Of a stretch of 37,426 bases of DNA, positions 1 to 37,426 are shown in pieces. Numbering within the stretch: position 1 is the stretch's first letter; every line of letters starts with the position of its first letter. Position numbers and translations under genes: made by a program. Under the pieces are notes generated by a model. It was not told the DNA's origin and made no database searches. It saw nothing but the letters and a program-made list of their open reading frames with translations. Source of the DNA: an uncultured bacterium (GTDB taxonomy: Bacteria; Verrucomicrobiota; Kiritimatiellia; RFP12; UBA1067); assembly GCA_902801025.1 (NCBI GenBank), contig CADCGZ010000041.1:1-37426 (forward strand), read 5' to 3'.

Positions 1-639
1 CTTGCTCTCGCCTTTCGTCAGATTTACAGTGAACGTATGGGTCGACGAATCCGTCTCCGCCTCGCCGGTTGCGACGCCCGTCATCTTCCAGACATAGTGC
101 TTGGGCGAGAACTCCTTCTCTTCAACGACATTGCCCTCCGCGTCCAGCTTGCGGTGCTTGCCATTCGTCGTGACTGTCGCGGACAGCGATATGCTGACGT
201 TCGTGCCGCCGTCCTGGACGGAGTAGGCGACGACCTTCGGTGCCGTTGCCGTCATCGAGAGAATCGGCTTCTCGTGCTCGACGGAGCCCTCGCCATCTCC
301 ATTCTCGTCGTCATCATCCTCTCCATCCTCAATGACGATCGTTGCGGAGCCCTCCGCGCTTTGGCCTTCGCCGACGGCATCTGGGCTTTTCGCGGGCTCT
401 CCCGCCGCCTTGTTGAGCGTGACGGCGGTTCTGCCGTCGCGGAAGCGCCATCCAGGCCGAGCCTCAAGCTTCACCTCCGCGGCGCCTCCGCCGACGACCT
501 CGAGCCCAAGGCCGAGCCCGCGGTCCGAAATCCTCAGTTCCGCGTCGCTCGTCGCGACGACGACGTCGTTCGTCACCGTGTTGGGCAAGGCTATGATTGC
601 AGCGGCCATTACGGTTAATAGTATACCAAATTTCCGCAT
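1..639 (-). CDS. Secreted protein of unknown function, 3' end beyond the window
   Basis: An open frame of 213 codons runs from an ATG at 639 to the left edge without a stop, so the C-terminus is missing. The first 25 residues look like a Sec signal peptide: MRKFG, then a hydrophobic stretch rich in Ala, Ile and Leu. A Gly-rich stretch around residues 42-55 and a very acidic Asp/Glu-rich stretch around residues 100-115 follow. Further on are Thr/Val/Ser-rich segments that look beta-rich, as in surface domains. GAGGTG lies about 6 bases upstream of the ATG and fixes this start. A second in-frame ATG at 609 follows a -10-like TATACT inside the coding sequence and could be an alternative leaderless start. 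I do not recognise the family. The antisense frames here lack coding features. Confidence 0.7.
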   Translation of the reverse strand, partial: MRKFGILLTVMAAAIIALPNTVTNDVVVATSDAELRISDRGLGLGLEVVGGGAAEVKLEARPGWRFRDGRTAVTLNKAAGEPAKSPDAVGEGQSAEGSATIVIEDGEDDDDENGDGEGSVEHEKPILSMTATAPKVVAYSVQDGGTNVSISLSATVTTNGKHRKLDAEGNVVEEKEFSPKHYVWKMTGVATGEAETDSSTHTFTVNLTKGESK

Positions 640-706
640 GCCACACCTCAAAGGCTGGCGCGCTTTTGCCATAAGAATCGATGTCTTCGTGTTCATATGG
701 CAAAAT

Positions 707-737
707 AGTTTATCACATCGCACGCGCCCCATGTCAA
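707..737 (-). promoter_or_regulatory. Probable sigma-70 promoter for the secreted-protein gene ending at position 1
   Basis: On the minus strand TTGACA (732-737) is followed after 17 bases by GATAAA (709-714), with TAAACT overlapping as another -10 choice. This would give a leader of about 60 bases before the ATG at 639. The -35 box is perfect and the -10 box is weak. Confidence 0.45.
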
Positions 738-739
738 AC

Positions 740-900
740 TTTTAGTTTACAATTTCGTAAAGTTGATGATGGTTGAAAAGCGATTGAAGTGTTGGGAAGC
801 GGACGAGTGGTGGTTGAGGTTGAATTGAGGTTGATTAGCGGTTGGAGTTGGAGAATCACGGATGTGGGATGGTTGTGTCGGAATCGTTCTTGTATTCGAG
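740..900. repeat. Non-coding spacer with degenerate GTTGA-type repeats
   Basis: This is the core of a 328-base gap between the secreted-protein gene and the tRNA. From about 761 to 852 the plus strand is G/T-rich and repeats GTTGA or GGTTGA-like units (GGTTGAGGTTGAATTGAGG and similar). I see no gene in it. The right end carries the terminator of the minus-strand genes and the tRNA promoter. Confidence 0.5.
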
Positions 901-940
901 AAAAAAAAACAAAGAACTCCCTCTTGTGCGCAAGAGGGAG
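901..940 (-). terminator. Rho-independent terminator for the minus-strand transcript
   Basis: A perfect 10-bp stem (917-926 with 931-940) closes a TGCG loop. On the minus strand it is followed by TTCTTTG and nine T residues (901-909). It should end transcription arriving from the Gly/His-rich protein gene at 1057-1506, after that transcript has passed antisense through the tRNA gene. Confidence 0.8.
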
Positions 941-943
941 ATT

Positions 944-952
944 TGGTAAAAT
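944..952 (+). promoter_or_regulatory. Extended -10 promoter for the CAT tRNA
   Basis: TGGTAAAAT lies 15 bases before the tRNA 5' end, a one-base variant of the extended -10 seen repeatedly in this window. No clear -35 box is visible; the spot where one would lie is the terminator hairpin. Confidence 0.5.
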
Positions 953-967
953 TTACGCCCGTTTGGA

Positions 968-1044
968 GGACCGGTAGCTCAGTCGGTCAGAGCGGGGGAC
1001 TCATAATCCCTTGGTCGTGGGTTCAAGTCCCGCCCGGTCCACCA
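968..1044 (+). tRNA. tRNA with CAT anticodon, probably tRNA-Ile2 (lysidine type)
   Basis: A full cloverleaf can be folded. The acceptor stem is GGACCGG/CCGGTCC, the D stem GCTC/GAGC, and the anticodon stem 995-999/1007-1011 with loop CTCATAA (anticodon CAT at 1002-1004). The T stem is 1017-1021/1029-1033 with loop TTCAAGT. Discriminator A is at 1041 and CCA is encoded at 1042-1044. A CAT anticodon can mean initiator Met, elongator Met or Ile2. The TTGGTCG variable region and the acceptor's opening G-C pair resemble Ile2 (CAU) tRNAs, whose wobble C is changed to lysidine by TilS. The Ile2 identity is an inference; the tRNA itself is certain. Confidence 0.85.
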
Positions 1045-1056
1045 ACGGCGAATCGT

Positions 1057-1506
1057 TTACTGCACGATAATCTGCCGCGATTCGTAGTGCCCTGGCTGCC
1101 ACACGCGAACGACTGTGCCGTTAGGCTGAATCTGATCAACGTATGTGCCGGGAACCCAGACCTGCTGCGTCGTATAGACAGGCGTCGTCACTACAGGCGT
1201 GGTCACCACGGGAGCCGCGACAACAGGAGTTGTGATGACGCGCGGGCCGATGATCGCATCAGTCAGGACGCCACCGACAACCCCTCCAACGAACCCAGGC
1301 CAGAAATGACGCCCGCCATGACCCCAACCGCTGTGATGATGGTAGTGGTGTGGCATGGGTGCCGGACGGTGGTGCATCATAGGACGCGGTCCACCGAAGC
1401 CGCCGTGATGACCGAAGCCCCCGCGATGACCGCCAAAGCCAGGACGAGCCATAAGCGTTCCCGCCGCCAGAATCGCGCCAAATGTAAGTATAAGTTTCTT
1501 GTTCAT
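1057..1506 (-). CDS. Gly/His-rich exported protein with a WVPGxY C-terminal motif
   Basis: The protein has 149 residues. A Sec signal peptide (MNKKLILTF, then a hydrophobic run ending near Met-Ala-Arg at residues 19-21) is followed by a Gly/His/Phe-rich stretch at about 23-70 with many HH and GG pairs that could bind metal. A glycine-zipper-like VGGVVGGVLTDAI and a Val/Thr/Pro repeat (TTPVV units) come next. The C-terminus WVPGTY...VWQPGHYE resembles short motifs common in small exported proteins of unknown function. I chose the ATG at 1506 because AAAGGAAAG precedes it and a signal peptide follows. A longer frame from 1614 only adds residues antisense to nothing useful and overlaps the upstream sigma-like gene. 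It lies 77 bases downstream of that gene and may share its transcript. Confidence 0.75.
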   Translation of the reverse strand: MNKKLILTFGAILAAGTLMARPGFGGHRGGFGHHGGFGGPRPMMHHRPAPMPHHYHHHSGWGHGGRHFWPGFVGGVVGGVLTDAIIGPRVITTPVVAAPVVTTPVVTTPVYTTQQVWVPGTYVDQIQPNGTVVRVWQPGHYESRQIIVQ

Positions 1507-1583
1507 TTTGTCTTTCCTTTCTCCGCTTTTTGCGGTCACGTGAAGATAGGGCACGAGTCCCGCAAAAACTGACAAAGATTTTT

Positions 1584-2171
1584 CTATTTTTTTATGCGAT
1601 CCCATTTCTTCCAACTTTCACGCATAAATTTGATTGAACGTGAAAATATCTGGTCAACATTCGCCGCAGACGACACATCGAGGAAATCCTTTATCTCTTC
1701 GCTCGAAAGGAAAAAGCGCGTTTTAAGAAGGTGTATGTAGCACCTCTCAGGGTCTTCGTTCCAAAGCAAACGGAAGAAGTATAGCGTCATGCGCCACACC
1801 TCAAGCCGGATCGTCTCCTTGTCTTGAGTTGGAAGCGCCAGCGCCTCGCCTTCGCCCTCCGCATCTGGATGTGCGCCCTCAATGGAAATCTCGCCGTGCT
1901 TGTTTGGGTCGGCGTTGAGGACATAGCCGCGAACATAGCGCTTGAGCCAGCCCTCGAAGCTTCCCTCGCCGCGATAGAGGTCTATCTTGCCCTTCCCGAT
2001 CATCTCGTCGAAGAGCATCCCCATAAGATCGCCCGCCGTCAGCGAAAAGCGCTCCATCATGTCTGCGGAGCGCATCGACTTCGACTCCGGCTCGACGACG
2101 CGCTCCCAGACGAGCTTCCACCCCTCGTCCTTGCCGTCCTTAACAAGCTGCCACCAGGTCTTGTCGTCCAT
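1584..2171 (-). CDS. Sigma-70-family (ECF-like) RNA polymerase sigma factor, putative
   Basis: The protein has 195 residues and is probably cytoplasmic. Residues about 45-92 resemble sigma region 2, including IDLYRGEGSFEGWLKRYVRG, which matches the 'YRGEGSFxGWLxRIxRN' pattern typical of ECF factors. After an acidic linker (about 95-115), residues about 145-192 resemble a region-4 helix-turn-helix (LSSEEIKDFLDVSSAANVDQIFSRS). No anti-sigma gene is recognisable nearby. The upstream partner is a 105-residue unknown protein ending 13 bases before this ATG; the pair is driven by one extended -10 promoter. The ribosome-binding site consists of a nine-G run followed by AGAG, which could vary in length. 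The assignment rests on motif resemblance only. Confidence 0.6.
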   Translation of the reverse strand: MDDKTWWQLVKDGKDEGWKLVWERVVEPESKSMRSADMMERFSLTAGDLMGMLFDEMIGKGKIDLYRGEGSFEGWLKRYVRGYVLNADPNKHGEISIEGAHPDAEGEGEALALPTQDKETIRLEVWRMTLYFFRLLWNEDPERCYIHLLKTRFFLSSEEIKDFLDVSSAANVDQIFSRSIKFMRESWKKWDRIKK

Positions 2172-2175
2172 CTCT

Positions 2176-2184
2176 CCCCCCCCC
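2176..2184 (-). other. G9 homopolymer in the ribosome-binding site of the sigma-like gene
   Basis: Nine consecutive C on the plus strand (G on the coding strand) fill the 13-base gap between the stop of the 105-residue gene and the ATG of the sigma-like gene. It is the only purine-rich Shine-Dalgarno candidate there. Runs this long are prone to slippage, so the SD-to-ATG spacing may vary between cells. Confidence 0.6.
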
Positions 2185-2502
2185 TCACTCGAACGTCGGC
2201 ACGCCGGGAACGGGCCTAAGCCCCTTGCGGTGCAGCCAAATCGGAACGGAATGCTTGCCGGCGACGAACTCGGCGAACGTCATAGACGCCGAACCGTCGA
2301 CCACGGAAAGTTCCTTGCCGGCGAACTCAAAGACCGCCGACTTTATCCTGTTACCATCGTCATCGACAATTGTGATATCGAGAGGAGTCTCAGCGACAGC
2401 CCCAGGAGGAAACACTATGGTAGCCCTCCAGCGCAAGGATTCGTCCTTCGTCGGATGCGAGCGGAACGTGAATGCTATTCTCTTGTCGGGCGGCGTTTTC
2501 AT
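2185..2502 (-). CDS. Small protein of unknown function, first gene of the sigma-like operon
   Basis: The protein has 105 residues, begins MKTPPDKRIAF, and has no signal peptide or membrane segment. It looks like a small all-beta domain (alternating hydrophobic residues, e.g. LDITIVDDDGNRI and KSAVFEF). The ATG at 2502 lies 7 bases after a perfect TGGTATAAT box, so the mRNA is expected to start at or near the ATG and lack a leader. That fixes the start and rules out the longer in-frame extension reaching 2754, which would overlap the upstream gene. Its position directly ahead of the sigma-like gene suggests a regulatory or partner role, but this is only context. I do not recognise the family. 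Confidence 0.65.
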   Translation of the reverse strand: MKTPPDKRIAFTFRSHPTKDESLRWRATIVFPPGAVAETPLDITIVDDDGNRIKSAVFEFAGKELSVVDGSASMTFAEFVAGKHSVPIWLHRKGLRPVPGVPTFE

Positions 2503-2509
2503 GGCGTAG

Positions 2510-2518
2510 ATTATACCA
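2510..2518 (-). promoter_or_regulatory. Extended -10 promoter, leaderless start
   Basis: On the minus strand TTTTGGTATAAT ends 7 bases before the ATG at 2502. No -35 box at the right distance is obvious. Confidence 0.7.
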
Positions 2519-2552
2519 AAAGCCGTGGCGTTGTGCACCATCAGGGCTTCAT

Positions 2553-3485
2553 CTATCCGCGGCCACAGCGGTCCTCGCCGTGGGCGCGGATCCACTGCTT
2601 CGCCAGGTTCACCGCCGGGACGTCCAGCGCCGCCGAGTAGGTGGGGTGGAAGATGAGCCCCGTCACCACCTCCTCGCGGAGAAGCCTCTCGGCGAACTCG
2701 AGCTGCATCTCCATGCGGCTCGCCGAGACAGGCTCCCCAAGCGTGTAGTCCCACATGTACACGCCCATCAGAAGGCTCTTATCCGGGCCGATGAAGTCGC
2801 GCATTTGCCGTACGGAGCCCTCGTGCTGGCCGAGGTTCTCCGAATGCCAGCACCAGAAGCTCGTCTCGTCGCACATGTCAATATATGGCTTGAATTCGGG
2901 CTTGATGCCGTCCTGGTCGGAATAGACCACTATCGAGAGGCGGAGGTCGTTCTCGTGAAGGCGGTCGGCGATCTTCTTCACCACGTCCTCGGTCTGCGTG
3001 TACTCCTTCACGGCGAAGAAGTCGTCCAGAAACCCGCCCGTGAAGTTCGGGAAGGCGGGCTTTATCTCGTTGATCGCCCAGTCAAGCTTGTCCCAGACGG
3101 TGCCGTTGCCGCCGTCGGTGATGCCGAAGGCGAAGCGCTTGAGCTGGCGGAACTGCTCGATGTAGTCGCCCCACGGATGGGCGGGTTTGTTGCCCCATCG
3201 GATGAAGCAGTCGTTGGGAATGCCCATGAGCCTGCAACCTTCCGCCTGCTCAACGGTCGGGCCCTCCCACTTGCGCCCGCTGCTCTTCTTGAAGCCGGAC
3301 TTGTGGCACATCTGGGCGTGGTGCCCCCACATCCACAGCCGGTCGCGGATCGTTGGTCCGTAGAAGGACGACCCCTGGAAAATGGACCGACATCCCGCTG
3401 CGGACGCCACGGCCGAGGCGGCGGCGATCCCGCCGAGGAAGTCTCTGCGACTGACGCCGCCGTTCATCGTTTCCGTCTTGTCCAT
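2553..3485 (-). CDS. Tat-exported, possibly lipid-anchored protein of unknown function
   Basis: The protein has 310 residues. Residues 12-32 form a twin-arginine signal (SRRDFLGG, then an Ala-rich hydrophobic run) ending in Ala-Ala-Gly-Cys, which fits a lipobox with lipidation at the Cys. The mature part is rich in Trp, Asp and aromatic residues (RLWMWGHHAQMCH, WDKLDWAINEI, DETSFWCWHSEN), resembling TIM-barrel glycosidase-like proteins, though I cannot name a family or catalytic residues. The start at 3485 has GAGAAAG upstream; an internal Met seven residues in would also preserve the Tat motif. It sits 26 bases downstream of the CE15-GH16 gene on the same strand, so the two are probably co-transcribed and a role in polysaccharide breakdown is plausible. 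Confidence 0.7.
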   Translation of the reverse strand: MDKTETMNGGVSRRDFLGGIAAASAVASAAGCRSIFQGSSFYGPTIRDRLWMWGHHAQMCHKSGFKKSSGRKWEGPTVEQAEGCRLMGIPNDCFIRWGNKPAHPWGDYIEQFRQLKRFAFGITDGGNGTVWDKLDWAINEIKPAFPNFTGGFLDDFFAVKEYTQTEDVVKKIADRLHENDLRLSIVVYSDQDGIKPEFKPYIDMCDETSFWCWHSENLGQHEGSVRQMRDFIGPDKSLLMGVYMWDYTLGEPVSASRMEMQLEFAERLLREEVVTGLIFHPTYSAALDVPAVNLAKQWIRAHGEDRCGRG

Positions 3486-3511
3486 GCTTTCTCTACGAGC
3501 GGCGGATCAGC

Positions 3512-5440
3512 TTATTGGCAGCGCCAGTGGCGGAAATACTGGACGGAGAACGTCTGCGGGAGGTCGGCCTTGTCAGGCTCGCCGACCCAGCCGTACATGA
3601 TCTCGCAGTCGAAAGTCACGTGCATCGGCCTGTGGAAGTGGTCGTTCGGGCGCGAGAACATCTCCACCCCGTCCGCGTACCACTTCATCTCCTTCTCCGT
3701 CCAGAGGAATCCGTACTCGTGGTAGCCGTCGGCAAAATCGAAGTCGACCTTTTTGCGGCTCGACTTTTCCGGCAGCTTCTCGACGCTGCCGAGGACGCGG
3801 CCTTCAAGATATGGCGTGCCGAGGCGGTGGACAGTGTTGTAGAACGCGCGCGCGCAATCGGACTTCTTAGATCCCTCCTTGCCGAAGATCTCGAAGATGT
3901 CGATCTCCTCGGAGAAGTCGCCGGGGCGATACTTCTTCTTCGGCTCGTCCGAAAGCGGATCGTATAGCCAGAACGCGTTGCACACCGCCGCCTTCATCGA
4001 CTTCGCGCGGCATTCGTAGTAGCCGTAGAACGTCTTCTTCTTCGACTTCACGATCGCCGTCGCGTATGTGTCGAAGCCACGCGCGAGATTGTCCGCCGTT
4101 TTCTCGTCTTCCCTTAGAAGCCGAGCCGTCAGTTTAAGCTCCCCTTTCGCAACATCGACATTGTCGCGCGAGAAAAGGAACCCGCTGCGCCGCCCCTGGA
4201 ACGACTCAACCCAGTCGTCCCACTTCGAGCGATCAAGCGTCTCGCCCTCGAATTCGTCGCTCGCCTGCTCGTCAAACACAAACTGGCATCCAACATCCGC
4301 CAGCGGACATTCGAAAGTCTGCTGTCGTCCGTCGACTGTCTGCGGAGGAGTTTTTGCAACACCCTTCCAGTGCCTTTCCGCATGCGAAAGATAGATGTTC
4401 CAGTCGAATAGCCCGAGATCGTGCTTCCCCTCGTGGCAGTGGTACGAGACACACGACGGATCCTTCCACGCCGCGCGGGCGAGCTCAGTCGCCTTGCGCT
4501 CGCCCTCGGGACCCGCCCAGTCGTCAGTACTCCCCGAGCCAACAGCCAAAAGCCGCGGCGCTACGCAGGAAAGAAGCTCGTGCTGGTCAAAAGGCATCTC
4601 CTGCTCGCGGTTGACCCACAATGTGTAGTCGAGACAGAACCAGTACTGAAATGTGCGGACGATCTGCGCTATGTGCTCCGACTTAGGGAGGTCGAGATGG
4701 TTGAGCTTCGCGCCGGCGCAGCCTGAGCCATTCACGCAGACGCACGCGAAGCGCGGGTCGGTGACTGCCGTCCAGAGCGCGGTCTTTCCGCCGCGGGAAT
4801 GCCCTACGACGGCGACCTTCTTCGCGTCTATCTCCGGGACTGTCTCGAGCCAGTCGAGCGCACGGCTCGCGCCCCAGCCCCACGCGGAGATCGTGCCCCA
4901 GAGCTTCGGGTCCCTGTACGCTCCCGGCTTCTCGAAGGCCTCGAACACGCCTTTCGTGTTGCCGGTGTTGTAGTCAGGAGCCACGTCCCACGTATAGAAC
5001 GAGACGGCCGCGAAGCCGCGCTTCACAATCTCCTCCACCGGAAAGAACGGGCTCTTCTTTTCGCGCTCGGGGTCGCAGTTCGCCTTGTAGTCGCGATTGC
5101 AGATGAGAAGAAACGCCGGAACTGGCCCCTTCGCATCGGCCGGCACAAACGCCGTCACGGGAAACGAATTAGTCCCAAACGAACCGCCGTAGACGACGCG
5201 AACTTGCTTGCGCACCATCTTGCCGCCTGGCATAAGCTTGTCGTCCGAAATCTTCTCGAACTTGAGAAGCAGCGGCTTCTCCGCCTCCGCAGGGCGACGC
5301 CCAAACTCGTTGTCGGCGAAGAACGCGACGATTTCATCGCGCGACTTCTCTCCGATTGCGTTAATCCGCGTCTCCGCCGCGCCTGCAGCAAATGCGACGA
5401 CCGCGCCTGCGGCGAGCGACAACATCCCTTTCATCACCAT
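3512..5440 (-). CDS. Secreted two-domain enzyme: CE15-like glucuronoyl esterase fused to GH16
   Basis: The protein has 642 residues with a Sec signal peptide at 1-22. Residues about 30-360 match carbohydrate esterase family 15. The nucleophile elbow GHSRGGKTALW holds Ser215, and the His region CHEGKHDLGLFDW (about 335-347) fits the catalytic His. CE15 enzymes cleave ester bonds between glucuronic acid on xylan and lignin or other alcohols. After a linker (365-390), residues 390-642 match GH16. EEIDIFE carries Glu512, Asp514 and Glu517, the usual nucleophile/assisting Asp/acid-base triad, and the GYYECRAK strand is typical of endo-beta-glucanase/galactanase members. The GH16 substrate cannot be read from sequence. 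The start at 5440 follows AAAGGAAA and its own promoter. The fusion is unbroken, with no stop or frame change between domains. Confidence 0.85.
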   Translation of the reverse strand: MVMKGMLSLAAGAVVAFAAGAAETRINAIGEKSRDEIVAFFADNEFGRRPAEAEKPLLLKFEKISDDKLMPGGKMVRKQVRVVYGGSFGTNSFPVTAFVPADAKGPVPAFLLICNRDYKANCDPEREKKSPFFPVEEIVKRGFAAVSFYTWDVAPDYNTGNTKGVFEAFEKPGAYRDPKLWGTISAWGWGASRALDWLETVPEIDAKKVAVVGHSRGGKTALWTAVTDPRFACVCVNGSGCAGAKLNHLDLPKSEHIAQIVRTFQYWFCLDYTLWVNREQEMPFDQHELLSCVAPRLLAVGSGSTDDWAGPEGERKATELARAAWKDPSCVSYHCHEGKHDLGLFDWNIYLSHAERHWKGVAKTPPQTVDGRQQTFECPLADVGCQFVFDEQASDEFEGETLDRSKWDDWVESFQGRRSGFLFSRDNVDVAKGELKLTARLLREDEKTADNLARGFDTYATAIVKSKKKTFYGYYECRAKSMKAAVCNAFWLYDPLSDEPKKKYRPGDFSEEIDIFEIFGKEGSKKSDCARAFYNTVHRLGTPYLEGRVLGSVEKLPEKSSRKKVDFDFADGYHEYGFLWTEKEMKWYADGVEMFSRPNDHFHRPMHVTFDCEIMYGWVGEPDKADLPQTFSVQYFRHWRCQ

Positions 5441-5462
5441 ATTGCAATTTCCTTTTGGAAGA

Positions 5463-5471
5463 ATTATACCA
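5463..5471 (-). promoter_or_regulatory. Extended -10 promoter for the CE15-GH16 gene
   Basis: TATGGTATAAT on the minus strand, with a 22-base gap holding AAAGGAAA before the ATG at 5440. It forms a perfect 11-bp inverted repeat with the divergent promoter at 5512-5522. Confidence 0.7.
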
Positions 5472-5513
5472 TAAATCCACTAACGCTGCGAACTGGCGCT
5501 TTGCATCGCACTA

Positions 5514-5522
5514 TGGTATAAT
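5514..5522 (+). promoter_or_regulatory. Extended -10 promoter for the secreted protein at 5549
   Basis: TATGGTATAAT (5512-5522) is followed by AAAGGAGAA and the ATG at 5549. No -35 consensus is seen at 16-18 bases. Confidence 0.7.
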
Positions 5523-5548
5523 CACGGCACAAAGGAGAATCATAAGGC

Positions 5549-6241
5549 ATGAACACCGTAAGACTGGCTACAGCCGCGGCAATGGCTGCCATCGCTGGCA
5601 CGCTCATGGCGGAGAGCACCGTAGTTGACGTGGACTTCTCGCGCGGCAAATGGAACAAGGACGACTTCACCGCCGTGAAAAGCTGGCGCTTCGGCTATCT
5701 CGGCGTCTTCGACCAGATCGACGACGCGATAGTGAACAGATGCCCCGACAAGAGCGGAGAAGAGATATTCAAGAAGCACTCGAACGACGTATACGCCGCG
5801 ATCGTGCACAAGACGCGCCTAAGTCTAGGGACTACTGTCTCGTCCACGATGATGTTCGACCACCGCATGGCCCCCATCGTCGTGTTCGCGCACGAACTCG
5901 GCGCCGCGGCGGACGGTACGCCGGAATTTCGCGAACACTGGGAGGCATGCCTCTTCGACAAGGGAGTCAACCTGTGGCATCATACGTTCGTGGAAGGCAA
6001 GCAGAAATGGAGTCTCGCCGCGTCGATGCGGCTTCCTGAAAAAGAACGCTTCAAGCCAAACGTCAAGTATTCGCTTTCGGTCAAGGTGTTCAAGGACAGT
6101 CATGGCCTGAAATGCGTGGAGATCTCGTGCGGCGGCTATTCCTTCACCCACGAGGACCAGACGCTGCCGGACGACTTCGTTGCCGGCATAATAGGATGCG
6201 AAGGACGGAACTTCTTCTACGACTTCAAGGCCGTGAAGTGA
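5549..6241 (+). CDS. Secreted protein of unknown function, possibly a lectin-like beta-sandwich
   Basis: The protein has 230 residues with a signal peptide at 1-21 (MNTVRLATAAAMAAIAGTLMA). The mature part begins with STVVDVDFSRGKW, a pattern often found at the start of concanavalin-like beta-sandwich domains in PVC and Bacteroidetes proteins. It also has paired strands late in the chain (KYSLSVKVFKDSHG, CVEISCGGYSF) that fit such a fold. No catalytic motif is visible and I do not recognise the family. It has a strong ribosome-binding site and is transcribed divergently from the CE15-GH16 gene through a symmetric promoter region, which suggests joint expression. The start is fixed by the SD and the signal peptide. 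Confidence 0.75.
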   Translation: MNTVRLATAAAMAAIAGTLMAESTVVDVDFSRGKWNKDDFTAVKSWRFGYLGVFDQIDDAIVNRCPDKSGEEIFKKHSNDVYAAIVHKTRLSLGTTVSSTMMFDHRMAPIVVFAHELGAAADGTPEFREHWEACLFDKGVNLWHHTFVEGKQKWSLAASMRLPEKERFKPNVKYSLSVKVFKDSHGLKCVEISCGGYSFTHEDQTLPDDFVAGIIGCEGRNFFYDFKAVK

Positions 6242-6248
6242 CGCCAGT

Positions 6249-6262
6249 CGTCTGATCAGACG
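6249..6262. repeat. 14-bp perfect palindrome between convergent genes
   Basis: CGTCTGATCAGACG spans the ispA stop codon in the 14-base gap between two convergent genes. It may be a bidirectional transcript-end signal or a protein-binding site; it has no loop and no T run. Confidence 0.4.
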
Positions 6263-7065
6263 GTGCGGCCGACGAGCTTTTCCGACAGCGACTTCAGAAA
6301 CGACGTGTCGCCGGGAAGCCCCGCAAGCGCGGCAATCGCAGCGGCGGTAGTCTCGTGGACGAGCGACTCCGTTTTTTCCTTCGGGAACGGCGAGTCGCCG
6401 TCGAGAAGATCGTCTTCGTACTGAAACGCGAGCCCAAGATTGAGCGCGAATGTGCGAAGCTTCTCTACGCTCGCCGCATCGCCGCCGCCCGCGAGCGCGC
6501 CCATCGCCGCCGCCGCGACAAAGAGATCGGCGGTCTTGTGGGTGTAAACAAAATCTACAACCTCCACAGGCACGGATGCGGGACCGCCCGAAGCCCCGTC
6601 CGTTCCACCCTCGCGTTTCAAGTCCTCGACCTGTCCCTGCACAACGCCGACGCCTGCCGCGCCAAGCGCCGCGACTATCTCGGCGACGTTGCGCGGCGCA
6701 TTTGCCGCGGCCTTGAACGCAAGCGCCTGGAGCGCATCGCCCGCAAGAATCGCATTCCCCTCGCCAAACTTCGCCCATACCGAGGGTTTCCCGCGTCGCT
6801 CCGTGTCGTTGTCCATCGCGGGAAGATCGTCGTGGACAAGCGTGTAGTTGTGGAGAAGCTCTATCGCCGCTGCGGGATAACGCGCGTCCTCCGCCTTGCC
6901 GCCTACCGCGACTGCACTCGCCAGGCAAATGAGCGGACGAATCCTCTTGCCGCCAGTGCCGACGGCATAGCGCATCGCCTCGCTCAGCTCGGCAGGGCGC
7001 TCCCCTTCCTTAGGCAGCACCTCGTCGAGCGTCCTCTCGATTATGGCAAGGAATTCTTCCTTCAT
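6256..7065 (-). CDS. ispA: Polyprenyl (farnesyl/geranylgeranyl) diphosphate synthase
   Basis: The protein has 269 residues. It condenses isopentenyl diphosphate with allylic diphosphates in the cytoplasm to make farnesyl or longer prenyl diphosphates. The first Asp-rich motif is DDLPAMD (79-85), in the bacterial-type spacing with Pro-Ala inserted. GGKRIRPL (about 38-45) is the usual IPP/diphosphate-binding stretch, and YEDDLLDGD is the second Asp-rich motif. After that motif the usual GD-LGK-TY segment appears shortened (DSPFPKEKTESLVHET), giving a protein a little shorter than the roughly 290-300 of E. coli IspA. The ATG overlaps the upstream gene's TGA (ATGA), so it is co-translated with the FAD oxidoreductase. 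Chain-length specificity cannot be read here. Confidence 0.9.
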   Translation of the reverse strand: MKEEFLAIIERTLDEVLPKEGERPAELSEAMRYAVGTGGKRIRPLICLASAVAVGGKAEDARYPAAAIELLHNYTLVHDDLPAMDNDTERRGKPSVWAKFGEGNAILAGDALQALAFKAAANAPRNVAEIVAALGAAGVGVVQGQVEDLKREGGTDGASGGPASVPVEVVDFVYTHKTADLFVAAAAMGALAGGGDAASVEKLRTFALNLGLAFQYEDDLLDGDSPFPKEKTESLVHETTAAAIAALAGLPGDTSFLKSLSEKLVGRTV

Positions 7066-8912
7066 TCAACTCTCCCCTTGACGCTTTCCTCGTGATGCTT
7101 CCTGATGTCGGGATCAAGAGACTGCTGGACGTTATAGTCCTGGCGCGGATGCTTCTTCCCGTCACCGACTCCTTTCGTCATGAGCTCCTTAAGCTCGTCA
7201 AGGTGCGTCGTGTAGACGTCGCGCGGATTGCAGCCGTGCTTCTTGCAGATGCTCGCCGCCATGCCGACGACCTCGCCCATCATGCCGTGCGTGCGGATGA
7301 GGCGCGTCGTGCCGAGGGCGATGTGCGTAACGGAGATGTCGCGCCCTGCCATAAAGAGGTTCGGCACGTTGCGCGAATAGAGGCAGCGGTACGGCACGGG
7401 ATACGGCCATATCTTCTCGTTGAGCGAGTTTGACTGGTACGGCTCGCCCTCGAACTTCGACTCCTCGGCCGTCTTCGGGAGATGCAGGTCGATAGTCCAC
7501 GTCGTCGCGCACGTGCCGTCTAGCTGGAAGTCCTTTTTGCGGAGGTGGTTCTGGTCGAGGATGAAGTCACCGAGAAGACGACGCGACTCGCGGCGGCCAG
7601 CGTTGTACGCGACCCACTTGAGCTCCTTGTCCGCAAACTCCGCCTTCTTGGAATAGCCGTTCTTGACGAACGCCCAGTTCGAGAACGCGACGAGAAGTCC
7701 GTAGTCGCGTATGTACTCGCCCTCCGCGATCTGGTCGCGGCCGAGCCCTGCCTCCCACCACCAGTCGCCCCTCAAGTGCGGCGAGCAGTTTTGCTCATTG
7801 ATCGTCTTAAGCATCCACGGCCGAACAGGAAACGCCGCGTCGCCATCGGCCTTTCCCGCATACCACTGGACGGACGCGCCCATCGTGATCATGTCGGCCT
7901 TCTCGGGCGCGTCGGGTTCGTTCGTCTCGCTCTTCGCCTCGCGCCCCATGCGGCCGTCGCCAGTGCAGTCAACGAACCAGCTACCCTCGAAGTTTTGCAG
8001 GCCACCTTTGCGCGTGTCTTGCGCGACGACGGCAGTGATGCGACCTTCGCTGTTCGTAACAACGCCGTTTACATGCTGGTTAAGGTAGAGGTCGAGACCC
8101 TTCGTCTCTTTGACGACCTTCATCTTGAGGTCATCCTCGTATACGGATGCCTCGCGCGCGTTACCGCCGGACTTCGGGCTGAACTCCGCGAGCACATCGC
8201 CAAGCCGCGGATAAGGAGGAAGGTTCGCGTATGCGCCGAGATGGACGCGCACCTCGGACGAATTGTTGCCACCGAGGACAGGACGATCGTGGATGAGCGC
8301 CGTCTTGAGTCCGAGCCGCGCCGACGAAATCGCCGCACAGATTCCAGCGACCCCTCCGCCAACAACCACGACATCGTAGCGAGGAAAGTTCAGACTCTTT
8401 ATCGCAGGGACGCACGACGGGCGGCGAGGATTGTTGAGAAACGCAAACGGATTGACCTCGGTCGTGAAGACGATCGCATCGACGCGTCCGTCAAAACCAT
8501 CGCAGTCGTGTAGCGCCAGCGTGTTCTTGCCGCCCTTGAGCGTCACATCGTCCGCCTTGACCCACAGCCATTCGCCCTTCCCCTGGCAGCCGAGCAAGTT
8601 CGGCAGCTTCTTGCCGTTGATTATGAGGTTGAAAGTGCCAGCGCCAATGTCGGGGTGCCAGAACGAAGTCCAGTTCTTCGTTCGCACCCAGACGTTGTAT
8701 CTGCCGCCGGCAACTACGAACTTCGTCCTCGCGTCGGCAACGGGCTTGCCCATGCCGTGGGCGAGGAGATATGGCGAGCCCATCTGGTCCATGAACTGCG
8801 TGTCGTTCACCCATCCGCCCCAGTCGTCAAACGACTCGGCCTCAATGAAAATCGTCTCCGCCTGCGCGGCAAGCGCAGCAACAAACCCAAGAAGCAACAG
8901 TGACTTTTTCAT
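7062..8912 (-). CDS. Secreted FAD-dependent oxidoreductase with an N-terminal CBM-like domain
   Basis: The protein has 616 residues. A Sec-type signal peptide (MKKSLLLLGFVAALAAQA) leads into residues about 20-160, which resemble a carbohydrate-binding beta-sandwich (ETIFIEAESFDDWGGW, YNVWVRTKNW, GGKNTLALHD). Residues about 175-560 are a flavin domain. VVVGGGVAGICAAISSARLG is the dinucleotide-binding fold, RPVLGGNNSSEVRVHLG the family motif, and DCTGDGRMG a later FAD-contact motif. This fits the FAD_oxidored family (PF12831), common in polysaccharide loci of PVC and Bacteroidetes; the substrate is unknown. It begins 3 bases after the purN stop and ends in an ATGA overlap with ispA. Sec rather than Tat export of a flavoprotein is unusual: no RR motif is present. 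Confidence 0.85.
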   Translation of the reverse strand: MKKSLLLLGFVAALAAQAETIFIEAESFDDWGGWVNDTQFMDQMGSPYLLAHGMGKPVADARTKFVVAGGRYNVWVRTKNWTSFWHPDIGAGTFNLIINGKKLPNLLGCQGKGEWLWVKADDVTLKGGKNTLALHDCDGFDGRVDAIVFTTEVNPFAFLNNPRRPSCVPAIKSLNFPRYDVVVVGGGVAGICAAISSARLGLKTALIHDRPVLGGNNSSEVRVHLGAYANLPPYPRLGDVLAEFSPKSGGNAREASVYEDDLKMKVVKETKGLDLYLNQHVNGVVTNSEGRITAVVAQDTRKGGLQNFEGSWFVDCTGDGRMGREAKSETNEPDAPEKADMITMGASVQWYAGKADGDAAFPVRPWMLKTINEQNCSPHLRGDWWWEAGLGRDQIAEGEYIRDYGLLVAFSNWAFVKNGYSKKAEFADKELKWVAYNAGRRESRRLLGDFILDQNHLRKKDFQLDGTCATTWTIDLHLPKTAEESKFEGEPYQSNSLNEKIWPYPVPYRCLYSRNVPNLFMAGRDISVTHIALGTTRLIRTHGMMGEVVGMAASICKKHGCNPRDVYTTHLDELKELMTKGVGDGKKHPRQDYNVQQSLDPDIRKHHEESVKGRVE

Positions 8913-8915
8913 GGC

Positions 8916-9530
8916 TTATCCTATCCTTACTCTTCTGCCTTCGACGCGGTATTTGCCCGACGCGAGGATGTTGAGCGCCTCGGGGAACGCGATGTGTTCC
9001 TGAACCTGAATGCGCGCGTGGAGAGTCTCCGGCGTATCATCCTCAAGGACGGGAACCGCCTTCTGAACGATGATGGGGCCGGAGTCCGTCCCTGCGTCGA
9101 CGAAGTGAACCGTAACGCCCGCGACCTTGCATCCGTAGTCGAGCGCCTGCGTCCAGCTGTGGACGCCGGGGAACGCGGGAAGAAGCGCGGGGTGGATGTT
9201 GAGGACGCGGTTCGGGAATGCGGCGAGCAGCTTGGGCTTCACGATGCGCATGAAGCCAGCGAGAACGACCGTGTCTACACCTGCGCCCTTCAGAAGCTCG
9301 ATGCAGCGATCTTCCGCAGGGCCTTCAAGTTTAGTCTTCCACGGCGCGCAGTCGAGATACTGGCACGGAATGTTGTGCTTCTTCGCGCGATCGAGGATCT
9401 TCGCGTCCGGGACGTCTGCGAGGACAAGCTTGATGTCTGCGTCGAGCGTACCCGCTTCGATCGCGTCAACGATTGACTGCATGTTCGAGCCCGCGCCGGA
9501 CCCAAGAACGCCGAGGTGTAATTTGCTCAT
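8916..9530 (-). CDS. purN: Phosphoribosylglycinamide formyltransferase (GART)
   Basis: The protein has 204 residues. It transfers a formyl group from 10-formyl-THF to GAR in the third step of purine synthesis, in the cytoplasm. Visible family motifs are LGVLGSGAGSNMQSI (phosphate-binding loop), VLAGFMRI, NIHPALLPAFPG (catalytic Asn and His) and HFVDAGTDSGPII (catalytic Asp). The real start is the ATG at 9530 (MSKLHLG), only 6 bases after a perfect TATAAT, so the mRNA is probably leaderless. A TTG two codons upstream is not needed. Its downstream partners (a secreted FAD oxidoreductase and ispA) are functionally unrelated, which suggests the operon is held together by expression level rather than by pathway. 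Confidence 0.92.
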   Translation of the reverse strand: MSKLHLGVLGSGAGSNMQSIVDAIEAGTLDADIKLVLADVPDAKILDRAKKHNIPCQYLDCAPWKTKLEGPAEDRCIELLKGAGVDTVVLAGFMRIVKPKLLAAFPNRVLNIHPALLPAFPGVHSWTQALDYGCKVAGVTVHFVDAGTDSGPIIVQKAVPVLEDDTPETLHARIQVQEHIAFPEALNILASGKYRVEGRRVRIG

Positions 9531-9536
9531 GTGCAA

Positions 9537-9545
9537 ATTATACCA
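9537..9545 (-). promoter_or_regulatory. Extended -10 promoter of purN, leaderless start
   Basis: ATTTGGTATAAT on the minus strand lies 6 bases before the purN ATG. There is no room for a Shine-Dalgarno sequence. Confidence 0.75.
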
Positions 9546-9576
9546 AATTCAGCGCCGAAATGCGCTACCGCAAAAG

Positions 9577-11568
9577 TTACTTCACTTCCTCGATCGCGAT
9601 CTTCCCGGCGATGCGGCGACCGTTCACTCGGCGGCCGTCGGAAAGCGCGAGGTTCTCGAACGAGACTTCGCGCCAAGACTCGGGGCAGCCCTTGAAGAAC
9701 TCGACCTTGCCGTTGACCTCGTGCGCCATCATCTCGAGAACGGCCGTAGCCGCCGCGCACTGCCCGTCCATCTGCATGATCTGCCCGTCACCCGACCCGG
9801 CGAAGCTGCCGAAGATCGTGAATGTCGAGAAGCCGGGCGCGTACGCGTTATGCAGCGAGCCGTGCCCGGGGTTGCAGAAGTACGCGTCCCACGATCTGAG
9901 AAGCTCCGCCGCCGCCTGGGCGTTGCCGACATGAGTGTTGAGTATCGACGCCCATGGAACGCACCAGCCGGACCAGTAGCCAGTCCCGCGCGCGACCCAT
10001 GTCCCGTAAGTCTTCGCCGCGATATCGCGCGTCGTCTTGTCGGAGAGGTCGAGCGTGTCAAACGGATAGAAGCCCGCCATGTGCGAGTGGTGGCGGTGCG
10101 ACTCGGTGAGCGGCTGCCCCCTGAAAAGCTCGATTCCGCTATGCCCCGCCGAATACTGCGGAAGACGCTTTTCGACGTCGAGCCACATCGCGTCCGGCTG
10201 TACGCCAAGGAGCTTCGCCGCGTCGACGAGATCGCGCGCGAGGCGATGCGCCGCGGCGAGCTGGAAACTCGGATCGCGTCCGACCGCGCTTCTCACGTCC
10301 GCTCCGCCCCACTCTGGAGAAGGCCCGAGCGGAAGCGTGAGCTTGCCGTTCTCCTCCTCCATCATCGCGCGGTAGACATTCATCGCGCCCTTCATGAAGT
10401 CGAACGCACCGCCCTTTAGAAACTCGACGTCGCCCGAGTAGCGCACATACCGCATCATCATCGCGGCGACCCACGCCGTAGAGCCGTGGTCGATAGTGCC
10501 TGTCCAAAAGCCGCCGATGCAAACGCCGCGGTCATCGACGGAGTGCGGAAGAACATAGCCGTTGTCGATGCCGACGAACTTCTTCGCATTGTCCTTGAGA
10601 AGCGGCCGCCACGAAAGGACCATCCTGAATAGCGGCAGAAGGTTCTCGAAGTGCCCTCCGCGGAACGCGGGCGAGTAGCATTCCTGGACATTGATGTTGA
10701 AGTGGTAGTCGCCGTTCCACGGAACGAGCCGGTCATCCTCAAGCCAGACGCCCTGAAGCCCAGCGGGAACGCCGTCGGGGTCTGTCATCGCACCGAAGCG
10801 GTACATGCCGTAGTCGAAGATGCGCTGGACCACGGGATCAGGAACCTTCACGCGCGCGCCTTCGGACCAGAAAATCTTCCAGTACGCGACTGATTCCTTC
10901 GCAATGCTGTCGAAATGCCTTCCGTCCGCAAACACCTTGTCGCCGCCACGACCCGTCTTGAGAGTAATCACGCCGTCCTTCTTCCACCAGGAAAGCCAGA
11001 CGGATGGATCTGCGGGGAGATTCCAGCGCATGCCGCCGCAGCTTCCGTCCCCGTCAATAACATCAAACACGCTCGCCTTCTCGACAAAGGTGCCACCTAC
11101 CATTTTCGACATCGCAAGGCCAACCGCGCCGCCTTCGGCGAACTCGAGGCTGCCGAGCCCCGTGAACGGGTCGAGCGTGCCGCGCTTCAGCGTCTTGCCG
11201 GGGACCTTGATGACGACACGGCCCAAGGGAAGCATGTAGGGGTTGCGCGGCTCGCCTTTTGGCGTCTCCTTCTTAAAGAGTCCGTAGAGGCGGCCCTTGT
11301 CGCCAGAATGGACGGCGGCGACGATGTTCGTGTAGTTCTGCTCGGGCATCCAGGAATATCCACCACGGTGATCCCAGAGGTCCGAGCGCCCGACGGTGAG
11401 GCGAATCTCGTCGCCGCCACCCCAGACGAGGAAGCCAGTCTTGCCGTCGCCAAAGGCAATTCCCTCGTGGCAGCTCCCCATGCGCGGAAAATCCCATTCT
11501 ACCGGGACCGCGACGACTGTCATTGCGGAAAATAGGAACGCTGTGGCGGCAAAGCTTACGTGTCTCAT
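9577..11568 (-). CDS. GH95-family glycoside hydrolase (alpha-fucosidase / L-galactosidase type), secreted
   Basis: The protein has 663 residues from the ATG at 11568, with a signal peptide (MRHVSFAATAFLFSAMTVVA). GH95 enzymes are inverting 1,2-alpha-L-fucosidases or L-galactosidases built on an (alpha/alpha)6 barrel. Visible family signatures are GVPAGLQGVW, PWNGDYHFNINVQ (the two catalytic-region Asn), LGPSPEWGG (region of the acid Glu) and QMDGQ (region of the catalytic Asp). It is shorter than the usual 750-800 residues: the N-terminal beta domain seems reduced, since the mature protein opens directly with EWDFPRMGSCHEGIAFGDGKTG. An ATG at 11610 cannot be the start because it overlaps the TATAAT box. 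Terminal fucose or L-galactose on mucin, hemicellulose or algal glycans is a plausible substrate. Confidence 0.85.
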   Translation of the reverse strand: MRHVSFAATAFLFSAMTVVAVPVEWDFPRMGSCHEGIAFGDGKTGFLVWGGGDEIRLTVGRSDLWDHRGGYSWMPEQNYTNIVAAVHSGDKGRLYGLFKKETPKGEPRNPYMLPLGRVVIKVPGKTLKRGTLDPFTGLGSLEFAEGGAVGLAMSKMVGGTFVEKASVFDVIDGDGSCGGMRWNLPADPSVWLSWWKKDGVITLKTGRGGDKVFADGRHFDSIAKESVAYWKIFWSEGARVKVPDPVVQRIFDYGMYRFGAMTDPDGVPAGLQGVWLEDDRLVPWNGDYHFNINVQECYSPAFRGGHFENLLPLFRMVLSWRPLLKDNAKKFVGIDNGYVLPHSVDDRGVCIGGFWTGTIDHGSTAWVAAMMMRYVRYSGDVEFLKGGAFDFMKGAMNVYRAMMEEENGKLTLPLGPSPEWGGADVRSAVGRDPSFQLAAAHRLARDLVDAAKLLGVQPDAMWLDVEKRLPQYSAGHSGIELFRGQPLTESHRHHSHMAGFYPFDTLDLSDKTTRDIAAKTYGTWVARGTGYWSGWCVPWASILNTHVGNAQAAAELLRSWDAYFCNPGHGSLHNAYAPGFSTFTIFGSFAGSGDGQIMQMDGQCAAATAVLEMMAHEVNGKVEFFKGCPESWREVSFENLALSDGRRVNGRRIAGKIAIEEVK

Positions 11569-11608
11569 GTCTCGATATCCTCGATTAGGGTGGTTTCCGT
11601 TGTCTCCC

Positions 11609-11617
11609 ATTATACCA
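11609..11617 (-). promoter_or_regulatory. Extended -10 promoter for the GH95 gene
   Basis: TTTTTTGGTATAAT on the minus strand. The ATG at 11568 lies 40 bases downstream, preceded by a weak CGAGGATA. Confidence 0.65.
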
Positions 11618-11635
11618 AAAAATACGCTCCCTGCC

Positions 11636-11665
11636 TTGACTTGTCGGCGTCAAAAAAGATATAAT
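11636..11665 (+). promoter_or_regulatory. Sigma-70 promoter of the V-ATPase genes
   Basis: TTGACT (11636-11641), an 18-base spacer and TATAAT (11660-11665), followed by TTTTGGAGGAACGAC and the ATG at 11690. Unlike most promoters here it has a full -35 box and no TGG extension. Confidence 0.8.
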
Positions 11666-11689
11666 CTAAAACACTTTTGGAGGAACGAC

Positions 11690-12259
11690 ATGTCTGAAGA
11701 TTTGCAGAGTCTCTTGGAGAAGATCAACCGCGAGGGCGTTGAAAAGGCCCGTGCCGAAGCCGACAAGATAATTGCCGACGCCAAGGCGAAGGCCGCCGAC
11801 ATCGTGAAGGCGGCAAGCGCCGAGGCCGCAAAGTCCAAGGCAGACGCGGAAAAGGCCGCAGCCGACTATGCCGCGCGCGCCGCAGAGACCGTCCGCCAGG
11901 CCGAACGCGACACAATACTCAAAATAGAGTCATCCGTCACCGCCCTTCTCGAAAAAGTCCTCAAGGCGGATGTCGACATCGCTCTTGCAGACGAAAAGAC
12001 AGCAGCCGGCCTCGTTGCCGAGGCGATCAAGGATCTCGTCGGCTCAGTCGAAATCGCGGCAGCCCCGAAGCTCGCCTCCGCCCTCAAGGCGCAGCTTGCT
12101 TCCAAGGGCAATGTCACGGTAGTGATGGACGACACGCTCGGAACCGGCTTCTCCGTAAAGACCGACGGCGGCCGCGTTGAGCATGCGTTCACCGGCGACG
12201 TGATTGCGGACGAGCTTGCAAAGCGCCTCAGGCCAGACCTCGCGAAGCTGCTCAAGTGA
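11690..12259 (+). CDS. atpE: V-type ATPase subunit E (peripheral stalk)
   Basis: The protein has 189 residues. Residues about 1-100 are a long Ala/Lys/Glu-rich helix (VEKARAEADKIIADAKAKA and similar), as expected for the stalk coiled coil. Residues about 105-189 form the globular head, with VTVVMDDTLGTGFSVKTDGG matching the family's C-terminal beta region. It joins the membrane and catalytic parts of the V/A-type ATPase. In bacteria this enzyme pumps H+ or Na+. SD GGAGG lies 7 bases before the ATG, behind a strong promoter. Its TGA overlaps the next gene's ATG (TGATG). The symbol follows the archaeal/bacterial A/V nomenclature (ntpE-type), not F-ATPase subunit c. Confidence 0.85.
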   Translation: MSEDLQSLLEKINREGVEKARAEADKIIADAKAKAADIVKAASAEAAKSKADAEKAAADYAARAAETVRQAERDTILKIESSVTALLEKVLKADVDIALADEKTAAGLVAEAIKDLVGSVEIAAAPKLASALKAQLASKGNVTVVMDDTLGTGFSVKTDGGRVEHAFTGDVIADELAKRLRPDLAKLLK

Positions 12260-12717
12260 TGTCCACCGACTACATAGTCGCAAGTCTCCCGACGCTTGCC
12301 TTCGACGCGCCGGCGCCGATTACGTGGGAGAAATTCGCGGAAGCCGCGCCGGACGCGGAACGCCTCGTCGCCACGTCGGGATGGAACGACCTCGAAACCC
12401 AACTCCGCAACGCCATGGCCGCCGCGAGAGGCGGCGCTAAATACGAGCGTCCCGCGGACGGCTGCTCACTTTACTGGAAAAACCGCGTCACCGCCTGTTT
12501 TCAGGAGAAGGAAGTCGCGAAGCGCCAGGACATGATCGACAGGGTCTGGTGGGACGCCGCTGGCGAACTTACCCCTCCGGCCTCGCCGCTTGGTTCCGGC
12601 GCAATCGCCACCTACGCGGTCCGGCTCAAGATCGCGCTGCGCCGCTCCGCCATCTCGACGGAGAGAGGCAATGCGGCGTTTGACAGGCTTACGGCAGAAA
12701 CGAAAGAAAAAGTATGA
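12259..12717 (+). CDS. DUF2764-family protein of the V-ATPase cluster
   Basis: The protein has 152 residues, begins MSTDYIVASLPTLAFD and is cytoplasmic. The opening 'YYIVASLPxLxFD' pattern and the position between subunits E and A are what is known for DUF2764 in Bacteroidetes, spirochaete and Chlamydia V-ATPase operons. Its role is unknown; an assembly or stalk role (subunit C-like position) is often assumed. Start: the ATG at 12259 overlaps the atpE stop (TGATG). A GTG one codon upstream is possible but less likely. Its TGA in turn overlaps the first ATG of the atpA reading frame, so translation of all three is coupled. Confidence 0.75.
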   Translation: MSTDYIVASLPTLAFDAPAPITWEKFAEAAPDAERLVATSGWNDLETQLRNAMAAARGGAKYERPADGCSLYWKNRVTACFQEKEVAKRQDMIDRVWWDAAGELTPPASPLGSGAIATYAVRLKIALRRSAISTERGNAAFDRLTAETKEKV

Positions 12718-12817
12718 CAACTACCGGAAAAATCGTCGCCGTCAACGGCAACATGATCACGGTCGCCTTTGACGGCGCCGTGGCGCAGAACGAAGTCGGC
12801 TACGCCGTGTGCGGCGA
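12714..12817 (+). pseudogene. atpA: 5' part of V-type ATPase subunit A, cut off by a small deletion
   Basis: From the ATG at 12714 (ATGA overlap with the DUF2764 stop) the frame encodes MTTTGKIVAVNGNMITVAFDG followed by AQNEVGYAVCGE, an ordinary N-terminal beta domain of subunit A. Past 12817 homology continues only in another frame, with IVRVRG from 12818. Compared with the family about 6-7 residues are missing between CGE and IVRVRG, roughly 19 bases, which is not a multiple of three. Frame 1 then runs through nonsense to a stop at 13139. Confidence 0.7.
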
Positions 12818-14458
12818 ATCGTGCGCGTGCGCGGCACTCGCTGCGACATGCAGGTGTTCGACGCGACGACTGACCTCATGGTCGACGACCGCGTGGAGTT
12901 CACGGGAGAACTGCTTGCCGCAGAGCTCGGGCCCGGCATGCTCGCACAGGTCTACGACGGCCTCCAGAACCCTCTCGCCGATCTCGCAAAGGAGGCGGGC
13001 AAGATTTCAAAGGACGCGGAATTCTTCCTCCAGCGCGGCATGTACCTCTCCGGCCTTCCCCGCGACAGGAAATGGGATTTCCACCCGCTTGCCAAGGTCG
13101 GCGACCGTGTTACGGCTGGCGACTTCCTCGGCTGGGTGACGGAGGGCATCTTCGACGACAAGACGATGCCGGGACACAAGATCATGGTCCCCTTCGCGCT
13201 CCGCGGCGTCTACTCCGTCAAGTCGCTCGCCCCCGCAGGCGACTACACCGTGACAGACACGATCGCGACGCTGACCGGCCCCGACGGCAAGGACGTTCCA
13301 GTCCAGATGATGCAGCGCTGGCCCGTCAAGGTGCCGATCAAGTGCTTCAAGGATCGTCTCGCGCCGACCGAGACGCTCGAGACGACGGTCCGCACGATCG
13401 ACACGTTCTTCCCAGTCGCGATCGGCGGCACCTACTGCATTCCCGGGCCTTTCGGCGCGGGCAAGACGGTTCTCCAGCAGACCACCGCGCGCTATGCGAA
13501 GGTCGACATCGTGATTTCCGCCGCGTGCGGCGAACGTGCAGGCGAAGTCGTCGAGACGCTAAAGGAATTCCCCGAGATCGTCGACCCCAAGACGGGCCAG
13601 TCGCTAATGAAGCGCACGATCATCATCTGCAACACGTCGTCGATGCCTGTCGCCTCGCGCGAGGCGTCGGTCTACACGGCGGTGACGCTCGCCGAGTACT
13701 TTAGGCAGATGGGGCTCAATGTTCTCGTGCTCGCAGACTCCACCTCGCGCTGGGCGCAGGCGATGCGCGAACTTTCGGGCCGTCTTGAGGAAATCCCTGG
13801 CGAGGAAGCGTTCCCCGCCTACCTTGAATCAAGGATCGCGGCGTTCTACGAGCGCGCAGGCCGTGTCATGCTCAAGGACGGCTCGACCGGATCGGTCACA
13901 ATCGGCGGAACGGTGTCACCCGCGGGCGGCAACTTCGACGAGCCCGTGACCCAGGCGACCTTGAAGGTCGTAGGTGGCTTCCATGGGCTTTCACGCGCGC
14001 GCTCCGACGCACGCCGCTACCCCGCGATCGACCCTCTCGACAGCTGGAGCCACTACACCTCGGTAATCGAGCAGGCCCGCGTCGAAAAGGCGCGTACGAT
14101 ACTGCGCAAGGGCAACGAAGTCGGGCAGATGATGAAGGTCGTCGGCGAAGAGGGAACTTCGCTCGCCGACTTCACTACCTACCTGAAGGCAGAGTTCCTT
14201 GACGCCGTATATCTCCAGCAGAACGCGTTCTCCGAATCAGACGCGACGACGCCGGTCGCCCGCCAGAAGGTAATGTTCGACATTGTCGAAAAGGCCCTTC
14301 TCGGCGAATACGCCATCGAGAGCAAGGCGGACATGCGCAAGTTCTTCATGGACCTCCAGCAGACGTTCATCGACTGGAACGACAAGCCGTTCGAGTCCGA
14401 CGAATTCAACGCGCTCAAGACGGCGCTCGAGAAGAAAATCGCGGACGCCGCCGCATAG
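12809..14458 (+). CDS. atpA: V-type ATPase catalytic subunit A (main part; N-terminus in another frame)
   Basis: This frame (549 residues) contains nearly the whole of subunit A, the ATP-hydrolysing subunit of the V1 head. GPFGAGKTVLQQTTARYAKVD is the P-loop region and VVISAACGERAGEVVETLKEF-like text follows. ADSTSRWAQAMRE, GRLEEIPGEEAFPAYL and GSVTIGGTVSPAGG are also typical. Ahead of the P-loop lies the 'non-homologous' bulge domain with PGHKIMVPFALRG and YTV. The true start is almost certainly the ATG at 12714; the GTG at 12809 is only the first start-like codon after the frame break. No subunit B, D, I or K gene follows, although the DNA continues; a lipoprotein gene with its own promoter comes next. 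Confidence 0.85.
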   Translation: MRRIVRVRGTRCDMQVFDATTDLMVDDRVEFTGELLAAELGPGMLAQVYDGLQNPLADLAKEAGKISKDAEFFLQRGMYLSGLPRDRKWDFHPLAKVGDRVTAGDFLGWVTEGIFDDKTMPGHKIMVPFALRGVYSVKSLAPAGDYTVTDTIATLTGPDGKDVPVQMMQRWPVKVPIKCFKDRLAPTETLETTVRTIDTFFPVAIGGTYCIPGPFGAGKTVLQQTTARYAKVDIVISAACGERAGEVVETLKEFPEIVDPKTGQSLMKRTIIICNTSSMPVASREASVYTAVTLAEYFRQMGLNVLVLADSTSRWAQAMRELSGRLEEIPGEEAFPAYLESRIAAFYERAGRVMLKDGSTGSVTIGGTVSPAGGNFDEPVTQATLKVVGGFHGLSRARSDARRYPAIDPLDSWSHYTSVIEQARVEKARTILRKGNEVGQMMKVVGEEGTSLADFTTYLKAEFLDAVYLQQNAFSESDATTPVARQKVMFDIVEKALLGEYAIESKADMRKFFMDLQQTFIDWNDKPFESDEFNALKTALEKKIADAAA

Positions 14459-14461
14459 CCC

Positions 14462-14490
14462 TTGCGCAAACGACGGAAAAAGTGTATGAT
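14462..14490 (+). promoter_or_regulatory. Promoter of the TRL-like lipoprotein gene
   Basis: TTGCGC (14462-14467), a 17-base spacer and an extended TGTATGAT (-10 at 14485-14490). SD AAGGA lies shortly before the ATG at 14540. Confidence 0.6.
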
Positions 14491-14539
14491 ACGTTCATCG
14501 GTTCAACGTCTGGACCGGCAAAACTAAGGAATCACAACA

Positions 14540-14854
14540 ATGAAGAAACTGCTGTTTGTCGCGGCACTCGCCGCTGTTGCCTCCGGGTGCGTCGTGGTCG
14601 GCCCCTCCAACGCCAACTCCCTCCTCACGCTCGATGTCCAGAGCCCTGACATGAGCTTCGTCGACAACGACGTCAGACCCGCCAAGATGGGCGCCGCAAA
14701 GGCCGAAGGCATCATCGTCTTCTGCGAGGGCGATGCCTCCCTCAAGGCCGCCATGGACAACGGCGGCATCAAGAAGGTTCACCACGTCGACTACAAGGTG
14801 AAGAACATCCTCGGCATCATCGGATCGACCACCACGATCGTCTGGGGCGAATAA
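14540..14854 (+). CDS. TRL-like lipoprotein
   Basis: The protein has 104 residues. The signal peptide ends in Ala-Ser-Gly-Cys with the lipidated Cys at residue 17. The C-terminal half matches the TRL family ('tRNA-associated locus' proteins): GDASLKAAMDNGGIKKVHHVDY, then NILGIIGSTTTIVWGE, where the family typically shows GDASIxAAxxxGGIxKIxxVDY and NILGIxGxxxTIVxGE. The function is unknown and the protein is presumed to sit in the envelope. It lies only 59 bases from a tRNA-Pro gene on the opposite strand, in keeping with the family's name. It has its own promoter and terminator, so it is not part of the V-ATPase operon. Confidence 0.8.
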   Translation: MKKLLFVAALAAVASGCVVVGPSNANSLLTLDVQSPDMSFVDNDVRPAKMGAAKAEGIIVFCEGDASLKAAMDNGGIKKVHHVDYKVKNILGIIGSTTTIVWGE

Positions 14855-14881
14855 TCCGGGGTTCAACAACCTGAAAATCGG

Positions 14882-14909
14882 AAAGCCGCACTTCAAAGTG
14901 CGGCTTTTT
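14882..14909 (+). terminator. Rho-independent terminator, probably bidirectional
   Basis: A 10-11-bp stem (AAAGCCGCAC pairing with GTGCGGCTTT, loop TTCAAA) is followed by TTTTT on the plus strand and by TTTCCGATTTTC on the minus strand. It ends the TRL gene and can also end the tRNA-Pro transcript. Confidence 0.85.
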
Positions 14910-14913
14910 GATT

Positions 14914-14990
14914 TGGTCGGAGCGGAGGGATTTGAACCCTCGACCTTTTGCTCCCGAAGCAAACGCGCTACCAGACTGCGCTACGCTCCG
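14914..14990 (-). tRNA. tRNA-Pro(CGG)
   Basis: The minus strand folds as a cloverleaf with acceptor stem CGGAGCG/CGCTCCG. The anticodon stem TTTGC/GCAAA carries loop TTCGGGA (anticodon CGG at 14954-14956), and the T arm is GAGGG TTCAAAT CCCTC. Discriminator A is at 14917 and CCA is encoded at 14914-14916. The first base C and the CGG anticodon mark it as proline. Confidence 0.95.
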
Positions 14991-14998
14991 ACGTCGGG

Positions 14999-15017
14999 AC
15001 TTTCACGAGGTGAAAGT
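14999..15017 (-). other. Hairpin filling the leader of pre-tRNA-Pro
   Basis: ACTTTCAC, a 3-base loop and GTGAAAGT form an 8-bp perfect stem between the predicted transcription start (about 15018) and the mature 5' end at 14990. It occupies most of the 28-base leader that RNase P would remove. Confidence 0.5.
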
Positions 15018-15024
15018 GGCGGAT

Positions 15025-15053
15025 AGTATACGCTTTCCGCGGCGCAAAGTCAA
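15025..15053 (-). promoter_or_regulatory. Sigma-70 promoter of tRNA-Pro
   Basis: TTGACT (15048-15053), exactly 17 bases, then TATACT (15025-15030) on the minus strand. Near consensus and correctly placed for the tRNA at 14990. Confidence 0.85.
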
Positions 15054-15063
15054 TGGCGAAACT

Positions 15064-15777
15064 TCAACGGCTGAAGTTGAAGTTTACGAAGGGGAAGCAG
15101 GGAAGGAAGCCGGAGCTGTTTAAGTTGATGAGTCCGAGCTGGAGACCTTCATGATGCTTCGCGAAATTGATGGCACCTAGCTGCAACCCCGTCGACGTCT
15201 CGGCGGAGACGTTGATGCAGCCCATTTGGGCGCCTGAAACGTCCTTGAGGCCGTAGTTGAAGCCCGCGATCGACCAGCCGGTGAACTTGCTGCGCGTGGT
15301 GAGCATCGCATCGAACGCAACGCCAGAGAAGTTGCCGATCATCCAGCTTACGCCGCCAATCTGGAAGCCCGTGAACTCGCCGCCATAGTTGACCGTGCCA
15401 ATCTGGACGCCAGCGGACTCGTCTTCGTTCCAGTTCAAGATTCCCGAAATCTGGACACCGTGGAAATCCTTGTCCCTGTTCGCAATGGCGCCGAACTGAA
15501 AGCCCCGGACGGAAGCGAGATCGACGAGGTTGAAGCCAGTGCATTGGAAACCGGTCATCCTCTCGCTGAGAAGCCCGACAACGCCGATGTCGGCGCCAAG
15601 AAGACAACCCTTGTTGTTGCCGTAGGGGAGATCGAGCCGAAGACCGTAGACGTCGCTGCGCGCCCACGGAAGCATGAGGTCGCCAGGCGAATAGAAGCTA
15701 AGCTGGCACCAGGTAGCGTCTGCAGACGCGACGTAGGCGGAGATGATCAGAAACGCGGCGGCGATGAGCTTTTTCAT
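15064..15777 (-). CDS. Exported repeat protein with GxQxGxxN units (LA_2272-type surface repeat)
   Basis: The protein has 237 residues with a signal peptide of about 20 (MKKLIAAAFLIISAYVASA). From about residue 75 the chain repeats a 14-21-residue unit whose core is G-[VFL]-Q-[IFL]-G-x-[IV]-N: GFQFGAIAN, GVQISGILN, GVQIGTVNY, GFQIGGVSW, GAQMGCINV, GLQLGAINF, GLQLGLINL. This matches the surface repeats described for Leptospira LA_2272-like proteins and PVC relatives, and predicts a stacked beta solenoid or barrel at the cell surface or outer membrane. SD AAAGGAC precedes the ATG. The function is unknown. Its -10 box overlaps the stop codon of glyS. Confidence 0.75.
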   Translation of the reverse strand: MKKLIAAAFLIISAYVASADATWCQLSFYSPGDLMLPWARSDVYGLRLDLPYGNNKGCLLGADIGVVGLLSERMTGFQCTGFNLVDLASVRGFQFGAIANRDKDFHGVQISGILNWNEDESAGVQIGTVNYGGEFTGFQIGGVSWMIGNFSGVAFDAMLTTRSKFTGWSIAGFNYGLKDVSGAQMGCINVSAETSTGLQLGAINFAKHHEGLQLGLINLNSSGFLPCFPFVNFNFSR

Positions 15778-15802
15778 CTTTGATGTCCTTTCGTGTGCGT
15801 AA

Positions 15803-15811
15803 ATTATATCA
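15803..15811 (-). promoter_or_regulatory. Extended -10 promoter for the repeat protein
   Basis: TTTTGATATAAT on the minus strand. The TGA that ends glyS (15809-15811) is part of the extended -10. A 25-base gap with AAAGGAC leads to the ATG at 15777. Confidence 0.6.
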
Positions 15812-17224
15812 AAATTCCAGCGCGGCGTACATCATGGCTAGAAATTCTTCATAAGTCATGCGCTTCTGCTCCATCGAGTCGCGCTCGCGGACGGTGAAGG
15901 TCCCATCCTTCGTCGTCTGCTCGTCGACGGTGATGCACCAAGGCGTCCCCGCCTCGTCCTGGCGGCGATAGCGACGGCCGATCGCACCCGAGACGTCCCA
16001 CATGCAGTTGACCTTCTGCTGGAGCTTCCTGAAGATGTCGCGCGCGAAATTGAACTGCGCCTCGTCCTTCTTGATGAGCGGGAAGATCGCGACCTTGATC
16101 GGGGCAACCTTCGGGTTGAAGTGGAGAACAGTGCGGATGTCCTCCTTGCCCTTCTCGTCGGTGAGCTTCTGCTCCTCGTACGCCTCGCAGAGGAGCGCGA
16201 GCATCAGGCGGTCGACGCCCGCGGAGGGCTCGATCACGTGCGGGATGTACTTTCCGTCGAAGAGGTTCTCGCAGAACGCCTTCGCCTTCGCGAACACGTC
16301 GGCGCGCTCCTCCTCGGTGAGCACGATCTCCTTGCCGGCCTTGGCGGACAGGGCCTTCTCGCGACGCTCGACCCATTCCTTCTGGGTCTTCGCGATGAAC
16401 GCGGCCTTCTGCTCGTCCGTCAGCTTCTTGCATGCCTGCTTCAGCGGGTCGTCAAATACGAGCTGCGGCACCTTCGAGTGGATCTGGTGCTGCGTGAGGT
16501 CAAAGTCGCTCCTTGCCGCGATGCCCTCAAGCTCCTGGCGGCCGAACGGGAAGTCGTACTCGATGTCGACGCAGGCGCGCGCGTAGTGCGCGAGCTCGTC
16601 AGGCTTCTGCCAGTACTCGACGAACTTCTCGGTCGGGAGGCCGACAGCGTTGAGGAACTTCTTCCTCTGCTCGACCCAGTACTTGTGCCAGACTTCCCAG
16701 CCCCAGTCGTCCTGCACGGGCCCCGTAATGTCGGGATTGTCGGCAAGCGTCACAACATGGCCGTACTGAAGCTCAATCGCCTCGTCGGGGCGGATGAAGA
16801 ACTCGAGCTCCATCTGCTCGAACTCGCGCGAGCGGAAAGTGTAGTTCCTGGGTGTCACCTCGTTGCGGAAGGACTTGCCCATCTGCGCGATGCCGTAGGG
16901 GACGGTCATGCGCGAGGTCGCCGTCACGTTCAGGAACTGCGCGAAGATCGCCTGCGCCGTCTCGGGACGGAGATACGCGACGTTCGAGGGATCGTCGATA
17001 GGACCGACGACCGTCTTGAACATTAGGTTGAAGGGCTTGGGTTCCGTGAGCTCGCCGCCGCAGTATGGGCAGAAGAAATCGCTCCCTGCAACCTTCGGCT
17101 GTGGCTTCTTCTTCTGGTCGGCGTAGATGTCCTTGATCTGGTCGGCGCGCATCAGCTTCTTGCAGTCCTTGCACATCGTCATCGGGTCGGCGAACGTGTC
17201 GTGACGTTGGCCTTGAGTTCGCAT
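15809..17224 (-). CDS. glyS: Glycyl-tRNA synthetase, main part (N-terminus in another frame)
   Basis: This frame carries most of a homodimeric (eukaryote/Bacillus-type, class II) glycyl-tRNA synthetase, which attaches glycine to tRNA-Gly. HDTFADPM and the zinc-knuckle-like [13 protein letters not shown] come first, then [36 protein letters not shown], the motif-2 region [23 protein letters not shown] and motif-3 [10 protein letters not shown] follow, and the C-terminal anticodon-binding domain has [16 protein letters not shown]. Residues ahead of about 17203 in this frame are meaningless. The normal N-terminus is found in another frame starting at 17349, and about 34 residues between the two are absent. 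It is an essential gene normally, so either the assembly is wrong or another copy exists. Its stop overlaps the next promoter. Confidence 0.88.
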
Positions 17225-17349
17225 CCAAGAGGGCCGTAATCCCAGAAACCCGGCATGCCGCCATAGATTTCAGACGAATGGTAAATGAATCCGCGGCGCT
17301 TGCATAAAGCCGACAGCGCGTCGAGCGACGATTTGTTTTCTTCTGCCAT
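17179..17349 (-). pseudogene. glyS: 5' part of glycyl-tRNA synthetase, cut off by an internal deletion
   Basis: From the ATG at 17349 the frame reads [20 protein letters not shown], then [22 protein letters not shown] and CELKAN. This is a perfect match to the start of glycyl-tRNA synthetases (class II motif-1 region). After Asn48 (ending at 17206) sense is lost and a stop comes at 17179. Homology resumes in another frame at 17203 (HDTFADPM). In relatives about 34 residues lie between these points, so roughly 100 bases are missing and the frame is shifted. Confidence 0.75.
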
Positions 17350-17360
17350 AATGGCTATAT

Positions 17361-17369
17361 ATTATACCA
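17361..17369 (-). promoter_or_regulatory. Extended -10 promoter of glyS
   Basis: ATATGGTATAAT on the minus strand, 11 bases before the ATG at 17349; the leader would be about 4 bases, so no Shine-Dalgarno pairing is possible. Confidence 0.7.
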
Positions 17370-17377
17370 TATTTTGC

Positions 17378-18301
17378 TCAAGGCATCATCGGGTACGCGG
17401 CCCCGTCGACCGAACGGTCGGAGAATTCGTCTCGCCCGTCGGGCTCGGGGGCGAAAAGCATGGCGTATTCATCCAGAAGGTCCTTCGCGCAGTTCGTCGT
17501 GACCGTATCGGCACCGACTGCAAAGGCCCGAAGCGTATGCGGGAGGTCGTCAACCGTCCAGACATGGAACGAAAGCCCTTCCTTCTTGACGGCCGCGACG
17601 AACGCCTCGTCCACGACGTCGGGATCGAACTGCATGTCCACGCCGTCAGCCGCGGCTTCGCGCGCACCCGCTATCACTTCGTCAACCGTGACCGGGCGGC
17701 GAGACTCGCCCTTGCCGGCGTGCGAGCCTACAAGCCAGTAGACAGTGTACTCAGGAAGGATGTCCTTCACAGCCTTGCACACGCTCTGGTTGAAGCTTAT
17801 GAACAGCACGTTGTCGGGAGTCGCATTGTCCTGCGACGAGAGTATTGCCTTGACGACAGGCACAATTTCGGGGCCGGACTTTATCTCAAGATAGATACGC
17901 CTGCCGTTTTGCGCAAGCGCGAGTACGTCCTCGAGAAGCGCGGGGCGCGTTCCTGCGTACTGCGAGCCCTTCCACTTGCCCCAGCTGCCGACGTCGAGCT
18001 TCGAGAGCGTGTCTTTCCAGGTCACGTCCGCGCACTTGCTCGCGTTCGTCCCGCCAGTGGTGCGCTTTAGGTCGGGGTCGTGGAACGTGAAGACGCGCCC
18101 GTCCTTCGAAAGATACAGATCGCATTCGAAGCCGAACCCTCTCTCCACCGCGAGCTTGTAGGCGGGCAAGGTGTTCTCGGGCGCGTCCTTCGATTCGCCG
18201 CGGTGGGCGATGAGAGTGTCGTATCCCGGTCTCTTCGCTGTGGCGCAACCGGCAAGAGCCGCTATGGCCGCCATCTGCAGGGCAATTGTCGCAATCTTCA
18301 T
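17378..18301 (-). CDS. Glycerophosphodiester phosphodiesterase, lipoprotein
   Basis: The protein has 307 residues. The signal peptide ends Ala-Leu-Ala-Gly-Cys with the lipidated Cys at residue 19, so it should be a periplasmic lipoprotein. The GDPD family motifs follow: LIAHRGESKDAPENT (first catalytic His and the metal/substrate residues), FECDLYLSKDG (Glu and Asp metal ligands), FTFHDPDLKRTTGG (second catalytic His), YLEIKSG (Glu and Lys) and late VWTVDD. It hydrolyses glycerophosphodiesters from phospholipid turnover to glycerol-3-phosphate and an alcohol. The start at 18301 is chosen because AGGAGGAAC precedes it and a lipoprotein signal follows; the longer frame from 18367 would overlap the promoter. 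No glycerol-3-phosphate transporter is adjacent. Confidence 0.9.
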   Translation of the reverse strand: MKIATIALQMAAIAALAGCATAKRPGYDTLIAHRGESKDAPENTLPAYKLAVERGFGFECDLYLSKDGRVFTFHDPDLKRTTGGTNASKCADVTWKDTLSKLDVGSWGKWKGSQYAGTRPALLEDVLALAQNGRRIYLEIKSGPEIVPVVKAILSSQDNATPDNVLFISFNQSVCKAVKDILPEYTVYWLVGSHAGKGESRRPVTVDEVIAGAREAAADGVDMQFDPDVVDEAFVAAVKKEGLSFHVWTVDDLPHTLRAFAVGADTVTTNCAKDLLDEYAMLFAPEPDGRDEFSDRSVDGAAYPMMP

Positions 18302-18345
18302 TTTGTTCCTCCTGTATATGGATACGGACATCGCCGTATGCCGTA

Positions 18346-18354
18346 ATTTTACCA
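18346..18354 (-). promoter_or_regulatory. Extended -10 promoter of the GDPD gene
   Basis: TTTTGGTAAAAT on the minus strand, 44 bases ahead of the ATG at 18301, leaving room for the AGGAGG ribosome-binding site. Confidence 0.55.
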
Positions 18355-18380
18355 AAATGCGCCGCAACAGGCAACCCCGG

Positions 18381-19034
18381 CTACATCACATACCAGAGGA
18401 TGCAGAAAAAGTGGCAGATCGTGCCCGCGAGCACGAAAAGATGCCAGACCATGTGCGCATAGGGAAGCGACTTCCAGAGATAGAAGACGCAGCCAAGCGT
18501 GTATAGTCCGCCGCCAAGGGTCAGCCACATCGTGCCGAGCCCGTGAAGCGAGCGTATGAGCGGCACAATCGCGAGAATCGCCACCCACCCCATCACGATG
18601 TACGCCAAGGTCGACACGATCCTGAACCGCCCCGTCGTCCAGATCTTGAAGAAAATCCCGGCAAGCGTCCCGCCCCACTCGATGCCGAAAATCGTCCACG
18701 CAAGCCCAGGATGGTCGGGCCTCAGCGTGACAAGGCAGAAAGGCGTGTAAGTTCCCGCTATCAGGAAGTAGATCGCCATGTGGTCCATCTTGTGGAGGAC
18801 CCTCTTCGCCGGCAGATACGTCACAGTATGGTAAGCAGACGATATCGCATAGAGAAGAATCATCGAGAAGCCAAATATCGCCCCGGAAGTCGTTTTCCAC
18901 GCCACGTCCACGCCGCTCGTCGCGCCCTTCCATACGAGAAGCGCGAGCATCGCGGCTCCGAGGTGGGACCCGACGACATGCGTGACGGCATTGGCGATTT
19001 CCTCGCCAGACGTGTATGTCCCTTCCTTTCCCAT
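18381..19034 (-). CDS. Hemolysin III / YqfA (PAQR-like) family membrane protein
   Basis: The protein has 217 residues with about seven hydrophobic helices. Family signatures are GEEIANAVTHVVGSHLGAA at the N-terminus, SAYHTV (the conserved Ser and His of the metal site), KMDHMAIYFLIAGTYTPF, and the C-terminal histidines in YAHMVWHLFVLAGTICHF. This is the bacterial branch of the PAQR/hemolysin III superfamily, thought to be zinc-dependent membrane hydrolases; the true activity of bacterial members is uncertain. The ATG at 19034 follows a TGGTAAATT box after 12 bases without any Shine-Dalgarno sequence. It is divergent from ftsH, with both start sites inside 66 bases. Confidence 0.88.
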   Translation of the reverse strand: MGKEGTYTSGEEIANAVTHVVGSHLGAAMLALLVWKGATSGVDVAWKTTSGAIFGFSMILLYAISSAYHTVTYLPAKRVLHKMDHMAIYFLIAGTYTPFCLVTLRPDHPGLAWTIFGIEWGGTLAGIFFKIWTTGRFRIVSTLAYIVMGWVAILAIVPLIRSLHGLGTMWLTLGGGLYTLGCVFYLWKSLPYAHMVWHLFVLAGTICHFFCILWYVM

Positions 19035-19046
19035 TTGACGGCGCAG

Positions 19047-19055
19047 AATTTACCA
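19047..19055 (-). promoter_or_regulatory. Extended -10 promoter of the hemolysin-III-like gene
   Basis: TTTTTGGTAAATT on the minus strand, 12 bases before the ATG; predicted leader of about 5 bases. Confidence 0.5.
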
Positions 19056-19083
19056 AAAATTCGCCCAACAAGTCAATCGGATT

Positions 19084-19092
19084 TGGTATAAT
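19084..19092 (+). promoter_or_regulatory. Extended -10 promoter of the ftsH-to-nuclease operon, leaderless start
   Basis: ATTTGGTATAAT with TATAAT at 19087-19092, then 8 bases and the ftsH ATG at 19101. The transcript should begin at or just before the ATG. Confidence 0.75.
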
Positions 19093-19100
19093 TTACCTAT

Positions 19101-21050
19101 ATGTCCAACGAGACCAAGAAACCTGCTGCGAAGCCGGAGGGGAACACTGTCGGCGCGATGCGATCGTGGATACTCATCGCGACCGCCGTGGCGCTGTTTT
19201 TCGCCTTCTACAAGGCGAATCCCGGCGAGCCGGCGATGCATGAACTGACGCAGACCGAATTCTACAAGGCGCTCGAAGAGGGGAAGATTGTCGAGCCCGT
19301 CATCCGCTTCCTCGACCGCGACGAGGGCGCGACGTATCTCACCGGCGAAATGGAGACGGACAAGATCGACAAGGACGGCAAGCCCCTCGCCGACAAGAAC
19401 GGCGATCCCGTGCGCGTCAAATACCGCGTCCCGCTCGTTCCCGGCGAGAACGAATCTCTGATGGAAGACCTCTTCAGGCAGCAGATCGAGGTCAAGGTCA
19501 AGGAGCGCAGAAGCCCGTTTTCGCCGCTCGTCATGAACATCCTTTTCTTCGGCGGCATGATGTTCCTCTTCTACTGGTTCTTCTACCGCAAGATGGGCGG
19601 CGACGGCGGCGTGTTCGGTTTCGGCAAGTCGCGCGCAAAACTGCTCGACGGGAAGGCGGAGAAAGCAAAAGTCACTTTCGCCGATGTCGCGGGAGTCGAC
19701 GAGGCGAAGGAAGAAGTCCAGGAGATAGTCTCCTTCCTCAAGGAGCCAGCCGCATTCCGGAAGCTCGGCGGACGCATCCCGAAGGGCGTCCTTCTCGTGG
19801 GCCCGCCCGGAACGGGCAAGACGCTTCTCGCCAAGGCGATCGCCGGCGAGGCGCAGGTGCCCTTCTTCGCGATTTCGGGCAGCGACTTCGAAGAGATGTT
19901 CGTCGGCGTCGGCGCGAGCCGAATGCGCGACATGTTCGCGGAGGCGAAGAAGAAGGCGCCATGCATCATCTTCATCGACGAAATCGACTCCATAGGCATG
20001 AAGCGCACCGGCGCAGGCGCCCTTGGCGGCAATCGCTACAACGAGCAGACGCTGAACACGATGCTCGTCGAGATGGACGGCTTCTCGCCGAACGAGGGCG
20101 TGATAGTAATCGCGGCGACGAACCGCCCCGACACGCTTGACGCTGCGCTTTTGAGGCCCGGCCGCTTCGACCGCCAGGTGATGATCGACCTTCCGACGCT
20201 CAAGGGCCGTGAGGAGATCCTCGCGCTCCATGGCAAGAAGATCAAGTTCGGGCCCGACGCCGACCTCTCGCGCATCGCGCGCGGCACGCCCGGCTTCTCG
20301 GGCGCGGACCTTGCGAACCTGCTGAACGAGGCCGCGCTCATGGCCGTCAGGAAGAAACTCGAGGCCGTCGACATGGAGACGCTTGAGGAGGCGCGCGACA
20401 AGGTTCTCTGGGGGCGCGAGAGGAAGAGCGCCGGCTATTCGCAGAGAGACCGCGAGATCACGGCGTGGCACGAGTCGGGGCACGCGATACTCCAGCTCCT
20501 CGCCAAGAACGCAGACCCCCTCCACAAGGTCACGATCATCCCGCGCGGCCGGGCGCTTGGAGTCACCATGTCGCTTCCCGAGCGCGACATCCTCAACCGC
20601 ACGAAGAGCCACTTCCTCGACGAGCTCGTCATCTGCTGCGGCGGCAGGATCGCGGAAAAGATGTTTACCGGCGAAATATCGACCGGTGCCGCGCAGGACA
20701 TCGCGATGGCGACAGAGATCGCGCGCAAGATGGTCTGCACCTACGGCATGAGCGAGAAGTTCGGTTTCCAGGCGTTCAACGAACCAAGCCCCTACGTCTC
20801 GGTCGAGGCAATGCCTCCGGCGTTCAGCGAGGAAACCTCGCGCGCAATCGACGCCGAAGTCGCGAAACTCGTCTCTGACGCCTATGCGAAAGCCGAGAAG
20901 GCCATTTCGGAGAACAAGGAAAAGGTCGAGCTTCTCGCAAAGACCCTTCTTGAGCGCGAGACGATGGACGGGCGCGACGTCGCAAAGCTCGTCGGCATCG
21001 AACTTGCGGAGGAAACACACGAGACACAGGAGGTAGAGCAGGCGAAATGA
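19101..21050 (+). CDS. ftsH: ATP-dependent zinc metalloprotease FtsH
   Basis: The protein has 649 residues and is anchored in the inner membrane by helices at about 22-38 and 143-163 flanking a periplasmic domain. The AAA+ module has Walker A GPPGTGKT (234-241), Walker B IIFIDEID (289-296), the pore loop around [11 protein letters not shown], and the second region of homology [20 protein letters not shown]. The protease domain has HESGH (457-461), the zinc site, with the third ligand Asp expected near GAAQDI. It degrades misfolded membrane proteins and regulatory proteins. The start is fixed by the leaderless promoter. Its last codons overlap cdaA (ATGA), beginning an eight-gene coupled run. 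Confidence 0.97.
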
Positions 21051-21880
21051 CCATCAACGTCTCGGCCATAATACAGATCGCGATACTCTACTTGGTGTTC
21101 TACGCGATCCTGAAAAGCGCGAAAGGCTCGCGCTTCGGCCAGGCGCTAATGGGCTTCGGCATCCTTGCCGCGATATTGATTGCGTTCGCATACCTCTTCC
21201 ACTTCGACGTCCTCACGCGCATCGTTCAATTCCTGCTCATCTACATCGCCGTCTCGACCGTCGTGATCTTCCAGCCGGAGATCCGCCGCGTCCTCGCCGC
21301 GGTCGGCGCCTTTGGCTATTTCGAGAAGCCGAAATACGGCCCTGGCGACGCCGCGACCCCGGAACTCGTGGTCGAAACGCTGATCCACCTCGCCAACCTC
21401 CGCATCGGCGCGCTTTTCGCCTTCGAGCGCGGCATTTCGCTCAAGGGCTACGAAGGAACCGGCATCACGCTCGACGCCGTATTCTCGCGAGAGCTCGTGA
21501 TGAGCATATTCACTCCTCCTCTCCCTCTGCACGACGGCGGTGCCGTGATGCGCGACGGGCGCATATCCTCCGCCCACTGCATCTTCCCCGTGTCGAACAA
21601 CCCGGAGCTCATCTCGAACGGCATGCGCCACCGCGCGGCAGTCGGGCTCTCCGAGGAGACCGATGCGCTCGTCGTCGTCGTCTCCGAGGAGTCCGGCGAC
21701 ATATCGGTGGCGCGCAACGGCAAGATCTTCCGCTACTCCGGCGACCAGCGCGCCGAGTCTTTGCACCGCTGGCTGACAAGAGCCCTTCCGGGCGCAAACG
21801 GCGGCGCGACGCGCATAGGCGCGATCAGGTCGCGGCTGCGCGGCTGGACGGGTTTCCTCCCGAAAGGAAAACGCAAATGA
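21047..21880 (+). CDS. cdaA: Diadenylate cyclase (c-di-AMP synthase), CdaA type
   Basis: The protein has 277 residues. Three hydrophobic segments lie within residues 5-75, followed by a cytoplasmic DisA_N domain. The catalytic motifs are LHDGGAV (Asp-Gly at 163-165) and MRHRAAVGLSEETDA (Arg-His-Arg at 194-196); GALFAFERGISL is the usual substrate-pocket strand. It joins two ATP into c-di-AMP, a second messenger tied to osmolyte transport and cell-wall homeostasis. Start and stop both overlap neighbours by ATGA. In Firmicutes cdaA is followed by the regulator ybbR (cdaR) and glmM; here a very short YbbR-like gene follows, and the amino-sugar gene nagB lies further along. Confidence 0.95.
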   Translation: MTINVSAIIQIAILYLVFYAILKSAKGSRFGQALMGFGILAAILIAFAYLFHFDVLTRIVQFLLIYIAVSTVVIFQPEIRRVLAAVGAFGYFEKPKYGPGDAATPELVVETLIHLANLRIGALFAFERGISLKGYEGTGITLDAVFSRELVMSIFTPPLPLHDGGAVMRDGRISSAHCIFPVSNNPELISNGMRHRAAVGLSEETDALVVVVSEESGDISVARNGKIFRYSGDQRAESLHRWLTRALPGANGGATRIGAIRSRLRGWTGFLPKGKRK

Positions 21881-22053
21881 ACGCCGAGCACCAGAAAGCG
21901 GGATTCTTCTCGCGGGCGGCATCGCTGCTGACGCACAACTGGGGGCTGAAGCTCCTGGCCCTAGTGCTCGCGATAATCGTATACCACACCCTCAAGACAG
22001 GGAGTTCGAAAGATACAGACCCAAATGACAGACACCTCTTCCACTGGCGCTGA
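21877..22053 (+). CDS. Minimal YbbR/CdaR-like membrane anchor protein
   Basis: The protein has 58 residues and begins with an ATG overlapping the cdaA stop (ATGA). Residues 21-38 (NWGLKLLALVLAIIVYHT) match the N-terminal membrane helix of YbbR proteins, which typically read NWxLKLLALxLAxxLW. The rest of YbbR (several extracytoplasmic beta domains of about 80 residues) is absent: after the helix there are only about 20 polar residues, ending DPNDRHLFHWR. The last 29 bases overlap the start of ftsK in another frame. It could be a true minimal CdaA partner or a remnant of a longer gene. Too short for most gene finders. Confidence 0.65.
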   Translation: MNAEHQKAGFFSRAASLLTHNWGLKLLALVLAIIVYHTLKTGSSKDTDPNDRHLFHWR

Positions 22054-24550
22054 CGCAAACCGCGAAAAGCACGTCTTCGGGTGGTTCATCTTCCCGATCC
22101 TGCTTCTCTTTCCTCTCGTCGCCCTTCTTACCTACGACTGGCGCGCAATCGCCGCGCTGCACACTCCGCCGCAGGCGACCACGAACTGGGTAGGCGCGCT
22201 CGGCGACGCTTTCGCCTACCACGGCTACATGCTCATCGGGCTCGCCGTCTGGATCATCCCAATTGCATGCATAGCCCTCGGGCTCGCACTCGTCTTTGCA
22301 AGGCGCGGATGCGGGCTAAGGAGCATTGCCTGGTTCGTCGTCCTTCTCGCGGCATGCGCCTGTCTCCTTCAGGTGGCGCAACACCATGCGCCCGGGATCG
22401 AGGCGGCGATTAGCCGGCTCAATCTCTCGGATGCCGGCGGCGCGGTCGGATATCTCGTTATGGCGCGTCTGCTTTCGCCGCTCCTAAGCGACTTCGGCGG
22501 ATCGGTCGTCATGATCCTCGTCGCCCTCGTCGCCCTCGTAGAAGTCGTCGGCCCGAAGAACATCGCAGCGTTCTTCGTCGCGCTCTACCGCTGGGCCACG
22601 GCCCACGGGCATGTCGCGCCGTCGCGCGATGCCGCCGGCTCGGAAGAGGAGTACGAGCAGCAGCAGGCCGCCTATCTCGCCGCGCTCCAGGCGAAGAAGG
22701 ACGCGAAGGAGCAGGCCCGTCTCGAGAAGGAGCGCGCAAAGGCGGAGCGGGCAGCCGCGCGCCAGGCCGAGAAGGACGCCATCCGCGCGGCGAAGGAGGC
22801 AGCGCGAGCCGAACGCGAAGCCGCGAAGGAGGCGGCGCGAGCGCCCTTGCCAAGCGAGCCGCCGACAGCCGCAGGACGCGCCGCGGCCGAGCCGGCGCAG
22901 GAAGAGCCAGTCGTCGACAAGGGGCCGTACATTCTCCCCTCACTTTCCCTCCTGAATCCGCTCCGCCCGAGCGCGGCCGACCACAGCGACGTCGGGGAGA
23001 TGAGCCAGCGCCTAGTATCGACCCTCAAGCTCTTCGGCGTCGACGCGAGGCTGGACTACACGGTGCAAGGGCCGGTCGTGACAAAGTACGCGATCGAGCT
23101 CGCGCCGGGGACGCGCTACTCCGCCGTCACGAACCTCACCGACAACCTAAAGGGCGCGCTCCACGCAAAGTCGATCCGCATCGAGGCGCCGATTCCGGGA
23201 GAGGACAGAATCGGCATCGAGGTCCCGAACCGCAAGTCAGCGGGGATCAGCTTCCGCGAGATATTCGAATCCGAGGCGTGGCGCGGCGCGAAGGCCGAGC
23301 TTCCCCTTCTCTTCGGCAAGCGCGCCGACGGAAAGGAGCTCGTCGCAGACCTCGCGTCGATGCCGCACATGCTCGTCGCAGGCGCGACCGGACAGGGCAA
23401 GTCGGTGTGCCTCAACTCGCTCATCTGCGGACTTCTCATGACAAGGACGCCCGAGCAGCTGAAGCTCATCATGGTGGATCCGAAGTCCGTCGAGTTCACG
23501 CCATACGCGTCGATCCCCCACCTGCTCGTCCCTGTCATCACCGACAACCGCAAGGTCGTCTTCTCGCTGCACTGGGCCGTCGCGGAGATGGAAAAGCGGC
23601 TCAAGATGTTCGCCCGCGCCCGCGTCAGGAACATCTACGACTTCAACCACCGCGCGACGTTCACCCAGACCGACATGTTCGGGCAGGACTCGGAGGTCGG
23701 GTCCGACACGCCGAAGACGGTCCCCTACATCGTGATAATAATCGACGAGGTCGCAGACCTCATGAGCCAGTGCTCCAAGGAGGTCACGCCCGACATCTCG
23801 CGCCTGACCGCCAAGGCCCGCGCCGCCGGCATCCACCTGATCCTCGCGACCCAGCGTCCCGACGCAAAAATAATAACCGGCACGATAAAGGCCAACATCC
23901 CAGGCCGCGTCGCGTTCAAGACGGCCTCGTCGGTCGACTCTCGCACGATTCTCGACGACACTGGCGCCGAAAACCTCATCGGCAAGGGCGACATGCTCTT
24001 CAAGGGCAAGGACGGGCTTCTCATCCGCGCACAGGGCGCGTGGATCTCGGACGATGAGATCGCCAACATCACGAACTTCATCCAGGAGCACTCGAACACG
24101 CAGTTCGACGAAAAGTTCGCGACGAAGCTCGGTCGCGTCAAGGAGGCGTCGATCGAAGATCCGTTCGCGTCGAACGAGGACGATCCCGACAACCAGCCGC
24201 AGGGCGACGACACGCCGAGCACACGCGAGATGGTCAAGGCAAACGAGGACGCCGATCTCTTCAAGCGCGCGCTCGAATGCATCATCAACACAAACCGCGC
24301 GTCGGTGTCGCACTTCCAGAGGCGGCTCGGCATCGGCTACAACCACGCGGCAAAGCTCTGCGACAAGCTCGAGGACGCAGGCGTGATCGGCCCCCAGCAG
24401 GGCGCGGGCCCGAGGCCGATAATCATGGATCAGCAGCAGCTTCTCGCCATTTTCAACGGCAACGGCAACGCGACAGACGGCGAGGCAGGCGGAACGACGC
24501 CCGAGCCAGAGCCAGACGGTGAATTTGCAAACCAGGAGGAACCACAATGA
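22025..24550 (+). CDS. ftsK: DNA translocase FtsK
   Basis: The protein has 841 residues. About four membrane helices lie in residues 15-185. An Ala/Lys/Glu/Arg-rich, probably helical linker spans about 205-280 (KKDAKEQARLEKERAKAERA and similar), and the motor domain covers about 290-690. Walker A GATGQGKSV is at about 452-460 and Walker B VIIIDEVADLM at about 568-578. ATQRPDAKIITGTIKANIPGR follows. A winged-helix gamma domain (about 745-800: RASVSHFQRRLGIGYNHAAKL) recognises polar DNA sequences. FtsK moves chromosome ends at the division septum and activates XerCD. The ATG at 22025 lies inside the YbbR-like gene with no clear SD, so expression may rely on coupling. The stop overlaps the next gene (ATGA). 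Confidence 0.95.
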   Translation: MTDTSSTGADANREKHVFGWFIFPILLLFPLVALLTYDWRAIAALHTPPQATTNWVGALGDAFAYHGYMLIGLAVWIIPIACIALGLALVFARRGCGLRSIAWFVVLLAACACLLQVAQHHAPGIEAAISRLNLSDAGGAVGYLVMARLLSPLLSDFGGSVVMILVALVALVEVVGPKNIAAFFVALYRWATAHGHVAPSRDAAGSEEEYEQQQAAYLAALQAKKDAKEQARLEKERAKAERAAARQAEKDAIRAAKEAARAEREAAKEAARAPLPSEPPTAAGRAAAEPAQEEPVVDKGPYILPSLSLLNPLRPSAADHSDVGEMSQRLVSTLKLFGVDARLDYTVQGPVVTKYAIELAPGTRYSAVTNLTDNLKGALHAKSIRIEAPIPGEDRIGIEVPNRKSAGISFREIFESEAWRGAKAELPLLFGKRADGKELVADLASMPHMLVAGATGQGKSVCLNSLICGLLMTRTPEQLKLIMVDPKSVEFTPYASIPHLLVPVITDNRKVVFSLHWAVAEMEKRLKMFARARVRNIYDFNHRATFTQTDMFGQDSEVGSDTPKTVPYIVIIIDEVADLMSQCSKEVTPDISRLTAKARAAGIHLILATQRPDAKIITGTIKANIPGRVAFKTASSVDSRTILDDTGAENLIGKGDMLFKGKDGLLIRAQGAWISDDEIANITNFIQEHSNTQFDEKFATKLGRVKEASIEDPFASNEDDPDNQPQGDDTPSTREMVKANEDADLFKRALECIINTNRASVSHFQRRLGIGYNHAAKLCDKLEDAGVIGPQQGAGPRPIIMDQQQLLAIFNGNGNATDGEAGGTTPEPEPDGEFANQEEPQ

Positions 24551-25293
24551 TTGAATTCGGAAAGACATTGCGGACGGCGCGCGAATCGAAGGGCCTCACA
24601 CCCGGCCAGATCGCGGAAAAGACCCACATGATGGTCCAGATGGTCGAAGGCCTCGAAAAGGAGGACTTCTCGAAGATCGTCGCGCCGATCTACGGGCGGG
24701 GATTCGTCAAGCTCTACTGCGAGGCGGTGGGGCTCGAACCGAAGCCGCTCGTCGATGCCTTCATGGAGATCTACTCGGGGAACCGCGGCGCAAGTGCCGC
24801 GAAACCGGAGCCAGCCACTCCGCCCCAGACACCGGTGAAACCCATTGCGCCGGAACCTCCGCCCGCCACGACAAGGCCGATTGCGCCGGAACCTCCGCAA
24901 AAAGTCCAGACGACCATCGACTTCGGCGCTCCGGCTCACGTCGCCGAGCCGCCCCCGCCTCCACAACATCAGCCTTCGCGCTATGCGGCGCCTATGCCGA
25001 TCGACGACGGCTTTTCGATGCCAATCGTCAACTGGCGCATGATAGCGCTCGGCGCGGCGGCCGTGGCGATTCTCCTTATCGCGATTTTCGGCGTCCGCGC
25101 ACTCTACTGCGTGACAATGACGGCCCCGACAGAGGAAGAGGTCGAGACGACGGAGGTCACTGCCCCCGCTCCAACTCCAACTGAAACTAAAACTGAGGCT
25201 CAAACTCCCACGAAAGCGCCAGTTGACAGAAAACCCCTTCCGCTAAAACCTTTCTACATTGATTCCAACCACCAAACAGAAACGGAGAAATAA
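24547..25293 (+). CDS. RodZ-like helix-turn-helix membrane protein
   Basis: The protein has 248 residues. Residues 5-70 are a RodZ-type HTH_25 domain (FGKTLRTARESKGLTPGQIAE, then IYGRGFVKLYCEAVGL, the typical 'RGFLRxYAxxLGL' end). A Pro/Ala-rich linker at about 80-160 contains two copies of PIAPEPP encoded by an identical 18-base repeat (near 24844 and 24882). One membrane helix follows at about 165-187 (MIALGAAAVAILLIAIFG). The periplasmic end is a short acidic Thr/Pro tail; the usual C-terminal DUF4115 beta domain is not present. RodZ links MreB to the rod-shape synthesis complex. It overlaps ftsK by ATGA and lies 2 bases before nagB. Confidence 0.8.
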   Translation: MIEFGKTLRTARESKGLTPGQIAEKTHMMVQMVEGLEKEDFSKIVAPIYGRGFVKLYCEAVGLEPKPLVDAFMEIYSGNRGASAAKPEPATPPQTPVKPIAPEPPPATTRPIAPEPPQKVQTTIDFGAPAHVAEPPPPPQHQPSRYAAPMPIDDGFSMPIVNWRMIALGAAAVAILLIAIFGVRALYCVTMTAPTEEEVETTEVTAPAPTPTETKTEAQTPTKAPVDRKPLPLKPFYIDSNHQTETEK

Positions 25294-25295
25294 AC

Positions 25296-26075
25296 ATGGA
25301 AGTCGTAATATGCAAGACTAAAGAGGAGGCCTCCAAGCTGGCCGCCGACATGATCACCGCCGCGGTCAAGAAGAACCCCAAGACGGTTCTCGGCCTCGCC
25401 ACCGGCTCGACGCCTGTCCTCATGTACACCGAGATGGCCAAGGCCGTCAAGGCGAAGAAGGTCAGCTACAAGCAGGTGAAGAGCTGGAACCTCGACGAGT
25501 ACTACGGGCTCCCCGGCACGCACGACCAGAGCTACCGTTACTTCATGAACAAGAACCTGTTCGAGAAGATCGACATCAAGCTCTCGAACACGCACGTCCT
25601 CAATGGCCTCGCCAAGGACCCCGAGAAGGAGTGCAAGGCGTACGAAGCGCAGATAAAGAAGGCCGGCGGCATCGACATCCAGGTGCTCGGCATTGGCTCC
25701 GACGGCCACATCGCGTTCAACGAGCCCGGGACCTCGCTCAAGAGCCGCACCTCGATCGTCTACCTCACGCCGTCGACGGTCAAGGACAATGCGCGCCTCT
25801 TCTTCAAGGGCGACATGAAGGCCGTCCCGAAGAGCGCCCTTTCGATGGGCGTCGGCACGATCTGCGAGGCGAAGAAGATCATTCTTCTCGCGTTCGGCGC
25901 GAACAAGCAGGACGCCATCAAGGGCTGCGTCGAAGGCCCGATGAGCCAGTTCTGCACCGCCTCGGCGCTCCAGGCGCACAACGACGCGTGGATTTTCTGC
26001 GACGAAGCGGCCGCCAAGAAACTCAAACTCAAGAAGTACTACGCGTGGCGCAGCGCCACCAAGCTCGGACTATGA
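25296..26075 (+). CDS. nagB: Glucosamine-6-phosphate deaminase
   Basis: The protein has 259 residues and is cytoplasmic. It converts glucosamine-6-phosphate to fructose-6-phosphate and ammonia in amino-sugar breakdown. Motifs: LGLATGSTPVLMYTEM (phosphate-binding loop), SWNLDEYYGLPGTHDQSYRYFM (with the catalytic Asp of NLDEY), and LGIGSDGHIAFNEPGTSL (with Asp and His of the catalytic set). LSMGVGTICEAKKIILLAFG follows. The length fits bacterial NagB (260-266). GGAGAAATAAAC before the ATG serves as both SD and rodZ stop. No nagA or nagE is next to it; its place after cell-envelope genes suggests a link to wall amino-sugar recycling, though that is only inferred. It ends in ATGA with the next gene. 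Confidence 0.95.
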   Translation: MEVVICKTKEEASKLAADMITAAVKKNPKTVLGLATGSTPVLMYTEMAKAVKAKKVSYKQVKSWNLDEYYGLPGTHDQSYRYFMNKNLFEKIDIKLSNTHVLNGLAKDPEKECKAYEAQIKKAGGIDIQVLGIGSDGHIAFNEPGTSLKSRTSIVYLTPSTVKDNARLFFKGDMKAVPKSALSMGVGTICEAKKIILLAFGANKQDAIKGCVEGPMSQFCTASALQAHNDAWIFCDEAAAKKLKLKKYYAWRSATKLGL

Positions 26076-26302
26076 ACGACGACGGATTCACCTGCTTCCT
26101 CTGCGACCACTGTCACACCGAGATCGAGGCCACCTTCGACCTGATCGGCCAGGAGACCGAGTGTCCGGCATGCGGCGCCAAGCTCACCGTGCCAGACAAC
26201 CGCGACGACGGCATCACGCGCCATTCGGCCAGCGACGTCGACCCAAACCGGACCCAGGCGATAAAGAGCCGCACGATACGCATCGAACTCGGCGACATAT
26301 GA
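26072..26302 (+). CDS. Small zinc-ribbon protein of unknown function
   Basis: The protein has 76 residues. Cysteines at 8, 11, 14, 31 and 34 (CFLCDHC and CPAC) form a plausible rubredoxin-like zinc ribbon, with the hydrophobic ATFDLIGQET between the knuckles as in the 'CPxCxxxxxxPxxLxGxxVxCPxCG' family of short bacterial ribbons. The tail, about 40 residues, is polar and without recognised features. Its ATG overlaps the nagB stop and its TGA overlaps the ATG of the nuclease gene, so it is firmly part of the operon. No partner or function can be named. Confidence 0.75.
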   Translation: MNDDGFTCFLCDHCHTEIEATFDLIGQETECPACGAKLTVPDNRDDGITRHSASDVDPNRTQAIKSRTIRIELGDI

Positions 26303-27327
26303 GTGCAAGGCGGGGAAAGAAAAAAAGGCCGTCCGCCGCAAGGCGGGCGGTCTTGATTGCCCTGGCGGCAGTCGTCTGCGGATACGTCCTGCTGGCGACA
26401 GTCGCCGTCTGGTTCGTCCACCACCCGCGCGAATGGCTGCGGCAGAAGGAAGAATCCCTTCCAAGGTTCCTCGTTTCCGCGCTCTACTGGAACGGCAACG
26501 GACTCGGCGACATCACAGACGCCCTCGACATAACCGGGTTCGATTCCGTCTACGAATACGACGAGGAAGCCCCTTCCGGGAGCGTCTTCTTCGCAGGGGC
26601 CCCAAAGCGGACCGGGAACGTGCAGCCGACCGACATAACGGTCCTCGAACGCGGCGAATTCGCCGTCGGCTGGTCGCCCTCTCTCAAGCACCCCGTCTGG
26701 TGCGCCTACCACGTGACGCCGAAGAAGCTCTACGAGTCTGGCAAGCGCCCGAACTTCATGAAGGACAAGGAGGCCGCGAACTCGCCTGCTCCCTCTGCCT
26801 ATGAGCGCAGCGGTTACGACCGCGGCCACATGGTTCCGAACCACGCAATAGAATCGCGCTACGGAACCGAAGACCAGAAAAAGACGTTCCTCATGTCAAA
26901 CGTCGCGCCGCAGACCCCGGCGCTCAACCGCGGAGTGTGGCGCAACGTCGAGCACCGCATAGCCGACTTCTGGCCTGCCAAGTACGGCGAGCTGTGGGTA
27001 ATCGTCGGCACGATTCCAAGCGGACGCGGCGAAACGCTGAGCGGAACGGACATCGAGATTCCTGGACGGTTCTACCAAGTCATTGTCGCCCAGGAAGGCA
27101 TGGATGTCAGGGCCCTTGCCGTAGTCTTCGACCAGCATGTATCGTGGCGAGAATGGGCGGCGAGGCACATCGTCTCGATAGACGAGCTCGAAGAGGAGAC
27201 GGGGCTTGACTTCCTCCCAGACCTCCCGAAATTCATACAGGACCCGCTGGAGGCGGAAAGACCCTCTCGGCTTTGGCCTATAAGGGCTCGCGACATTTTC
27301 GGGCTTATCCGCCTGAATCTCGAGTGA
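26299..27327 (+). CDS. DNA/RNA non-specific endonuclease (NUC1 / Endonuclease_NS family), membrane-anchored or secreted
   Basis: The protein has 342 residues. After a basic start (MSARRGKKKRPSAARR) comes one membrane helix at about 17-38, so the nuclease domain should lie outside the inner membrane. The domain spans about 95-300. YDRGHMVPN carries the catalytic His177 of the DRGH motif. LMSNVAPQTPALNRGVWRNVE supplies the Mg-binding Asn and Glu, and ELWVIVGTIP and IEIPGRFYQVIV are typical strands. These enzymes cut single- and double-stranded DNA and RNA without sequence preference, often for nutrient uptake. No inhibitor gene is recognised next to it, which fits an exported enzyme. The ATG overlaps the zinc-ribbon stop; its own TGA directly abuts the stop codon of the convergent dacA gene with no base in between. 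Confidence 0.88.
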   Translation: MSARRGKKKRPSAARRAVLIALAAVVCGYVLLATVAVWFVHHPREWLRQKEESLPRFLVSALYWNGNGLGDITDALDITGFDSVYEYDEEAPSGSVFFAGAPKRTGNVQPTDITVLERGEFAVGWSPSLKHPVWCAYHVTPKKLYESGKRPNFMKDKEAANSPAPSAYERSGYDRGHMVPNHAIESRYGTEDQKKTFLMSNVAPQTPALNRGVWRNVEHRIADFWPAKYGELWVIVGTIPSGRGETLSGTDIEIPGRFYQVIVAQEGMDVRALAVVFDQHVSWREWAARHIVSIDELEEETGLDFLPDLPKFIQDPLEAERPSRLWPIRARDIFGLIRLNLE

Positions 27328-28338
27328 CTACCAGGCAAGGGCGCCTAGAGCGTCCGTAACGAGCCGCGCGGCGTGTTCGTCGCGCTCCTTCGAGGAAGAG
27401 GAACCAAGGACGACGGCGACGGCGCGCTTTCCGCTGCGCGTTCCCGTAATCACGACAGACGAGCCGCCTGCGTCGATATAGCCCGTCTTGAGCCCGTCAA
27501 CCGCCTCGCGGCCGTCGGGATTGAAAATCTTCTGCTTGTCCTTCACCATCACGTTGTTGTGATTGCAGAGGTTCTTTACAATGCTTTCGCCGGGCGCGAG
27601 CTCCGTCTTGCGCAGCGGCTCGTTGACGCGGCGCGTAACGGACGCGCGGTATCCCTTCGCAGTCTTCACGAGGTCACACGTCTTCACCGACGTGAACTCA
27701 AGCGTCTCCGGGAACTTTAGCAGCGCCAGCGCAAGCTTCAACTGGTCGCCGGCAGTCGATACGTTGAAGGACTTCCACGGATAGCGCTTCGCTGCATTGG
27801 GCGGCAGCCCGTTCGGGTTGTAGTAGCGCGTCCTCGTCATGCCAAGCTCCGCCGCGCGCGCGTTCATCTTGGCGACGAAGCCGTCGAACGACCCCGCGGA
27901 ATGGACAGCGAGCACTATCGCAGCGTCGTTCGCGCTCTCGACCATCAGCGCGAGGCAGAGGTCGCGAACTGCCATCGACTCACCCACCTTGATGCCGATC
28001 CAGCTCGCCTCGCAGCGGTTGACATCGGGAGTGGCGACAGCCATCGAGTCTAGGCCGTACTTTCCCGCCTTGACGTCCTCGAGCACAAGGAAAAGCGTCA
28101 TCAGCTTCGTAACGCTCGCGGGATACGCCTCGGCCTCGGCATTGTCGGTGAAGAGGACTCGCCCCGTAGCGGCGTCAGCGCAAATCGCGCCGACATAAGG
28201 CGAGCGGCGGTGCGCCGTCTGGACGGGCGCGACTGCTGCGCGACGCGACGCTGAAGAAACCTGCTTTTTCGCCGGAGCCGCGGATGCGGCAACGACTGCG
28301 AAGACGGCAATCGCCGCTATGGCGGTGCGAAGCGTCAC
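27328..28338 (-). CDS. dacA: D-alanyl-D-alanine carboxypeptidase (PBP5/6, DacA type)
   Basis: The protein has 336 residues and a Sec signal (TLRTAIAAIAVFAVVAASA). The serine-type penicillin-binding domain shows all three active-site motifs: SVTK (Ser75, Lys78), SAN (Ser135-Asn137) and KTG (284-286). It removes the terminal D-Ala from peptidoglycan pentapeptides in the periplasm. The start is a GTG at 28338 overlapping the upstream stop as GTGA; the open frame continues upstream to 28941, but that part is a shadow of the EIIA fusion gene. The C-terminal anchoring beta domain of E. coli PBP5 is missing: the protein stops soon after the catalytic domain, so it is probably soluble in the periplasm. 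Confidence 0.9.
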   Translation of the reverse strand: MTLRTAIAAIAVFAVVAASAAPAKKQVSSASRRAAVAPVQTAHRRSPYVGAICADAATGRVLFTDNAEAEAYPASVTKLMTLFLVLEDVKAGKYGLDSMAVATPDVNRCEASWIGIKVGESMAVRDLCLALMVESANDAAIVLAVHSAGSFDGFVAKMNARAAELGMTRTRYYNPNGLPPNAAKRYPWKSFNVSTAGDQLKLALALLKFPETLEFTSVKTCDLVKTAKGYRASVTRRVNEPLRKTELAPGESIVKNLCNHNNVMVKDKQKIFNPDGREAVDGLKTGYIDAGGSSVVITGTRSGKRAVAVVLGSSSSKERDEHAARLVTDALGALAW

Positions 28339-29159
28339 TTCACGGCGTGGCGCGTGGCCTTGACAAGCATTTTCCAGAGAGCGGCGGAATCCTTGGACGC
28401 AACGGCGGCGGCGCGGACCTCCTTCTTCGAGAAGGCCTGCGCAAGCCCGGCCATGAGGCGGAGGTAGAAAGCACTCACGGCGACGGGAATCGCCGAAAGG
28501 AACACGAGGTGCACTTTCTCGCCAGCCCAGTCGACGCCTTCCTTCGAGACGCCCATTGCAAGAGTGAGCCCTCCGCCCTCGACGCCTCTCACGTGCGGAA
28601 ACGCAAGGTCGTCCATCGCCGTGGAAAGCACGGCCTCGCGGTCCATCGCTGAAGACACGAGACTGTCGGCGTTCGATATGAAGTGGTTGTCCTCCATCGC
28701 CTTGGCGAGTGTGGCGATCGCGTCCTCCCGCGACGTTGCGCCGAGGTCGACGACCATGAGTTCCTCGGCGGAGAACCGCGAGATGCCGGTCTTGGGCTCG
28801 TCGCGATCGCCCTTCTCCGCGACATTGCGCGCGGCGTCGACGTCGTCGGCGAAGAGTATCCGCCCGCAGCTCGAGCAGGCGACGAGATGCTGCGCGAGAC
28901 GAACCTGCTGGGCCTGCGCGATCGGAACCTGCATGCCGCACACGCTGCAGCAGCCGTTCGACATAGCTGCGAGGACGATGTGGCTCTTCTTGTAGAGCCG
29001 CGAGTAGAGCCCGGAGCTCTGCGGGTCGAGTTTCTTCTGAAGCTCGTCTATCGACTCGTTGAGAGAATCGAGGTGGCTGCCGTCACCCGTCTGGTGGTGT
29101 TCGTCACGTGTGAGGACGAGCTCCTGGAGCTGCCTCATTATGTTTATCTGGCTTTTCAT
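28335..29159 (-). CDS. Fusion of a CT398-like zinc ribbon and a PTS EIIA (PtsN-like) domain
   Basis: The protein has 274 residues and is cytoplasmic. Residues 1-60 look helical (a short coiled coil). Residues 70-100 form a C4 zinc ribbon with C71-x2-C74 and C95-x2-C98 (CSVCGMQVP, CSSCGRILF), as in the zf-RING_7/CT398-like family (PF02591). Residues about 130-270 match PTS EIIA type 2: REDAIATLAKAM, then LAFPHVR with the phosphorylated His at 189, then GVSKEGVDWAG and VHLVFLSAIP. PtsN-like EIIA proteins regulate nitrogen, potassium and envelope functions by their phosphorylation state. No HPr, EI or sugar permease is nearby, favouring a regulatory role. ATGA overlap upstream with the DtxR-like gene and GTGA overlap downstream with dacA. 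Confidence 0.75.
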   Translation of the reverse strand: MKSQINIMRQLQELVLTRDEHHQTGDGSHLDSLNESIDELQKKLDPQSSGLYSRLYKKSHIVLAAMSNGCCSVCGMQVPIAQAQQVRLAQHLVACSSCGRILFADDVDAARNVAEKGDRDEPKTGISRFSAEELMVVDLGATSREDAIATLAKAMEDNHFISNADSLVSSAMDREAVLSTAMDDLAFPHVRGVEGGGLTLAMGVSKEGVDWAGEKVHLVFLSAIPVAVSAFYLRLMAGLAQAFSKKEVRAAAVASKDSAALWKMLVKATRHAVK

Positions 29160-29518
29160 TTGCTTTTCTCGGTATATGCGCGGATCTTGTCTATTGTCTC
29201 CGCCGAAAGTATGTGCTCCATCAGACACGCGTCCCTGTCCGCTATGCGGCGGCTGACGCCGAGCTTTACGAGGAAGGACCTGAGGAGCATGTGCCTGTTC
29301 AAGACGTGGCGCGCGACTCTTTCGCCCTTAACCGTCAGGTGGATCGGGGAATAGGGCTCCTGCACGACGAGGCCGAGCTTCTTCAGCTCGTGGATCGCCT
29401 TCACGACAGACGGCATCTTGACGTCGAGAAGGCGGGCTACGTCGCGCACCTGCGCGGGCTTGCCGTCCTCGATCAGGACGAAGATCGTCTCAAGGTAGTC
29501 TTCCAGGCTCTGCGTCAT
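29156..29518 (-). CDS. DtxR/MntR-family metal-dependent transcriptional regulator
   Basis: The protein has 120 residues. The N-terminal winged helix has the family opening SLEDYLETIFVLIEDGKPAQV, the recognition region VARLLDVKMPSVVKAIHELKKLGLV and a wing EPYSPIHLTVKG. The dimerisation domain (about 70-118: RHVLNRHMLLRSFLVKLGV, then DRDACLMEHILSAETIDKI) keeps the metal-site Glu-His pair. The SH3-like third domain is absent, so it resembles MntR more than DtxR. It would repress manganese or iron transport genes when the metal is plentiful. No metal transporter lies within the window. It starts 4 bases after the upstream oxidoreductase stop and overlaps the next gene by ATGA. Confidence 0.88.
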   Translation of the reverse strand: MTQSLEDYLETIFVLIEDGKPAQVRDVARLLDVKMPSVVKAIHELKKLGLVVQEPYSPIHLTVKGERVARHVLNRHMLLRSFLVKLGVSRRIADRDACLMEHILSAETIDKIRAYTEKSK

Positions 29519-29522
29519 GCTG

Positions 29523-30593
29523 TCACTTTCCGAAAGGGCTTGTCTTCTTCATGAGATGCGCGAACTTGACGGCCTCGATCGACTCCTCGAGGGCGAGCGG
29601 AAACGCCGCCGCAGTGCGCACCGTGTCGTAGACGTGGCGCCAGAACGCGCTCTGGCCGTGGAGGGTCCCCTTCGGAAGCGAGACGGGGATCTTCTTCACC
29701 GGCACGTTCTCGTGCATGTCCAGAAGCTCCGGCGTCCTTACGGACGAGCGGCGGCGCGGGAACGAGAAGTCGGGGTCTATCACCGTGAGGACGCCCTCCG
29801 TTGCGCCAGGGAGCACCTTGAACGTCCCGCGCGAGCCGCGTATGACGAAAGACGGGACCCTGTCGTCGGCAAGCACTCCGCCATTAAACTCGAGGTCCGC
29901 CGACACCGCGCCGCGCGTCCTGAGGTTAACGTGCGCGCAGTCCTCGGCGTCGCCGAGCGAAGCGATGCGCTTCAGCTCGCTCCACATCTGGATCGGAGGA
30001 AGCGGCAGGAGTCGCAGCGCCTGCAGGACGAGGTCGGTCATCGCATAGTACGCGGCGCCGCCGCCAAGCCGCTTCACCGTCTGCCAATCGTCACGTCGGA
30101 CAAAGTCCTCGCGCCTGATGCAGACCTGGTATATGTCGCCGAGCCGTGTGTCTGACATTTCCATCTTCGCGAGCAGATAGTCGGGAGCGAAGAGCCCGCG
30201 CTGGAACACGAGAAGCCTGTTCTTCGCCTTCTGCGCGGCGCCGCGCAGGACCTGCGCATCGTCGAACGTGAGAGCGAGGGGCGTCTCAAGGAGGGTCCAG
30301 AACCCCCTCTCGAGCGACATGAGCGCATGGTTCACGTGGTCGACCGAGCATGTCGCTATGTCGACGACGTCGATGTCGCGCTCGTCGAGCATGTCCGAGA
30401 ACCTGCGGAACATCTTGCAGTCGGGGAAGTCCTTCGCGATTATGTCGCGGCGTTCCTTCATGAGGTCGCATGCGGCAACGACCTTGAATAGCGCGGGATG
30501 CGCCTTGAAGATCGGATAGTGATCCTCGAACATCGCGCGACCAAGCCCCATGAGGGCGACGCGCACCGGCGGTCTGTGGCTGTCGGCTTTCAT
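29523..30593 (-). CDS. Gfo/Idh/MocA-family oxidoreductase-like protein, probably altered active site
   Basis: The protein has 356 residues. The N-terminal Rossmann part reads VALMGLGRAMFEDHYPIF, close to the GxGxxG/A nucleotide-binding turn, followed by VVAACDLMKERRD and IDVVDIATCSVDHVNHALMSLERG, all typical of the family. At the family's highly conserved E-K-P motif this protein has E-T-P (LETPLAL): the lysine that takes part in catalysis is replaced by threonine. The C-terminal beta-sheet domain (about 130-356) is present. It may bind NAD(P) or sugar without being an active dehydrogenase. ATGA overlap with nrdR. The ATG at 30593 is chosen over the longer frame to 31019, which merely shadows nrdR. 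Confidence 0.8.
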   Translation of the reverse strand: MKADSHRPPVRVALMGLGRAMFEDHYPIFKAHPALFKVVAACDLMKERRDIIAKDFPDCKMFRRFSDMLDERDIDVVDIATCSVDHVNHALMSLERGFWTLLETPLALTFDDAQVLRGAAQKAKNRLLVFQRGLFAPDYLLAKMEMSDTRLGDIYQVCIRREDFVRRDDWQTVKRLGGGAAYYAMTDLVLQALRLLPLPPIQMWSELKRIASLGDAEDCAHVNLRTRGAVSADLEFNGGVLADDRVPSFVIRGSRGTFKVLPGATEGVLTVIDPDFSFPRRRSSVRTPELLDMHENVPVKKIPVSLPKGTLHGQSAFWRHVYDTVRTAAAFPLALEESIEAVKFAHLMKKTSPFGK

Positions 30594-31033
30594 TTCTTCA
30601 CTATCTCCGTTATTGCGGACAGGAACTGGGCGACGTCCTTGAACTGGCGGTAGACGCTCGCAAACCTTATGTACGCGACTTCGTCGACCTTGTGGAGCTC
30701 GTGCATGACAAGCTCGGCGATCTTGTCGGCCGACACCTCGTCGCCCTCGAGGTTGGCGACGACGTGGTCGATCATCGTGCGGATCTGCTCGTCGCTCACC
30801 GGGCGCTTGCCGCACGCAATCCTGATGGCCTTGTCCACCTTCGAGCGGTCGAACGTCTGGCGAGTGCCGTCGCGCTTTATGACGAGCACCTCGTCGCGGT
30901 CGATCTCCTCGTAGGTTGTGAACCTGTAGCCGCACTTGAGGCACTCTCGGCGACGGCGTATCGCCGCGCCGTCGCGCGCTCCGCGCGAGTCGAGCACCTT
31001 GTCGTCGTCTATTCCGCATTTAGGACATTTCAT
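30590..31033 (-). CDS. nrdR: Transcriptional repressor NrdR
   Basis: The protein has 147 residues. The zinc ribbon is CPKCG (3-7) and CLKCGYRFTTYE (about 31-42), and the ATP-cone domain spans about 48-140 (VIKRDGTRQTFDRSKVDKAI, then ACGKRPVS, then VAYIRFASVYRQFKD). NrdR senses ATP/dATP and represses ribonucleotide reductase genes by binding NrdR boxes. No nrd gene and no NrdR box are recognised in this window. GAGGTG 9 bases upstream of the ATG is the likely SD. It lies just after rnfE, separated by octamer repeats, and overlaps the next gene. Confidence 0.96.
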   Translation of the reverse strand: MKCPKCGIDDDKVLDSRGARDGAAIRRRRECLKCGYRFTTYEEIDRDEVLVIKRDGTRQTFDRSKVDKAIRIACGKRPVSDEQIRTMIDHVVANLEGDEVSADKIAELVMHELHKVDEVAYIRFASVYRQFKDVAQFLSAITEIVKK

Positions 31034-31050
31034 CGCTTTAACACCTCAGG

Positions 31051-31105
31051 CTTTCAACGTTCCATCCATCAGCCTTTCAATATTTCAACCTTTCAACTTT
31101 TCAAC
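31051..31105 (-). repeat. Tandem octamer repeats (GTTGAAAN)
   Basis: On the minus strand four contiguous 8-base units (31074-31105) read GTTGAAAA, GTTGAAAG, GTTGAAAT and ATTGAAAG; a fifth, GTTGAAAG, lies at 31051-31058. They span the end of the rnfE frame, supplying its last codons, and most of the 51-base gap to nrdR. Confidence 0.75.
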
Positions 31106-31786
31106 CGCCTCTTTTCCCTTCCCGCACATCGTGCAATGGCGGCAGTCAAGGTTCACGGGCAGCGGCGCAGGGGCGCCGTGGCGGCGGGCGTTCCACTCGC
31201 CGATGCGGTTGATGAGGGCGAGGAGAAGCCCGAGGGTGATGAACCCGCCGGCGGGGAGGATGGCGAGCGTGACAGGCCCGGGGTTGAGCCCCTTCACGGC
31301 AATGTCGCCCCAGACTGTCAAAGTGCCGGCGCCGACAATCTCGCGGACCGCCGCGATGAGCGAGAGGGAGAGAGTGAAGCCTACGCCGCTGCCGAGGCCG
31401 TCGGCAAGCGAGTCGAGAACGCCGTTCTTCGATGCGAACGCCTCGGCGCGGCCGAGGATGATGCAGTTCACGACGATCAGCGGGATGAAGATGCCGAGCG
31501 AGGCGGAGAGGTCGGGAAGGTACGCCTGCATCAAAAGGTCGATCGCCGTGACAAACGTCGCGATGATGACGATGTAGCATGGAATGTGGACGGCGGGCGG
31601 AATCACCTTCCTCAGGGCCGAGACGAGGCCGTTGGAGCAGATAAGGACGAACGTCGCCGCAAGGCCCATGCCGAGCGCGTTTTCAAGACTCGTGGTGACG
31701 GCGAGCGTCGGGCAAAGCCCGAGCACAAGACGGAAGATGGGATTGTTCTTGAAAATCCCGTACCAGAAGGACAGCCATGTTTTCAT
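31085..31786 (-). CDS. rnfE: Rnf complex subunit RnfE (RsxE), standing alone
   Basis: The protein has 233 residues with about six membrane helices. Signatures: GIFKNNPIFRLVLGLCPTLAVTTSLENALGMG, split here as NPIFRLVLGLCPTLAVTTS and ENALGMGLA, then RKVIPPAVHIPCYIVIIATFV and IPLIVVNCIILGRAEAFAS. Its place in the Rnf or Rsx ferredoxin:NAD+ oxidoreductase is as one of two homologous membrane subunits (with RnfA). The C-terminus ends in CRHCTMCGKGKEAVEKL, a C-x2-C-x2-C cluster. No other rnf gene is in the window. A leaderless start is likely: TATAAT lies 8 bases before the ATG. The stop falls inside the octamer repeats. Confidence 0.9.
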   Translation of the reverse strand: MKTWLSFWYGIFKNNPIFRLVLGLCPTLAVTTSLENALGMGLAATFVLICSNGLVSALRKVIPPAVHIPCYIVIIATFVTAIDLLMQAYLPDLSASLGIFIPLIVVNCIILGRAEAFASKNGVLDSLADGLGSGVGFTLSLSLIAAVREIVGAGTLTVWGDIAVKGLNPGPVTLAILPAGGFITLGLLLALINRIGEWNARRHGAPAPLPVNLDCRHCTMCGKGKEAVEKLKG

Positions 31787-31794
31787 ACGGGTAT

Positions 31795-31800
31795 ATTATA
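31795..31800 (-). promoter_or_regulatory. -10 box of rnfE, leaderless start
   Basis: TATAAT on the minus strand, 8 bases before the ATG at 31786. The TGG extension is absent here (CATATATAAT). Confidence 0.6.
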
Positions 31801-31831
31801 TATGAAAACAAAGAAGATGGCAAGGGTCAAT

Positions 31832-32500
31832 TCAGAAGTTTATTCTGAACTCGTTTTTGCGCCAGGAAATGAGTCCGCGGTCGCGCAGGTGGCCGAGCGA
31901 GCGCGAAAGCGCCGGACGGGTCACGCCGAAGTACTCGGCCATGCGCTCGCGGTCGAACGGAATCTTGACGACGCCGGTATTGCCCGTTTCGTTGTTCAGC
32001 CCCATCAGGTACATCTGTATCTTCGCCTCTATCGTCGGCGCGTTCATCACCGTCATCTTGCGCCAGGCAGAGAAGAACTCTCGAGCCAGTATCTTCGACA
32101 CGTTCGACGAAAACCTGGCCATCGCCGGCTCTGCTCGCTCGATCATCTGCCTGACGACCGGCATGTCGAGCGAGATGAGGACACTCGGCTCGGCCGCCAC
32201 GATAGTGCCCGGCCAGCAGGATATCTCGGGCGTGAACAGTATCCACAACCCGAGGACTTCGCCGGTACATATCTCCCTGACGAATATCTGGTGTCCACGT
32301 GCCGTCTTCTCGTAGACGCGGAGCCTGCCCGAAACGACGACGAACAGCCTGTTCGCCTCAAGCCCGGCATGCGCCACAATCCCGTTCTTCGATACGGTCT
32401 TCTTGACGCCGTTGAAACGATACAGCAACGACTCGACGTCAGCGTCTGAGAACCCGTGGAAAAGGTCGGCGCCCCTTGCGAGATCGACTATGGACAGCAT
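31832..32500 (-). CDS. Crp/Fnr-family transcriptional regulator
   Basis: The protein has 222 residues. The cyclic-nucleotide-binding-like beta roll spans about 1-115 (HAGLEANRLFVVVSGRLRVYE, split at Asn-Arg in the fold, then GEVLGLWILFTPE), a dimer helix about 118-150, and the winged helix about 165-220. The recognition helix is FGVTRPALSRSLGHLRDRGLI. It lacks the N-terminal cysteines of oxygen-sensing Fnr and the complete cAMP-binding set of Crp, so the signal is unknown. It begins 1 base after the permease stop, so it is the last gene of the kinase-like/permease operon and could sense its product. Confidence 0.88.
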   Translation of the reverse strand: MLSIVDLARGADLFHGFSDADVESLLYRFNGVKKTVSKNGIVAHAGLEANRLFVVVSGRLRVYEKTARGHQIFVREICTGEVLGLWILFTPEISCWPGTIVAAEPSVLISLDMPVVRQMIERAEPAMARFSSNVSKILAREFFSAWRKMTVMNAPTIEAKIQMYLMGLNNETGNTGVVKIPFDRERMAEYFGVTRPALSRSLGHLRDRGLISWRKNEFRINF

Positions 32501-32501
32501 T

Positions 32502-33458
32502 TCAGCCCTTCTGGAACCTGACGCGCGGATCGAGCGCGGCGTATGCGAGGTCCGTAACGAGGTTGACGAACTGGTAGAGGAGAGCCCCGAGAACGACTAC
32601 CGCCCGGACGACCGCCATGTCGGCCGAGTGTATCGCGTTGATCGACACCGACCCAAGGCCGGGGATGCCGAAGAACGACTCAAGAAGAAGCGACCCCGTG
32701 AAAAGATAGGGAATCGCAAGCGAAATGTAGGTGACGATAGGGATGAGCGCGTTCCTGAGGACGTGCTTCACGAGGATTGCCGCTCCGGAAAGCCCTTTCG
32801 CACGTGCGGTGAGGACATACGGCTTGTAGAGCTCGTCGAGGATCGCCATGCGGAAGAACCTGACGTCCACGCCGAGCGACGAGAGCACGCCGATCAGGAC
32901 GGGGAGCGCAAGGTAAAACCAGCTGCGGTAGCCCCATATCGGGAAAAGCCCCAGCTTGTAGGAGAGCAGGAACTGACCCGCAAGCACCCATACGACATAG
33001 TTTACGCTCATGAGGACGGTCGAGCCGAAGAGGATCGTCTTGTCGGGGAGCCGTCCTCTCCACGCCGCCGCGACAAACGCGAGGAGAAGCCCAAGGACCG
33101 TCCCTCCGACGAGAATCGGGACGGTGAGCGAGAGACTCGGACCTACGCCGCGCTTCAGGATGTCAACGACGGGCTCCTTCATCTCGACGGAATAGCCGAG
33201 GTCGCCCTTCGCGAGATCGCCTACGAAATTGAAGAGCTGGCTGTCAAAAAAGCCCTCGCCAATCTTGCCGACGATGAGCGGCTTGTCGTATCCGAACTTG
33301 TGGTTGAAGGCGGCAATCGACTCTGCCGTCGCGTTCTTGCCGAGGATCGCCTCCGCCGGCGAGCCGCCGACGATGTTGAAGAGCGCAAAGGCGAGGAGGA
33401 CTATTCCCGCCGTAGTGGGGATCACTTCCGCGATGCGCCTGAGAACGTACTTCAGCAT
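32502..33458 (-). CDS. ABC transporter permease, DppB/OppB type
   Basis: The protein has 318 residues with six membrane helices. The opening MLKYVLRRIAEVIPTTAGIV and PAEAILGKNAT, the loop TARAKGLSGAAILVKHVLRNAL (the EAA-type coupling loop) and the end ESFFGIPGLGSVSINAI then DPRVRF are characteristic of the first permease subunit of peptide/nickel importers. The expected partners (second permease DppC, ATPases DppD/DppF and a substrate-binding protein) are not in this window on either side. It overlaps the upstream kinase-like gene by 7 bases and lies 1 base before the Crp/Fnr gene. The substrate cannot be read. Confidence 0.9.
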   Translation of the reverse strand: MLKYVLRRIAEVIPTTAGIVLLAFALFNIVGGSPAEAILGKNATAESIAAFNHKFGYDKPLIVGKIGEGFFDSQLFNFVGDLAKGDLGYSVEMKEPVVDILKRGVGPSLSLTVPILVGGTVLGLLLAFVAAAWRGRLPDKTILFGSTVLMSVNYVVWVLAGQFLLSYKLGLFPIWGYRSWFYLALPVLIGVLSSLGVDVRFFRMAILDELYKPYVLTARAKGLSGAAILVKHVLRNALIPIVTYISLAIPYLFTGSLLLESFFGIPGLGSVSINAIHSADMAVVRAVVVLGALLYQFVNLVTDLAYAALDPRVRFQKG

Positions 33459-35419
33459 TGCTTTCCTTCCTCAATGGCCGTCCGCAGCATGGCGGACACC
33501 GCCTTCGGATCGCACTGGTCAAGACGCTCCAGGGTCTTCGCCCAGCGATAAGCGCCGGAACCCGCAACGTCGAACGGACGGTGCACGAAAAGCTCGTCAA
33601 ACGCCCTGCGGCGACTGCGGTATTTCGCCTGCACGTCGGCGAGAGTGCGCTCAAAGGCCGTAACGTAGGCGTCGGTGAACGCGGCCACGTCGGGCACGAA
33701 CTTCGCGCGTCGAATGACGACGTTCGCGTAGGGAGCGACGGAATCCTCGAACGTGTGCAGGTAGTTTACGAAACTTCCAGCGTGGTCGGTGGCGACGATC
33801 TTGACGGGAAGTCCGTCTGGCCCGAACTGTACGACCTCGTAGTTCTTGTCGAAGAGGTTTTCCTTGGTCTCGGACGAGCGGCGGCCGACGATCAAGTCGT
33901 GCGCCGCGGCAACGCCCATCAGCCACGCAAACGCAAGCGCAAACGCCGGATTGCGGAAGCGCGCGGGCGGGACCTTGTCGGAGGCCGTGCCGGGAACGTA
34001 GTCGCGGACGTATCCGTACGCGCGCACCGTCGTGCCGTTGTACTGGTTGTGGCCACGGTACGTCTCGGGGAACTGGGCTATCGCGACACGCGGGGGAAGG
34101 TTCATCCCGAGCTGGCAGCACATAAGCCGGCGGTCAAGGATGTAGTCCGCGTATTCGTTCGCCTCTATCGTCGCCTGAAGGATGTCCTTGCCCTCGTCAA
34201 GATGCTCTGCGACGCCCCACTTCTGGAAGCGAAGAAGGACAAGCCGAACTTCGTCGGACTCGGCCGTCTTGCACTGGATGACATAGACGCTGCCGTGGCG
34301 AGAGCCCACGATCGGAGCTCGCGCAAGCGAGCGGGCGATGCGCCCGACGTTGACGAACTCGATGTCGTTGAAAAGCCGCATAAGGTTGAAGATGATGTTG
34401 CGAACGTGGAAGTCGCAGAACGGCGCGAGCGACGGATCGCGAGTGCGGTTGAACTCGTCCCAGAGCGGATCGAAAATCACCTCGCCGCGGTCGATGCGAG
34501 CCCCTGGAAGCCACTCGATCTGGCGATAGAACTCGGGAGAGATGCCCTGTATGAGGTCCTGCTCGGCGGCGTTTGTCTCGTTTGTGCCGGCCGTGACGGC
34601 AGCGCACATCGCGTTGCGCCAGTCGAAGTTCTCGACCGACTCCTCGCGAAGCTCGGCAGGGAGAGACATGCGCCAGTCCTGCGCGATCTTGTCGACCGCC
34701 GCCCTGAGAGCGCCGTCGTCGAGCGCGTCGACGTCAAGATCCCTGAAGGCCTTCTTGATCTCTATCGGCGTTGTCGTCGGGAAGACGTCGACCTCGGGAT
34801 GCCCCATGCGGTTGCGCTTCTTTAGGAACGAGACGACCTCCTTCACCTGCGCGCGATACTCGTCCGCGGGGAGAGCCGATACGACGTTGTAGCCGCCGGC
34901 AGTCACATAGCGGGTGCCGACGGCCTGGTTGTAGTAGTAGATCGGCTTTTCGCCTATCGCCACGCGTGCGCTTTCGACGATATTCGCCATGTCATCCTGC
35001 GAAATCGGCGCACGCGTCATGCGCCAGTTCTCGCCGCGGTCCCTGAGTGCGTTCCTGACTTTCGCCGCATGAGTGTTGAGGAAGCGGACCTTGCGCTTGT
35101 TGACGAGCTTCTGGAGTTCCTCGTCGGCCCGGAACGCGAGGTCCATGCGATCGGGATCGGGCCTGATGAGCACGTGGTCTTCGGTGAAGATGAGATCGAC
35201 GGACTGCTCGAACTCCGCTTCCTCTTCGGCGGAGGACAGGGGCTGAAGCCCGGCGGCGGCGCGATCCTCGTTGAGGTGATCGACCCACATCGCGCGCTGC
35301 ATGGCGTGGACGCCGCGCTTAGTCACGAGACCAGGCGTCTTGAAAAACATCGTCCCCACGCGGCTCAGCAACGTGCCGTCCCGCGTTTTCGCGAAAATCG
35401 GTTCTCCTATGATCTGCAT
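33452..35419 (-). CDS. Large protein of unknown function with kinase-like C-terminal half
   Basis: The protein has 655 residues from the ATG at 35419 (MQIIGEPIF), with no signal peptide or membrane helix. Residues about 1-300 show no recognisable domain. Residues about 370-560 have the layout of an atypical (HipA/PI3K-like) kinase. VYVIQCK and LVLLRFQKWG resemble the phosphate-binding strands, ATIEANEYADYILD the alpha-C helix, and YGYVRDYVPG a hinge. AHDLIVGRR (His507-Asp508) followed by ENL (Asn521) resembles a catalytic loop, and ATDHAGSF (Asp545) a metal-binding Asp. Spacing is unusual, so this is a hypothesis only. The ATG at 35425 abuts TATAAT directly, so the second ATG, 6 bases further, is the likelier leaderless start. 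It overlaps the DppB-like permease by 7 bases. Confidence 0.7.
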   Translation of the reverse strand: MQIIGEPIFAKTRDGTLLSRVGTMFFKTPGLVTKRGVHAMQRAMWVDHLNEDRAAAGLQPLSSAEEEAEFEQSVDLIFTEDHVLIRPDPDRMDLAFRADEELQKLVNKRKVRFLNTHAAKVRNALRDRGENWRMTRAPISQDDMANIVESARVAIGEKPIYYYNQAVGTRYVTAGGYNVVSALPADEYRAQVKEVVSFLKKRNRMGHPEVDVFPTTTPIEIKKAFRDLDVDALDDGALRAAVDKIAQDWRMSLPAELREESVENFDWRNAMCAAVTAGTNETNAAEQDLIQGISPEFYRQIEWLPGARIDRGEVIFDPLWDEFNRTRDPSLAPFCDFHVRNIIFNLMRLFNDIEFVNVGRIARSLARAPIVGSRHGSVYVIQCKTAESDEVRLVLLRFQKWGVAEHLDEGKDILQATIEANEYADYILDRRLMCCQLGMNLPPRVAIAQFPETYRGHNQYNGTTVRAYGYVRDYVPGTASDKVPPARFRNPAFALAFAWLMGVAAAHDLIVGRRSSETKENLFDKNYEVVQFGPDGLPVKIVATDHAGSFVNYLHTFEDSVAPYANVVIRRAKFVPDVAAFTDAYVTAFERTLADVQAKYRSRRRAFDELFVHRPFDVAGSGAYRWAKTLERLDQCDPKAVSAMLRTAIEEGKQC

Positions 35420-35425
35420 AGGCAT

Positions 35426-35434
35426 ATTATACCA
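35426..35434 (-). promoter_or_regulatory. Extended -10 promoter of the kinase-like operon
   Basis: GTTTGGTATAAT on the minus strand. TATAAT (35426-35431) directly touches a first ATG, and a second ATG at 35419 lies where transcription should begin. Confidence 0.75.
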
Positions 35435-35466
35435 AACATCGGCCCCGTTATGTGGATTCTAACGCG

Positions 35467-37263
35467 TCAATTGCGCTCTTCGCAAAGCTCGTGGGCCATC
35501 ACGAGAAACGCCGCCGCCGTCCAGGTGTAGGCGGGATCGCGCCTCGGAGCGCCAGTCTGGGCGTCGAAGTTCTCCGCAAAGCCGCTCTTTGCGCAGAGGC
35601 GGCAGAAGCGGAGCGCGACATCGCGCGCCTCCCTTTCGTATCCGGCGTTCTTGAGGGCGTCGTAGGATATCATCATCTCCGGCCCCCAGATAGGCCCTAG
35701 CCAGTACCCGTCGGGATCGTAGTTCGGGCTCTTGACCGACTCCGTCGCGAGCCCGTAGGGCGTGAGGAAGTCGTCAGACATCATCTCTGCGACTACCTTG
35801 GCCCTCGTCTTCTCGGGAAGGCGCTTCCCGAACATCAGCCCAAGGCGCGTCAACATCGTCTGCGGCTTTGAGAACTCTCCGGTAAAGACCTGCCTCACGC
35901 GAGGCGAGCCGTCCTCGTCGAAAAGCGTCGCAATCGCCTTCTCGGCCAGCGCGTCCGCCTTCTTGCGCCATTCCGCAGCTTCCGCACCGCGGCCAAGGCG
36001 GACTGCGACTTCGGCAAGCGCCTCCATCTGCAAGACAAGATACGCCTGGAGCTCGGGCGTCTCGATCGGCGTCGCCACGAGGAACGCGGTCGAGTTGTCC
36101 CAGCCGGAATCGCAGCCGTCGTCGTATTCGCAAAGCCCGTTTCTGTCGCGGTCGCGGTGCTTGAACCAGAACTCCGTCCATTTCTTCAGGGGACCGTAGA
36201 CTTCCGAGAGCTGCGCGTCCGAAAAGCTACGCGAGCGAAGCATCCGCATGAGTCCCCAGCCGTGGACCGGGGGTTTCAGCTTCTCCTGCAGATACGACCC
36301 GTCGCCAAGGCGGTCTGGCAGAGAACCGTCGGCAGCCTGGCTGTCGAACATGCAGAGGAACTGGTCAAGGGCGTCTTTCCCGTCGTCGTCGCCGTAGGAA
36401 ATCGCCATCGCGTTGAAGACATGGTCCCAGCTCCAGATGTGGTTCATCCAGTTCTTCGACATCATCATGGCGTGGCGCTGGATGAGCCCGCGCGGCTCAA
36501 CCTGGCACATCCAAAGCACCTTCGCCGCCTTGAGCCGCGCCGTCTCAAACTCCTTCCCGACGGAAGGTATCTTCTTAAGAAACGAACCGAACGCGGCGAC
36601 ATTTGCGGCCACGGCTTCGTCAAAAGGAGTCTGCACTACGATTCCGTCCCATCCGCCGACATTGTCGATGACGGCGATCTCGAACCCGCCGTCTTCAGGC
36701 GAAACGACTAGCCGGGCATGCGGTTCTCTCTTCGGGAAGCTCTCGGCCGCGCCCTTCCTCACCGCAAAGCCGGCGTTGAGGTAGCATTCACCGCGGAAAA
36801 ACGCTTTCGTGCCGTCGCAGGGGACCTTCTCGACGCCCGCTCCGTCGAACTCGAGGACGAGCCCCATGCCCTTCACCTTGCTTCGCAGAAGCAGAGTGTC
36901 GGGCCTCGCGAACGTCGCCTCTATCTCGCCTGCCTCGGTGACGAGCCGAAGAACGCCGATAGTGTCATCAGCAAGGCGCACAAAGCCGCACTCCTTGCCG
37001 TCGACCACGGGAATGAGCTTTGAAATGAACTGGCGGCGATACCGGTCCGACACTGTCTTGATCCAGACGCCAGGATTATCGTGGCGCTTGCCGCCTTCAG
37101 AGCAATACGCATCGATAGTCAAGTAGGCGCCGTCCACGCTGTAGGGCATGGGAAGCGCGATTCGCCTTAAGAGATCGTCCTCGGCTGGATCGACGGGGCT
37201 CTTGTCTGATGCCTGAGCCGCGCACGCGAGCGCGCAAGCGGCGAAAAACACGAACTTATTCAT
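35467..37263 (-). CDS. Secreted GH63-like (alpha/alpha)6-barrel glycosidase
   Basis: The protein has 598 residues with a signal peptide (MNKFVFFAACALACAAQA). Residues about 25-250 form a beta-rich N-terminal domain, and about 255-598 the barrel. NHIWSWDHVFNAMAISYGD, QFLCMFDSQAADGSLPDR, GWDNSTAFLV and YWLGPIWGPEMMISYDAL recall GH63 alpha-glucosidases and mannosylglycerate-hydrolase-like enzymes, with Asp of WSWD near the sugar site. Exact specificity (alpha-glucoside, alpha-mannoside) is open. The ATG at 37263 has AGGAGATTAAAG upstream; the frame to 37338 lies before the signal peptide. It follows rpsG by 82 bases. The stop at 35467 lies 32 bases ahead of the next operon's -10 box. Confidence 0.78.
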   Translation of the reverse strand: MNKFVFFAACALACAAQASDKSPVDPAEDDLLRRIALPMPYSVDGAYLTIDAYCSEGGKRHDNPGVWIKTVSDRYRRQFISKLIPVVDGKECGFVRLADDTIGVLRLVTEAGEIEATFARPDTLLLRSKVKGMGLVLEFDGAGVEKVPCDGTKAFFRGECYLNAGFAVRKGAAESFPKREPHARLVVSPEDGGFEIAVIDNVGGWDGIVVQTPFDEAVAANVAAFGSFLKKIPSVGKEFETARLKAAKVLWMCQVEPRGLIQRHAMMMSKNWMNHIWSWDHVFNAMAISYGDDDGKDALDQFLCMFDSQAADGSLPDRLGDGSYLQEKLKPPVHGWGLMRMLRSRSFSDAQLSEVYGPLKKWTEFWFKHRDRDRNGLCEYDDGCDSGWDNSTAFLVATPIETPELQAYLVLQMEALAEVAVRLGRGAEAAEWRKKADALAEKAIATLFDEDGSPRVRQVFTGEFSKPQTMLTRLGLMFGKRLPEKTRAKVVAEMMSDDFLTPYGLATESVKSPNYDPDGYWLGPIWGPEMMISYDALKNAGYEREARDVALRFCRLCAKSGFAENFDAQTGAPRRDPAYTWTAAAFLVMAHELCEERN

Positions 37264-37285
37264 CTTTAATCTCCTCTCATTAGAC

Positions 37286-37321
37286 GCAAGGGGACGCAGC
37301 CGCCGGCCACGTCCCCCTTGC
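37286..37321 (-). terminator. Large hairpin after rpsG, possible terminator or attenuator
   Basis: On the minus strand an 11-bp stem with one bulged G (GCAAGGGGGACG pairing with CGTCCCCTTGC) closes a 13-base GC-rich loop. It lies between rpsG and the GH63-like gene. No T run follows, so complete termination is doubtful; the GH63-like gene has no obvious promoter of its own. Confidence 0.5.
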
Positions 37322-37345
37322 TGTGTTTGGAAAAGCACTTGGCCG

Positions 37346-37426
37346 TTACCAGGCGTAATGCGCGAACGCCTTGTTGGCCTGCGCCATCTTGTGCACGTCG
37401 TCGCGCTTCTTGATGACGTTGCCCTG
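37346..37426 (-). CDS. rpsG: Ribosomal protein S7, 3' end only
   Basis: The last 26 codons and TAA are present. The sequence ends [23 protein letters not shown], which matches the S7 C-terminus (typically [21 protein letters not shown]). S7 is a 30S head protein that nucleates assembly and binds 16S rRNA. The 5' part lies beyond the right edge. In most bacteria rpsG sits in the str operon before fusA and tuf; here nothing of that operon follows it downstream. Confidence 0.95.
   Translation of the reverse strand, partial: [26 protein letters not shown]

Follow-up and report, generated by a model that had tools for sequence, protein, structure and literature searches.

A zinc-ribbon-EIIA fusion protein widely conserved within a class of Verrucomicrobiota and its possible role as the output of a regulatory phosphotransferase system

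On the reverse strand of the window, by which we mean the whole 37,426-nucleotide stretch that was analyzed, one gene joins in a single reading frame a short helical hairpin, a zinc ribbon of the C4 type, and a phosphotransferase system (PTS) EIIA domain (Table 1). The stop codon of an MntR-like regulator gene overlaps the ATG of the fusion gene as ATGA, and the stop of the fusion gene in turn overlaps the GTG start of a carboxypeptidase gene as GTGA. The neighbors named by a first-pass annotation (a DtxR-like metal regulator, NrdR, and a carboxypeptidase) were all found with Pfam.

Table 1. Features of the fusion gene and its neighbors, in window positions
Feature	Position	Strand	Basis or detail
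Zinc-ribbon-EIIA fusion gene	28335..29159	-	ATG at 29159, TGA 28337-28335; 274 aa plus stop
Short helical hairpin, residues 1-60 (helices 2-24, 30-42, 46-58)	28980..29159	-	AlphaFold model
C4 zinc ribbon PF02591 (Zn_ribbon_9), residues 71-102	28854..28949	-	30.3 bits, cut-off 29.1
Ribbon ligand codons	C71 28949-28947; C74 28940-28938; C95 28877-28875; C98 28868-28866	-	
EIIA domain, Mtl/Fru/Ntr fold (PF00359), residues 124-271	28347..28790	-	72.1 bits, cut-off 27; Z 20.1 to 1a6j
His189, predicted phospho-acceptor, motif AFPHVRG	28593..28595	-	aligns to E. coli EIIA-Ntr (1a6j) His73
MntR/DtxR-like regulator (Fe_dep_repress), 120 aa	29156-29518	-	PF01325 and PF02742; MntR NCBIfam models below cut-off
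NrdR	30590-31033	-	Pfam
D-Ala-D-Ala carboxypeptidase	27328-28338	-	PF00768, 143.1 bits (query one codon longer at start)

Both domains of the fusion protein scored above their curated Pfam cut-offs, the ribbon by a small margin, and the PTS_EIIA_2 match spans residues 132-265. PF00359 and PF02591 were also both matched in 54/54 diverse relatives (E ≤ 0.01), bearing out the initial proposal that a CT398-like C4 ribbon is joined to an EIIA. The four cysteines (C71, C74, C95, and C98) and His189 are unchanged in 70/70 order-level rows and in 106/106 rows when relatives from the class and phylum, with identities to the window protein down to ~30%, are included. The phospho-histidine is thus intact, as had been claimed, and the cysteines, whose conservation the first-pass annotation had suggested checking, are all kept. 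R100 of the ribbon and R174, E175, T180, P188, R191, and P225 are likewise invariant in the 106-row alignment, which leaves out the two-gene loci and the partial copies of one genome (G271) described below, and whose rows come from different genomes except for a few paralogues, related genomes being non-independent. In the hairpin, Q12 and E20 are invariant in the order-level alignment (A1). A frame or assembly artefact is ruled out by the matching of both domains across relatives and by the unchanged cysteines and His189, and the zinc-ribbon-EIIA fusion is real.

By the curated definitions, the protein belongs to neither PtsN nor CdsZ, as its NCBIfam scores lie far under the cut-offs: 26.3 bits against 138.7 for the PtsN equivalog (TIGR01419), and 36 bits against 275 for CdsZ, where the match covers only model positions 159-239 of 251. 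The label "PtsN-like" given at first therefore fits the fold, which is that of EIIA-Ntr, but not the curated family. The coiled-coil model CT398_CC (PF24481) gave no match in the fusion protein at E ≤ 1.

An AlphaFold model built on 57 rows (pLDDT 84.6, pTM 0.71) shows, in order, the short helical hairpin, the ribbon, a weakly predicted linker around residues 118-120, and the EIIA fold. Its C-terminal half matches E. coli EIIA-Ntr with a Foldseek E of 1.0e-7, and VIA-align superimposed 145 residues within 124-271 at an rmsd of 2.0. The N-terminal half, over residues 1 to 105-106, matches both CT398 (Foldseek E 1.5e-4) and HP0958 (3.0e-4), each with a VIA-align Z of 13.4 and an rmsd of 1.9-2.0 over 105-106 aligned residues. 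Middling Z scores of this kind can be reached by chance with helical models; here the sequence profile matches concur (7.9e-13 for CT398 and 2.3e-10 for HP0958).

Most of a class of bacteria from gut and environmental habitats has retained the fusion, which also occurs in a second group of the phylum. Within its order it was matched in 149 of 161 genomes (E ≤ 1e-8), three of these matches being weak (G054, G069, and G153; E 6e-9 to 5e-15) and possibly other EIIAs, and it was present in all 48 order genomes with a completeness of at least 90% and a contamination of at most 5%. An even draw of 387 genomes over the phylum gave 150 matches at E ≤ 1e-10, which by kinship fall into 42 of 44 genomes from the order, 77 of 87 in the rest of the class (one of them, G432, only at 2.9e-11), and 31 in other classes. 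Ten of these 31, from families f60 and f66, are full length or nearly so, and among the seven listed of the other 21, the match is confined to the EIIA domain in five and extends over two adjacent genes in G447 and G372. Family f10 lacks the fusion in 6/6 genomes; each has one DUF164 match, and the frames of 246-292 aa are of the long type, so the idea that f10 holds split genes is not supported. Over 84,980 species, a scan matched 284 stretches, 272 of them relatives, and the titles among the best 80 of the 284 include Kiritimatiellae/Kiritimatiellia/Kiritimatiellaeota, Verrucomicrobia, Lentisphaerae, "Akkermansia" metagenome-assembled genomes, and further bacteria. The named record nearest to the window protein is from a Kiritimatiellae bacterium, with 95% identity.

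The domain combination is also unusual, as first stated. A literature search, with most subscription papers beyond its reach, found no published report of a zinc-ribbon-EIIA fusion. PMC3372290 gives 346 of the 349 DUF164 proteins in Pfam in 2011 as having no further domain; three with a further domain were counted and one bacterial case is named, and an EIIA fusion may have been among the remaining ones.

Some genomes carry additional copies. On contig C1 of G271, the fusion or its C-terminal part occurs six times (at 4394, 15903, 27414, 3064021, 3075532, and 3087043) with a spacing of ~11.5 kb, towards both contig ends, the copy at 27414 being full length and the other five partial; this pattern reflects either a tandem amplification or faulty assembly where the circle closes. 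Diverged second copies, 46-51% identical to the window protein, were seen in four genomes (L074, L075, L076, and L077), and just upstream of the one in L077 lies an EIIA gene whose product the tree places among the Na/H exchanger-linked EIIAs. An ordinary stand-alone EIIA adjoins the fusion in divergent orientation in some genomes of the class (L110/L265, L112, and L264 of G196).

The two parts of the protein are also found as separate genes. A hairpin-ribbon profile was searched against 80 genomes lacking the fusion (10 class members and 70 hand-picked from 256 genomes of other classes) and matched 69 of them, with 30 loci returned. In eight of these 30 (L228-L234 and L241), a short ribbon gene, encoding 104-122 aa from the proposed starts, is followed on the same strand by an EIIA gene 3-110 nt after its stop; because the choice of genomes favored those matching EIIA and included the known pairs of G447 and G372, 8/80 is no frequency. 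Another 21 loci hold long coiled-coil DUF164 genes, and none of them has a same-strand downstream EIIA within ~1.5 kb, as judged with a search profile made from fusions, which very distant EIIAs could escape; at one long-type locus, L245, an EIIA lies tail-to-tail on the opposite strand. Apart from the three short genes described below, the remaining matches of the hairpin-ribbon profile are in frames of at least 236 aa. Fission by sequencing error was rejected for the two-gene loci, as the same layout recurs in eight genomes with differing gaps. Adjacent same-strand pairs in eight loci constitute gene-fusion ("Rosetta stone") evidence for joint working, so the zinc-ribbon and EIIA parts probably work together. 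Relatives with two separate genes, which the first-pass annotation had set against its own proposal, thus do exist, but in these eight loci the genes are adjacent on one strand and support the pairing.

Other arrangements were seen as well. In G170, nothing of the EIIA kind lies near the short ribbon gene L254, the last of the 30 loci, nor near the second short ribbon gene of that genome, L267. In G251 (L268), a short ribbon gene (3282-3719) precedes an EIIA-like gene (3723-4259, E 3e-9) with no histidine at the phospho position, which makes this locus a possible pair that lost phosphotransfer.

The history of the parts was followed in an IQ-TREE phylogeny of 74 EIIA domains, drawn from 36 hand-picked fusions (L121 counted twice), 8 adjacent genes, and 29 hand-picked unlinked genes. 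The chosen fusions form one clade (UFBoot 100) to which the adjacent-gene EIIA of L231 is sister (98), the remaining seven adjacent EIIAs cluster together (100), and the split between the unlinked EIIAs and the fused plus adjacent ones has a support of 80. The tree of the N-terminal ribbon domain (55 rows, ~90 columns) recovered neither the fused ribbons nor the fused plus adjacent ribbons as one group, which we ascribe to too little signal. The simplest reading is a single fusion of an old gene pair in a common ancestor of the class and the second group; gene fission in the other lineages may be an alternative history.

The EIIA half has its phospho-histidine in a PH motif, in line with its PF00359 membership. 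Tyr232 aligns with His120 of EIIA-Ntr (1a6j), which we take to be the other active-site histidine, and this position holds Tyr in 103 and Phe in 3 of the 106 rows, so the second active-site histidine was not found. A tyrosine also stands there in 7/29 unlinked EIIAs, including the exchanger-linked EIIA of the window's genome, and Tyr232 therefore need not count against function.

Donors for phosphotransfer were sought with Pfam in 61 genomes chosen over the phylum. EI (PF05524) and HPr (PF00381) were present in 61/61, and PF02378 (EIIC), the sole permease family searched, in 3/61, not including the window's genome (83% complete). The earlier remark that no PTS partners lie nearby holds for the window genes scanned, but HprK, HPr, and EI are encoded elsewhere in the same genome, where hpf (PF02482), hprK (PF02603/PF07475), ptsH, and ptsI stand side by side on contig C4. 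Four PF00359 matches were found in that genome, namely the fusion, an EIIA joined to a Na/H exchanger, one that stands alone, and one that carries an additional N-terminal part. Regulatory chains without PTS transporters have been described for Chlamydiales and others (PMC2405797, PMC13104625).

A second EIIA fusion family was observed alongside, in which an HTH_17 DNA-binding domain (PF12728) is joined to an EIIA (L001:1249-1950, L245:595-1440, and L279:2-742). The HTH_17 match is over the cut-off in L245 and at 26.5 against 27 in L279; the N-terminal part of L001, from contig C6 of the window's genome, looks alike by eye and has no Pfam match. The EIIAs of L001 and L245 carry the active-site motif LHP instead of PHG.

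With EI and HPr in all 61 genomes and the PF02378 permease in so few, the fusion would most likely stand at the end of a regulatory phosphorelay, and we see an even chance for the explanation that we prefer, in which it is the output protein of a transport-less regulatory PTS resembling PTS-Ntr. EI would hand phosphate from PEP to HPr, HPr~P would phosphorylate His189, and the phosphorylation state of His189 would switch, in cis, what the hairpin/ribbon half binds. Less certainly, that half might bind the gene-expression machinery (RNA polymerase or a sigma factor, or RNA), like its distant relatives CT398, FlgZ, and BB0713. Several observations count against the fusion being such an output protein: the replacement of the second active-site histidine by Tyr232, the near-zero net charge of the ribbon, the absence of the long RpoN-binding coiled coil of CT398 in a genome that has a separate long DUF164 protein (L006), the His-less gene of L268 and the G170 ribbon genes without an EIIA, the single origin missing from the N-domain tree, the lack of a widely conserved neighbor, and family f10 without the fusion.

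Published work on the relatives of the ribbon half describes several kinds of partner. CT398 and FlgZ are reported to bind sigma54 and FliH (PMC5947703), and CT398 to bind the sigma54 holoenzyme (PMC5947703, PMC7482065). In CT398, RpoN is contacted by the coiled coil only and the ribbon helps with FliH/CdsL (PMC5947703); in FlgZ, cysteine mutants of the zinc ribbon lose RpoN and the ribbon cysteines are needed to protect it (PMC3372290). BB0713 of Borrelia, with a coiled coil and a C4 ribbon, is described as having RNA chaperone activity in vitro and as sedimenting with RNA polymerase subunits (PMC13285594). Our alignment did not show the strongly basic ribbon that would hint at RNA binding, as the mean net charge over residues 60-115 is +0.5 (-1 in the window protein).

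Homology of the ribbon to the CT398/FlgZ type, the presence of RpoN in 60/61 genomes, and the location of ptsN within rpoN clusters of Proteobacteria (PMC2405797) could all be taken to suggest a sigma54 (RpoN) chaperone or anti-factor like FlgZ or CT398, now under phosphorylation control. We regard this as improbable, since the long coiled coil by which CT398 contacts RpoN (PMC5947703) is absent from the fusion and a long DUF164 paralogue in the window's genome is available for that role. With 26.4 and 25.9 bits, this paralogue (contig C82, L006) falls narrowly short of both cut-offs; for PF24481, with a cut-off of 27, its 26.4 stands beside 75.1 for an f10 protein. Sigma54 is also found in genomes without the fusion, and its near-universal co-occurrence is uninformative as a functional clue. 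A plain RpoN chaperone role is thus unlikely, which leaves contact of the ribbon with RNA polymerase, RNA, or some other protein as a candidate activity of this half.

The gene neighborhood raises the matter of metals. In CT398, HP0958, and MSMEG_4306, the zinc of the DUF164-type C4 ribbon has a structural role, and the zinc of the fusion is probably structural rather than sensed. The MntR-like gene adjoins the fusion in 34 of the 80 named loci, where with three exceptions the identity to the window protein is 65% or more, and in 42 of 159 loci in a wider count with some genomes repeated; upstream genes elsewhere vary (purH-, carB-, and glyA-like, by eye). Given this adjacency and the overlap with the fusion start codon, the ribbon could be imagined to sense Zn or Mn status and to control phosphate flow into the EIIA together with the co-transcribed regulator. 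We find such a metal-response protein very improbable, as the MntR association is limited to close relatives and the zinc of these ribbons is structural. The metal regulator emphasized in the first-pass annotation is therefore present beside the fusion, but is conserved only near the genus and was kept as a local feature, so the link to metals is weak.

At the loci compared, no neighboring gene that could point to a target was seen to be conserved more widely than a genus or family. Two local arrangements were noted. In family f60 (L119, L123, L135, and L136), the fusion is preceded on its own strand by a gene resembling that of ribosomal protein S1, the one in L135, which alone was scanned, having six S1 stretches. 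In family f6 (L068, L070, and L072), a gene of the histidine phosphatase superfamily lies downstream on the same strand (PF00300, scanned in L070); SixA, a phosphohistidine phosphatase, has been reported to target a phosphotransferase system (PMC6282199).

The hairpin and ribbon could otherwise serve as a scaffold or docking module by which an EIIA-Ntr domain is brought to a client (a transporter, a kinase, or a SpoT-like enzyme), with the output coming from the EIIA surface as in stand-alone PtsN. Stand-alone EIIA-Ntr regulates by binding partners, which would suit such a module, as would the lack of a widely conserved neighbor and the location of 11 of 17 invariant columns in residues 134-232, though the EIIA half is also longer. 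In the same direction, a 2026 review states that none of the PtsN targets is known to take over phosphate from PtsN (PMC13104625). However, the four cysteines and R100 of the ribbon are equally invariant, and the pairing with the ribbon also occurs as two separate genes, making a passive tether unlikely; docking is for us a possible but rather doubtful explanation.

On a broader reading, the fusion might show DUF164 ribbon proteins to be regulatory-PTS effectors in general, each a transcription- or RNA-binding protein controlled by PEP-derived phosphate on an EIIA. The control would act in cis in the fusion and in trans where the two genes are separate, perhaps also in trans from PtsN to CT398 in Chlamydiae; we offer this speculatively and consider it unlikely in so broad a form. 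Both halves come from widespread families with poorly known partners, the permease-less regulatory PTS chains and the DUF164 proteins (CT398 and FlgZ), and the class-wide fusion, together with the gene pair elsewhere, points to which two proteins are worth studying as a pair. As this is a single small protein, phosphorylation by HPr and binding by the zinc-ribbon half are measurable side by side.

Compared with known systems, the fusion shares with EIIA-Ntr (PtsN) the fold, the phospho-histidine motif, and the Arg-Glu motif before it, and the window's genome resembles the nitrogen PTS in having EI and HPr as donors and no PF02378 permease found. It differs from PtsN in its N-terminal hairpin and zinc ribbon and in the tyrosine at the second active-site histidine, and its gene is not beside rpoN (contig C13) or hpf in the window's genome. 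With the DUF164 (PF02591) proteins CT398/CdsZ, FlgZ/HP0958, and MSMEG_4306 it has in common the C4 ribbon, the CxxC...CxxCxRILY/F pattern, and the fold, whereas the long coiled-coil hairpin of the CT398/FlgZ type is missing and an EIIA is added C-terminally. The two-gene loci of the phylum's other classes, with a hairpin-ribbon gene and an EIIA gene, have the same parts, order, and strand, but encode two proteins, and 7/8 of their EIIAs keep the second histidine. WS2117 of Wolinella succinogenes, a NIF3-DUF164 fusion (PMC3372290), carries NIF3 rather than a PTS domain as its partner, and offers a precedent for a DUF164 ribbon fused to the product of a gene that neighbors it elsewhere.
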